From positions 1 through 39,631 of IMG/VR virus record IMGVR_UViG_3300011424_000002: DNA of 39,631 nt; one strand, written 5' to 3'. Origin of the DNA: a virus. The position numbers and the translations under genes are program-made. The notes beneath the pieces were generated by a model, which was not told the origin of the DNA, searched no databases, and saw nothing but the letters and a program-made list of their open reading frames with translations. Positions 1 to 39,631 of the stretch are shown piece by piece (within the stretch, counting starts at the first letter, position 1; each line of letters starts with the position of its first letter).

Positions 1-170
1 ATTTGCTTATGGCGAGAATGATGGAACTCGACACTGCTAGGGATGCACTGGAGTTCTATGCCCATGTCCCTAATTGGCAGTTAAACGAATACCGCGAACA
101 CATCGTGATGGATGTTGGTGATCGTGCTCGCGAAGCACTCGCCAAGCTAGGGGGCAGCAATGAACCTTGA
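1..170 (+). CDS. Hypothetical early protein, C-terminal part (gene crosses the window ends)
   Basis: This is the 3' part of a gene that begins at 39526. The last base of the window plus bases 1-2 make a GAT codon, and the frame then stays open from base 3 to the TGA at 168-170. The joined product is about 91 residues, acidic at the N-terminus, with a helical, Glu/Arg-rich C-terminal half. I do not recognise a family. It overlaps the next gene by 11 bp, which fits the tightly coupled early operon on both sides. No start codon is needed inside this segment, although ATG at 9 would give a shorter product. Function unknown. The reading frame across the ends is direct evidence that they are contiguous in the real molecule. 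Confidence 0.75.
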   Translation, partial: LLMARMMELDTARDALEFYAHVPNWQLNEYREHIVMDVGDRAREALAKLGGSNEP

Positions 171-570
171 TTCTGAATCTCGGTACATGGATGAGTTGGC
201 TAAGGAAAACAAAGAACTGCGTAAAAGGCTCGACGCCGCCGATCGGGAGTTGGACAAATTTCGCGATCTACTCGCTAAAGCAGCGATTGGCCTCAATGAC
301 GATGGCGTTGAGATTAATTCTTTAAGGCGGACCATTGATGAACTACGCGCCAAGCTCGCCGAGGCTGAGGCTACGCTAAAGGCTCACGCGGAGATGTCCG
401 CTATGGCAAACTTGGCCCTAATTCGAGAGGTGCAAGCACTCCGGGAAGTTGAACGGGCTGCGCGAGATCACCTCCATAGTGATGATTGTCTCCCAATTGA
501 AACTGACACTGGAAACGCGATTGGTGCTGCGCTCCATGATCTGGCCGAATTACGAGCTGATCGACGTTGA
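160..570 (+). CDS. Coiled-coil hypothetical early protein
   Basis: A 136-residue acidic protein. Residues 1 to about 85 are strongly heptad-like (repeated Leu/Ala with Glu, Lys and Arg), predicting a long coiled coil. The C-terminal part has one His/Asp-rich stretch and no catalytic motif that I recognise. The ATG at 160 overlaps the end of the preceding gene by 11 bp, and its stop overlaps the TTG start of the next gene (TTGA), so translation is probably coupled. It lies in the rightward early operon downstream of the recombination genes. Short coiled-coil proteins are common in phage accessory regions, often as host-takeover or scaffold factors, but no specific role can be assigned. Confidence 0.75.
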   Translation: MNLDSESRYMDELAKENKELRKRLDAADRELDKFRDLLAKAAIGLNDDGVEINSLRRTIDELRAKLAEAEATLKAHAEMSAMANLALIREVQALREVERAARDHLHSDDCLPIETDTGNAIGAALHDLAELRADRR

Positions 571-947
571 AACGCATCACCAAAGAACGCCGCAAAGCCA
601 TAGCGATAGCTTGTAACACTGGGGTGTGGTTTGACAATCAGCCGTTAACACCAGCAGATGCTGCGTTCTTACGTGGTGTAATCCATGACTTTGATTTGTA
701 CGAAGCAGAGATTGAAGATCTAAAGCAGCAGGCAATAGATGCTAAATCAGCACTCACCACTGCTAAAAGGCAGCTCGACAAGATTGGGAAAGATCCAAAG
801 AAACGGTGTTTGATGCACACCGCTCAGATTGAGATGTTGAGGGATAAATTAGCGCAATCAATTGGCATCAACCAAGACCTTCGCAAGAAAGTGAAATCCC
901 TCCAATACGGGATTAATAGCTACAGAAAGGATTACCAACACGTATGA
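567..947 (+). CDS. Hypothetical early protein, basic/coiled-coil
   Basis: A 126-residue protein with a probable TTG start that overlaps the upstream stop (TTGA). The N-terminus is basic (KRITKERRKA), followed by a helical region, and residues about 45-110 look like a coiled coil rich in Lys, Gln and Leu. The strongly basic C-terminal half suggests nucleic-acid or protein binding, which is inference only. It ends at TGA 945-947, overlapping the ATG at 944 of the next gene (ATGA), so the gene chain is translationally coupled. No family recognised. Confidence 0.7.
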   Translation: MKRITKERRKAIAIACNTGVWFDNQPLTPADAAFLRGVIHDFDLYEAEIEDLKQQAIDAKSALTTAKRQLDKIGKDPKKRCLMHTAQIEMLRDKLAQSIGINQDLRKKVKSLQYGINSYRKDYQHV

Positions 948-1129
948 GGCTTAACCCTGAGTATGTTGACCGCCTAGAAACCAAGGTCGGTAGATTGGAA
1001 GATGAGCTAGCAGAGTCCGAGGCGCGAATTAAAGAGCTACTAGATATTAACGAAGCATTATGTGAATCAGTTTCGGAACTAAAAAAGGGGTTGTTGTGGA
1101 TCTCAACAACGTTATCCAATTCCCTGTGA
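944..1129 (+). CDS. Short coiled-coil hypothetical protein
   Basis: A 61-residue protein whose central 40 residues form an almost continuous heptad pattern (VDRLETKVGRLEDELAESEA is part of it), so a short coiled coil is very likely. It begins at ATG 944 with a 4-bp overlap with the gene before it, and its 3' end overlaps the zinc-ribbon gene by 34 bp. Three consecutive genes here (160, 567, 944) all encode Glu/Lys-rich coiled coils, so they may be partners or diverged duplicates, though I see no clear sequence identity between them. Function unknown. Confidence 0.7.
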   Translation: MRLNPEYVDRLETKVGRLEDELAESEARIKELLDINEALCESVSELKKGLLWISTTLSNSL

Positions 1130-1335
1130 ATGAGGTGCAATCATTCATTGATGCTGGTGAGGGGCTTTGTTCTTTTTGTTTCGGTTCAAAGCTTAAAGCA
1201 GATCACCGCAAACGATATGACCTACGGTGTTTAGACTGTGGTCATGAGTTCGATATGCACGACGCCGAAGCAGCAATGGTCAAGCAACGTCGAATAGATT
1301 CCTGGGAAGATAGTTGGCAGGACTACGAACGATGA
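1096..1335 (+). CDS. Small zinc-ribbon protein
   Basis: A 79-residue protein with two CxxC pairs: CSFC near residue 25 and CLDC near residue 46, separated by a Lys/His/Arg-rich linker. This is the layout of a treble-clef or zinc-ribbon fold of the kind found in small phage regulators and RNA- or DNA-binding proteins. The start is a GTG at 1096 with an AAGGGG-like ribosome-binding site about 6 bases upstream. It overlaps the previous gene by 34 bp in another frame. Its stop overlaps the ATG of the small membrane protein at 1332 (ATGA). Zinc binding is inferred from the four cysteines. Transcriptional regulation of late genes is possible but unproven. Confidence 0.72.
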   Translation: MDLNNVIQFPVNEVQSFIDAGEGLCSFCFGSKLKADHRKRYDLRCLDCGHEFDMHDAEAAMVKQRRIDSWEDSWQDYER

Positions 1336-1469
1336 TTTTACTTCAGCTAGACCCAAAGCAAGCAGCTCAAGCCACTGGGATTTTCATCCTGGTGACTTGG
1401 CTGTTTACATCGTGTTTCTTGGGACTAATCATGCAGGTGGCTCTTGTACTAGATTGGCTTAGAGCCTAA
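1332..1469 (+). CDS. 45-residue single-pass membrane protein
   Basis: A small gene read directly from the sequence: ATG at 1332 (overlapping the previous TGA as ATGA) to TAA at 1467-1469. The product has a short amphipathic N-terminus (MILLQLDPKQAAQA) and then about 25 hydrophobic residues including TGIFILVTWLFTSCFLGLI, a confident transmembrane helix, and ends DWLRA. It is the last gene of the rightward early operon and overlaps the 3' end of the convergent ejection-protein gene by 21 bp. Possible roles include a membrane-acting early inhibitor, superinfection exclusion or a holin-like peptide. The sequence does not decide between these. Confidence 0.6.
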   Translation: MILLQLDPKQAAQATGIFILVTWLFTSCFLGLIMQVALVLDWLRA

Positions 1470-3320
1470 CCCCATCATCCTAACAAACGGATCTGCAGCA
1501 CTCCCAGGCATCTCCCCTTGGCCTATCTTCTCCCCTGCCTGCTGCTCAAACTGCTGTTTGTATGGTGCTAGATCCATGGTGTAATAGCCGTCTTTGTTGA
1601 CTTGGCTAAGCATCTTGGCTTTGTCTGATGGCTTCAAGTCCTTGCGATCTTGAATGCTCGTGCGATACGAGGCTATGAGCTCTGGGTTATCCACTACTGC
1701 TACATCACCATCCTGCGAGCTAAACGTCTCAGACAACGTATTCATGATGTTTTGGTAGTCTGGGCTCTTTAGCAGGGCTTCATGCGTTGACATCAACGAA
1801 GTAGACCCTTTAGCCCCCGCACTGGATAGCTGGCCTTTGAATCTGCCAAATAGGTTTGGTTGGGTCTCAAGCAGATCCCCAATGAACTTAGCAGTCACTG
1901 CAGCACTAGCAGCCCCACGCCTACGCACGAGATTGTTGATCCCAGCCCCTGCTATCATCGCAGTAGTGGAAGCTCCGCCAGACGAGCCCATGTCCTGCCC
2001 AGATAGCATTGAGCCAAGGAATGCACTCGTGCCCAAAGACCCAGCTACATAGAGATCCGAAGGAGACAGAGCTCGTACAGCGCGATCACCAAGCGCCCTA
2101 TCCTGAGCGAACCCAGCGAGCGGCTTATAAACCCCATACTGCTCTTTCGCCCTAGCGTACTGCTCAGCCAGATCAGGCATCCCGTTAGCAGCAGCCACTT
2201 GAGCCACTGTCTCATCCATGGTGTCCCCAATAGCCATTTTGACTTTGTTGCGGACATCTTGGGGGAGGACTTGTGGAGTGTTGTCAGTCTGCTTGTACTT
2301 GAATGAGTTCTTGTGCTTTTGGGCATCGGCAAAGCTCATAGGCCCCAAGGCATCATACTCATCAGCCAACACCGTCAACCGCTCGCGAACCGTAGCAGTC
2401 TCTGCATTCACCGGGATGTTGTCGAGCTCGGCTCTGATCTTAGCTGCGATCTCAGCACCGCCCACAGACTGCGGGATTACCCCGTCAATCGCCTTGCCCA
2501 CGTCCCTAATGCGCTCACCAAAGTATTCAGCCTTAGCCGTAGCTCTAGGCGCGATATCCTCTGGTGTTGAGCCGAACTGCACCACTCTAGGACCAGCTTC
2601 ATCAGCCTGGAGGATTGCTTCAGCGGTCTTATCCAGCTTCCCAGCCTTGTCTGTGGCTACGAATGCCTTCTTTTGCTGACCAAACGCAGCCTTCAAAGCC
2701 CTGCTCAACCCCGTTTTCTTGATCAGCGGAGCAGACTCGATAGCAGCCTGGATACCCCCGACAATCCCCACGTCTTGAGGAATAGACTCGGCATCCCCTC
2801 GAGCTAGGTCATCAGCAGCAGAAAGAGCCATGTTCCCGCCAATGCGCACTCCAGCTCCAGTAGCACCCTTCATGCCAATACCTGGGCCTGGGAGCATGGC
2901 AGCCCCTGCTAGTGGTGCAGCAACACCCACAGCAATAGGGCTTTCTTCCATCTTCCCCCGACGCTTAGCCTCGTTCATCGCCTGGATCTCTGCTAACGCA
3001 GCGTCGTAATCCCCGTCTTTGCCTTGGACTTCATCAGTCAGCATCTTGAGCACAGCACCAAAACGCTCGCCGCCAGCAGCTGCTAGTGGGCCCAATACTG
3101 GGATGTTCTCGCCTACGCTAGTAGAGAAGTTCAGAGCGTCCTTAGGCGTAACCCCTTTGTACTCAAACCCCTGAGCTGCTTGAGTCCCTTCGATAGCTTG
3201 GGGGATAGCAGGGGCGACATTGAACGGCTTGTTAGGGTTGAACGCAGGTTTAGCAGCACCGCCCGCTGAAACAACCTCAAATGCCTTAGATGGGTCGAAT
3301 TTAGGTTTTACGTCAGCCAT
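1449..3320 (-). CDS. Putative internal virion / DNA-ejection protein (largest)
   Basis: A 623-residue protein. I chose ATG 3320 because it overlaps the upstream stop as TAATG; an in-frame start 30 bases further up is possible. The N-terminus has two imperfect repeats of a KPxFxPxKxF motif (PKFDPSKAF, PAFNPNKPF), which look like docking motifs. It is followed by Ala/Gly-rich hydrophobic stretches (about 130-190) and long helical segments. There is no enzymatic motif. It is the last gene of the leftward structural block, after two other Ala/Gln-rich proteins. In podoviruses such as P22 and T7 the three ejection proteins sit as such a trio and form the trans-envelope channel. The role is inferred from size, composition and position. 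Confidence 0.6.
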   Translation of the reverse strand: MADVKPKFDPSKAFEVVSAGGAAKPAFNPNKPFNVAPAIPQAIEGTQAAQGFEYKGVTPKDALNFSTSVGENIPVLGPLAAAGGERFGAVLKMLTDEVQGKDGDYDAALAEIQAMNEAKRRGKMEESPIAVGVAAPLAGAAMLPGPGIGMKGATGAGVRIGGNMALSAADDLARGDAESIPQDVGIVGGIQAAIESAPLIKKTGLSRALKAAFGQQKKAFVATDKAGKLDKTAEAILQADEAGPRVVQFGSTPEDIAPRATAKAEYFGERIRDVGKAIDGVIPQSVGGAEIAAKIRAELDNIPVNAETATVRERLTVLADEYDALGPMSFADAQKHKNSFKYKQTDNTPQVLPQDVRNKVKMAIGDTMDETVAQVAAANGMPDLAEQYARAKEQYGVYKPLAGFAQDRALGDRAVRALSPSDLYVAGSLGTSAFLGSMLSGQDMGSSGGASTTAMIAGAGINNLVRRRGAASAAVTAKFIGDLLETQPNLFGRFKGQLSSAGAKGSTSLMSTHEALLKSPDYQNIMNTLSETFSSQDGDVAVVDNPELIASYRTSIQDRKDLKPSDKAKMLSQVNKDGYYTMDLAPYKQQFEQQAGEKIGQGEMPGSAADPFVRMMGLGSKPI

Positions 3321-4315
3321 TACTCGTAGGCCTCCGTTTTGGGATTCCATGTGTATGTAACGCCGTCTTGGACGACGGCTTCGCCATGCGGCGCTGCTTT
3401 GGGTGCAGCGTCTTTCTTTTGAGCGGGGGCGCCCTTCCTGCCAGTGATCTTCACGCGAATATCTTCAGGATCTCCGCCATAGATTCCGGTGAAGCTAGTC
3501 ACCGACCGCTCTGCTAGATCATCGATATTGCCTTGTGCAGATTCGCTCATCACAGCAGCGAGCTCTTGGGCGGACCTGATGTCTTCCTCTGTGAGCTTTT
3601 GATTACTGGTGCTGAGCAGCGAGAAACGCTCCAAACGCTCCTGAACCGACTGCGAGCCACCAAGGCGCGAGATATCAGAGTCCGAGAGAACACCAACCTC
3701 GCCAGCAGCCCTAGCAAGCTTGCCAACGATAGCACCGGCTGCTCTTGGGTTGTTTTTGGCGAGATCTGCGAGCTGGGCTGTTGATTTAGCGTTATCAAGC
3801 GCGGTTTGGTACGGCTTTGAAGCAGTTTCGAACTCGCGGCGCGATGAGTAAAGACGATCTCTAACCTCTTTGGGATCAGCTATCGTCTTATCGTCCTTGG
3901 CTTTTCCTTCGCCCTTGAAAACTGTGGTGGCTTTCTTTGTTGTCGGATCATACTCGACAAGATCGCTGCCAACAGATCTAAGCTCAGGACCTGCTACCTT
4001 AGGCTCTTTAAACTCACTCTTGATCTCAGCAGCACGCCTCGTTTTAGTCTCGAAATCCGCCATATCCTGGCGTTTAGCAGCGGCAGCAGCTTCAGCTTTA
4101 TTCTGAGCCTCAGCTTTATTATTCAAATACTGCCCACCAGCCCCAAGCCCCGCGCTAGCACCCATCAAAGCACCCTGCTTCCCACCCATAGCAAAGCCAA
4201 GAGCAGGGGTTGCGAGTGCTAGGATAGCTAACCCTAATTTCTCTTGGTTCGATGGGGACAAGCTAGGAAGGGAGAACTCTTCCTCACCCTCTGCATCTGT
4301 CGGTAACATAGCCAT
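3320..4315 (-). CDS. Putative internal virion / ejection protein (middle)
   Basis: A 331-residue protein. ATG 4315 is preceded by a GGGGGA-type ribosome-binding site. Residues about 18-60 hold a Gly/Ala-rich hydrophobic segment (LGLAILALATPALGFAMGG then GALMGASAGLGAGG) that could enter or cross a membrane. This is followed by an Ala/Lys/Glu-rich helix (about 65-100) and an extended helical body. Such Gly-rich hydrophobic segments are typical of short-tailed phage ejection proteins that assemble in the host envelope. It lies between the other two members of the putative trio and is coupled to the downstream gene by TAATG. No catalytic motif seen. Family assignment is by context. Confidence 0.58.
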   Translation of the reverse strand: MAMLPTDAEGEEEFSLPSLSPSNQEKLGLAILALATPALGFAMGGKQGALMGASAGLGAGGQYLNNKAEAQNKAEAAAAAKRQDMADFETKTRRAAEIKSEFKEPKVAGPELRSVGSDLVEYDPTTKKATTVFKGEGKAKDDKTIADPKEVRDRLYSSRREFETASKPYQTALDNAKSTAQLADLAKNNPRAAGAIVGKLARAAGEVGVLSDSDISRLGGSQSVQERLERFSLLSTSNQKLTEEDIRSAQELAAVMSESAQGNIDDLAERSVTSFTGIYGGDPEDIRVKITGRKGAPAQKKDAAPKAAPHGEAVVQDGVTYTWNPKTEAYE

Positions 4316-4329
4316 GGGTTTAGTCCCCC

Positions 4330-5118
4330 TTAGAAGTGTTTAGCTTTGCCGTAGGTTCCGCCACCGGCTGTTGGCTTACCAACTTGATTGACGCTATTGA
4401 TCCCAGTGGTCATTCCGCCTTGCTGTGGAAGAACTTGAACAGTTGAGGTAGCGGGGGTTCCACCTGTTTTTACTGGTGCTGCGTACTTCCCCTTACCCAT
4501 CAAGTAATCAAGATAATCTTGTCCCAATCCTGTTTGAGCTTCATTCGCTCTATCAGCAGCACCAAGCCCCGCATACCCAAACATCCCGCCGAGCTCACCA
4601 GCACGCTCACCAGTGAGTGTGGATTCGAGAGCACTAAGCGCCTGGTCTCTGCGAGCTAGCTCATCAGCAGAGAGTTGACGCTCAAGAGATCCGCGTTGCT
4701 GAGCAGCCTGAGCAGCTACTTGAAGCCCCAATCCCCCAGCAGCACCGCCTCTAACTCCGGACGTAGCAAGCTGCCCAGACAACCCACGCATAGCACCCTG
4801 CATAGCTTGGTTCTGGTTAGCTATAGCTTCATCACGTAGCAATTGAGCTCTAGGATCATTCCCGTAAGCAGCCTGCTCACGAGCTGTGATCACCTTGTTC
4901 ATTTGCACATTGCCGGGACCAAAATATTCTTTGAGCAGGTCTTTGCCAGTCGCCATATCATTCTGACGAGCCTGCCCAGAAGGTGTGAGAACTGGTTTAG
5001 TAGGGACAACAGGTGCAGCACCTCTCACAGTGGGAGACTGCTGTTGAACTGGTTTATTCAGTTCTTTCTTTATTTTAGCGTCATACGCAGCCCAGTAATC
5101 TGTATTCAAATCAGCCAT
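4330..5118 (-). CDS. Putative internal virion / ejection protein (smallest)
   Basis: A 262-residue protein rich in Gln, Ala, Gly and Leu. Residues about 85-180 are a long Gln/Ala/Arg-rich helix (NQNQAMQGAMRGLSGQLATSG is within it), followed by a Gly-rich segment with helix breaks, ending in a polar Thr/Gly-rich tail. This resembles the smaller ejection proteins (P22 gp7- or T7 gp14-like) in size, composition and position. The ATG at 5118 sits in CCATGG behind a GGGGG run, a start context repeated in this genome. It is 14 bp upstream of the next ejection-type gene and 14 bp downstream of the 171-residue tail gene. Confidence 0.55.
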   Translation of the reverse strand: MADLNTDYWAAYDAKIKKELNKPVQQQSPTVRGAAPVVPTKPVLTPSGQARQNDMATGKDLLKEYFGPGNVQMNKVITAREQAAYGNDPRAQLLRDEAIANQNQAMQGAMRGLSGQLATSGVRGGAAGGLGLQVAAQAAQQRGSLERQLSADELARRDQALSALESTLTGERAGELGGMFGYAGLGAADRANEAQTGLGQDYLDYLMGKGKYAAPVKTGGTPATSTVQVLPQQGGMTTGINSVNQVGKPTAGGGTYGKAKHF

Positions 5119-5132
5119 GGGATAACCCCCAA

Positions 5133-5648
5133 TTAAATTGTGTTAACACCCTTGCCATACCCACGCGCAATCAACGAAGCCTGGTACGTTGGCGACCCAG
5201 TGCCATAAGTCGCATAGGCGCACATATAAAGCCTAACAGGCTCAGTATTTTGAACACGTCTATGCACGATCAACGTGCGAGCACTTCTAGTGAAGTCTGC
5301 GACTGCGTGGCTGTAACCAAGGATTGCGCCAACTACGCTAAGAGATTCATCGCTAATCCAAGCCTCGTAACCGGTCATTACGATCCCAGACCAGTTAACA
5401 TACATAGTCCCGACCAAGTCCCAATCACCGGGCTCAAGATCAATAGAGAACACTTCAAACGTGGTCCCACTAGCAGGGAGTGATTGAGGTGTTTCGTAGA
5501 GTTTCTCTTTGTACGTATTGAACAGCGTGGCGTTACGGATGACAGTGAATAAGTCATCCATCGATTTACCAAGATCAACACGCAAAAACCGCAGCACGTC
5601 TGCTAAGTCTTTGCCTAAAAATTTACGTACCCCAACAAACCTACTCAT
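5133..5648 (-). CDS. Tail-associated structural protein of unknown role
   Basis: A 171-residue protein. The first 45 residues look helical (RKFLGKDLADVLRFLRVDLGK), after which the sequence alternates hydrophobic and polar residues in beta-strand style with several Trp and Tyr (GDWDLVGTMYVNWSG). It starts at ATG 5648, overlapping the stop of the nozzle gene (ATGA type), so it is translated with the tail machine. A tail-knob, plug or needle-like part is plausible from position, between the nozzle and the ejection proteins. I do not recognise the family. Confidence 0.55.
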   Translation of the reverse strand: MSRFVGVRKFLGKDLADVLRFLRVDLGKSMDDLFTVIRNATLFNTYKEKLYETPQSLPASGTTFEVFSIDLEPGDWDLVGTMYVNWSGIVMTGYEAWISDESLSVVGAILGYSHAVADFTRSARTLIVHRRVQNTEPVRLYMCAYATYGTGSPTYQASLIARGYGKGVNTI

Positions 5649-8275
5649 TCCTTGAACTCCGCTCTAAAGTTAGTAACGGCTTCAAGTTCGTAACCAGTGA
5701 GGATTGGTGCTTGGTAAATAGTTGACGCGCTAAACCGCCACTGCATAGACCTGCAGACTTCCGAAAGTATTTTGATCTTCAGCACCTCCTCAGTAGTCCA
5801 ACTAAGAGTGGTGTCGAAGCTCAAAGCAGAGTCGTCAAAGTCAACATACGTGCGCATCTGCATAGCAGTGGTGGATGCTGGTCTAGTTTCATGACAAGCC
5901 AGGCGAGTTCTCAAGAATCTTTTAAACAACCCAGGGTCTCTTAGGAACTCCCAGTGAGACCTGTAGTCCCATGCGATAGCAGCATTGTGATCACCATACG
6001 CATACTTCCCTTTAGTCTTGGGCTGCATCTGGTAGGCGAACTGTTCTGCGTTAGTAAAATCACCAGTACCAGAACCGTCGTAGCTGCGCTTTGTCCAATA
6101 CAAAGTATCGTCAAACTCAGCAATCCCCCCAGACATCTCAACACCAGTCCATTTGGACCAAGTGCCGCGCTGGTAATCGAATACAAATGCAACAGAATTG
6201 CTAGTAGCAAACCCAGGGAGTGATGGCAGCTCCCATGGGACAAACAGCACATATTTCGACTGGTTTAGCAGGACACCAGCTATTGAACGCTTGCTAACCG
6301 GCTGTTCTTCAGCTGGCTTGTAAGCACGAGTGAAATAAGGCTCCAACCTGCTGGCTTTGGTGCCATCGGGATACATCAGCCCACCAAGTGGCTCGAGCTG
6401 GCGACCGTTTAGCAGGACGTATGGGCCTTTTTTGCTTAGGAAGCAAAGAACACCTTCCTGAATCTCTTGCATCGAATGATGCGACGTACAACCAACGTTA
6501 TTCCCGATCTTATCCACTCGAAACTGCAGGTTGCCTAAGTCACCAGAGACAATGTTGATGTCTCGTTCTTCAGATACACAAAGAACATCACCAGTCTGCT
6601 TGATCCCAGTGATTCGACGTTGAACGTCGTTCTCAAATATCCCCTCGGGGAATAGCTCGGGGCTAATAATGTCGGAGAAGAAAAATGTAGTAGCCTGCTT
6701 GTCATTACCAGCAACGATCAGCTGGTTGTTGAACGAAGCTACATATCTCCCTTGAGGACACCCAGTCATATACACATAAGCAGGTTGAACATAGTCAGCA
6801 TGCCAGTAGTCGCTATCACTGTTGTCGTCGTAATAATATGGATTCACTGATTCTGGTGCGTATGGGATTTCGACTTGCAAGATGAATTGGCTAGACCCGT
6901 TATCAGCACGCCAGATAGCAGCCCTTAGGTTAGCCGATATGATCGCATCATCGTTTATGTGGATGTTTCCACCGGTATCATAAGTTGGGCTGAACTGATT
7001 AGAATCAAGGCTATTCGTTGAAATAGTTACAGTGGTAGCTGTTACAGCGGTTACTTCCCGCTGAATAAACCTGTCTTGGTTCTCATCCCAAAAATACGCG
7101 ATATCACCAGCGACTAGGGTGTTAGTCCCGTTATCAACGGTGATAGTCAGAACACCAGATTGGTTCCCATTGACCTTAGCCCTAGCAGTATTGAACCCTA
7201 GTTCTTCTAAATCCAACCCGTCGTTAGGAGCGAGACTCAAACGAACCAATTCGTTAGAGCTACCATCCTCTGATGTAAGCTCATCCTCGGTAGTTGAAAG
7301 GTTCTCAACTACGTTGCCAACTTTGTCGATCTGCTTGAACGTGATCAGATACCTGAAGTTGACATCAGTCCAACCAACCCTCGATCTAGTCCCCTTGGCA
7401 TCTGTGTAATTTCCAGCAACCACCAAAGCTGCGCCAAGAGTCCTGAATATCCCTTTCTTCATCCCAGCACGGTACCAGCGCTGACCATCGTACTTCGTTA
7501 CCGAAGCAGCAGTGAGCGTCGATGTGCTCCCGCGAGTCTTGGATACGTTAGTACCACTGCTAACGTACAAAACACCGTTGATGATGCAGGTTGATGCGTT
7601 CTCGAATGCATCTAATCCTAGCTCAACCGAGTGGTTCTTTACCTGTGTGTAGTTCGAACTCCCTGATGAGTCGATAGCAGTACGGTACGAGTAGTAAAAA
7701 GTCTCGGTAGCAGCGTTGGCTATTGTTACATCTTCGACAATATCGATGAAAGCACCAGGGATGCTAGCAGCGCTTGTCGGGGTGCTCATTGCAAGGCCAG
7801 TAACAGCATCCACTGCGGTTTCTATAGCTGAAAGCAGCGTCGGTGCTGTGATGCCAAGGCCAAGAGCAACGTTAACGTGAGTGGTAACACCAGAGATGAT
7901 CTTGAATCTGAATTGGGTAGTAGCTTCATCGTAATACATCGAAGCAGTAACGGTGCTGCCTGTTGTATTAGTGATCGTGAAAGACCCACGATACAGCTTA
8001 TATAGAGCAGTCTGCCCAACAACGATCATCTCGGTTTTTCTATTCCCGAGAATATCTGTCGTATCAAGTCTAGCCTGCCCATACCCCCAAGCAGATGAGC
8101 TGCCAGATGAGCTAGCAACGATCTTAGACCCTTGTCGTACTGTTAAAGCACCCTCGCTGGTGTGGTCTGCGTTGTCGCAAGTTCTCGCAAAACCGCTTGG
8201 TGTTGTCACCTCGCTGCTGCGAAGATCCAACCCCTTGAAATCCATGTACTGCTTTAGATGCGTGTATTTCGCCAT
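5645..8275 (-). CDS. Tail nozzle / stabilisation-type protein
   Basis: An 876-residue, beta-rich protein. The N-terminus (HLKQYMDFKGLDLRSSEVT then GALTVRQGSK) has the pattern seen in podoviral tail hub proteins, which open with a short conserved strand and then describe per-residue 'coordinates' of a propeller-like body. There are repeated short beta motifs (for example GQRWYRAGMKKG; FNNQLIVAGNDK; RGTWSKWTGVEMSGG), consistent with the beta-propeller of P22 gp10- or T7 gp12-like nozzle proteins. It follows the adaptor gene by 6 bp. The role would be to extend the portal-adaptor channel and hold the fibres. Recognition is by pattern, size and synteny, not by a single diagnostic motif. Confidence 0.62.
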   Translation of the reverse strand: MAKYTHLKQYMDFKGLDLRSSEVTTPSGFARTCDNADHTSEGALTVRQGSKIVASSSGSSSAWGYGQARLDTTDILGNRKTEMIVVGQTALYKLYRGSFTITNTTGSTVTASMYYDEATTQFRFKIISGVTTHVNVALGLGITAPTLLSAIETAVDAVTGLAMSTPTSAASIPGAFIDIVEDVTIANAATETFYYSYRTAIDSSGSSNYTQVKNHSVELGLDAFENASTCIINGVLYVSSGTNVSKTRGSTSTLTAASVTKYDGQRWYRAGMKKGIFRTLGAALVVAGNYTDAKGTRSRVGWTDVNFRYLITFKQIDKVGNVVENLSTTEDELTSEDGSSNELVRLSLAPNDGLDLEELGFNTARAKVNGNQSGVLTITVDNGTNTLVAGDIAYFWDENQDRFIQREVTAVTATTVTISTNSLDSNQFSPTYDTGGNIHINDDAIISANLRAAIWRADNGSSQFILQVEIPYAPESVNPYYYDDNSDSDYWHADYVQPAYVYMTGCPQGRYVASFNNQLIVAGNDKQATTFFFSDIISPELFPEGIFENDVQRRITGIKQTGDVLCVSEERDINIVSGDLGNLQFRVDKIGNNVGCTSHHSMQEIQEGVLCFLSKKGPYVLLNGRQLEPLGGLMYPDGTKASRLEPYFTRAYKPAEEQPVSKRSIAGVLLNQSKYVLFVPWELPSLPGFATSNSVAFVFDYQRGTWSKWTGVEMSGGIAEFDDTLYWTKRSYDGSGTGDFTNAEQFAYQMQPKTKGKYAYGDHNAAIAWDYRSHWEFLRDPGLFKRFLRTRLACHETRPASTTAMQMRTYVDFDDSALSFDTTLSWTTEEVLKIKILSEVCRSMQWRFSASTIYQAPILTGYELEAVTNFRAEFKE

Positions 8276-8281
8276 TGGTGC

Positions 8282-9196
8282 TCACCACACGTCATCAAAG
8301 TAGTTGTAGTTGGTGATTACGACATCAGGTGCATCACCATTGCTTTGGTAGAGTGCTACGACTTCAGCAGCCATCCGCTGAACTTCAGGGTCAATATCCA
8401 CTGCGTCTGTGGAGCTATCACGCATCAGAATACGTTTCTGGCAGTACGTGATGATGAAGTCCTCTGCTTGGTCATCTACTAGCGGGTGGGAACTAGCATT
8501 GATGCCTAATACCGCGTAATCCCCCACCGCGATAGTTGACCCACTAGGGAAGGTGTAGCTACTCCCTTGGATCGCAACGACACCAGTGGTAACTCCTGTG
8601 TAAGGAATCCCACGCATCTTAACCGTCCCGTCAAACCCTACGATTGTAAGGTTGTCGGATAAGTCAAAATCATCTTCATCGTATGGGGCTGATGTTGACA
8701 GAGTTAGAGCTGTGATCGCAGTAGCACCAACCGTAGAGCTCGCTACCGCGGCGCGGCGCTTATCTACAGCAGGGATTAGGTAGTCGTACGTAAGCCTGAA
8801 TTGCCCAGATACCGGGAAGGCGTTAACTAAAAACGTCTTATCCTGCAGGATGTACTGGGTTGGATACCCTGCAATAGACTTGCGTTCCAATTCAGTACGC
8901 AGCTCGAGCGCGTAATAGTTAGCAGCCAATGCATCCGGTGAATATTCAAGAACCGCGATCCTATTACGGTTCAACATATCCACTGGTAACGCATAACTCT
9001 CTAACCCAGTAACAGCAACAGTCAACACCCGCCGAAACGAAGCAGGGTTAGTCGTCACAATCTGCCGCTGCAACATCCTCACAGCGTCAGTGAAGTACTG
9101 AAGGAACTCCTCATCAGAAATACCGTCTGTGCTACCGACACGCTCGTTTTCGGTAGCCCTACGAACTTGCGGGATTAGTAGCTCAGCTCTGCGCAT
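8282..9196 (-). CDS. Head-tail adaptor protein
   Basis: A 304-residue protein. Residues 1-60 are helical (ISDEEFLQYFTDAVRMLQRQ), then come mixed segments including YALPVDMLNRNRIAVLEYS and a short motif (ELRTELERKSIAGYPTQYIL) typical of podoviral adaptors, which bind the portal ring and give a platform for the nozzle. An inserted beta domain lies at about 150-225 (Thr/Ser/Gly-rich), and a helical C-terminus ends in aromatic residues (NYNYFDDVW), which in adaptors often dock into the portal. It is coupled to the upstream 67-residue gene by a TAATG overlap and is followed 6 bp later by the nozzle gene, the expected order. Confidence 0.62.
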   Translation of the reverse strand: MRRAELLIPQVRRATENERVGSTDGISDEEFLQYFTDAVRMLQRQIVTTNPASFRRVLTVAVTGLESYALPVDMLNRNRIAVLEYSPDALAANYYALELRTELERKSIAGYPTQYILQDKTFLVNAFPVSGQFRLTYDYLIPAVDKRRAAVASSTVGATAITALTLSTSAPYDEDDFDLSDNLTIVGFDGTVKMRGIPYTGVTTGVVAIQGSSYTFPSGSTIAVGDYAVLGINASSHPLVDDQAEDFIITYCQKRILMRDSSTDAVDIDPEVQRMAAEVVALYQSNGDAPDVVITNYNYFDDVW

Positions 9197-9399
9197 TACA
9201 CGTATTTCCTAAGCTTCATTTCCATGGTTTTCATCGAGGTGTCGTCATCAGCAGGCTCGTCCTCAGAGTCGTCCTCTGCCATCATCTCGCCTTCTTCTTC
9301 ACCTTCTTCCTCGCCTGCGTACTTCTCGAGACAAGCAGTAGCTTGAGCCAAGAGTTCCTTAACCTTGCCCAATTCACCTTTTTTAGACTTCATCATCAT
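9196..9399 (-). CDS. Small acidic protein upstream of the adaptor
   Basis: A 67-residue protein with a basic helical N-terminus (KSKKGELGKVKELLAQ), a very acidic middle (a run of Glu, Gly and Asp), and a short basic tail. There are three consecutive ATG codons at 9399, 9396 and 9393. The upstream AGGT suits the third best, so the true start may be 9393. The highly charged, low-complexity composition suggests a flexible chaperone- or assembly-like factor. It ends in TAATG with the adaptor start. No family recognised. Confidence 0.6.
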   Translation of the reverse strand: MMMKSKKGELGKVKELLAQATACLEKYAGEEEGEEEGEMMAEDDSEDEPADDDTSMKTMEMKLRKYV

Positions 9400-9406
9400 G
9401 ACCTGA

Positions 9407-9652
9407 TTACCTCACAGTACGGCTGATAACGCCGAGTAGTTGAGCCAAAGCACCCTGTTCACGATCACCAGCCTGACCTGCTAGGACGGCTTGGTTTTGC
9501 ATGGCTTGGTTGGTGGCAGCCTGCTTAGCCATCTGCATTTGAAACCCTTCATCACGCAGCTGAGCATCCTTAGCAGCACGCGCCTGAAGGATACCCCCTA
9601 GCAGCCCACCTAATGCCCCTAGCCCCGCACCACCTAATGACTCTGCTGCCAT
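9407..9652 (-). CDS. Small Ala/Gln-rich structural protein
   Basis: An 81-residue protein with a glycine-zipper-like N-terminus (LGGAGLGALGGLLGGILQA), then an Ala/Gln/Met-rich helix. Gly-zipper plus Gln/Ala helix is the composition of the ejection proteins at 3320-5118, so this may be another small virion or ejection component, or a membrane-active peptide. It ends 7 bp before the acidic protein. It could also be a holin-class candidate, but one hydrophobic segment with seven small residues is weaker than a typical holin. Function not assigned. Confidence 0.58.
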   Translation of the reverse strand: MAAESLGGAGLGALGGLLGGILQARAAKDAQLRDEGFQMQMAKQAATNQAMQNQAVLAGQAGDREQGALAQLLGVISRTVR

Positions 9653-9655
9653 AAT

Positions 9656-9949
9656 CTAAACCCCCTGCTTTGCTGCAAGAGCTCGCCTGGCTAACTCATG
9701 GTCTAGATCGCCTTTAGCCTGGATGGCTGCGAGCTCAGGTGTAAGACCCTGCTTCACGTACATTTCAACAAGATCGACAATCACTTCCACCATGAAGGCA
9801 GCAGCATCATCGAATCTTTCACCAGGGACTAGAGCTCTGATCCGCTTAACCAGATCAACCTTAACCTTGGCCCAATCAAGATCTTTGCCCCATTTCTTGA
9901 TCTGTCTTTCGACAAACCAAACGAGCAAAGTCCAAATGATTTGATTCAT
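9656..9949 (-). CDS. Small protein with N-terminal hydrophobic helix
   Basis: A 97-residue protein. Residues 3-15 (QIIWTLLVWFVER) form a short hydrophobic or amphipathic segment. The rest is an amphipathic helical domain with Lys/Asp/Glu/Leu pattern. The single aromatic anchor and cytosol-like body suggest a peripheral or monotopic membrane protein, possibly part of lysis or of virion assembly. It is preceded by a 119-bp gap holding a hairpin and lies 3 bp before the Ala/Gln-rich gene. No family recognised. Confidence 0.58.
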   Translation of the reverse strand: MNQIIWTLLVWFVERQIKKWGKDLDWAKVKVDLVKRIRALVPGERFDDAAAFMVEVIVDLVEMYVKQGLTPELAAIQAKGDLDHELARRALAAKQGV

Positions 9950-10035
9950 TCAGTACCTCTAAGAAGTTTATTGAGTGCTGGGTTTGCCCGTAGGCTCCCG
10001 AATGGGAATAGGCTTGCAGGTAGGATAGCAGAAAT

Positions 10036-10056
10036 GGGGGTAGAGATAATACCCCC
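10036..10056 (-). terminator. Strong GC hairpin, possible leftward terminator
   Basis: A perfect 7-bp stem GGGGGTA / TACCCCC with a 7-base loop lies 13 bp downstream of the leftward 117-residue gene. On the minus strand it is followed only by ATTTC, so the U tract is weak. It may be a terminator or an mRNA-stabilising 3' structure. The same arm pair (GGGGGTA...TACCCCC) occurs in the putative origin at 33037-33065. Confidence 0.4.
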
Positions 10057-10068
10057 ACCGGGTATGGG

Positions 10069-10422
10069 TTAGGCTACGACGCTAGGCTTTGCAGCTTTAG
10101 CGACGACGTAGTCAGCAATAAGAGCACCAAGGACGAGGCCTGCTTTCAAGCCGCGCTCAACCCATTCCTCAACAGCGTCTTGTGGGATATCAAGAGCAGC
10201 AACCTTAGCAAACAAAGCCTGCTTCTCTGCTTCATCCATATCTTTGAGTTCAGCAGGAACTCCACCAGCACCCTCAACTGCTGGGCCAACCTTAGGCAAG
10301 ATCTCGAGCAGCTTAGCCATCTCAAGCATAGACACCTTGCCGTCTGCTGCTACTTCACCGCCAACTTTGACGAGTGTAAGAACGAGATCCAAGAGTTCGC
10401 CAGTTTCTTTCACTGCTACCAT
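10069..10422 (-). CDS. Hypothetical late protein with C-terminal hydrophobic segment
   Basis: A 117-residue protein. The N-terminal 50 residues look like a compact helical domain (ADGKVSMLEMAKLLEILPKV), with an Asp-Gly-Lys turn somewhat like TerB- or EF-hand-type loops. Residues about 90-110 (GLKAGLVLGALIADYVVAK) are hydrophobic enough for a membrane-associated helix. The ATG sits in CCATGG behind a GGGGGA run. It is isolated by 119 bp on one side and 44 bp on the other, both with hairpins. It could be a holin-like protein or a structural accessory. I do not recognise it. Confidence 0.55.
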   Translation of the reverse strand: MVAVKETGELLDLVLTLVKVGGEVAADGKVSMLEMAKLLEILPKVGPAVEGAGGVPAELKDMDEAEKQALFAKVAALDIPQDAVEEWVERGLKAGLVLGALIADYVVAKAAKPSVVA

Positions 10423-10450
10423 GGTTTATTCCCCCAATTAGTTGAGTTTA

Positions 10451-10469
10451 TAGCGTTCAGTTAACGCTA
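10451..10469 (-). terminator. Hairpin at the lipoprotein stop codon (weak terminator candidate)
   Basis: A perfect 7-bp inverted repeat TAGCGTT / AACGCTA with a 5-base loop covers the stop codon of the lipoprotein gene (10467). There is no U tract, so Rho-independent termination is uncertain. It could also affect translation coupling or mRNA stability. Confidence 0.3.
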
Positions 10470-11414
10470 ATAAAATAAGTAGTCTAGCCCCGGAGTTTTG
10501 AGCCCTTCTTTGCCGTCTGGTGCTTCCCAGGCTGGGCAGCGTTGGTGCGCAAACTCGTACTCATTCCATTGAAACCCTGCCACAAACGCATCAAGAGCTT
10601 CAGCGTCTCCACACCACGCGGACCAATGCGCAAGACCTAGCCCCCTTTGAGATTCGCAGATTGCCCATCTGCCTTGATCACTGATGCTGTAACCAAGTTC
10701 CTCAATAGCCCTGATGTGTAGCCACGCTAGGTTGGCTCTAAAGCACGCCGACTTCGCAAGCTTGACGCTGGTAAGCCATCCTGCAATCTGCTGTTCCAAG
10801 ATGAGCAGCCTGTCTCTGCTTGGAGCGCCTCTAAGTCCAAGGGAATGGGAGATTGCGTCTCTGGTGAAGGTGAATTCGTCGGGAACAAATGCTGAGCTAT
10901 TCTCATGTAAACGTCCTTCGAAACGATCGACGTAGCTTTGGCGTAACGCAAATGCAGGTTTGATTCGAGTCGCTCCATTACAGCGTCTAACGAATCTCGC
11001 GAGTCCGAAGTAAACCCCGGTTTCCCCATCAAAGCTAATCTCCCTTCCACCAACATACTCTTGGGGTAGTGGCTCAAATCGCCTTAGCTCACCACCTTGA
11101 TCAACAATCCTCTGAGCTAACCGAGTAGCTATTGGTTCTGCCTTATCACAAGGGAGAACAGCAATAGCTACCCCTGTCCAAATGAGCGAATCCCCAACGT
11201 GTTCAGCAGATCCATCAACCTTACGCGATACTACCTGGCTATCTTCCAAGAACTCACCAACCAACCTATCAACAGCACCCTGATACATCTCTACAACCCT
11301 ATCCCCAGGCTCACTAGGCTCGGGGGTTGGGTCGGTTGAGCAGGATAGGCAGAGGAGCAGCCCTACGACAACTACTGAGCACTTCGCGTTACTCGATCGA
11401 GAACGAGTACGCAT
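10467..11414 (-). CDS. Phage-encoded lipoprotein, unknown function
   Basis: A 315-residue protein with a basic N-terminus (MRTRSRSSNAK), a hydrophobic core and a lipobox-like end (VGLLLCLSC, Cys near residue 26), followed by a Pro/Glu-rich linker. This is a typical bacterial lipoprotein export signal. The mature part has several further cysteines, which could form disulfides in the periplasm, and no family that I recognise. Its start lies inside the 3' end of the fibre gene (26-bp overlap), so it is translated from the late structural transcript. A phage lipoprotein next to the receptor-binding fibre could block the receptor (as T5 Llp does), act in envelope disruption as an outer spanin-like factor, or be a virion-release factor. 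These are inferences. Confidence 0.65.
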   Translation of the reverse strand: MRTRSRSSNAKCSVVVVGLLLCLSCSTDPTPEPSEPGDRVVEMYQGAVDRLVGEFLEDSQVVSRKVDGSAEHVGDSLIWTGVAIAVLPCDKAEPIATRLAQRIVDQGGELRRFEPLPQEYVGGREISFDGETGVYFGLARFVRRCNGATRIKPAFALRQSYVDRFEGRLHENSSAFVPDEFTFTRDAISHSLGLRGAPSRDRLLILEQQIAGWLTSVKLAKSACFRANLAWLHIRAIEELGYSISDQGRWAICESQRGLGLAHWSAWCGDAEALDAFVAGFQWNEYEFAHQRCPAWEAPDGKEGLKTPGLDYLFY

Positions 11415-14400
11415 GTCTACCCCCGAATCCGCAGTTTGCAGTGCTGTTAGTCCAAGCAGTGCCTGTTGACGTTTTGCTCAACGTAAATGTCCCAGCAGCC
11501 GTCAATGTCATGTAACCAGGACCCGCCTCAGCCGTGTTGTTAGTCATAGAAACAGGGGAGAATGTCAGCGTGTTAGTCGGTCTAGCCCAAGACGGCAAAA
11601 CCGTCTGCGACGTAAATGTGGTGCTGCTTGTTCCGGTAGTAGCCGAATATCCTGGGATGACGATCGTAACCACCGATCCAATTCGCTCAATCGTCATGTT
11701 CGAAGCTGCTGAAGTGCCGCCAGATCCATTGAACGTGAAGGTATTGGATAGCGTCTCTTTCTTGTAGTAGCTCAAAAGTCCGCTAGAAACATCGCTAGCA
11801 GCACCGAAGCCTACGGCTTGGCCTGCTTTCGCCTTGATGATACGCCAGCGGTCACTCGCGTTAACCGGCCAGCTTGCACCAGCCGAACCGAGGGAAGCGC
11901 CGGACGGGTATGCACCGCCTTGCGCGAAATAGACATCCACATCCGTGCTACTGAAGGTCGCGAATCCTGAGCCGTACCGGCAACCATTCATCTGCGTCAA
12001 AGGAGTCGAGACCAGACCGCAATCAGACGTGGTCCGCCATTCACCCGTACCGGATTGCTGGAATTGAAGCTGAATTACATCGGTCGCTTGGATAGGTGTC
12101 GGAAACCGAACACGTTTAGCAATCAGGGATGTGCTAGTACCTGACGCCGTAATCGTAGGCACCGCTGCGCCGCTTGGGCCGTATGCGAAAGAGGTCGTAT
12201 CGGCGCTGTTAGACGTGCTGGAGTTACTCGCATACTCCACATCATTCTGCGCCAAATTCACAGTGCCGGAGCCTGCCCACTCGGCGATGGGGATGATGAT
12301 TTCGCCATCGAATAACAGCGTCTCGGCAGGGGCGATCACCAAGTTGCCGACTTGAGCCGTCAGTGGTGACGAGGTGTTGGCGGTATCGTCGATGCCGAAG
12401 GTCAGGTAGGTCAGTCCGGTCGTAGCCAGTACGACGCCCTGTTTCACTCCGGTGCCTGTGGCGTTACGTGCCCATTTTCCGACCACGAACGTGGTAGAGG
12501 AGCCTGCTTTGGTCCCAATCGTGTACCCGGTCGGCAACCCCAACCGCATCTCGACGCCTGTCGGAGTGCCGACAACCTGTTTTCCTGAGACATGCATTAG
12601 GTCGCCAACTCGGCGATGCTCAAGCGTGCTCGTGCCGAGCGTTCCGAGTCCTTGGGATGAGCTTGGCGTGTAGGAAAGCGGCGCGCCAACCACCGCACCC
12701 TGCGGCTGAATCCCCGGGCCAACAACCACGTTATTCAAGCTAATAAACGAGTTAGTAGTCCCCGCTACTCGCACGATTCTCAGCTCTAAATACGGTGCTG
12801 TACTCGTATCAAACGTCGTCATGTAACGACCGTTGAGAGCAGGGATGCTGCTAGTTCCGCTAGAGTCAGTGGATAAAGTTAGTTCGGTGTAAGCACCAGA
12901 GTAATCAGCAGCAGCGTTGGTATAGACTTCAACTTTGTAATCACCAGATACATACGCAGTACCTGTCGAATACATCTGCTCCCACTGGACTTTCAACTTC
13001 CTGTTGTAAAGCGATGGGGGGAGAGTCATGCGCATGTAGGTGTAGCCGGTGCTAGACCCATCATTCGCGATCTTGATAGCAGTAGCTTTGAACGGATACA
13101 GCGGGATTTCTGATGTTGTAGTCGTCTTAGTAGACGTAGTACCAGTCCCGGAATCAATCCAGTCGCCTACATCGTTAGTGCGAGAACCATCAAGCGCAGT
13201 GAGACCATCGGTGTTGATCACCAAGTTGATCTCAGCAGTGCCTGTTAGCGTGCTAAGCAGCTTCCCAGAGCTATCCCAAACCGCGTCTTCACCAGCGACA
13301 CCGCCAGCTGCCACAACAAAGTTAGAAGTCGTCCCGTTATCCGGCACTGTGTAAGTACGAGCCGCAGCAGATGTCCCGCTGTTGATAGTGAGCTGGTTTA
13401 CACCGCTACTAGAAACAAGCTGGTTACTCGCTGCTGTAGTCGTAATTACCCCAGTAGCACCAATCGTAGTCGCAGCAGTGATGGCATTAGCCCCCATGTT
13501 AAGGGAGCCAGCCATCTGGCGAGTGCCGTCTACTAGCAGGTACTGTGTGTGGTCGTCGTCAGCAAGACCAGTGAGAGCACCGTGGTCTGATGGTGATAAA
13601 GCCGTAGCTTGGCTAAAACCAATTCTCGGACGAACGTCTAAGATAGTCCCAGCAGTAGTGATATCGGTATCACCTTCCTGAACAACAATCCCAGCGATAG
13701 GCGTAACGTTATCTCTAAACCAAGTCGGTGGTGTTGCGAATGGTGCCACAATAGCAGCGGCAGAAGACCCGTATGTAACAGTGGGGTAAACCATCAGATA
13801 CTTTTGATCAACACCATCGCCCGCTACGTAAAGGATGTACTTAACCCAGCGGTTAGATGGGATTGCAGTCAGCACCCCACCAACATCGTATTGAGCAGTG
13901 TTGATAGCACTCTGCGAAGCACTGCTAACACCACCAGCCCCATAGAAAATAGTCCAAGTGATGTCAGTTCCAGCAGATGGCTCAAACTTGTTGTTTGCTA
14001 GGTAATAAACCCCGCTCGTAACATCAAGGTGGAGTGGGGTTGCGTTTTCGCTAGTCAAACACCCCGTCTCAAATACAGGGCCAATGGCTTTTCTAAAAAA
14101 CGTGGTGTTTGAGTTTACTGCGTGGTTAGCATTCATCGACGCTTGGTCGATAAGAAAAATAGCCCCAGCTCTAGTAACAACTCGGCCAAGCAGGATGGAT
14201 GCAGACAAATCAGGGAGGTTTGACGCAGATGTCAGCGTCCCGCTTGCGTTGTAGTAAATATACAGATCGCTGTTGTCTGCTAACGTCAGGGAAGTAGCAG
14301 TCCAAGTCTTATAAGCAATGGGATCACCAGAGCTGTAATAACCAGTACCAGCGGCGACATCTACATCAAGACCACCACCGTCACTTAACTCACCACCAGT

Positions 14401-15546
14401 CAAAAGCCCCATAGTAGGACCTTTGGTGAATATCTCTGTGTAGTTGGTTTTCTCAGCAAACGTAGGACCAAAAGAGACATCACCAGTGAATGTAACGCCA
14501 TCAAGTGGGTCAGCAGCGAATACCGATACAAACGGACTAGCGATCGTACTGTTAGTAGGGGTGAAACTCCCCATAATAGACCCGGTACATGTCGTGTGGG
14601 CTATGTTGATATCAACGGTGTTAGCCCTAACCAACATCCCGCTAACAGTAACTAGAGGGGCAGCACCAGTGTTGGGGACGCTGATAGCTGTAGCATTCCC
14701 CGCAAACCCTGTAGACGATACGAACAAACGAGCAGAGTCATCCGCCGTGATACCGACACCACCAGGTTGAGTGATGATCGAGTCAGATACGTAAAGAGTG
14801 CATAGACCAGTGGCTTTAAGAACAGAGATTGAAGCAGCGGGACCTGCTGGCTGGTTGTAAGTGATTCCGTTCGCCAAAACCTGAGTTCCAGCACCACCCG
14901 ACGCGGCAACACTGATACCTGTCGCGAATGTTCCACGCAGTGTGGTGTTTCGGAAGGCAGCAACAGTAGTTGACGAAGATCCCGTTACTGTCGCGAGTGT
15001 TTCGCAGTCTCTCAGTACGCAGTTATCAACATCAAAGCGGTCAAAAGACCCGCCGTTAGCAAACGCAACACCAATACCACCAGCACCACTAGCGCCGCGA
15101 ACTGTAAGCCTGCTAATCGAACCACCAGCAGATCCAGTGATGAACGCTGTAGTTGTAACTGTTGGCTCAAGGATTACAGCACTAGCCGCCTCACCCTTGA
15201 GCTGCACATACGCAGGGACTGTGAGTGCTGGTTCTGTATAAATCCCTGGGCCAATATCAATAATCCAAGGGTTTGTAGAGGACGGTGATGTAACAGCAGC
15301 AAGAGCAGCCGCTACACTCGTGAACTCCCCATACCCTGGGTTGCTATTCTTTACGTAAAGAACGTTAGCGGTTTCAAACGCGTTGACGGTTGCAGGACCT
15401 GCTACTACATCCCCGTTAGAATCAAACTGTAGGATCTGCCCATCTGTTCCACCAGACGTAGCAATAATCTTCCCGTTTGCTCCCTTGATTACGTTAGTAC
15501 CAATAAGGTTGGCCGCATCGGGGCCTAAATACCCTTTAACGCTCAT
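11389..15546 (-). CDS. Long tail fibre / spike, receptor-binding protein
   Basis: A 1385-residue protein. The N-terminal 60 residues resemble virion-attachment modules. Residues about 75-330 have the pattern of a pectate-lyase-like parallel beta-helix (repeated short strands with Ser, Thr and Gly turns). Around residue 640 is the motif SPSDHGALTGLADDDHTQYL, widely shared by phage tail fibres, followed by trimeric shaft-like repeats. The C-terminal 450 residues contain at least two similar beta domains (pattern hRRhGDLhxVxGxhh...LPxG), also seen in the secreted protein at 16387. It starts at ATG 15546 after GGGAG, 3 bp after the gene at 15550. The role is host recognition, possibly with glycan binding or cleavage by the beta-helix. 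No catalytic residues can be named. Confidence 0.8.
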   Translation of the reverse strand: MSVKGYLGPDAANLIGTNVIKGANGKIIATSGGTDGQILQFDSNGDVVAGPATVNAFETANVLYVKNSNPGYGEFTSVAAALAAVTSPSSTNPWIIDIGPGIYTEPALTVPAYVQLKGEAASAVILEPTVTTTAFITGSAGGSISRLTVRGASGAGGIGVAFANGGSFDRFDVDNCVLRDCETLATVTGSSSTTVAAFRNTTLRGTFATGISVAASGGAGTQVLANGITYNQPAGPAASISVLKATGLCTLYVSDSIITQPGGVGITADDSARLFVSSTGFAGNATAISVPNTGAAPLVTVSGMLVRANTVDINIAHTTCTGSIMGSFTPTNSTIASPFVSVFAADPLDGVTFTGDVSFGPTFAEKTNYTEIFTKGPTMGLLTGGELSDGGGLDVDVAAGTGYYSSGDPIAYKTWTATSLTLADNSDLYIYYNASGTLTSASNLPDLSASILLGRVVTRAGAIFLIDQASMNANHAVNSNTTFFRKAIGPVFETGCLTSENATPLHLDVTSGVYYLANNKFEPSAGTDITWTIFYGAGGVSSASQSAINTAQYDVGGVLTAIPSNRWVKYILYVAGDGVDQKYLMVYPTVTYGSSAAAIVAPFATPPTWFRDNVTPIAGIVVQEGDTDITTAGTILDVRPRIGFSQATALSPSDHGALTGLADDDHTQYLLVDGTRQMAGSLNMGANAITAATTIGATGVITTTAASNQLVSSSGVNQLTINSGTSAAARTYTVPDNGTTSNFVVAAGGVAGEDAVWDSSGKLLSTLTGTAEINLVINTDGLTALDGSRTNDVGDWIDSGTGTTSTKTTTTSEIPLYPFKATAIKIANDGSSTGYTYMRMTLPPSLYNRKLKVQWEQMYSTGTAYVSGDYKVEVYTNAAADYSGAYTELTLSTDSSGTSSIPALNGRYMTTFDTSTAPYLELRIVRVAGTTNSFISLNNVVVGPGIQPQGAVVGAPLSYTPSSSQGLGTLGTSTLEHRRVGDLMHVSGKQVVGTPTGVEMRLGLPTGYTIGTKAGSSTTFVVGKWARNATGTGVKQGVVLATTGLTYLTFGIDDTANTSSPLTAQVGNLVIAPAETLLFDGEIIIPIAEWAGSGTVNLAQNDVEYASNSSTSNSADTTSFAYGPSGAAVPTITASGTSTSLIAKRVRFPTPIQATDVIQLQFQQSGTGEWRTTSDCGLVSTPLTQMNGCRYGSGFATFSSTDVDVYFAQGGAYPSGASLGSAGASWPVNASDRWRIIKAKAGQAVGFGAASDVSSGLLSYYKKETLSNTFTFNGSGGTSAASNMTIERIGSVVTIVIPGYSATTGTSSTTFTSQTVLPSWARPTNTLTFSPVSMTNNTAEAGPGYMTLTAAGTFTLSKTSTGTAWTNSTANCGFGGRHAYSFSIE

Positions 15547-15549
15547 TGC

Positions 15550-16257
15550 TTAATTCTCCCCGAGGAAGTTGATCTGGAGCTCGCCAGTGGTTGCGTTGGC
15601 GCTAACAGCTCGAGCTGAAACACGAGCACCTGCTGCCAATCTGATAATCACTGGTGCGTCGAAACCGCCTGGGGGTAGATAAGCAACCCTAGCTTCAGAT
15701 GCAGCAGCACCGACGCCAAGCTCCAGAGTTTGACCGGAGGAGCTAAATACTGTGATGGAGTTAACGTTTTCAGAGAGTGAAGCCACGAGCTCAACCCAAG
15801 CACCAGTGGTGATAGGCGTCCCGCTGTGCTCAATGCGGATTGATGTAACTGGATAGAGAGTGGAGGCGAATTCGATTGCGAGTGGAATAGATCCGTCTGA
15901 AGAAACAGCAGCAAAACGATGTCGCATGATCGCGAAAGTATCAGCAGCGTCTGGTGATTCTGGCATTTCTTCGACTAAAGTGATCGTGTCAGCAGTAGTT
16001 GATGCGACTTTGAATTCAAAGCCATCAAGATCCCCGCTAGTCCAACGAATTACATCACCGCGGTAAGCAGCATGGGCTGTAGCAACAATCACATGGTTAG
16101 TAGACCCTGCTTCAGCAGCGTCTGTACCCACTGCGAAAACATACGCATGAGCAACAACATCCAACCCGTTCTGCTGCAGTCTAACTGGGTTAACTGTAGC
16201 AAACTGTGGATTACCTTCATCAAGCTTCGTCTGATCCGGATATCCCTTAACTGTCAT
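15550..16257 (-). CDS. Tail/fibre-attachment structural protein
   Basis: A 235-residue beta-rich protein. The start (MTVKGYPDQTKLDEGNPQFA) is similar in style to that of the neighbouring fibre (MSVKGYLGPDAAN), so the two may share a short virion-docking motif, MxVKGY. The rest is Ala/Val/Thr-rich with regular strands. It precedes the fibre gene by 3 bp. A base or adaptor part of the fibre is plausible. No enzymatic motif seen. A shared N-terminal docking sequence is seen directly, but its function is inference. Confidence 0.6.
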   Translation of the reverse strand: MTVKGYPDQTKLDEGNPQFATVNPVRLQQNGLDVVAHAYVFAVGTDAAEAGSTNHVIVATAHAAYRGDVIRWTSGDLDGFEFKVASTTADTITLVEEMPESPDAADTFAIMRHRFAAVSSDGSIPLAIEFASTLYPVTSIRIEHSGTPITTGAWVELVASLSENVNSITVFSSSGQTLELGVGAAASEARVAYLPPGGFDAPVIIRLAAGARVSARAVSANATTGELQINFLGEN

Positions 16258-16386
16258 CTAATGCCCCTCCCCTTCGTTTCGAGGTTCTTAGTGGGCTCTA
16301 TGGGAAGGCTGGCCTGACTTGCACAGGCTGTAGTGTCGCGTCTAGCAGCCCCTTCCCCAAGGAAGCCGAACCGTATTGTTTAGTAA

Positions 16387-16902
16387 TTAGTTCCCGGAAG
16401 TCGTGTACCAGAAATCAACTGGAACGAGCTCAACAGCCGTTCCACCAGAGACGTAGTTACACGTAACAGTTTGCGCTGCAGTTGTTGCTAGACAGGCACC
16501 AACGGTACCGCCAAGAATCCCCGCAAAGCCTGCTGCGCCGCTTGTTCCGGAGAAGTTTGCGCGAGCTACTGGGAGGGTGAGTGTAAAAACCGATGCGGTT
16601 GCACCAGCAGTTGGATCGATCGAAACTTGGCCGAAAACATGGACATGTGTGCCAAATTTCTCGTACTTGAGTGTTACAGGGGTAACGACTGCTGCGACGT
16701 TAGTGCCTGCAGTCAGAGTCAAAGCCCCGGTGCTCGAGAACACGTCGCCCATAGCACTTGTTGGCAGCGTGTAGCCAGCAGGGAAGCTAACTGGGCCACC
16801 GTCGCTAGACGTAACTTCGTCAGTCTTAGTACGCGAAGCAGCCATTGCTACTTGAAATACTGTAAGCGTTGCTACCAACGCCAAGAGAGACTTCTTAAGC
16901 AT
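16387..16902 (-). CDS. Sec-exported protein with a fibre-tip-like beta domain
   Basis: A 171-residue protein with a textbook Sec signal peptide: MLKKS, a hydrophobic core (LLALVATLTVFQ) and an AMA-A cleavage site near residue 21. The mature part is beta-rich and Thr/Ala/Gly-rich. It shows the pattern KYEKFGTHVHVFGQVSIDP ... LTLPVA, which parallels beta domains in the C-terminus of the fibre (LEHRRVGDLMHVSGKQVV ... LGLPTG). Two late cysteines could form a disulfide. It sits inside the structural block, coupled by TAATG to the gene before it. A virion protein should not need a signal peptide, so this looks like a secreted copy of a receptor-binding-type domain. Exclusion or decoy function is inference. 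Confidence 0.65.
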   Translation of the reverse strand: MLKKSLLALVATLTVFQVAMAASRTKTDEVTSSDGGPVSFPAGYTLPTSAMGDVFSSTGALTLTAGTNVAAVVTPVTLKYEKFGTHVHVFGQVSIDPTAGATASVFTLTLPVARANFSGTSGAAGFAGILGGTVGACLATTAAQTVTCNYVSGGTAVELVPVDFWYTTSGN

Positions 16903-17249
16903 TAGTGATCCCCTTTGAGGAAGTATTTAACTGTTACTGTCCCGGTTGATTCTGTGTTGTCAACAACTGCGACTCGGTACAGCGGGGATAGGAGGACTAA
17001 GTCTGTGAGCTTCCAAAGAGCAGAACCAGCAGCCGCAGCTATGGTTACAGTCATGGAAGCAACATCAAACCAAGTAATCCCATCCACGGACTCCTGAAGC
17101 TTTACGACTGCGTCAGTCGCGCTAGCACCAGTCCACACAACAGCGAAAACACCCGCCTTACAGTAGCGAGCGTCGAACCTATCGCTGAAAGCATCTTCAG
17201 CAATTGACATCGCATTGGCTAAAACGCCTTCAAGATTGGAATAGCCCAT
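16902..17249 (-). CDS. Small capsid- or tail-associated protein
   Basis: A 115-residue protein, helical at the N-terminus (EGVLANAMSIAEDAFSDRF), then beta strands with Trp residues (VVWTGASATDAVVKLQESVDGITW). The pattern QESxDGxTWxDV...SxxYRVxV is common among small phage head or neck proteins that bind as decoration or minor capsid factors. It lies 3 bp downstream of the 122-residue gene and overlaps the secreted-protein start by TAATG. Role inferred from position. Confidence 0.58.
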   Translation of the reverse strand: MGYSNLEGVLANAMSIAEDAFSDRFDARYCKAGVFAVVWTGASATDAVVKLQESVDGITWFDVASMTVTIAAAAGSALWKLTDLVLLSPLYRVAVVDNTESTGTVTVKYFLKGDH

Positions 17250-17252
17250 GAT

Positions 17253-17621
17253 TTAGGCCTCCGAATCGCCATACTCGTCTTCGCAGTCACTCAAGACAAC
17301 CATCACATAGAAGTCGCCATCTGCCAGTGGTGTCGTCTGGTCAGCACCAACCTGCTCAATGTTGACAGATGATGCAGAAGACGCTTTCACGCGGCACGTA
17401 GAGACATCGGTGATAGCCGAGACTTGAACGTTGAGAACACGTTGGGCTGGTGTGTTGAACGTGATGGTGTAATCACCTGCGCTATTTTCGGTGATCAAAC
17501 CCTCAAAGCTACCGACAAGCAAACCATCTTGAGTCAGTGTTCCACCGGCAACAGCAGAGCCATCAACGCTGAAATAAAGCTGACGAACAGCCCTTTGAAA
17601 TGACTTAACTTCACGTTGCAT
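17253..17621 (-). CDS. Small structural protein after the major capsid gene (decoration-like)
   Basis: A 122-residue beta-rich protein. The core reads as short strands with Gly/Thr/Ser turns (VDGSAVAGGTLTQDGLLVGS), and the C-terminus is very acidic (DCEDEYGDSEA). It starts at ATG 17621 behind a very strong AAAGGAGG ribosome-binding site. A gene directly after the major capsid, small, beta-rich and with a strong ribosome-binding site, fits a capsid decoration protein made in high copy number. The family is not recognised with certainty. Confidence 0.58.
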   Translation of the reverse strand: MQREVKSFQRAVRQLYFSVDGSAVAGGTLTQDGLLVGSFEGLITENSAGDYTITFNTPAQRVLNVQVSAITDVSTCRVKASSASSVNIEQVGADQTTPLADGDFYVMVVLSDCEDEYGDSEA

Positions 17622-17651
17622 CGAAGCAACCTCCTTTAAAAGTGAAAGCCA

Positions 17652-17668
17652 GGGGCTACTAAAGCCCC
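17652..17668 (-). terminator. Hairpin between major capsid and decoration genes
   Basis: A 6-bp GGGGCT / AGCCCC stem with a 5-base loop lies 21 bp downstream of the capsid stop codon, on the minus strand followed by TGGCTTTCACTTTT. The U run is broken, so it probably acts as a partial terminator or 3' stabiliser that sets capsid mRNA level over downstream genes. Confidence 0.45.
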
Positions 17669-17688
17669 CAGCTAGCTACGCCAAGCGA

Positions 17689-18909
17689 TTAGGTCGCGAG
17701 GCTGTGACGGTATCCATGGAACGTCGGGATTGCGTACACTTCGAGGTAACCGCCGTAACGGGCCTCGTATGCATCGCTGTCCGACTTACGCAGGAACACC
17801 GTGCCGTCATCATCGAACCAGCCGAAGTCTGGGCGATGGCGGATTTCAATGAATTCATCGTTGATGTAGTAGATGCGGTCGTCTTCGATGAAACGCTCTG
17901 GGAAGATTGGAACGAGACCAGCAGCAGAGTGGAATGCCAAGCCGCTGAAGCTGACTTTGCCCTTGAGGTTGTCAGCGCGTGGCTCAACAACATATTCCTT
18001 CTGATCTTCCAGAAGGTTGAGCAACTTACGGTACTGAACGAACGAAGTGATGATCAAGTTCGGCACTTTGCCGCATTTACGCTGAATTTCCAGCATGTCC
18101 TTGTTCATCATGTCGATCGTCAGGCCAGCGCCGCTCGAGTCAGACTGTGCAGATGCCTGCCAGCGACGAGCAACGTTGACGCTGTAGAGCGTCGAGGACG
18201 TTGCGCTGATAACAGTGGCGAGAGACGTAGGATCGTTAGCAGCCGAACCCTGCATGTAGATCACTGCGTTTGTCGAGGTAACACCACCGGCTGCAGCAGC
18301 GAGGATTGCCGACGTACCAACCAACTGAACTTGGCGAGTAGCTGGAACAACGCCAGCGACGCGAAGAACAGTGGTTTCAGCACCGATGTTGACGCCGTCT
18401 TGCTCTTCCCAGTTAGCTTCCTTCCAGGTAGCAGCCGAGATGATGACCAAGTATGGCGTAGCAACCGAGCCGTCACCAGTAACGGTGGTCGATCCATCAC
18501 CAGTACCCAGCGAGCCGTTGGCCAAGCTGTTCCAAAGGATACGGGACATGTTGCGGTTCCAAGATTCAACCGTCTTTTGAACGGTGTGCTTGGTCTGAGC
18601 AACGAACGAACCTTCTTTGCCGTCAGCAGCCTTGATGGATTCGCGGTCGATTTCGCAGACCGCGTAAACCTTCTTAGCAGTGATGATCGCGTTTGCAGCT
18701 TTGTCATACTGAGCAGTAGGCAGCGTGCCCGAACCAACACCACCAGAGAACGACGTTGGGATTGCTTCCAACATCTGCTTACCGGTGAAGGTGTAGGACT
18801 TCTTAACGCGAGCAAGTGTGACGTTTGCCGAGTTGTAAACGTTCTCGGAAACCTTGCCGTACTTAATCTTAAAATATTCCGACGTAGTCGAAAGACTCCA
18901 CTGGCCCAT
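17689..18909 (-). CDS. Major capsid protein
   Basis: A 406-residue protein. I take ATG 18909 as the start (MGQWSLSTTSEYFKIKYG) because a clear AGGGAG ribosome-binding site precedes it; the 20 codons further upstream read through a stem-loop. The sequence alternates helical and strand segments, with a long central helix (QTKHTVQKTVESWNRNMSRI) of the spine-helix type and a late strand-rich domain. This is consistent with the HK97 fold. Position directly after scaffold and portal, length and a strong start signal support the call. It carries no protease of its own and no recognisable delta domain, so a separate scaffold (the gene before it) is expected. Confidence 0.78.
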   Translation of the reverse strand: MGQWSLSTTSEYFKIKYGKVSENVYNSANVTLARVKKSYTFTGKQMLEAIPTSFSGGVGSGTLPTAQYDKAANAIITAKKVYAVCEIDRESIKAADGKEGSFVAQTKHTVQKTVESWNRNMSRILWNSLANGSLGTGDGSTTVTGDGSVATPYLVIISAATWKEANWEEQDGVNIGAETTVLRVAGVVPATRQVQLVGTSAILAAAAGGVTSTNAVIYMQGSAANDPTSLATVISATSSTLYSVNVARRWQASAQSDSSGAGLTIDMMNKDMLEIQRKCGKVPNLIITSFVQYRKLLNLLEDQKEYVVEPRADNLKGKVSFSGLAFHSAAGLVPIFPERFIEDDRIYYINDEFIEIRHRPDFGWFDDDGTVFLRKSDSDAYEARYGGYLEVYAIPTFHGYRHSLAT

Positions 18910-18933
18910 GGATTTGCTCCCTAAAGCAAAGCA

Positions 18934-18966
18934 GGGCCGCAGCGCGTAAAAATGCGCATACGGCCC
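18934..18966 (-). promoter_or_regulatory. Stem-loop in the capsid mRNA leader
   Basis: A GGGCCG / CGGCCC 6-bp stem encloses a second GCGC / GCGC pairing and an A/T loop. On the minus strand it ends about 25 bases before the capsid start codon. It may protect the 5' end of a processed capsid mRNA or act as a translation control element. The 172-bp space between scaffold and capsid genes (18910-19082) otherwise holds only Lys-codon-like A/C/G repeats (GCCAAAAGCCAAAGC) and no gene or clear consensus promoter. Confidence 0.4.
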
Positions 18967-19082
18967 CAATGTTTTTTGATGTTTTGCTTTGGCTTTTGGC
19001 TTTATCAGCCCTGGGAGCGGGTATCCGTAGAACCGCTATGAACAGGAGCCCTGACTTCCGTCGCCTAGCTAGTCGCTAAGTT

Positions 19083-20333
19083 TCAAATGTCTGAGAAGAA
19101 CGTAGCATCTGACTTGTTTTTAGAAGGGCGAGGTGACGTTAAGCTTTGATCGCCTTCAAGGTCGGTGGCTCTTTGCACCTTCCGTGCGATGCGCTTAGCA
19201 CCCTCATTACCTGCTTGGCCGTCGTTAAAGACTTTATCCAGCATCGCACCAAGCTTTTCCTTGGTCATGCCGGGGTTCTTTACGAGATCAGAGGTAATCT
19301 CACCCATTATCTTACTGAAATCGTCACGCTGTGCAAGGTGTGGGCAGATCTGATGAACTACATCCTTAGCCATCTCAGCACGGTGAACATAGGCGATCTG
19401 CTCAGGGGTAGCTCTTTCGTTAGCACCTTGGGCTTTGAGCCAAGCGTTAGCATTGGCCTCAGCCTGCTCAAACTCTTCACCAGCAATAGCGTACTGCTCT
19501 TGAACTTGGCGACGGCTTTGTTGGACTTGAGCCTGCTGAGCCTGCTGCTTAACCGATTCTTCCCTGTGCGCATGCTTAGCATCCCGCCAGTCACGCTTCC
19601 TATCCCCGATCCACGTCTCAATCTCGCCTTCATCCATGCGAGCTAACGGGAGGATCTCTTTGATCATGCTCCGGATTAGCCCTTCTTTGACTTCTACCGG
19701 GTCTTTGCCGGATAGCTCACAGAGATAATCCCAAGCTAGCTCTGGGTTTTCAGATGATTTCTTAAACAAGGTCTCGATACGGTCATTCAACCCGTTCCGT
19801 TCCTCGTGGAACATCATCTTGTCTTTGTCGAGTTCTTGATACTTACGAGTCCAATTAGTCTTACCAGAGTACTCGTTAACCAAATCCTCGAGCTTTACTT
19901 CCTCATCCCTACCTGCCACCTTTACACCAACGACAGCATTCGAGCTGATCGCTACATTCTCTTCCCCATTCTTAAACTTAAAGGTGCGTGGCTTTGCAGC
20001 TTGCTCAGGCTTTGCCTTCTCTGGCGTATCTTCTGATTCTTTCGTTGGCTTTGCTGCCTTGTCTGTTTTCTCTTTCGCCTTCGAACCAGTTTCGTCTTTC
20101 TGCTCGACTGCCTCGGAAGGTTCGTCGCCTGAATCGTCATCGTCAGCGCTAACATCCACAGGGGATTTGACTGCTGACTTCTTAACCCCGCCAGTAGGCT
20201 TCGCCTTGCTAGCAGGCTTCCCGCTGATCTCGTCGTCAATTGCTTCAATATCCGAGAAACTTACTGCTGAGTTTGCGCGACTCTGCACCGTCCCTTCGGT
20301 CTGCACTGGGGTATTCGGGTTGATCTCGCTCAT
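19083..20333 (-). CDS. Capsid scaffolding protein
   Basis: A 416-residue, highly charged protein. The N-terminal 120 residues are disordered and acidic/Lys-rich (repeated Ser/Asp/Glu and Lys/Pro). They are followed by a short conserved block (FKFKNGEENVAISS...EEVKLEDLVNEY) and then long coiled-coil helices with a Gln-rich run near residue 250. The C-terminus is basic (GAKRIARKVQRATD...PSKNKS). This is the standard look of podoviral scaffolds: a disordered head, a coiled-coil body and a basic capsid-binding tail. It overlaps the portal stop by 4 bp (ATGA) and lies before the capsid gene, the expected order. Confidence 0.75.
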   Translation of the reverse strand: MSEINPNTPVQTEGTVQSRANSAVSFSDIEAIDDEISGKPASKAKPTGGVKKSAVKSPVDVSADDDDSGDEPSEAVEQKDETGSKAKEKTDKAAKPTKESEDTPEKAKPEQAAKPRTFKFKNGEENVAISSNAVVGVKVAGRDEEVKLEDLVNEYSGKTNWTRKYQELDKDKMMFHEERNGLNDRIETLFKKSSENPELAWDYLCELSGKDPVEVKEGLIRSMIKEILPLARMDEGEIETWIGDRKRDWRDAKHAHREESVKQQAQQAQVQQSRRQVQEQYAIAGEEFEQAEANANAWLKAQGANERATPEQIAYVHRAEMAKDVVHQICPHLAQRDDFSKIMGEITSDLVKNPGMTKEKLGAMLDKVFNDGQAGNEGAKRIARKVQRATDLEGDQSLTSPRPSKNKSDATFFSDI

Positions 20334-22600
20334 AGGGGTTGATTCTCCGTTGGGGAAATAGCTTCAGCACCAGGCGGAACACCTTCCATAGCCGGTGTCG
20401 CCATTAGATCGGTAGGCATAGGCATCTGGTCTGGGGGCATCATTGGCCCTGGGGGTGGCATTCCTGGGCCCATAGGTGGCATTCCTGGTGGCGGGAGTGG
20501 TGCCATGCCAACTTCCTCAGGCTTGAAGAACACCGGGAAGGAAGGATACTCGGCCATGATCATCTGCAGGTAGATCGGGTTACGAGCTGCGATGTCATAC
20601 ATCAGCATTTCGGTAGCCATGACGTGGTCCGTTACGTACTGCTTAGCTTCAGGTGTCCACTGGATGTAGGAAGGATCGTTCATAGCCATCAAGTGAACTT
20701 TGTAATGGGTTAGATGGTTTTCCTGCTCTGCAGGCTCCATCATCTCGCCATTACTCATCCGGTTGTTCTCGAGCTGAGCCTTGCGACTAGACGACGTAAC
20801 CGCTGATCTAAACCGCTCAACCTCACCAAGCTCTAGCAGGTCGATCATCTGCTCATCGTTGATCACATTCGGAGCACGTTCCCTGATGTCCAATACGTAC
20901 TGCATCCGAGCAGACTTCTGCTGAGGTAGTGCAGACATATTCTGGATTCTGAGATCATTGATGGAGCGGAGGTTAGATACCTTCCAGTCCTTGAGCATGT
21001 ACAAATGCTCTTTGCCTAAGAGATCGGCAATCTGCTGATCCGAGTAATGATCCCCCATGATCCACAGCGTCTGCAGGGCGATATCTTTGAGTGCGCGGGT
21101 ATAATTCTGTGTTGCGATATTCGCACGTTCATTCTCCTGCTCATCTAGGTAGGTCAAAGCGACTGCAGCAGTAACACCTGCAGGGGGATCACCACGAGAT
21201 ACCCCGTAGACACCCATGATCTGCTGAAGATCGTTCTTAGACTGATCCATCATCGAAGTTTCGTTGGCTTCGTTGATAGCAGGTTGGCTGAGCTGTGGGG
21301 CTAGTGGCCCTTTGTACTGAACAAGAGTAGTTGAATTGGTTAGCGACTCTTTAGTCACTGAGTTTTGCGGGTAGAACCACTTAGGATGCGAGAACATGAA
21401 GCGGTTACGGACGCGCAAGCTAATCAAGTTGTTATAAACAGCCTGAGGCCCACGTCCGTGTGTAACAGTTGCATCACCGTTGATAACTTCAGGGGTATCG
21501 ATGTCTGCAAAGCGAACCCATGGGAGGATTGCTCGGTAATCCCAGCCAAAATATGGGTTGGGTTTGTTGGTTAGCACCACTTGGCGAGTGAACTTCACAT
21601 ACCTACCTTGATCCAACATGTCTGTGGACTTGTGGTAGAGGTGCCAAACCTCAACAGTATTACCCTTGTGAACTCGCTCGTAAGTATCTGGATCTGGAAC
21701 GTTGTAATCACCGTCTGGGAAGATCTCTTCAGCAAGATCTGGGTGCATTGCCCTAACAGTGTCTACTGGCAACACCTCCCTAAACATCCCGTATTCAACT
21801 AGATCCTCGTTACGCTTCCTCTGCAACAACATGTCCCAGCTTGTAACTGGTCTGTAATAGACATCCCCTTGGCGTACAGGCTTAGTGATCCAAATCGGTT
21901 TCCCATCCATCCCCTTGATGGTTTCGCCAGTCTCAGAGTCAACCATCGGGATCTTGGGGAATGTACCAACTTCATCGCGGATCAAACGAACTAGCTCATG
22001 GGGTTTCAGGCTAGCAGGGTCCTGCTTAATCCCCTTGATCTTGAAAACTTCACTCAAATAATCCATGTCATAAGGCCCCATAGCCCTATTCCATGTGATC
22101 ACCATGTAATCTTCACCGAAGATGCGGCCTTTGCGTGCCATCTTTTGCATCTTGCGATCGATATCAACTTTATCCCAGTAACTCTCTACCGCTTTGTCAG
22201 CGATCTCAGCAGTACACCGATCTGACCAATCTTCGGATGGTGGGCGAGCTGCTACCGCCCCACGGTATTTAGTGAGGCGAGCAACATACTGTTCAACCAT
22301 GTCAACCATATGATTATAGACAACTCGAGGGTTACGACTACGCCTCGCTGGAATGTTGTCATCTGCTTGTTCCTGGCGTGTTGATCTATCCCTGGCTTGA
22401 TACTGAATCCCCCTGAAGATCGCGAGGTTCTTCATTTGGTTGTTGATGCGCTCTACAGCCTGGTTCTGCAGGTGCATGAGTTCTTCGTTGCACCACTTGA
22501 GAACTTCAGCACGATCATCGAAATCCAGCGACCAAAACGGCTTAGCAGGGCCTGATACTGAATCGTAATCACCAAGAAACTGATCAAATAAGCTGCCCAT
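20330..22600 (-). CDS. Portal protein
   Basis: A 756-residue protein. It has helical and aromatic-rich segments typical of large podovirus portals: an early RNPRVVYNHMVDMVEQYVAR motif and a middle domain with repeated Trp and Pro (GDVYYRPVTSWDMLLQRKRN). A long helical region follows (residues about 480-640, with ARMQYVLDIRERAPNVINDE). The tail is Pro/Met/Gly-rich (residues about 700-745), probably flexible and inside the capsid. Portals of the P22 type are about 725 residues, so the size fits. The start ATG 22600 shares 19 of 20 bases of its leader with the capsid gene. It is followed by the scaffold with a 4-bp overlap. Confidence 0.8.
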   Translation of the reverse strand: MGSLFDQFLGDYDSVSGPAKPFWSLDFDDRAEVLKWCNEELMHLQNQAVERINNQMKNLAIFRGIQYQARDRSTRQEQADDNIPARRSRNPRVVYNHMVDMVEQYVARLTKYRGAVAARPPSEDWSDRCTAEIADKAVESYWDKVDIDRKMQKMARKGRIFGEDYMVITWNRAMGPYDMDYLSEVFKIKGIKQDPASLKPHELVRLIRDEVGTFPKIPMVDSETGETIKGMDGKPIWITKPVRQGDVYYRPVTSWDMLLQRKRNEDLVEYGMFREVLPVDTVRAMHPDLAEEIFPDGDYNVPDPDTYERVHKGNTVEVWHLYHKSTDMLDQGRYVKFTRQVVLTNKPNPYFGWDYRAILPWVRFADIDTPEVINGDATVTHGRGPQAVYNNLISLRVRNRFMFSHPKWFYPQNSVTKESLTNSTTLVQYKGPLAPQLSQPAINEANETSMMDQSKNDLQQIMGVYGVSRGDPPAGVTAAVALTYLDEQENERANIATQNYTRALKDIALQTLWIMGDHYSDQQIADLLGKEHLYMLKDWKVSNLRSINDLRIQNMSALPQQKSARMQYVLDIRERAPNVINDEQMIDLLELGEVERFRSAVTSSSRKAQLENNRMSNGEMMEPAEQENHLTHYKVHLMAMNDPSYIQWTPEAKQYVTDHVMATEMLMYDIAARNPIYLQMIMAEYPSFPVFFKPEEVGMAPLPPPGMPPMGPGMPPPGPMMPPDQMPMPTDLMATPAMEGVPPGAEAISPTENQPL

Positions 22601-22619
22601 GGATTAGCTCCCTAGTGCG

Positions 22620-22892
22620 TTACATCAGTGGGTTGTCTACGTAGTCATCTTCCATGTCTTGAGTACGCAGATAATCTTCAGCTTCGGCTTTAGAGTAAGC
22701 CTGCTGAAACCTCTGCTCACCTTTGGTGTCTGATGATTCGAGTGGAACGTACTGAACGTTGTGCGTGCTGTTCTCAAGCGACCTAACAGCAATGATCGCC
22801 TTGAATGCCAAGTGCATCGCGTAAGCAGCTACAGCACCACTCGCACACGCAATAAGCAAAAAGAGTCCGATAGCGGGTAGAACCCACTCCAT
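22620..22892 (-). CDS. Membrane-anchored small protein between terminase and portal
   Basis: A 90-residue protein whose first 30 residues (WVLPAIGLFLLIACASGAVA and following) form a clear transmembrane segment. The rest is an acidic soluble domain (residues about 45-90) rich in Glu, Asp, Gln and Tyr. The start ATG follows a GGGGG run. A membrane protein inside the packaging operon is unusual. It may be a small exclusion factor, a holin-like protein or a packaging-site anchor. No family recognised. It has no signal peptidase I site, so it probably stays anchored with the tail in the cytosol or periplasm. Confidence 0.62.
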   Translation of the reverse strand: MEWVLPAIGLFLLIACASGAVAAYAMHLAFKAIIAVRSLENSTHNVQYVPLESSDTKGEQRFQQAYSKAEAEDYLRTQDMEDDYVDNPLM

Positions 22893-22925
22893 AATGCCCC
22901 CAGGATTAGCGATGTTATTTAAAGG

Positions 22926-25319
22926 CTAGTAATCGACTTCGTAATCATCCAGCGACTCTGGTTCGTTATCTTCATCCTGCTCGTATGTGTATGCGCGAGG
23001 CATATCGATAGCGTCTGGTTTAGCAGGTTCGAGCTCAGGGACTAGATCAACAGACGAGAACGCATTGAGGTATCTGTTTACGTCAATGGTGTGATCGTTC
23101 TTCTTTGGGATCTTCCCATCCTTATCCCGAATATAACCCGCCAGCTCTTTCACCGTATTCTTGCACCTATCAGAGAATACAATCAAATCACCCAGCATCT
23201 GATCCTTTAGCAGCGACAACCCGAAGTCCTTGGGGCGCGTGGCTTTGACGGTGGGAGTGAAGTGCTCATCATAACTATTCAGTGCTTCCGTCGCGAACCA
23301 CGTAGCAGCCTCGTCATAGATCTGCTCCCAATCAATCCGGTGCGCCTGCCAGTTCGGGAATAGCTCGTCTCTCTTGGCACGAATACGCGGCATAATCCGA
23401 GACGTTGAGGTATCTGCTTGGTTGGTTTCGTAAATCTCATCAAGGACATAGACTTTTTTGGTGTAAGGGTTAATAGCCCTAAACACCACAGCAAAGCACG
23501 TAGCATTCCCCGGGTCGCAGCCCACCTGCCAGACGAGTTTGGTAGCATCCCGCATCACCTCATCCATCAACTGCTTGTGTGGGAATACATGGCGCTTGTT
23601 GTCAAACATCGGGAAAATGGCGTTACTCCCCCCGCGAACACGCTTAGCACCGTACTCGCGTTCAAAGACATCCCACTCACCTCGAGCAATTAACTTATCC
23701 CGCTGCCTGCGAATCCAATCCTTCTCAATGATCGGGTTAACCCAGGTGGGCATATTGAAATACCCGCCAGCATGTTTGGCTTCCTCTACCATTGCGTCGT
23801 AGTGGTCTAGCTCAAGTGCTTCAGGGGGTGTAGTTCCGATGAATAGAGGGGCTTTGAAAACACCAAGGTTTGGTCCGAATGCCTTGTGGAACTCAGGGCG
23901 GAAGTCTCGGAACTCGTCATACACTGCAGAGTGAGGCTCTATACCGCGATAAGCATCAAAGTTATCGGACCCGTCAGCCTTGATGTAACTGCCGTTAGTG
24001 AAAGTAACCCGCATCTCTGAATTGTTAATGGAGCGGATGTACTCTTTAGGACCAAAGTTCTGAAGCCTGCCAGATGCCCAGATGATTTCTTTGGCTTGCT
24101 TTTGTTCTGGTGCGAAGTAGTAATGACCGCCTGGGACAGATAGCGCCATACGCCACAGGAAGTAGGCTAGCACTTCGGTGTTATGCGTCGGGATCATGCT
24201 GAATCCAGCAAGATACAACCTTGATGGCGAGTCAACGGTTAGACATCGGACTGGCACCGATGGAATCGGATCAACACCAACGATGAATCTATGCAGCGGT
24301 TTCTTTTTAGCAGTCTGCCGAGCAAGCTTTCTGCTCAGCCTGAACACTGGAATATGCGGCTTGAAGCAGACCCGGTAAGACAATGCACCAAAACCCGTCT
24401 GACACTTAGGAATCCTAGACTTGATCGTCGTCTTTACGCCAAGGCCATGGAGCAGTTGACGCATACCAACAGCCAACCGCTCATTCGAGGCAGAGAACTC
24501 ACAGTGTCCTCTGTCGCAAATAGTCCCATCGGTATCCATCAACCCCTGCACCATGCCCAGGCGCTGCTCATAGCTGCCCCACAGATAATCGTCAGGAATA
24601 TGCTTGTCATTGAGGACCCCAAGAGCTCTGATCTGGCTGATGAATGGCTTCAGAATGTAATGATCTAGCCCATTTCCATTCGAAGTAACGCCGTAGCCAG
24701 CAGCCTTGATCTCAGCAATTACCTCAATATCTGGATTGGTGAACCTAGCCCCATCTCTGCTGCCATCACCCAGCCATGCACCAAGAACATAGGGATCAAT
24801 CGGCAGGGCTCTAGGCGCGATCTGCAGGGGCTTGGTGTTGTCTATGGAATGATTCCATTCCTTACCCCATCGCAGGGTATCAGCGATCTGCACAGTGGTT
24901 CGAATGCCTGGCTGGATGGGATCTTTCGTTCTTTGCTTGGACTTACGAGACTGCTTGGTACTCGTAAACCAAAGATGATCCCCACTTGCTACGATCTTCT
25001 CCCCATCACCGAACACCACCTCATAACAAGGCTCACCAAGCAGCACATCATGGGCTTGCAGAACCCGGCATGGTGTTCCGGTTTCATCGAAAACCGTATC
25101 GCCCGCCTTGATGTCCCCCATCTGAGCCCAGCCGTTAGGCGTAGGGATAGGCGTATCTAGGGCCAAAGCCTTACCAGCCTTACGGCCTAGCTCAGCAAAC
25201 GTCACATCATTCTTGGCACCAAACACCGAATATAAAATAGCCCTCTGCCCATCATGCGGAGTCCAAACCGCATTGAGATCACCGATGGCTTTGATTAGTT
25301 GAAGGGCTGCTTGTTGCAA
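22926..25319 (-). CDS. Terminase large subunit, interrupted by an intein
   Basis: A 797-residue precursor with a likely TTG start at 25319 (an in-frame stop lies 6 bp upstream). Residues 1-50 and 381-797 form a 467-residue terminase. Its Walker A is GRKAGK-T, split by the intein between Lys50 and Thr381. A Walker B-like motif (SAVYDEFRDF) and a coupling motif (FIGTTP) follow. The C-terminal RNase H-type nuclease has its first Asp in VGCDPGN, a second acidic patch in VLDEIYE, and a late Asp in KNDHTIDVNRY. It is the DNA-packaging motor and headful or cos nuclease, working with the portal. Splicing is essential for ATP binding because the P-loop is broken in the precursor. It is separated from the small-terminase cluster by a terminator-like hairpin. 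Confidence 0.88.
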   Translation of the reverse strand: MQQAALQLIKAIGDLNAVWTPHDGQRAILYSVFGAKNDVTFAELGRKAGKALALDTPIPTPNGWAQMGDIKAGDTVFDETGTPCRVLQAHDVLLGEPCYEVVFGDGEKIVASGDHLWFTSTKQSRKSKQRTKDPIQPGIRTTVQIADTLRWGKEWNHSIDNTKPLQIAPRALPIDPYVLGAWLGDGSRDGARFTNPDIEVIAEIKAAGYGVTSNGNGLDHYILKPFISQIRALGVLNDKHIPDDYLWGSYEQRLGMVQGLMDTDGTICDRGHCEFSASNERLAVGMRQLLHGLGVKTTIKSRIPKCQTGFGALSYRVCFKPHIPVFRLSRKLARQTAKKKPLHRFIVGVDPIPSVPVRCLTVDSPSRLYLAGFSMIPTHNTEVLAYFLWRMALSVPGGHYYFAPEQKQAKEIIWASGRLQNFGPKEYIRSINNSEMRVTFTNGSYIKADGSDNFDAYRGIEPHSAVYDEFRDFRPEFHKAFGPNLGVFKAPLFIGTTPPEALELDHYDAMVEEAKHAGGYFNMPTWVNPIIEKDWIRRQRDKLIARGEWDVFEREYGAKRVRGGSNAIFPMFDNKRHVFPHKQLMDEVMRDATKLVWQVGCDPGNATCFAVVFRAINPYTKKVYVLDEIYETNQADTSTSRIMPRIRAKRDELFPNWQAHRIDWEQIYDEAATWFATEALNSYDEHFTPTVKATRPKDFGLSLLKDQMLGDLIVFSDRCKNTVKELAGYIRDKDGKIPKKNDHTIDVNRYLNAFSSVDLVPELEPAKPDAIDMPRAYTYEQDEDNEPESLDDYEVDY
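24180..25169 (-). mobile_element. Class 3 intein with a LAGLIDADG homing endonuclease
   Basis: A 330-residue intein, precursor residues 51-380. The N-terminal block reads ALALDTPIPTPNGW, with Ala at position 1 instead of Cys or Ser. Block B is ASGDHLW (His65, Trp67). Block F is VRCLTVDSP (Cys309), and the end is PTHN (Thr328, His329, Asn330) before +1 Thr. Trp at B:12, Cys at F:4 and Thr at G:5 form the WCT signature of class 3 inteins, in which the F-block Cys starts splicing. Two endonuclease motifs are present: YVLGAWLGDG and QGLMDTDG, each with the active Asp, so homing is probably functional. The endonuclease would cut intein-free terminase genes at the conserved P-loop. Confidence 0.88.
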
Positions 25320-25331
25320 TAATCACCACTA

Positions 25332-25366
25332 AACAAAAAGAGGCAGCAAGCTACTAGCCCACTGCC
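25332..25366 (-). terminator. Intrinsic terminator just before the large terminase gene
   Basis: On the minus strand, GGCAG / CTGCC arms enclose an inner GCT / AGC pairing and are followed directly by TCTTTTTG. It ends only about 12 bp before the TTG start of the terminase gene. It may end the transcript of the small genes upstream or attenuate into the terminase gene. Confidence 0.5.
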
Positions 25367-25405
25367 CCCAACGCTCATCATTGATGGAAACGGTTGTCTC
25401 TATCT

Positions 25406-25762
25406 CTATTCTTCAGCAGACATCATCACTCGATCTTCTAGATTCGGGATCAGCTTGTGCCATTTCTCGCATTCTTCGCAGCGCAATGGCTTACCGTTGT
25501 AGTCGTAATGAAGGGGCTTAGTGAACTTCTGAACTCGCTTTTGCCATTGCCAACTAGATGGATTCAGAACCCCATCATCAAACAAGTAAGCCATCTCATA
25601 GATGTCCTCAACGCTGCTGTTGTAGCCTTCGCTATATCCCAGCAGTGCAATCGGAACGATGTACCAGCGACCATGGATAGCACCTGGCTTCAATGGGAGT
25701 TCAAGCACAGGATCAGGCAGCACAGGGACATATTGTCCTACACCATATTCATGCTTGGGCAT
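25406..25762 (-). CDS. Hypothetical late protein
   Basis: A 118-residue protein. I prefer ATG 25762 (MPKHEYGVGQY) over an in-frame TTG 12 bases earlier. It is rich in aromatic and Pro residues (RWYIVPIALLGYSEGY, KPLHYDYNGKPL). Near the end is a CEECEKW motif with two Cys that could bind a metal, but the partner Cys/His are not obvious. It overlaps the preceding 90-residue gene by 14 bp. It sits in the operon leading to DNA packaging. No family recognised. Confidence 0.62.
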   Translation of the reverse strand: MPKHEYGVGQYVPVLPDPVLELPLKPGAIHGRWYIVPIALLGYSEGYNSSVEDIYEMAYLFDDGVLNPSSWQWQKRVQKFTKPLHYDYNGKPLRCEECEKWHKLIPNLEDRVMMSAEE

Positions 25763-26021
25763 CTTCAGCCTCAAGTATCGGTTTCAATTCCAACCGCATC
25801 TGTTCTGCTAAAGGCAAGATCAGCAGGTTCTGCTCCAGCTCATCCTTAGCCATGAAGTCTCTTGGGAGCAGTGCTTCCCAGAAATGATCTTTGTACCTAA
25901 GCACCAAGTAGAAGTTGAACCCCTCGATGTTTGATGGGCGAGACTCAACCGATAGTGTTGGGTTTATCTTGCCGTCGTCGGGGACTACTTGGAGTCCATT
26001 GGTATCTAGTTCTTCGGTCAT
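25749..26021 (-). CDS. Hypothetical late protein
   Basis: A 90-residue acidic protein, with a predicted beta strand around FYLVLRYKDHFWEALLP and a helical C-terminus (LAEQMRLELKPILEAEDAQA). The ATG at 26021 directly follows the stop of the putative small terminase (no gap) and its end overlaps the next gene by 14 bp, so the three are coupled. Function unknown. Small partners of terminases are common in this position. Confidence 0.62.
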   Translation of the reverse strand: MTEELDTNGLQVVPDDGKINPTLSVESRPSNIEGFNFYLVLRYKDHFWEALLPRDFMAKDELEQNLLILPLAEQMRLELKPILEAEDAQA

Positions 26022-26408
26022 CTAAAGATCCTCAACTTTTACGACTTTAGGTGGAAGAACAGCGTAGTCAGCATCCAACACAGCCTTAGCCTGGTCTAGT
26101 GTCATTGGCTCTTGCTGAGCTTGTATCTCAACCACTTCCTTCACCTTCCCTACTAACCGATCTAGCAGGAATCCAAGCCTACCAGCATCCCCTTGCTCAA
26201 TACCTTTAGCTAGTACTTGAGCTATGAACAAAACACCCACTGGTGTCTTGGGATCTTCAAGGATGTCTTTGAGTCTATGGGGCTGAAACTTCCAGAGTCG
26301 CCAGATGATCGCGCGTATCTCTGTTGGAGTGCAGTCTTTGAGATCTTCAGGGATTGGAGTGCGACCTGATGGATTTCCTGAAACCCCAGGCTTCCACCTA
26401 TTGCTCAT
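26022..26408 (-). CDS. Putative terminase small subunit (DUF5681-type)
   Basis: A 128-residue protein. The start ATG 26408 overlaps the upstream stop as ATGA. The N-terminal motif RWKPGVSGNPSGRTPIPE is the hallmark of DUF5681-type proteins, which lie next to large terminases in many phages. A helical region follows (residues about 25-95) with Leu/Arg/Trp patterns able to bind DNA, and then a Pro/Val-rich tail. It lies two genes before the large terminase, separated by two small genes and a hairpin. Its role would be to recognise the packaging site. Family recognition rests mainly on the first motif and context. Confidence 0.6.
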   Translation of the reverse strand: MSNRWKPGVSGNPSGRTPIPEDLKDCTPTEIRAIIWRLWKFQPHRLKDILEDPKTPVGVLFIAQVLAKGIEQGDAGRLGFLLDRLVGKVKEVVEIQAQQEPMTLDQAKAVLDADYAVLPPKVVKVEDL

Positions 26409-26686
26409 TGCCCATCCCAATAGTCTAAAGGCTGCCCTCTATGCATCCCGCCCATCTGTTCTAGCTCTTTGACGCGTAGTTCTTGGAGGATTTCTACTGC
26501 GTCAGCAGCTTCCTCTGGATCGTAGCTCATCAACGCTGATTCGATATCTATACGTGCTGCTTTACGAATCTTGGATTGAAGGACTTCGGCGATTAGCTCA
26601 TCGTCATGATGAACACCGAACTTAATACGCAAGTTCTCGCGTAATACTAGGATGTCTCTTGTGATTTGCTCGTCTGTTCTGCTCAT
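26405..26686 (-). CDS. Hypothetical helical protein
   Basis: A 93-residue protein with ATG 26686 (MSRTDEQITRDILVLRENLR), coupled to the upstream stop by ATGA. It is predominantly helical, and the C-terminal part is acidic (DPEEAADAVEILQELRVKEL). It overlaps the putative small terminase start by 4 bp. It could be a DNA-recognition partner, but no motif supports this. An in-frame start further upstream exists but lacks a good start context. Confidence 0.6.
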   Translation of the reverse strand: MSRTDEQITRDILVLRENLRIKFGVHHDDELIAEVLQSKIRKAARIDIESALMSYDPEEAADAVEILQELRVKELEQMGGMHRGQPLDYWDGQ

Positions 26687-27012
26687 TCTTTGGACTCCAA
26701 ACCAAGCAATTGGGCAAGCAGAACCAATGATTGCATTGGAGGTGGTGTCCCGCGGTATCTCCAAATGCTGAGGCCAGCAGGCTCAGACACTTCCATCTTC
26801 AGAGCGGTTGCGCACGCTTCCCAGAACTGCGAACGAGTGATCATCACCGAAATCTCTTTGATTTCGTAATCATCTGCCATGATGTCTTCTTTGGTGTATG
26901 ACCTACCGCCATTAACCCAAGACAAACCCTGATTATCAGCAGTCAACCAAGCAGTTCCTTGGTCCTTCCTTCGAAACGGCTTGCCAGATTCGATCGCAGC
27001 AATGATGTTCAC
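26683..27012 (-). CDS. Hypothetical protein
   Basis: A 109-residue protein. I prefer GTG 27012 because it overlaps the upstream stop as GTGA; a TTG one codon earlier is possible. The first half is Lys/Gly-rich, followed by a beta-like stretch (EIKEISVMITRSQFWEACA) and a Pro/Leu-rich end. No known motif. Coupled upstream and downstream in the packaging operon. Confidence 0.58.
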   Translation of the reverse strand: MNIIAAIESGKPFRRKDQGTAWLTADNQGLSWVNGGRSYTKEDIMADDYEIKEISVMITRSQFWEACATALKMEVSEPAGLSIWRYRGTPPPMQSLVLLAQLLGLESKE

Positions 27013-27248
27013 CAATTCGCCTTCCCATTAGCAGGGTAGTAGCTCGTCATTTCGTAATTAAAAACATTGGCCCAGTCCAAGTATTCCAACTTGCGCTGTT
27101 CCATAGCTTTCTTGAATTCATCTTGGATCTGGTCTGAGAACTCAGCCTTGATCAGAATCTGACCGTGTTCTCTGATAGTTGCTTTGCCATACCGCTTATA
27201 AACACGGTACCCGCAGAGAACAGGAACTCTTTCGCGGTATTCAGACAA
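27009..27248 (-). CDS. Hypothetical protein at the head of the packaging operon
   Basis: A 79-residue basic protein (SEYRERVPVLCGYRVYKRYG at its start). Several starts are possible. I chose TTG 27248 because GGAG lies 5 bases upstream; the longer version would begin inside the terminator stem. It is rich in Tyr, Lys and Glu and ends NGKANW. No motif. It is the first gene of the leftward packaging and structural block, directly after the terminator of the export cassette. Confidence 0.5.
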   Translation of the reverse strand: MSEYRERVPVLCGYRVYKRYGKATIREHGQILIKAEFSDQIQDEFKKAMEQRKLEYLDWANVFNYEMTSYYPANGKANW

Positions 27249-27299
27249 AAAGACTCCACACAATAAGCAGGGTTAAGTTACCCGGTTTAGCGTGTGGAG
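27241..27299 (-). terminator. Intrinsic terminator ending the export cassette
   Basis: A perfect 8-bp stem CTCCACAC / GTGTGGAG encloses an inner GGGT / ACCC hairpin and is followed on the minus strand by TCTTTTTG. It lies 45 bp after the thioredoxin-like gene. Its 3' arm contains the GGAG that seems to serve as the ribosome-binding site of the next gene, so stem formation could also control translation of that gene. Confidence 0.65.
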
Positions 27300-27343
27300 C
27301 CGCTGAACGGTAATGAAGTGAGTAGGAAAACTTTACAGAATAG

Positions 27344-27817
27344 CTATTGCTGACGCAACAAACCTTTGATTCTGGTCTTAACTGCCGAGCTCCAGACACC
27401 TGTAGTGCGATAAACAACCTTGTGCTCGCGATCCAGCACGATGGTTGTCGGATACGCTCTAACACCAAGCTCAGCAGTGAGCGAGCGATCACACGCATTC
27501 AGCACCGGGGCTCTGCTTGGATGCTTCCTGATCCAACTTGCGTAGTCATCATCGTCACAGTCGATTGAGACCTCAAGAATCTGAGCAGCAGTCCCATGGT
27601 ATTCCTCGGCAAGCGCCGCGACATTCGGTGCATTGGAATTACACGCTGGGCAGCCGTTAAAGTAGAACTCAAGCACCATAGGGACCTGCATGACCGTTGA
27701 ATCATACGTCTCCCCAGACTTCATATCTTGAAGCGAGAACACCACTGGAGCAGCAGGGGACTGAGTGGTCTGACATGCTGCTAGAACCGCGAACAAGCTG
27801 AGCATCAAGGCTTTCAC
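27344..27817 (-). CDS. Thioredoxin-like lipoprotein
   Basis: A 157-residue protein with a GTG start 5 bases after AAGGAG. Residues 1-15 are a lipoprotein signal (MKALMLSLFAVLAAC, lipobox LAAC, Cys15). The mature domain has thioredoxin features: a strand ending in the active site FNGCPACNSN (CxxC at residues 56-59), a later strand, and a cis-proline motif AYPTTIVLD (Pro123). This is TlpA/ResA-like and membrane-anchored, acting outside the cytoplasm as a thiol-disulfide oxidoreductase. It is the third gene of a leftward cassette after the papain-type protease and the Cys-rich lipoprotein, both of which have many cysteines. It may keep them reduced or correctly paired. Confidence 0.8.
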   Translation of the reverse strand: MKALMLSLFAVLAACQTTQSPAAPVVFSLQDMKSGETYDSTVMQVPMVLEFYFNGCPACNSNAPNVAALAEEYHGTAAQILEVSIDCDDDDYASWIRKHPSRAPVLNACDRSLTAELGVRAYPTTIVLDREHKVVYRTTGVWSSAVKTRIKGLLRQQ

Positions 27818-27921
27818 GTCATCTCCTTACATTCTAGTTAGTAAATGAGGCAGCCCCCATAATTGGAAGCTGCCCCTCGCGGAGATTTCAGAACACGAGT
27901 CCTACCCTCTGAACTAGATTA

Positions 27922-28176
27922 TCAAGGCTCTGGGCAGCTCCCGTCTGAACAACCTCCACCTCCCCCGTCATCGTCATGTCCTTCGGAACTATCTTCAGGT
28001 TTCTTGCAGTGCTCACACTTGCAGTCTTTGCACACACAAGAGCCATCTTCGAAGCATTCACAAGCAGCACAAGCACAAGGTGGCGCTTTAGCAGCACCCC
28101 CCTTCTTTACAGGGATCAAATCCCCACAAGCAGTGAGACCAAGAGCCAAAGTGATGAGCGCAATTACCTTCATCAT
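27922..28176 (-). CDS. Cysteine-rich lipoprotein, metallothionein-like
   Basis: An 84-residue protein with two possible starts, ATG 28176 and 28173, behind GGGGGA. The signal ends in the lipobox LTAC (Cys17). The mature part has eleven further Cys residues in 60 positions, in tight CxC, CxxC and CxCxxC spacing (CACAACECFEDGSCVCKDCK and on), then an Asp/Gly-rich tail with one more Cys pair. Such density is typical of metal-binding proteins. It could also be a substrate or redox partner for the thioredoxin-like neighbour, 104 bp downstream. It starts 8-11 bp after the protease stop, so they are cotranscribed. I know no phage family with this sequence. Confidence 0.7.
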   Translation of the reverse strand: MMKVIALITLALGLTACGDLIPVKKGGAAKAPPCACAACECFEDGSCVCKDCKCEHCKKPEDSSEGHDDDGGGGGCSDGSCPEP

Positions 28177-28184
28177 TCCCCCAA

Positions 28185-29243
28185 TTACTTAGGTGTGACT
28201 TTGACCGCCTGGGACGTAACCGAACCGTCGGCTGCAGTAGCCGTAAGCGTGTAACTCGTCTCAACCGAAGGACGAACCCACAGCAGCGACCCGCTAGTCC
28301 CATCACTCCACTTGTATGTGAATGCTGGATTGGTACGGACTTGAAGAGCAGTCTCATGCCCCTTGGTGATCACCACTTGCTGAGGGAGTTCGAGCTTAGC
28401 AGGCTGGGGATCAGGACCCTGGCCTTCGACATAGAAGAACAAAGCCGCATCACCAGCAGTAGACGCCAGCTTGTTACAGCCTTGCTTCGACCAAGCAAAC
28501 CCATCCTTGCCCCAGCCTTTGCCCCAGCTATTACCAATGAGGAACTCAACTCCCCCGCCAGTTGGAGCAGGACGCCAGCCAGCAAGAGTCACCATGTGGT
28601 TAATAGAGCGCGAGCTACAGCGTGTGATGCGACCTTCGCTATCAGGACTAAAGTCACCACCAGCAGCCACAGTGACCGCAAGGACACCGTATTGGTAGAT
28701 AGCAGCCTTCAGCTCATCAACAGACGGAGCTCTTCCACTAGCACCAACCATCGCCCACTTGTTCGCTTTGACTACTTTAGCGGCGTTACACGCAACCCGG
28801 TCGCTGGTCTTGTATGGGCAATGAGCCTCATCAGTTTGACCGTACTTGGTCTCAAAAGCCCCATCCATGAACCCGCCACCACAGCCGTAAGCAGTCTTGT
28901 CATTCACCAACGTGTCCTGCTCAGACAAATCCAGAGGACTCATCCCAGCTTTGACAACAGCAGCTTCCATAGCCTTCGTTCTCGCGAATGCCCAGCAACT
29001 CCCACAGTTCCCTTGGTCTTTGATCGCGCTGACAACACCATCCCCACGCGCATCGTAAGCATCAGGCAACGCGCGCATCGAAGGCGCAAAGAACACGCGA
29101 CCAGTCTCGGGAGTACCGCGTTGCAAATACCCCGTTGAATACGTCCGCCCCTGTATCTCAACCGACACTGGCTGATTTCTCTCCTGAGCACTCGAACTAG
29201 CAGCCGTGACTGCAAGCAATAGCGTGCAGATGGCGCGAAACAT
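28185..29243 (-). CDS. Secreted papain-family (C1A) cysteine protease
   Basis: A 352-residue protein. I chose ATG 29243 because GGAG lies 8 bases upstream; two earlier in-frame starts have poor spacing. It has a Sec signal (MFRAICTLLLAVTAASSSAQ), then a short linker instead of a full pro-region. The catalytic domain has Gln77 in VSAIKDQGNCGSCWAF, Cys83, His216 in NHMVTLAGW and Asn238 in LIGNSWGKGWG, so the papain catalytic residues are complete. Six or more further cysteines suggest disulfides. The last 70 residues form an Ig-like domain (YKWSDGTSGSLLWVRPS). Lysis by protease, host or prey protein degradation, or exclusion are possible. Secreted papain-type enzymes are rare in phages, from general knowledge. 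Confidence 0.85.
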   Translation of the reverse strand: MFRAICTLLLAVTAASSSAQERNQPVSVEIQGRTYSTGYLQRGTPETGRVFFAPSMRALPDAYDARGDGVVSAIKDQGNCGSCWAFARTKAMEAAVVKAGMSPLDLSEQDTLVNDKTAYGCGGGFMDGAFETKYGQTDEAHCPYKTSDRVACNAAKVVKANKWAMVGASGRAPSVDELKAAIYQYGVLAVTVAAGGDFSPDSEGRITRCSSRSINHMVTLAGWRPAPTGGGVEFLIGNSWGKGWGKDGFAWSKQGCNKLASTAGDAALFFYVEGQGPDPQPAKLELPQQVVITKGHETALQVRTNPAFTYKWSDGTSGSLLWVRPSVETSYTLTATAADGSVTSQAVKVTPK

Positions 29244-29342
29244 GCGCATATCTCCCCCCACTACTAAAACTGTGTCTTGAATTGTGCTTAAGGAATGTGC
29301 AGGGTTAATTTATCACAGCATACGAATAAGGTAAGTAGACCT

Positions 29343-29732
29343 ATGGCACTCTCAGCGTCATCCTTGGGTAAGCTCAAGTCTTGTCACCCTGATCTCCGCA
29401 GGATCGCCGATAAGCTAGCAGCTCGCCTAGAGTTCATAGTTGTCTGTGGGCACAGATCAGAAGCAGACCAAGCCGCAGCAGTGAAGAACAAAACCTCAAA
29501 GCTCCACTGGCCACAGTCCAAACACAACATGTTCCCATCTAGAGCATTCGACCTGGCGAGACACCCGCTGGATTGGACTGATATCGACGGCTTTAAATCC
29601 TTGGGCGCTGAAGTGAAGAAAGTTGCGGACGAACTCGGTATCAAAGTTCGTTGGGGCGGAGATTGGGATATGGATGGGGACACGTCAGACCAGAGGTTTA
29701 ACGACTACCCCCATTTTGAACTAGTTGACTGA
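29343..29732 (+). CDS. Endolysin, M15-type L-alanyl-D-glutamate peptidase
   Basis: A 129-residue protein, ATG 29343. Zinc ligands are His61 and Asp70 in SKHNMFPSRAFD (pattern SxHxxxxAxD) and His124 in YPHFELVD. This is the signature of T5-type endolysins, which cut the L-Ala-D-Glu bond of peptidoglycan stem peptides. It has no signal peptide, so it needs a holin for release. It is the only rightward gene in this part of the genome, between two leftward groups, and it is flanked on the left by the protease cassette. It must have its own promoter or be read from a long rightward transcript. Confidence 0.88.
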   Translation: MALSASSLGKLKSCHPDLRRIADKLAARLEFIVVCGHRSEADQAAAVKNKTSKLHWPQSKHNMFPSRAFDLARHPLDWTDIDGFKSLGAEVKKVADELGIKVRWGGDWDMDGDTSDQRFNDYPHFELVD

Positions 29733-29745
29733 CCAAGTGAAGTAA

Positions 29746-29847
29746 TCAGCCCCACCGGAAGATAGCCCAGAGGATCCAGAGCAGGATCGCAGGGACCTGA
29801 AAGACAACAGCGAGCCAGAAGATATCAGACTGAGTAATGGGATTCAT
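29746..29847 (-). CDS. 33-residue membrane peptide (holin-like candidate)
   Basis: A short gene read directly on the minus strand: ATG 29847 behind a GGAGG-type ribosome-binding site 8 bases upstream, TGA at 29746-29748. The product has a polar N-terminus (MNPITQSD) and then about 22 hydrophobic, Trp-rich residues (IFWLAVVFQVPAILLWILWA) and ends FRWG. A single transmembrane helix is likely. It lies directly beside the endolysin (14 bp from its stop, opposite strand) and before the membrane-anchored coiled coil. Position and composition suit a holin, pinholin or lysis regulator. It is too short for a family call. Confidence 0.55.
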   Translation of the reverse strand: MNPITQSDIFWLAVVFQVPAILLWILWAIFRWG

Positions 29848-29879
29848 GGCTGGTACCTCCCCGTCCCTTATCTACCACA

Positions 29880-30137
29880 CTAGCGAGATTCAAGCTGGCG
29901 GACACGGCGCTCTATGTCCCCATTCTCTCGCTCAAGAGATTCAATCCTGAGTCTCTGGAACTTCAACAACCCATCCACTTCATCCAACTTGTGAACCACT
30001 TCGGTAAGTGACTTCCTAACCTCAGCACCCAACTCATCACTCCCCTCGCGCTGAACAAAGATCCCCGTCCCCTGAGCACCAACCATGGCTGCCAAGAGAA
30101 TAGTTTGGAGATCCAGCTTGTGGGGACGCTGAGTCAT
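29880..30137 (-). CDS. Membrane-anchored coiled-coil protein (inner-spanin-like candidate)
   Basis: An 85-residue protein. I prefer ATG 30137 (MTQRPHKLDLQTILLAAM). Residues 9-27 are a moderately hydrophobic segment (DLQTILLAAMVGAQGTGIFV). The rest is a long Leu/Glu/Arg coiled coil (KLDEVDGLLKFQRLRIESLE and beyond). N-terminal membrane anchor plus periplasmic-looking coiled coil is the design of Rz-type inner spanins; a haemolysin XhlA-like or tail factor is an alternative. It is next to the endolysin and a small membrane peptide, which favours a lysis role. No matching small outer-spanin lipoprotein gene overlaps it, although lipoproteins exist elsewhere. Confidence 0.5.
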   Translation of the reverse strand: MTQRPHKLDLQTILLAAMVGAQGTGIFVQREGSDELGAEVRKSLTEVVHKLDEVDGLLKFQRLRIESLERENGDIERRVRQLESR

Positions 30138-30218
30138 GCAACCTCGCTGCGTGTTTGTTAGATCAAGGTTATCACGCACCAATACCAGATGAGAGGTGGG
30201 CCAAATAAGGACTAGTGG

Positions 30219-30249
30219 TGTGCGTGAATGTGCGTGAATTGTGCGTGAA
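30219..30249 (+). repeat. Three direct TGTGCGTGAA repeats: arm-type integrase sites
   Basis: Copies of TGTGCGTGAA start at 30219, 30229 and 30240, spaced 10 and 11 bp, so they face the same side of the helix. Two more copies (TGTGCGTGAT) lie at 30452 and 30463. Tyrosine integrases of the lambda type bind such arm repeats on both sides of the crossover core, and the integrase gene ends here. The surrounding 278-bp gap (30138-30415) contains no other gene. Confidence 0.72.
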
Positions 30250-30376
30250 ACGATCTACAAACAGATACAACTCAGGATTACCAAGCACTACTAAAGGTGA
30301 ACAGATTCACCGGTCAAATTGCCGTGTTGAATTTCATTGGTTAGCAATCTCAAACACTTCAAAAACTAGCTGGGAT

Positions 30377-30397
30377 CGAGTTCGAATCTCACCACCT
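30377..30397 (+). other. Candidate attP core (tRNA/tmRNA 3'-end-like)
   Basis: The stretch GAGTTCGAATCTCACCACCT has the T-loop TTCGAAT and a following CTCAC, as in the 3' end of a tRNA or tmRNA gene. The 5' side of the T stem does not pair fully (only three pairs), as expected if only the 3' part is shared with the host. It lies between the two groups of arm repeats, beside the integrase gene. Phages of this type often integrate at such gene ends. The host gene is unknown. Confidence 0.55.
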
Positions 30398-30415
30398 AAA
30401 ACCCTACATATCCCT

Positions 30416-31516
30416 TTAGTTACAATCGCTTCCAGCTACCAGTTTCAGATTTGTGCGTGATTTGTGCGTGATCAGCAGTGAACTCATGTCGAGTGGAGCT
30501 CGACGGTGCTTAGGCGAAAGGTGCGCGTACTTCTGTGTCATCTGCGAATCGCTGTGTCCCAAGATCGCCATCAGCGCCCACAAGTCATCCATCTCGATCA
30601 TGTACCAGCTCGCAAACGTATGCCGAAGATCATGGAAGCTGATCAACGGGACGCCAGCTCGCTCTTGTACCGAGTAGAAAGTTTCCTGACCAAAGGCTGT
30701 GTAGCTTAGGGGTGTCCCGGCAGACGACGGGAACAGAATCTTATCGTATCGACTTGTGTCTCGAGCCTTCTTTAGCACCTGGCCAAGGTGGGATCTCGGA
30801 TCAAAATCCAACCACCGTGTCTTGTTGTTCTTCAGCGAACCATAGTCCTTGAGCGCATCATGCCACTGCCTCTGGACATGAATCCTCCCATGCTCAAGAT
30901 CTATGTCCCCCTTACCAAGCCCCATGATCTCGCCTATCCGCATGCCCGTTTCAAGAGCAGTGAGGTAGGCCGGGTAATGCTTAGTCCGCTCCTTAGCAGC
31001 CTCCAGAAACCGCGTGATGTGTCCCTTGTCATCCCACCAGACATAGTCCTTGGGGATCTCAGGGAAGAGCTCGACACAGAACAGCGACTCTTTAGTCATC
31101 CGCCACTTCTTGGCGCGATTTAGAATCGCCCGTAAGGTTTCCAGGCAGTAGTTGGCAGTGAGCTCGTTGTAGTCGTTAGCAGTCTCGAGCTTGAACTGCT
31201 CAAGCAACAGCGGGGTTACTTGGTCTAACCTCAAGTACCTAAAGAACGGACGTATCCGAGACTCAATCTCAAGCTTGTATCTGTCCTGGGACCGAGGCTT
31301 GATGGTTGGTAAGTGGTACGTAACGTAATGGTCCAGTACTTGGTCGAACTTAACCTTGCTCTGTTCCTTCAAATCCCCGTTCCGATACCCCACCAACTGC
31401 TCATCGTGCCAACGCTTGGCATCCCGCTCTTTATCAAACCCAGACTTGCTCGCTATCCGTTTCCCGTTTAGATAAACCTCTGCCCGCCACTTATCTCTGA
31501 ATTTAGACACCGTCAT
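30416..31516 (-). CDS. int: Tyrosine-type site-specific integrase
   Basis: A 366-residue protein. The N-terminal domain (residues 1-50) is the arm-binding type (WRAEVYLNGKRIASKSGF), then a SAM-like core-binding domain (about 55-150), and the catalytic domain (about 165-345). Active-site residues: Arg193 in GMRIGEIMGL, Lys232, His295 and Arg298 in HDLRHTFASW, His321 in LGHSDSQ and Tyr330 in QKYAHL. It catalyses integration and, with the neighbour HTH protein, excision. The ATG at 31516 is 3 bp after the upstream gene. The last 20 codons contain two of the arm-type repeats, so the gene end overlaps attP. Confidence 0.95.
   Translation of the reverse strand: MTVSKFRDKWRAEVYLNGKRIASKSGFDKERDAKRWHDEQLVGYRNGDLKEQSKVKFDQVLDHYVTYHLPTIKPRSQDRYKLEIESRIRPFFRYLRLDQVTPLLLEQFKLETANDYNELTANYCLETLRAILNRAKKWRMTKESLFCVELFPEIPKDYVWWDDKGHITRFLEAAKERTKHYPAYLTALETGMRIGEIMGLGKGDIDLEHGRIHVQRQWHDALKDYGSLKNNKTRWLDFDPRSHLGQVLKKARDTSRYDKILFPSSAGTPLSYTAFGQETFYSVQERAGVPLISFHDLRHTFASWYMIEMDDLWALMAILGHSDSQMTQKYAHLSPKHRRAPLDMSSLLITHKSRTNLKLVAGSDCN
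30452..30472 (+). repeat. Two direct TGTGCGTGAT repeats, right arm of attP
   Basis: Two copies, starting at 30452 and 30463 (11 bp apart), have the same orientation as the three left-arm copies. They lie within the 3' end of the integrase gene, where they encode the residues THKSRT. They are about 55 bp from the candidate core, against about 130 bp on the other side. This asymmetric two-versus-three layout is typical of phage attP sites. Confidence 0.72.
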
Positions 31517-31519
31517 GTT

Positions 31520-31681
31520 CTAGCTTGTCCTTTTTAGCCAAAGGGCAACCTCATCCGGTGGGAAGTACAAGTCCCCCCGGATCTTTTCATGCGGCATTCC
31601 TTCGCGAACCCATTTGTAGATCGTGTGCCTACTGAAATCCTTTTGTAGCCACTCTTTGAGTAGCGTCAGCAGGACCTTCAT
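31520..31681 (-). CDS. Excisionase-like HTH protein
   Basis: The core protein from ATG 31681 has 53 residues and a MerR/AlpA-type helix-turn-helix (RHTIYKWVREGMPHEKIRGD followed by LYFPPDEVALWLKR), the usual design of small phage excisionases. An in-frame extension up to a TTG at 31825 would give 101 residues. Neither start has a good ribosome-binding site, so the true N-terminus is uncertain. The gene ends 3 bp before the integrase ATG, so they are cotranscribed. The role would be to bend attachment DNA and set the direction of recombination, or to regulate integrase. Confidence 0.7.
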   Translation of the reverse strand: MKVLLTLLKEWLQKDFSRHTIYKWVREGMPHEKIRGDLYFPPDEVALWLKRTS

Positions 31682-31855
31682 AGGCACCAAGTTGTCAAAG
31701 AGCAGCGCAGCACCCTGGCTTGTGTTCGGCTTGCGCTCAACCGTTTGCTTAGATCTCTGCACGTTCAATAAACCCCTCTTGCTATATCCCTGAAACCATA
31801 GGTTGTTTTTGACTGAACGACACAATCGGCTATATAATCAAAGGTTTGTCAGAAA

Positions 31856-32389
31856 TTAATCAGCGGTGCTCATAACTTGAGCAAACCCCATGAGCTCTTT
31901 CCAACGCCGGTTTGCCGCCGTGTAAAGCATCCTGCGTACAAATTGAGCAGCTTGAGCAGCATCTCCAGCCATGATCACCGGCAGCCCATCCATGGCCCAG
32001 CTGAGCAAGCTGGCAGTCACAGACTCAGGCGAAACCTGCCCTAGGAACTCGCCATTCTCGATCTGAGACCAGTTTGCCTCTATGACTAGGGCTCGGTATG
32101 GAAACGCCTTCAAACGCTCCAGCTCGCGTTTAAACCGCTCTCTGTCCCTGCCAACACAGCCAACCAGATCGGCCAGCCCCTTTCTCTCAATCGCAATGAG
32201 ATGCTCTAGTCCGAGAACGCTATAATCGCCGGTCACCAACCCCTTGCAGATCACCCGCATGGGGCTCAAATCCAGGGGCCTTTGTTCGCGTGTATCGCAT
32301 ATGCAAGTCACCGACTCTATTGGAAGTTGCGTGCTTGGCACTGCCATCGCACTCTTCACCAAGCGGCCCACTTTCTGCCTCATTTTCAC
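31856..32389 (-). CDS. ERCC4-type nuclease
   Basis: A 177-residue protein. I prefer GTG 32389, 7 bases after GGAGG; ATG 32383 is the alternative. Motifs of the XPF/ERCC4 nuclease fold: CDTREQRPL (Asp32), a Gly-Asp-Tyr-Ser turn (GDYSV) and AIERKGLADLVG (Glu68, Arg69, Lys70, with Asp74), then a helical end. Such phage nucleases cut branched DNA and work in recombination or replication fork processing. It follows the 161-residue unknown protein by 2 bp. It lacks a helicase domain and HhH motif, so it is a single-domain nuclease. Confidence 0.8.
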   Translation of the reverse strand: MKMRQKVGRLVKSAMAVPSTQLPIESVTCICDTREQRPLDLSPMRVICKGLVTGDYSVLGLEHLIAIERKGLADLVGCVGRDRERFKRELERLKAFPYRALVIEANWSQIENGEFLGQVSPESVTASLLSWAMDGLPVIMAGDAAQAAQFVRRMLYTAANRRWKELMGFAQVMSTAD

Positions 32390-32391
32390 GC

Positions 32392-32877
32392 TCACGCCTC
32401 CCGTCCCTCCGGGGCTCGCGCCCTGAGCCTGGCCTTGTGCCTTGCCGCTACTAGCACTTGATAAGCATCCGCCGTTTTCGTGCCCCGCTCGGTCCACACC
32501 GAACCACGCAGCGGTTTGCCCAACTCAATCCACCTGCGATATGGCTCCGCCGCCCAGTCAGGCAGCGAGCTCACGCCCGCAAGGCTCGCCATGATCCAGC
32601 CCGCCACCTGGTCTAGTTCATCGGGCACGAACGAGATTTCGAACTGCCTTTCACCGCAAGAAATCCGAGCTAGAACCTCGGCGCGCAAGTCGTACCGACC
32701 TAAGTGATACGGTCGCGCACAAATCCGCCAAATACCCGGCTCATACTCCAGCAGGTAGAGCGGCCAAATCTGCTCGCCTAGCTCGACAATCCAGTGCCCC
32801 CTGCGTGCTGTTTCGTAAACCAATCTGGCTCCCGCCTTGCGAAGGGCTGGGCCAAGATTTCTGTAAATCGTGCTCAC
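32392..32877 (-). CDS. Hypothetical protein in the replication module
   Basis: A 161-residue protein, with GTG 32877 as the most likely start, 9 bases after GGAGG. A longer version starting at 32991 would run through the iteron region and is less likely. The product is Trp/Arg-rich (TARRGHWIVELGEQIWPLYL) with a mixed alpha-beta look and a basic C-terminus (RHKARLRARAPEGREA), suggesting nucleic-acid binding. It is coupled to the nuclease gene. Next to a putative origin it could be an origin-binding or replication protein, which is inference. No family recognised. Confidence 0.62.
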   Translation of the reverse strand: MSTIYRNLGPALRKAGARLVYETARRGHWIVELGEQIWPLYLLEYEPGIWRICARPYHLGRYDLRAEVLARISCGERQFEISFVPDELDQVAGWIMASLAGVSSLPDWAAEPYRRWIELGKPLRGSVWTERGTKTADAYQVLVAARHKARLRARAPEGREA

Positions 32878-33207
32878 GCACTTGCTCCTCCCCCGAGAAG
32901 GGGACCTGTGATTAAAAAACAAACAGGTGACGGGGTATCGCTTACCAAAAGCGGATGGTGACGGGCTGGTGACAAGATCAAAAACCCGCAAACCCTTGGG
33001 GCTCTAGGAAGGTGACAAGGTGACAAGGTGACAAGGGGGGGTACACTTATTATATATATACCCCCTATTTACCTATACACTCACCTTACTAATCTAGTTC
33101 CTATATACCCCTATTATGTTGTCACCTTGCGACAGCCTTGCAGCTCAAGGGTTTCAAAGAGACAACATACCCGTCACCACCCCGCAACCACCCGTCACCA
33201 TGCCAAG
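32878..33207. other. Iteron-rich noncoding region, candidate replication origin
   Basis: A 330-bp noncoding region. GGTGAC is present six times in forward orientation (32926, 32957, 32968, 33011, 33019, 33027; the last three form a perfect AAGGTGAC tandem) and three times reversed as GTCACC (33121, 33173, 33194). Between them is an AT-rich stretch (about 33043-33120) with TTATTATATATATA and a GGGGGTA-N15-TACCCCC inverted repeat (33037-33065). Repeats around an AT-rich, easily melted core beside helicase, primase and nuclease genes is the layout of an iteron origin. They could instead be operators. Confidence 0.65.
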
Positions 33208-34632
33208 CTAACCCTCTAATATCTTTGCGCCACGGTAAGGGAGCTTGCGAAGCCCTGTGTAAACTCGAGCCAGTTTTCGCGCCTCATAACCGATGCCAAA
33301 CCGCCTTTTCCAACATTCCTTGAGCCTGTGGATATCTCGGTCGGAAACGCCATAATCCCTAATAACTTCACGAAGTTCCGAAGCTTTTACCTCTCCGCGA
33401 TCATCAGGCGCAAAATTGTCCTCAAAAATGGAAACGAAGTGCTCTTCCGACTCGTCGATGACGTCTAAATGAACAACATGCGGGATTGGTGAGTGACGTT
33501 GCCGTGCCTCAAATTTAGTCAAATAGAGGTACATCCACTTGCAGTGCGTCATTATGGCTTTGGCCTCTACCGTCATCTTGTGCTCGATGGCTGTGTCTAC
33601 CTCTGTGTCTGCACGAAGCTGAGACACACGAATGTAGATGAGTCTGCGGAGATCGGAGTGCTGGCCGGTGATCCTGGGGGGTACGTTTGAGCCGACCATG
33701 ATCTTGCAATTGGGGATTGCAGTGAACCCCATGCGGCCCTTCTCTTCGATATAGATAGGGTCGTTACCAGTGAGTGATTTGAACTCAGGCGACGAGAAAT
33801 AGTTCGGCTTGTCGCACTCGGCGAACAGTACAAGGCGTTTGCCATAGACCTTGGCGTTCCAGAATCTATCGCCCTGCTCTTTGGGTTGGAGAGCTTGGCA
33901 GGTGTCCCCGAGGAGCAAGTGGAGGAAGCGGAACAAGGCACCCTTACCGTCGCTGCCTTCTCCTTGAAGGTAGAGGTATTGCTGCCGGTCTGCATCCGGG
34001 TAGAGGAGCGAGCCGATGAACGCGGCTAACTCTTCAGGCTTGTCGCAGCGCGTCAGGAACTCGCCAAAGATCGGCGGAGCTGGGGGCATCGCGTCGGGTG
34101 CAGTTGTATCACCAACATCCACATCGAAAGGCAGTCGCGCAAAGGCGAGCCCTGGGGCGGAGAGCTCAGCGAACGGATCAGGATCGAACGGCAGCGCGTT
34201 GGTCAAATCGCGCCACATGTGAGTAATGATCTGCGCTTGCTTTGGAAGGATTTGCGCTTCCGGTAATTTTTGAACTAGATACCTGTGGCAGTATTGAAGA
34301 ACAGCCTGCGAAACTCGTTCTTCGACTACGTATGACACAAGACGGTCACCGTGTTCCTCGAGATAAGCTGGCCGTCCTTTGTCATCGCGGATCACGTGGA
34401 ATTTATGTGGGAACCGCTCAACTCCTCGCATTGCGAGAGGCGAGTGATTCATCAGCTCGACGATTTGACGAGCTAGGGCTTTGAATGTCAGTTCGTCACT
34501 CGCCTGCTTTTCACTGCCCCCTTGTTTCTCTGTCTTTTCCTTGCGCGAACCAGCCCGCTTGGACTTTTTTTCATCAGCAGCCTGCTGCGCACCTTCAATG
34601 CTAACGACCTTCCCCTGGTCTTCTGAATGCAT
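33208..34632 (-). CDS. SF3 replicative helicase (D5/primase C-terminal type)
   Basis: A 474-residue protein. The first 45 residues are Lys/Glu/Ser-rich and disordered. A D5-N-like helical domain follows (about 50-190). The SF3 core has Walker A GEGSDGKG (about 224-231), Walker B RLVLFAECD (about 266-274) and motif C NCKIMVGSNVPP (about 308-319). The C-terminal winged-helix-like region is basic (ECWKRRFGIGYEARKLARVY). It would unwind DNA at the phage origin, working with the primase upstream. The ATG lies 7 bases after GGAG and inside the primase end (32-bp overlap). Confidence 0.88.
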   Translation of the reverse strand: MHSEDQGKVVSIEGAQQAADEKKSKRAGSRKEKTEKQGGSEKQASDELTFKALARQIVELMNHSPLAMRGVERFPHKFHVIRDDKGRPAYLEEHGDRLVSYVVEERVSQAVLQYCHRYLVQKLPEAQILPKQAQIITHMWRDLTNALPFDPDPFAELSAPGLAFARLPFDVDVGDTTAPDAMPPAPPIFGEFLTRCDKPEELAAFIGSLLYPDADRQQYLYLQGEGSDGKGALFRFLHLLLGDTCQALQPKEQGDRFWNAKVYGKRLVLFAECDKPNYFSSPEFKSLTGNDPIYIEEKGRMGFTAIPNCKIMVGSNVPPRITGQHSDLRRLIYIRVSQLRADTEVDTAIEHKMTVEAKAIMTHCKWMYLYLTKFEARQRHSPIPHVVHLDVIDESEEHFVSIFEDNFAPDDRGEVKASELREVIRDYGVSDRDIHRLKECWKRRFGIGYEARKLARVYTGLRKLPYRGAKILEG

Positions 34633-35452
34633 TCCCGCTCTCCACAGATTTGATGCCGGATCGAATGGATTTCCAAATGTCGTCGAATTGGTCTTGGGTT
34701 AGTTGATTGTGTTGGTAGGTTGGGCTGTTAGTTATTAGTTCGTAGATTTGGTCTTCGCTGTAGCCAGCGTCGTATAAATCTTTTGCGATCATGAACCGTG
34801 TATCGTTCCGCTCTCCCATGGGGATCGGAGCAGAAAGAGCGGCAAGCGTGCGTGGGGGCACGATGCCAAACGGCTGGTATCTCTTTTCTCTGAGTTTGGC
34901 TGATTTCTGCGCTCTTTTAGCAGAGTGCTTGGGAGCTGGTTCGGGGTCAAGGAAGTAGCCGTCGTTATTAACGTGAACGATTTCAACGCATGGTCGGTAA
35001 TAACGCACCGCATCTTTTGCATTGCCATCTGCACTGAAGTGCTTGACGAAATGCTCCTGTGTCGCCTTTACAGCTTCGGGATCGACGACGGGGCTTTCAA
35101 AGAAGAACACAACGCGAAAGCGGTCTTTGGGGCGTGATCCGTTCTTCTCTTTTTGATGGCTCTTAGTCGTGCCGACAATGAGCTGCATATCAGCCCAAAC
35201 GTTAAGGGCTTCGGCGATTGTTAGGTCTGATTCATCGAAATCAACGCCAAGAACATGGGCGCAGACAAAGTCTTTGGTGACACGGTGATTAGATTTTAGA
35301 ACAGCATGGCTCCACGCATCCATGACGAGGAGCTGGGCTAAGTGCTCGTGCGATTTGAATGGTTGATACGTCCAACCATAAGCCGACTGTTTCGGTTCTT
35401 TGCACCGAACATTGGCAGATATGGCTCGGACGTTAGGATCAAAATAATACAA
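34601..35452 (-). CDS. Primase of the archaeo-eukaryotic (PrimPol-like) type
   Basis: A 283-residue protein, with TTG start 10 bases after AGGAGG. Motif I is in LGVDFDESD (paired Asp), motif II in KSHQKEKNGSRPKDRFRVVF, and motif III is probably VRYYRPCVEI. The RPKDRFRVVF block is typical for phage primases of this superfamily. A PriCT-like helical C-terminus follows (about 215-265: RFMIAKDLYDAGYSEDQIYE). The enzyme would make primers, and perhaps short stretches of DNA, at the origin. It is followed by the SF3 helicase, together forming a split primase-helicase. No separate DNA polymerase is present, so host polymerase III is probably used. Confidence 0.8.
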   Translation of the reverse strand: MYYFDPNVRAISANVRCKEPKQSAYGWTYQPFKSHEHLAQLLVMDAWSHAVLKSNHRVTKDFVCAHVLGVDFDESDLTIAEALNVWADMQLIVGTTKSHQKEKNGSRPKDRFRVVFFFESPVVDPEAVKATQEHFVKHFSADGNAKDAVRYYRPCVEIVHVNNDGYFLDPEPAPKHSAKRAQKSAKLREKRYQPFGIVPPRTLAALSAPIPMGERNDTRFMIAKDLYDAGYSEDQIYELITNSPTYQHNQLTQDQFDDIWKSIRSGIKSVESGNAFRRPGEGR

Positions 35453-35520
35453 CAGCTTAGGTCCTCCTAGTGCGCATAGGTGGAGCTAAGCAGCGGCTTG
35501 GTCGCGTTCTTCAGTTGTGG

Positions 35521-35558
35521 GTGCCAGTGCCGATTCGGCTAATAATCGACACTGGCGC
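35521..35558 (-). promoter_or_regulatory. Long imperfect inverted repeat upstream of the primase gene
   Basis: Arms GCCAGTG-C-CGAT and ATCG-A-CACTGGC pair over 11 positions with one mismatch and a 10-base loop (35523-35556), extended by weaker pairs. A small perfect palindrome, GACGTTACGTC, lies at 35580-35590. There is no U tract on either strand. It could be a regulator binding site, an attenuator or a terminator-like 3' end of the lipoprotein transcript. The 141-bp gap holds no gene. Confidence 0.4.
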
Positions 35559-35593
35559 GAAGGCTGGTTTTGGTTCGGGGACGTTACGTCAGG

Positions 35594-36286
35594 TCATTCC
35601 TTGGAGCAAGTGAGTAAATATGGCTGCGAGGAATTACCGCCGATTACAGCGCGAGCTTCATTTTTGTCGCCATCGTATTGGAATTCCGCAGTGTAACCAA
35701 CGTCACCCGCTGCTAACCAATCCACGCTGATTTCCCCGGTCTTAGCGAGGTTTCCGCCAGCACGAGCGAAGCGGGAATTGAAACCGAAATATGCACCGTA
35801 AATCTGGCTTGAACCTTGAGTCATGCGATGGGAGATGTCCTGCACGCTGGCGAAAATCATTCGGTCGCCACTGGTGTAAACCATGACTTTGTAATGAAAC
35901 GTGCGCCCGGTTGTCCCAGCTGCTGAGTGCTCGCAATCAACCGCGTAATCGACGGCTTCGCTCTTACCCGCTTCACCGGCTTCACCGTCTTTGCCTGCAG
36001 CGCCTTGCGCACCAGCAGCACCTTTGACATCAACGGGTTTCCACTCGTTAGCTAAGCACGAGCGAAACGATTTCTCTGATTCGATGTAAACGAGATGCCC
36101 TTGAGATTCGGGCGAGCAAACCGGAAGGTCTGCCGCAGTGGTTACGTAAAGGCTAGTGGGCTGTGTCGTTAGCGGCTCGCTTCTGGGAGCAATGGTTTCC
36201 TGCGCAGGCGTCGCCTTGTCATCACCGGCAGAGCCGCAGGCAGAAGCGAGCACAACTAGGGATGAAATAACGAGAATCTGACGCAT
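35594..36286 (-). CDS. Collagen-like lipoprotein (lysogenic conversion candidate)
   Basis: A 230-residue protein behind a strong GGAGG. The signal ends in the lipobox LASAC (Cys17). A Thr/Pro-rich linker leads to a small domain (CSPESQGHLVYIE ... FRSCLANEWKPVD), then seven Gly-X-Y triplets (Gly89 to Ser109, starting GAAGAQGAAGKDG) able to trimerise as collagen, and a beta-rich C-terminal domain of about 120 residues with a Cys pair. It lies in the same direction as, and just downstream of, the repressor, so it may be expressed in the lysogen. The function is unknown: surface display, phage exclusion or adhesion are options. It is not part of any core phage function. Confidence 0.72.
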   Translation of the reverse strand: MRQILVISSLVVLASACGSAGDDKATPAQETIAPRSEPLTTQPTSLYVTTAADLPVCSPESQGHLVYIESEKSFRSCLANEWKPVDVKGAAGAQGAAGKDGEAGEAGKSEAVDYAVDCEHSAAGTTGRTFHYKVMVYTSGDRMIFASVQDISHRMTQGSSQIYGAYFGFNSRFARAGGNLAKTGEISVDWLAAGDVGYTAEFQYDGDKNEARAVIGGNSSQPYLLTCSKE

Positions 36287-36339
36287 ATTTACGTTTCCTC
36301 CGCAGTTGTTTACTGAATCGGAAGAAAACGGGAAAAACT

Positions 36340-36711
36340 TTAAATCTTTTTGATGCGTTTCAATTCTGTAATCACGGCCAGTAAGGACGCGATTATATCG
36401 GGGATTGTTGGTTCTGGGATGTTTTCGAAGGCGCTTTTGTCCTCAAGGAACCAGACCGATTCTTTCTCAAAGAACTTCGCTAGCTTGTCGATCATTTCGA
36501 AGTTTGGCTCGTTCTCGCCTGACAAATATCTGGAAATTGTAACCGAACGCACCCCTACGCCCTTTCCAACCTGGATTTGGTTGAGCCCAGCGAGGTGCAT
36601 CGCCAGTGCGAGCTTTTTCCTGAAAATCTGCTTAGTTGGTTTAGCCAGACCAACTCTCCTAACACGCTTGTGTCGTTGGTAGCAGATTCTCGGATGAATG
36701 GCCTTACTCAT
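36340..36711 (-). CDS. HTH repressor (Xre/Cro family)
   Basis: A 123-residue protein. The first 22 residues are basic. An Xre-type helix-turn-helix lies at about 33-85 (MHLAGLNQIQVGKGVGVRSV followed by TISRYLSGENEPNFEMIDKL). The rest is a helical dimerisation-like tail with no peptidase domain, so it is not a LexA/CI-type self-cleaving repressor. It is divergent from the early recombination operon across 279 bp, the classical position for a lysogeny repressor. Operator sites could not be assigned with certainty. Confidence 0.75.
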   Translation of the reverse strand: MSKAIHPRICYQRHKRVRRVGLAKPTKQIFRKKLALAMHLAGLNQIQVGKGVGVRSVTISRYLSGENEPNFEMIDKLAKFFEKESVWFLEDKSAFENIPEPTIPDIIASLLAVITELKRIKKI

Positions 36712-36990
36712 TAATAGGATTACCTTTTACAGTTTCTTATTTACTGATTCAGGTGATGAGACATAAACATAACAAGCGCCCGGCAGCGGCTTAATCTGCG
36801 TGGCGTGGGTGAAGGCGAGTTTTGGTAGGCGCAGGGACGCGCTAGCTTGGGTCAGTATCGCTGGGTTTCGACTTGGCGTTTGACAGGGAGGACTTGGGCA
36901 CTGTGGAGGTGTTGGAGTCCTCCCTTTTTTATTTGTTTTAGCGAAAAATCTCAAGTTTTACGCAGTGATCAACAACATAGAGAATTGACA
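36712..36990 (+). promoter_or_regulatory. Early/lysogeny control region
   Basis: A 279-bp divergent gap between the repressor and the recombination ATPase. It contains a weak inverted CAGT/ACTG pair (about 36739-36755), a TTGACA at 36880 with no good -10 partner, and the strong terminator described separately. I see no cro-like gene; the only small frame in the first part encodes 12 residues. Promoters for both directions must lie here but have no clear consensus. Confidence 0.5.
36886..36930 (+). terminator. Perfect intrinsic terminator upstream of the early operon
   Basis: A 9-bp perfect stem GGGAGGACT / AGTCCTCCC with a 21-base loop is followed by TTTTTTATTTG on the plus strand. It lies about 60 bp before the start of the first early gene, so any rightward transcript starting upstream would stop here unless it is antiterminated. 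This implies a leader RNA or a small RNA made from the control region. Confidence 0.8.
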
Positions 36991-37794
36991 ATGACCACCA
37001 TGGAAATCCCGTTTGGCGAACCAGTAGCAGAGACCACTCCAGAGGCTGCTCTAGACCAAGATGCTGAGTTCCTGGGCATCACCGAGGGTACGAGACCTGC
37101 TGCTTGGAAGATGGCGATTTACGGGAAGCCAGGGGTTGGTAAATCGACGCTGGGAACCAGAGCGCGAGCACCGTTGTTCTTGGATCTCGAGAACGGGTTG
37201 GCTCGTGTTGACTGCGTTAAGACGAAACACCTCAAGTATCTACAAAACGTGCTTGATGCATTGGACTACGTGATCAAGTCACCCAAGTTTCAGACTGCCG
37301 TCATAGACACAATTGACGAAGTTGAGAACATGCTGAGCAAGAAGGTTGTGTACGAGCACAACAAGGTTAACAACGTCAAAGTTAAAGCAGTGGATGAGAT
37401 CGCCTGGGGGCGAGGCGGGGCACTGCTAGCAGCGGAGTGGAAGTCGTTCATCGACAAGCTCACTGAAGTTACCGACGCAGGGAAGAACGTGCTGCTCATT
37501 GGACACCAGCAGGTGATCAAGTTCCAGAACCCTGCTGACGCGGATTACGACTTCTTTACGATCAACGTACACAAGAAATCCGAAGGGTTGGTTACAGCAA
37601 AGCTTGATGCAATCCTATTCGCTCGCTTTGAAACCCTCGTGAAAACATCTGGTGACGACGACAAGGGGAAGGCCAGAGCTACGGGACGCCGCATCCTGCA
37701 GACCAATGAAGGGTCTAGCTGGGTTGCGAAGAACCGCTTTGGGCTTCCAAACACTATTCCATTTGATGACTTCACTTTTGACTCATTCAACTAA
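36991..37794 (+). CDS. Sak4-like recombination ATPase (AAA_24 type)
   Basis: A 267-residue protein; ATG 36991 is chosen (MTTMEIPFGEPVAE). Walker A is GKPGVGKST (about 45-53) and Walker B AVIDTIDE (about 103-110). Next comes a RecA-like core with GRGGALLAAEWKSFIDKL, a strand LLIGHQQV, and a C-terminal region with Arg pairs (KARATGRRILQ) that can act as a finger. This is the phage RecA-core ATPase family often called Sak4, which works with a neighbouring single-strand DNA-binding protein in annealing-type recombination. It is the first gene of the rightward early operon, followed 12 bp later by such a protein. Confidence 0.8.
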   Translation: MTTMEIPFGEPVAETTPEAALDQDAEFLGITEGTRPAAWKMAIYGKPGVGKSTLGTRARAPLFLDLENGLARVDCVKTKHLKYLQNVLDALDYVIKSPKFQTAVIDTIDEVENMLSKKVVYEHNKVNNVKVKAVDEIAWGRGGALLAAEWKSFIDKLTEVTDAGKNVLLIGHQQVIKFQNPADADYDFFTINVHKKSEGLVTAKLDAILFARFETLVKTSGDDDKGKARATGRRILQTNEGSSWVAKNRFGLPNTIPFDDFTFDSFN

Positions 37795-37806
37795 GGAGCC
37801 AACAAT

Positions 37807-38358
37807 ATGACATTCTTCGACACAGCCAACGAAACAGAATCAACCGGATTCGAACCACTCCCAGCAGGTGTCTACCGTGTAATGCTGGATAACTCTGAGA
37901 GCAAGGTCTCGCAAAAGGGCGATCCATACATCAGCCTGAAGATGATCGCCTTGGATGAACCACACAAGGGACGTTTTATCTTCCACAACTTCAACATCCA
38001 ATCCAGCAGTGAGCAAGCGCGCAAGATCGCTCGCGCTCAATTCAAGTCGCTGCTAACAGCACTTGGCCACACCACTGCTCTTGAATACGAAAACGACTTC
38101 CACCGTTTGGTGATGGCGAATCCTGTAATCGAGATTGATGTTGGCCAACGTGTTGATACTCGCAACGGGAATATGCAGAACACTGTGAAGTCGTTCGCAC
38201 CAAAAAAAGCAATGGGCTCTACTTCGGCCTCACCTTCGAGGACATCAATGACATCCTCTACAAGTCAGCAGGGATCGAACCAAGCGAGGCGGAGCCCAGT
38301 AGCAGTGAATCAGAATCAACAAGCCCCGTGGTCAGACGACGAAGTGCCCCCGTTCTAA
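37807..38358 (+). CDS. Single-strand DNA-binding protein (DUF669-like)
   Basis: A 183-residue protein behind a strong AAGGAG. Residues 1 to about 125 form an OB-like domain (ETESTGFEPLPAGVYRVML ... LKMIALDEPHKGRFIFHNF) typical of the DUF669 family. The C-terminal 50 residues are Ser/Thr/Gln-rich and disordered, ending in WSDDEVPPF, an acidic tip like that of bacterial SSB, which recruits other replication proteins. It pairs functionally with the Sak4-like ATPase. At codons 132-134 there is an in-phase A AAA AAA heptamer that could permit a -1 frameshift, giving a 212-residue product with another C-terminus (separate entry). Confidence 0.8.
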   Translation: MTFFDTANETESTGFEPLPAGVYRVMLDNSESKVSQKGDPYISLKMIALDEPHKGRFIFHNFNIQSSSEQARKIARAQFKSLLTALGHTTALEYENDFHRLVMANPVIEIDVGQRVDTRNGNMQNTVKSFAPKKAMGSTSASPSRTSMTSSTSQQGSNQARRSPVAVNQNQQAPWSDDEVPPF

Positions 38359-38444
38359 AGAATCCAAATGAAGAGTGGGCCACCAGAAAGTTTAAGTACT
38401 GGAGCGGTGGTCATCTTTGTACTTATGAAGATCCTTGGGAGTGA
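38202..38444 (+). CDS. Candidate -1 frameshift extension of the single-strand DNA-binding protein
   Basis: In the gene above, bases 38202-38208 are A AAA AAA, phased as X_XXY_YYZ after CCA. A -1 shift there leads into a frame open for 78 codons to TGA 38442-38444. It runs beyond the normal stop and fills the space before the next gene. The encoded residues look like protein, not noise (LYFGLTFEDINDILYKSAGI, later NEEWATRKFKYWSGG). This frame has no ATG, GTG or TTG near its beginning, so it cannot easily be an independent gene. No strong stimulating hairpin was found. The long form would lose the acidic DDEVPPF tip. The alternative is a sequencing error or chance. Confidence 0.45.
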   Translation, partial: KKSNGLYFGLTFEDINDILYKSAGIEPSEAEPSSSESESTSPVVRRRSAPVLKNPNEEWATRKFKYWSGGHLCTYEDPWE

Positions 38445-38450
38445 CTCCAA

Positions 38451-38624
38451 ATGAAAATCTTCTATCAGGTTCTGATTATGGATCGCGAAGGGTCCTGCAC
38501 CGTTAGCAATGATCTATATGAATCTGAAGATGAGGCGCGCCGTCTGATCGCTACCAGCGATAGCCACAAATTCATTCGCGTTCTTTATGACCGTCCTATC
38601 GAGGTTCCCGAGGAAGCGCGATGA
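38451..38624 (+). CDS. Small hypothetical early protein
   Basis: A 57-residue protein read directly: ATG 38451 behind GGGAG, TGA 38622-38624. It begins MKIFYQVLIMDREGSCTVSN and ends RPIEVPEEAR, with a compact alpha-beta look (strand, acidic helix DLYESEDEARRLI, strand). It follows the possible frameshift stop by 6 bp and its own stop overlaps the next ATG as ATGA. Small acidic early proteins are common in this position. Function unknown. Confidence 0.68.
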   Translation: MKIFYQVLIMDREGSCTVSNDLYESEDEARRLIATSDSHKFIRVLYDRPIEVPEEAR

Positions 38625-38974
38625 GTAAGAGCTTCTATTCATATGGATGCGAAAAGCTGGCGACTGTTGAAAACAATCAGCTAGCCCTTCACGTTGGTAA
38701 TTCAGTTCGACTTATACCAGACGATACGGCTGTAAGTTTTGCTTGGTGGATTCTCAAGGCCATTGAGGGACATGACCGTATCGAAGAAACGGAACAAATT
38801 ATCCGTGGGTTAATCAAGGACTTGGACAAAGCAAACAATAGGGCGGCTTCACTAGCTAAGGTTGCTGCTGTTTATAACAAGCTTGATTGCATTCGTTGGG
38901 AAACCGGAAAACAGCCTGAGGGTCTCCATAAAGCTTGGTCGGATTTTAAAAAGGCACTCTTGGAGTTTGAATAG
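38621..38974 (+). CDS. Hypothetical early protein
   Basis: A 117-residue protein starting at ATG 38621 (ATGA overlap). The middle is helical (HDRIEETEQIIRGLIKDLDKA, then AASLAKVAAVYNKLD), with Trp pairs (FAWWILKAI). The end (KAWSDFKKALLEFE) is again helical. It lies in the early operon after the recombination genes. No known motif. Confidence 0.68.
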   Translation: MSKSFYSYGCEKLATVENNQLALHVGNSVRLIPDDTAVSFAWWILKAIEGHDRIEETEQIIRGLIKDLDKANNRAASLAKVAAVYNKLDCIRWETGKQPEGLHKAWSDFKKALLEFE

Positions 38975-38976
38975 CT

Positions 38977-39198
38977 ATGCAAGTCATGCAAGCAGCCGCA
39001 TTAGACGGTGGTGTATTTTTAGACCTAGAAAACTTTGTGCGTATTAGAACGGCTGCTAGCACTTGTGCGCTTAAGGCAGAATACCGCGAGAAATTCATCG
39101 TGATTGAGCGCCCTGCGTTTGATGATTTGTGTGCGGCATTGGCGTTTGCAGATAAGTGTGAGTTGGAGCGTAGGATTGGGAAGGCTGCTAACCAATGA
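38977..39198 (+). CDS. Hypothetical early protein
   Basis: A 73-residue protein, ATG 38977, two bases after the previous stop. It starts MQVMQAAALDGGVFLDLENF and has a C-terminal helix (FDDLCAALAFADKCELERRI). The pattern suggests a small alpha-beta fold. Its stop overlaps the next gene start by 4 bp (ATGA). No family recognised. Confidence 0.65.
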   Translation: MQVMQAAALDGGVFLDLENFVRIRTAASTCALKAEYREKFIVIERPAFDDLCAALAFADKCELERRIGKAANQ

Positions 39199-39533
39199 AC
39201 ATCAATGATTTACGCAAGGTCGCTGAGGCTGCTACGCCGGGGCCTTGGCCGCACACTAAAGAAATGTACCGATGTGAAGCGCCGCACTTCATCGATATTG
39301 AATTTCCAGGCTTCAAGACAATGTTGATAAAGCCAGCCGATGCCGAGCACGTTGTCACGTTCAACCCCGCCCTCGTGCTCCAGCTGTTGGCTGTGGTTGA
39401 GCTAACGATGCAACTGATTGACGACTTAGACTGGTATTTCACCGACCCTGTAGAGCGTTGCTCCACCGTCCCACATGCGACGGCTGTAGAAATCAAAAAG
39501 ACACTAGCAGCACTGGAGACTGACCGTGGTTGA
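39195..39533 (+). CDS. Ead/Ea22-like protein
   Basis: A 112-residue protein. The beginning, INDLRKVAEAATPGPW, and the middle ADAEHVVTFNPALVLQLLAVVE match the pattern of Ead/Ea22-like phage proteins (LRxxAExATPGPW ... DAExIAxxNPAxVLxLL), which are common in early operons of temperate phages. A C-terminal helix with Asp/Trp follows. The family's role is unclear; it is linked to early host-cell effects. The start overlaps the previous stop and the end overlaps the next GTG start by 8 bp. Confidence 0.72.
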   Translation: MNINDLRKVAEAATPGPWPHTKEMYRCEAPHFIDIEFPGFKTMLIKPADAEHVVTFNPALVLQLLAVVELTMQLIDDLDWYFTDPVERCSTVPHATAVEIKKTLAALETDRG

Positions 39534-39631
39534 CTTGGAAGCAGCTTCTAGTTTGGCTATCGAATTAGAGGATGACTGTAGTGATTATGGGGCCGCAGGC
39601 AGAGAGGCAGCGTGTATCATCCGCGATTTAG
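39526..39631 (+). CDS. Hypothetical early protein, N-terminal part (gene crosses the window ends)
   Basis: A GTG start at 39526 overlaps the Ead/Ea22-like gene by 8 bp. The frame (VDLEAASSLAIELEDDCSDY and on) stays open to the last base, where 35 codons and one base are complete. Joined to bases 1-170 it makes a 91-residue protein. The N-terminus is acidic and helical. There is no terminal repeat between the two ends of the window, so the sequence was probably trimmed after circular assembly. No family recognised. Confidence 0.75.
   Translation, partial: MVDLEAASSLAIELEDDCSDYGAAGREAACIIRDL

Follow-up and report, generated by a model that had tools for sequence, protein, structure and literature searches.

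An exported papain-family protease encoded beside lysis genes in uncultivated phages, and its conserved cassette with two lipoproteins

We found that the strongest association of an exported papain-family (C1) protease of uncultivated phages is with the lysis module, and that in three of these phages the protease gene is part of a conserved cassette with genes for a Cys-rich lipoprotein and a thioredoxin-like lipoprotein. Across loci the protease adjoins endolysins that are not homologous to one another (M15, CHAP, amidase, lysozyme, and GH108), and the main reason to propose a role in host exit is that the protease is kept while the neighboring endolysin changes. Judging from the sequences, we put at about even the chance that the cassette belongs, as an accessory, to the host-exit (lysis) module of the phage and comprises a protease and two lipoprotein modifiers.

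The export unit and its proteins

The window analyzed here is the entire IMG/VR virus record, 39,631 bases long (Table 1). It encodes an integrase, TerL, scaffold-like and major head proteins, and an endolysin, and the phage is therefore temperate and tailed. The position of the endolysin on the far side of the export unit, as given in the initial annotation, is supported by its PHROGs match; the alignment of endolysin homologues begins at residue 19. Since the endolysin gene is divergent from the protease gene, ∼100 bp away, we rejected co-transcription of the two in the window. The window TerL is 797 amino acids long, compared with 481 in the related phage L002, and has a LAGLIDADG_3 domain at residues 251-302; this insertion is probably an intein. 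A gene with a weak collagen-like or tail-fibre-like match is located well away from the structural genes, within the replication region.

Table 1. Positions of the features discussed, in the window and in other loci
Feature	Record	Position	Strand	Basis
Major head protein	Window	17689-18969	-	
Scaffold-like protein	Window	19083-20333	-	
TerL	Window	22926-25319	-	
Intrinsic terminator ending the three-gene unit	Window	27247..27300	-	Hairpin in fold of 27236-27343
Thioredoxin-like lipoprotein, 157 aa	Window	27344..27817	-	Pfam AhpC-TSA, 1.1e-12
Cys-rich lipoprotein, 84 aa, 12 Cys, lipobox LTAC	Window	27922..28176	-	Sequence
Exported papain-family (C1) protease, 352 aa	Window	28185..29243 (longer ORF, 28185-29261)	-	Pfam Peptidase_C1, 1.9e-36
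C-terminal Ig-like beta domain, about residues 285-352	Window	28188..28391	-	AlphaFold model
Short pro-segment with conserved TG[YLF] motif, about residues 21-58	Window	29070..29183	-	Homologue comparison
Endolysin (M15-like)	Window	29343-29732 (longest ORF from 29295)	+	phrog_465 endolysin, 5.9e-30
Possible holin, 33-aa single-TM peptide MNPITQSDIFWLAVVFQVPAILLWILWAIFRWG	Window	29748..29849	-	Sequence
Small hydrophobic/coiled-coil protein, possible lysis accessory	Window	29880..30182	-	Sequence; no match in PHROGs
Integrase	Window	30416-31516	-	
Weak collagen-like/tail-fibre-like match	Window	35594-36286	-	
DGK[VI]..LD family	Window	10069-10422	-	
DGK[VI]..LD family	L005	1243-1524		
DGK[VI]..LD family	L006	227-553		
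DGK[VI]..LD family	L026, L033, L037-L040, L046			
IGDHPPMWEWLDKLEK protein	L024, L030, L037-L040, L042, L045, L047, L067			
Chromosomal protease with thioredoxin-like neighbors	G043, L185	9398-12019		

All three ORFs of the unit lie on the minus strand, in agreement with the three successive leftward genes first described: The protease gene is followed after 8 bp by the Cys-rich lipoprotein gene and, after a further 104 bp, by the thioredoxin-like lipoprotein gene. The terminator proposed after the trio was recovered as a hairpin followed by UUUUU, within a fold having a minimum free energy of -29.1 kcal/mol (z = -3.96); its long loop had kept a simple terminator scan from detecting it. As hairpin and UUUUU come after the thioredoxin gene, the trio is shut off from the downstream packaging genes.

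From its sequence, the protease is predicted to be Sec-exported and catalytically competent. It starts at an ATG inside a longer, GTG-started ORF, matches Peptidase_C1 (PF00112; E = 1.9e-36) in Pfam, and has papains and cathepsins among its PDB matches, with E-values down to 5e-24. The full papain catalytic set initially reported (Gln77, Cys83, His216, and Asn238, numbered from the same ATG) stands in the C1A order Gln, Cys, His, Asn and holds in an alignment of 35 homologues, where Gln77 and Cys83 are invariant and His216 and Asn238 are at least 90% conserved. The AlphaFold model (mean pLDDT 91) combines a cathepsin fold, for which Foldseek returns cathepsins K and L with E-values to 1e-16, with a separate C-terminal all-beta domain (strands at residues 289-351, pLDDT mostly 83-96), in line with the Ig-like domain proposed earlier. 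The closest chromosomal relative (L176) has no Ig-like tail. In the proteases of two other phage contigs, L005 and L006, a short tail with four spaced Cys (CPALYMELADC...SCSEKYDSFKAC) takes the place of the Ig-like domain, and the L002 protease terminates in a similar two-Cys tail.

A Pfam scan found no I29 propeptide domain in the protease, which in place of the I29-type globular propeptide (usual for C1A enzymes, not strictly required) has a short segment only. The TG[LYF] motif of this segment is present in 34 of 46 phage relatives of the protease compared with six of 80 cellular relatives, and Gly38 is invariant among the 35 aligned homologues. The distance from the signal segment to the catalytic Cys has a median of 77 residues in phages and 103 in cellular relatives. 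An export-like N-terminus occurs in 45 of 46 non-redundant phage proteases.

The Cys-rich lipoprotein does contain twelve Cys in 84 residues, as first noted, and has no match in Pfam, PHROGs, or NCBIfam. The thioredoxin-like gene has a GTG start preceded by AAGGAG. Its product carries a lipobox (LAAC), a cis-Pro motif (YPTT), a second Cys pair (C87/C109), and the CPAC site of the initial annotation, which is corroborated by thioredoxin-superfamily matches in Pfam (AhpC-TSA, Redoxin, and Thioredoxin, E-values from 1e-12 to 1e-7; AhpC-TSA 1.1e-12 and Thioredoxin 1.1e-7). Profile matches in the PDB are to DsbE/ResA-type proteins. All NCBIfam scores lie far below the curated cut-offs (ResA, 33 bits compared with 170; dsbE, 21 compared with 123). 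The AlphaFold model, from a three-sequence alignment, is too weak to use (pLDDT 59.5); the order of its elements is compatible with a thioredoxin fold.

Conservation of the cassette and relatives of the protease

The protease/Cys-rich/thioredoxin trio is a real conserved cassette, because two more phage contigs, L005 and L006, contain it with gene order and direction unchanged. The unit that had been proposed from the window is thus found again elsewhere, the homologues do not always occur separately, and we reject a chance run of ORFs. Identity to the window is 54%-58% for the protease and 51%-53% for the thioredoxin. The Cys-rich relatives, between the protease and thioredoxin genes, have 22-23 Cys, and each contig has a small extra ORF between trio genes. 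The window thioredoxin has CPAC at its active site, and those of L005 and L006 both have CRYC; the C87 and C109 pair is invariant across all three. After the trio come two small membrane proteins and then an endolysin (M15_3 in L005, CHAP in L006), the trio being co-directional with, and upstream of, the holin-like and endolysin genes.

Profile searches yielded no further trio phages: Broad viral-contig queries with the Cys-rich and thioredoxin families gave only L005 and L006, and the thioredoxin profile, run across all protease loci, matched in the three trio phages only. Almost all protease-encoding contigs are without the thioredoxin, and neither L002 nor the chromosomal L176 has the partners, so a general need of the protease for them is not supported. 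A filter for Cys-rich ORFs over about 0.9 Mb of viral loci passed six ORFs, of which five are plausible genes, all ≤1.3 kb from the protease; the sixth (L069) is on the other strand and looks spurious. Among these loci, L049 and L067 each have a very Cys-rich exported ORF, 14 bp and 1.3 kb past the protease, respectively. The proximity is suggestive, although no more than three of the lineages are independent. A search of 58 Pseudobacteriovorax-phylum genomes gave no member of the Cys-rich family.

Genome G043 encodes a chromosomal papain protease that has an Ig-like tail and adjoins a pair of exported thioredoxin-like genes, along with a small lipoprotein whose sequence ends in GGSCPTCK. This neighborhood is possibly coincidental, and we rejected its thioredoxin-like genes (L177/L185) as part of a cassette, since they look like a separate exported-thioredoxin/beta-barrel locus.

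The initial statement that papain-type proteases are rare in phages holds for isolated phages, where we found no tblastn match to the protease among 50,697 INPHARED records, but not for uncultivated ones: An alignment-based scan of IMG/VR identified 54 viral contigs that encode it. In the tree, the window protease and one chromosomal copy share a clade with the proteases of L002, L005, and L006 (SH-aLRT 100), and this clade is nested within one of 23 rows, 20 phage and three bacterial sequences (support 99). The window phage has a true relative in L002 (65% for the major head protein, 62% for TerL, and 52% for the portal). Both ends of its contig, IMGVR_UViG_3300037466_003665, fall in one protease gene (L002 end, L187 start), which makes the 38.2-kb record an almost complete, circularly permuted genome.

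The closest cellular protease is a solo chromosomal gene from the Pseudobacteriovorax phylum (genome G044, locus L176; E = 4e-126). The best relatives of the thioredoxin (E ≤ 1e-15) are present in 12 of the 58 genomes from the phylum to which a Pseudobacteriovorax metagenome-assembled genome (MAG) belongs (Oligoflexia, Bdellovibrionota), compared with four of 398 genomes from the phylum of a Chromatiaceae MAG, none of 189 from that of a Myxococcota MAG, and none of 199 from that of a Planctomycetota MAG. The best cellular thioredoxin relative also has the second Cys pair. Together, the protease tree and the thioredoxin relatives point to Oligoflexia-like hosts (Bdellovibrionota). No prophage with the window capsid turned up in the 58 genomes of that phylum, however, so this host assignment is tentative.

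Linkage to lysis genes and possible roles

Close to phage proteases (within 1.5 kb), about 12 of 147 ORFs have a Pfam endolysin-type domain; at 3-7 kb, two of 150 do. This count leaves out two endolysins added by hand and uses unblinded neighbor sets. In L002, the C-terminal part of the protease at the contig start comes immediately before the genes for a holin-like protein and an Amidase_2 endolysin, and neither a Cys-rich nor a thioredoxin gene intervenes. In L023 the order is protease, holin-like protein, lysozyme (holins are assigned here by size and hydrophobicity, with no match in PHROGs). A GH108 gene lies near the protease in L067, and an amidase lies directly upstream in seven other loci, all of one lineage. 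Protease and lysis genes are located behind the tail genes in L002 and upstream of TerS-TerL in the window; they have therefore stayed together through rearrangement. Several protease loci, L027/L031 and L049 among them, show no neighboring lysis gene among the ORFs examined.

Other proteins also recur at these loci. Six of the seven loci with an upstream amidase (L052, L054, L056, L060, L061, and L062) encode, directly downstream of the protease, an exported protein of ∼270 amino acids with an HExGHxxGG-type motif, read by eye and with no Pfam match; judged by this motif, these are likely phage secreted metalloproteases paired with the papain. An exported protein of ∼230-280 amino acids (IGDHPPMWEWLDKLEK...) with no match in Pfam or NCBIfam recurs within about 1.1 kb of phage papain proteases, and a family of ∼90-120 amino acids with a DGK[VI]..LD pattern is usually found near the phage protease; in the window it lies by the tail genes, 17 kb off.

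Of the three uses suggested initially (envelope breakdown, exclusion of other phages, and benefit to the lysogen), envelope breakdown fits best, because protease homologues adjoin several unrelated endolysin types. The exported papain with its Ig-like tail would degrade or loosen proteins of the Gram-negative envelope, presumably outer-membrane, surface, or peptidoglycan-linked proteins, and this loosening, if timed with lysis, would let endolysin action open the cell efficiently. Both lipoproteins, which are limited to the small subclade of the window phage, may be envelope partners of the protease: Probable targets of the thioredoxin-like lipoprotein are disulfides in the protease itself, in the Cys-rich partner, or in a host target, and the Cys-rich lipoprotein probably serves as a thiol or metal buffer, a substrate, or a brake.

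Counted against an exit role is the separate, terminator-closed trio unit of the window, which also fits a gene expressed in the lysogen. The cassette could be such an accessory (moron) unit, with protease and lipoproteins made by the prophage altering the host surface, either by destroying phage receptors (superinfection exclusion) or with a digestive or competitive benefit to the lysogen. The window phage carries an integrase, a strong terminator bounds the trio apart from the packaging operon, solo chromosomal protease genes of Oligoflexia show that a host can use the enzyme without lysis, and lipoproteins are common surface-exclusion factors. However, the protease adjoins endolysins or holins family-wide, the trio of L005 and L006 is oriented with the holin-like and endolysin genes downstream of it, and a simple promoter scan of the window region found no sigma-70 consensus promoter for the trio. 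We regard this explanation as possible but unlikely.

Papain requires a reduced catalytic Cys even though the compartment is oxidising, and redox control of the protease is for this reason a reasonable idea. The thioredoxin would keep the active-site Cys reduced, with the Cys-rich protein as redox partner or storage form, and the system would be switched on at lysis. The conserved order of the trio in three phages is consistent with such control, as are the exported, very Cys-rich ORFs near the protease of L049 and L067 (above), which represent two unrelated lineages, and a pro-segment shorter than that of most cellular relatives, for which another form of control may be needed. Against these stand the variation of the thioredoxin site from CPAC to CRYC and the fact that both partners are missing from nearly all relatives, L002 and the chromosomal sister among them; DsbE/ResA-like proteins, moreover, usually act on other substrates. 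From the sequences at hand, we consider it rather doubtful that the cassette works in this way. A virion-associated or maturation protease, packaged or cutting capsid or tail proteins at assembly or entry, is very improbable: In the window the gene is placed between the genes for lysis and those for packaging, in L002 it comes after the tail genes, and Ig-like domains are common in virion proteins, but a clear Sec signal would export the enzyme from the cytoplasm, the site of virion assembly, a cathepsin fold containing structural Cys is suited to an oxidising compartment, and lipoproteins are co-encoded.

Known systems and significance

Holin, endolysin, and spanin form the textbook lysis set of Gram-negative hosts. 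Like third-step lysis proteins (the Rz/Rz1 spanins and mycobacteriophage LysB), the protease would attack an envelope layer that the endolysin leaves uncut, and the presence of a small lipoprotein within the lysis region recalls Rz/Rz1. Unlike these proteins, it would act by proteolysis rather than by membrane fusion or lipid ester cleavage. No spanin match was found in PHROGs among the window proteins scanned; the best E-value, 0.06, belongs to one L006 protein.

An experimentally tested precedent for such an arrangement is Mtz-Tim of Listeria prophages, a secreted metzincin and a lipoprotein, often located downstream of the holin-lysin genes, that raise phage-mediated lysis and for which an accessory role in lysis has been proposed (PMC8235301). 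Both systems are phage-borne and consist of a secreted protease followed by a lipoprotein with an LTAC lipobox (PMC8235301), and the window protease likewise lies near an endolysin (∼100 bp) with a lipoprotein gene 8 bp downstream. Mtz, however, is a metzincin (HExxHxxGxxH) of a phage with a Gram-positive host whereas the window protease is a C1 papain, and the Mtz-Tim lipoprotein is TIMP-like, with no thioredoxin, whereas that of the window is Cys-rich. The cassette is analogous, not homologous, to Mtz-Tim.

Papain-type genes in tailed phages are already known: The acquisition of short bacterial (xylellain-type) C1A papains by Caudoviricetes (Myoviridae/Siphoviridae) has been noted (PMC10380794), and database annotations contain C1A entries labelled uncultured Caudovirales. 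The window protease shares with the xylellain type the Gln-Cys-His-Asn set, the cathepsin fold, and an export signal, and differs in its shortened TG pro-segment, Ig-like tail, lysis-module location, and lipoprotein partners. The thioredoxin-like lipoprotein resembles TlpA, ResA, and DsbE in its thioredoxin fold (by profile), CxxC, cis-Pro, and membrane-anchored extracytoplasmic location, but forms a distinct subfamily with a second Cys pair, its nearest cellular relatives being in Oligoflexia. In the literature searched we found no description of phage papain proteases in lysis or of the protease/thioredoxin/Cys-rich trio.

More speculatively, and with a low probability in our estimate, the exported papain could represent a new exit strategy of Gram-negative phages, common to many uncultivated ones, independent of endolysin type and replacing or supplementing spanins, with control in this subclade by an envelope thioredoxin and a metallothionein-like lipoprotein. 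To our knowledge, few phages are known for Oligoflexia, and the present sequences tentatively link an uncultivated phage group to these bacteria. For phages without recognisable spanins, an exported protease that recurs beside unrelated endolysins is a candidate proteolytic exit step, and the trio, if it acts as proposed, would be a case of a phage providing its own extracytoplasmic thiol chemistry.
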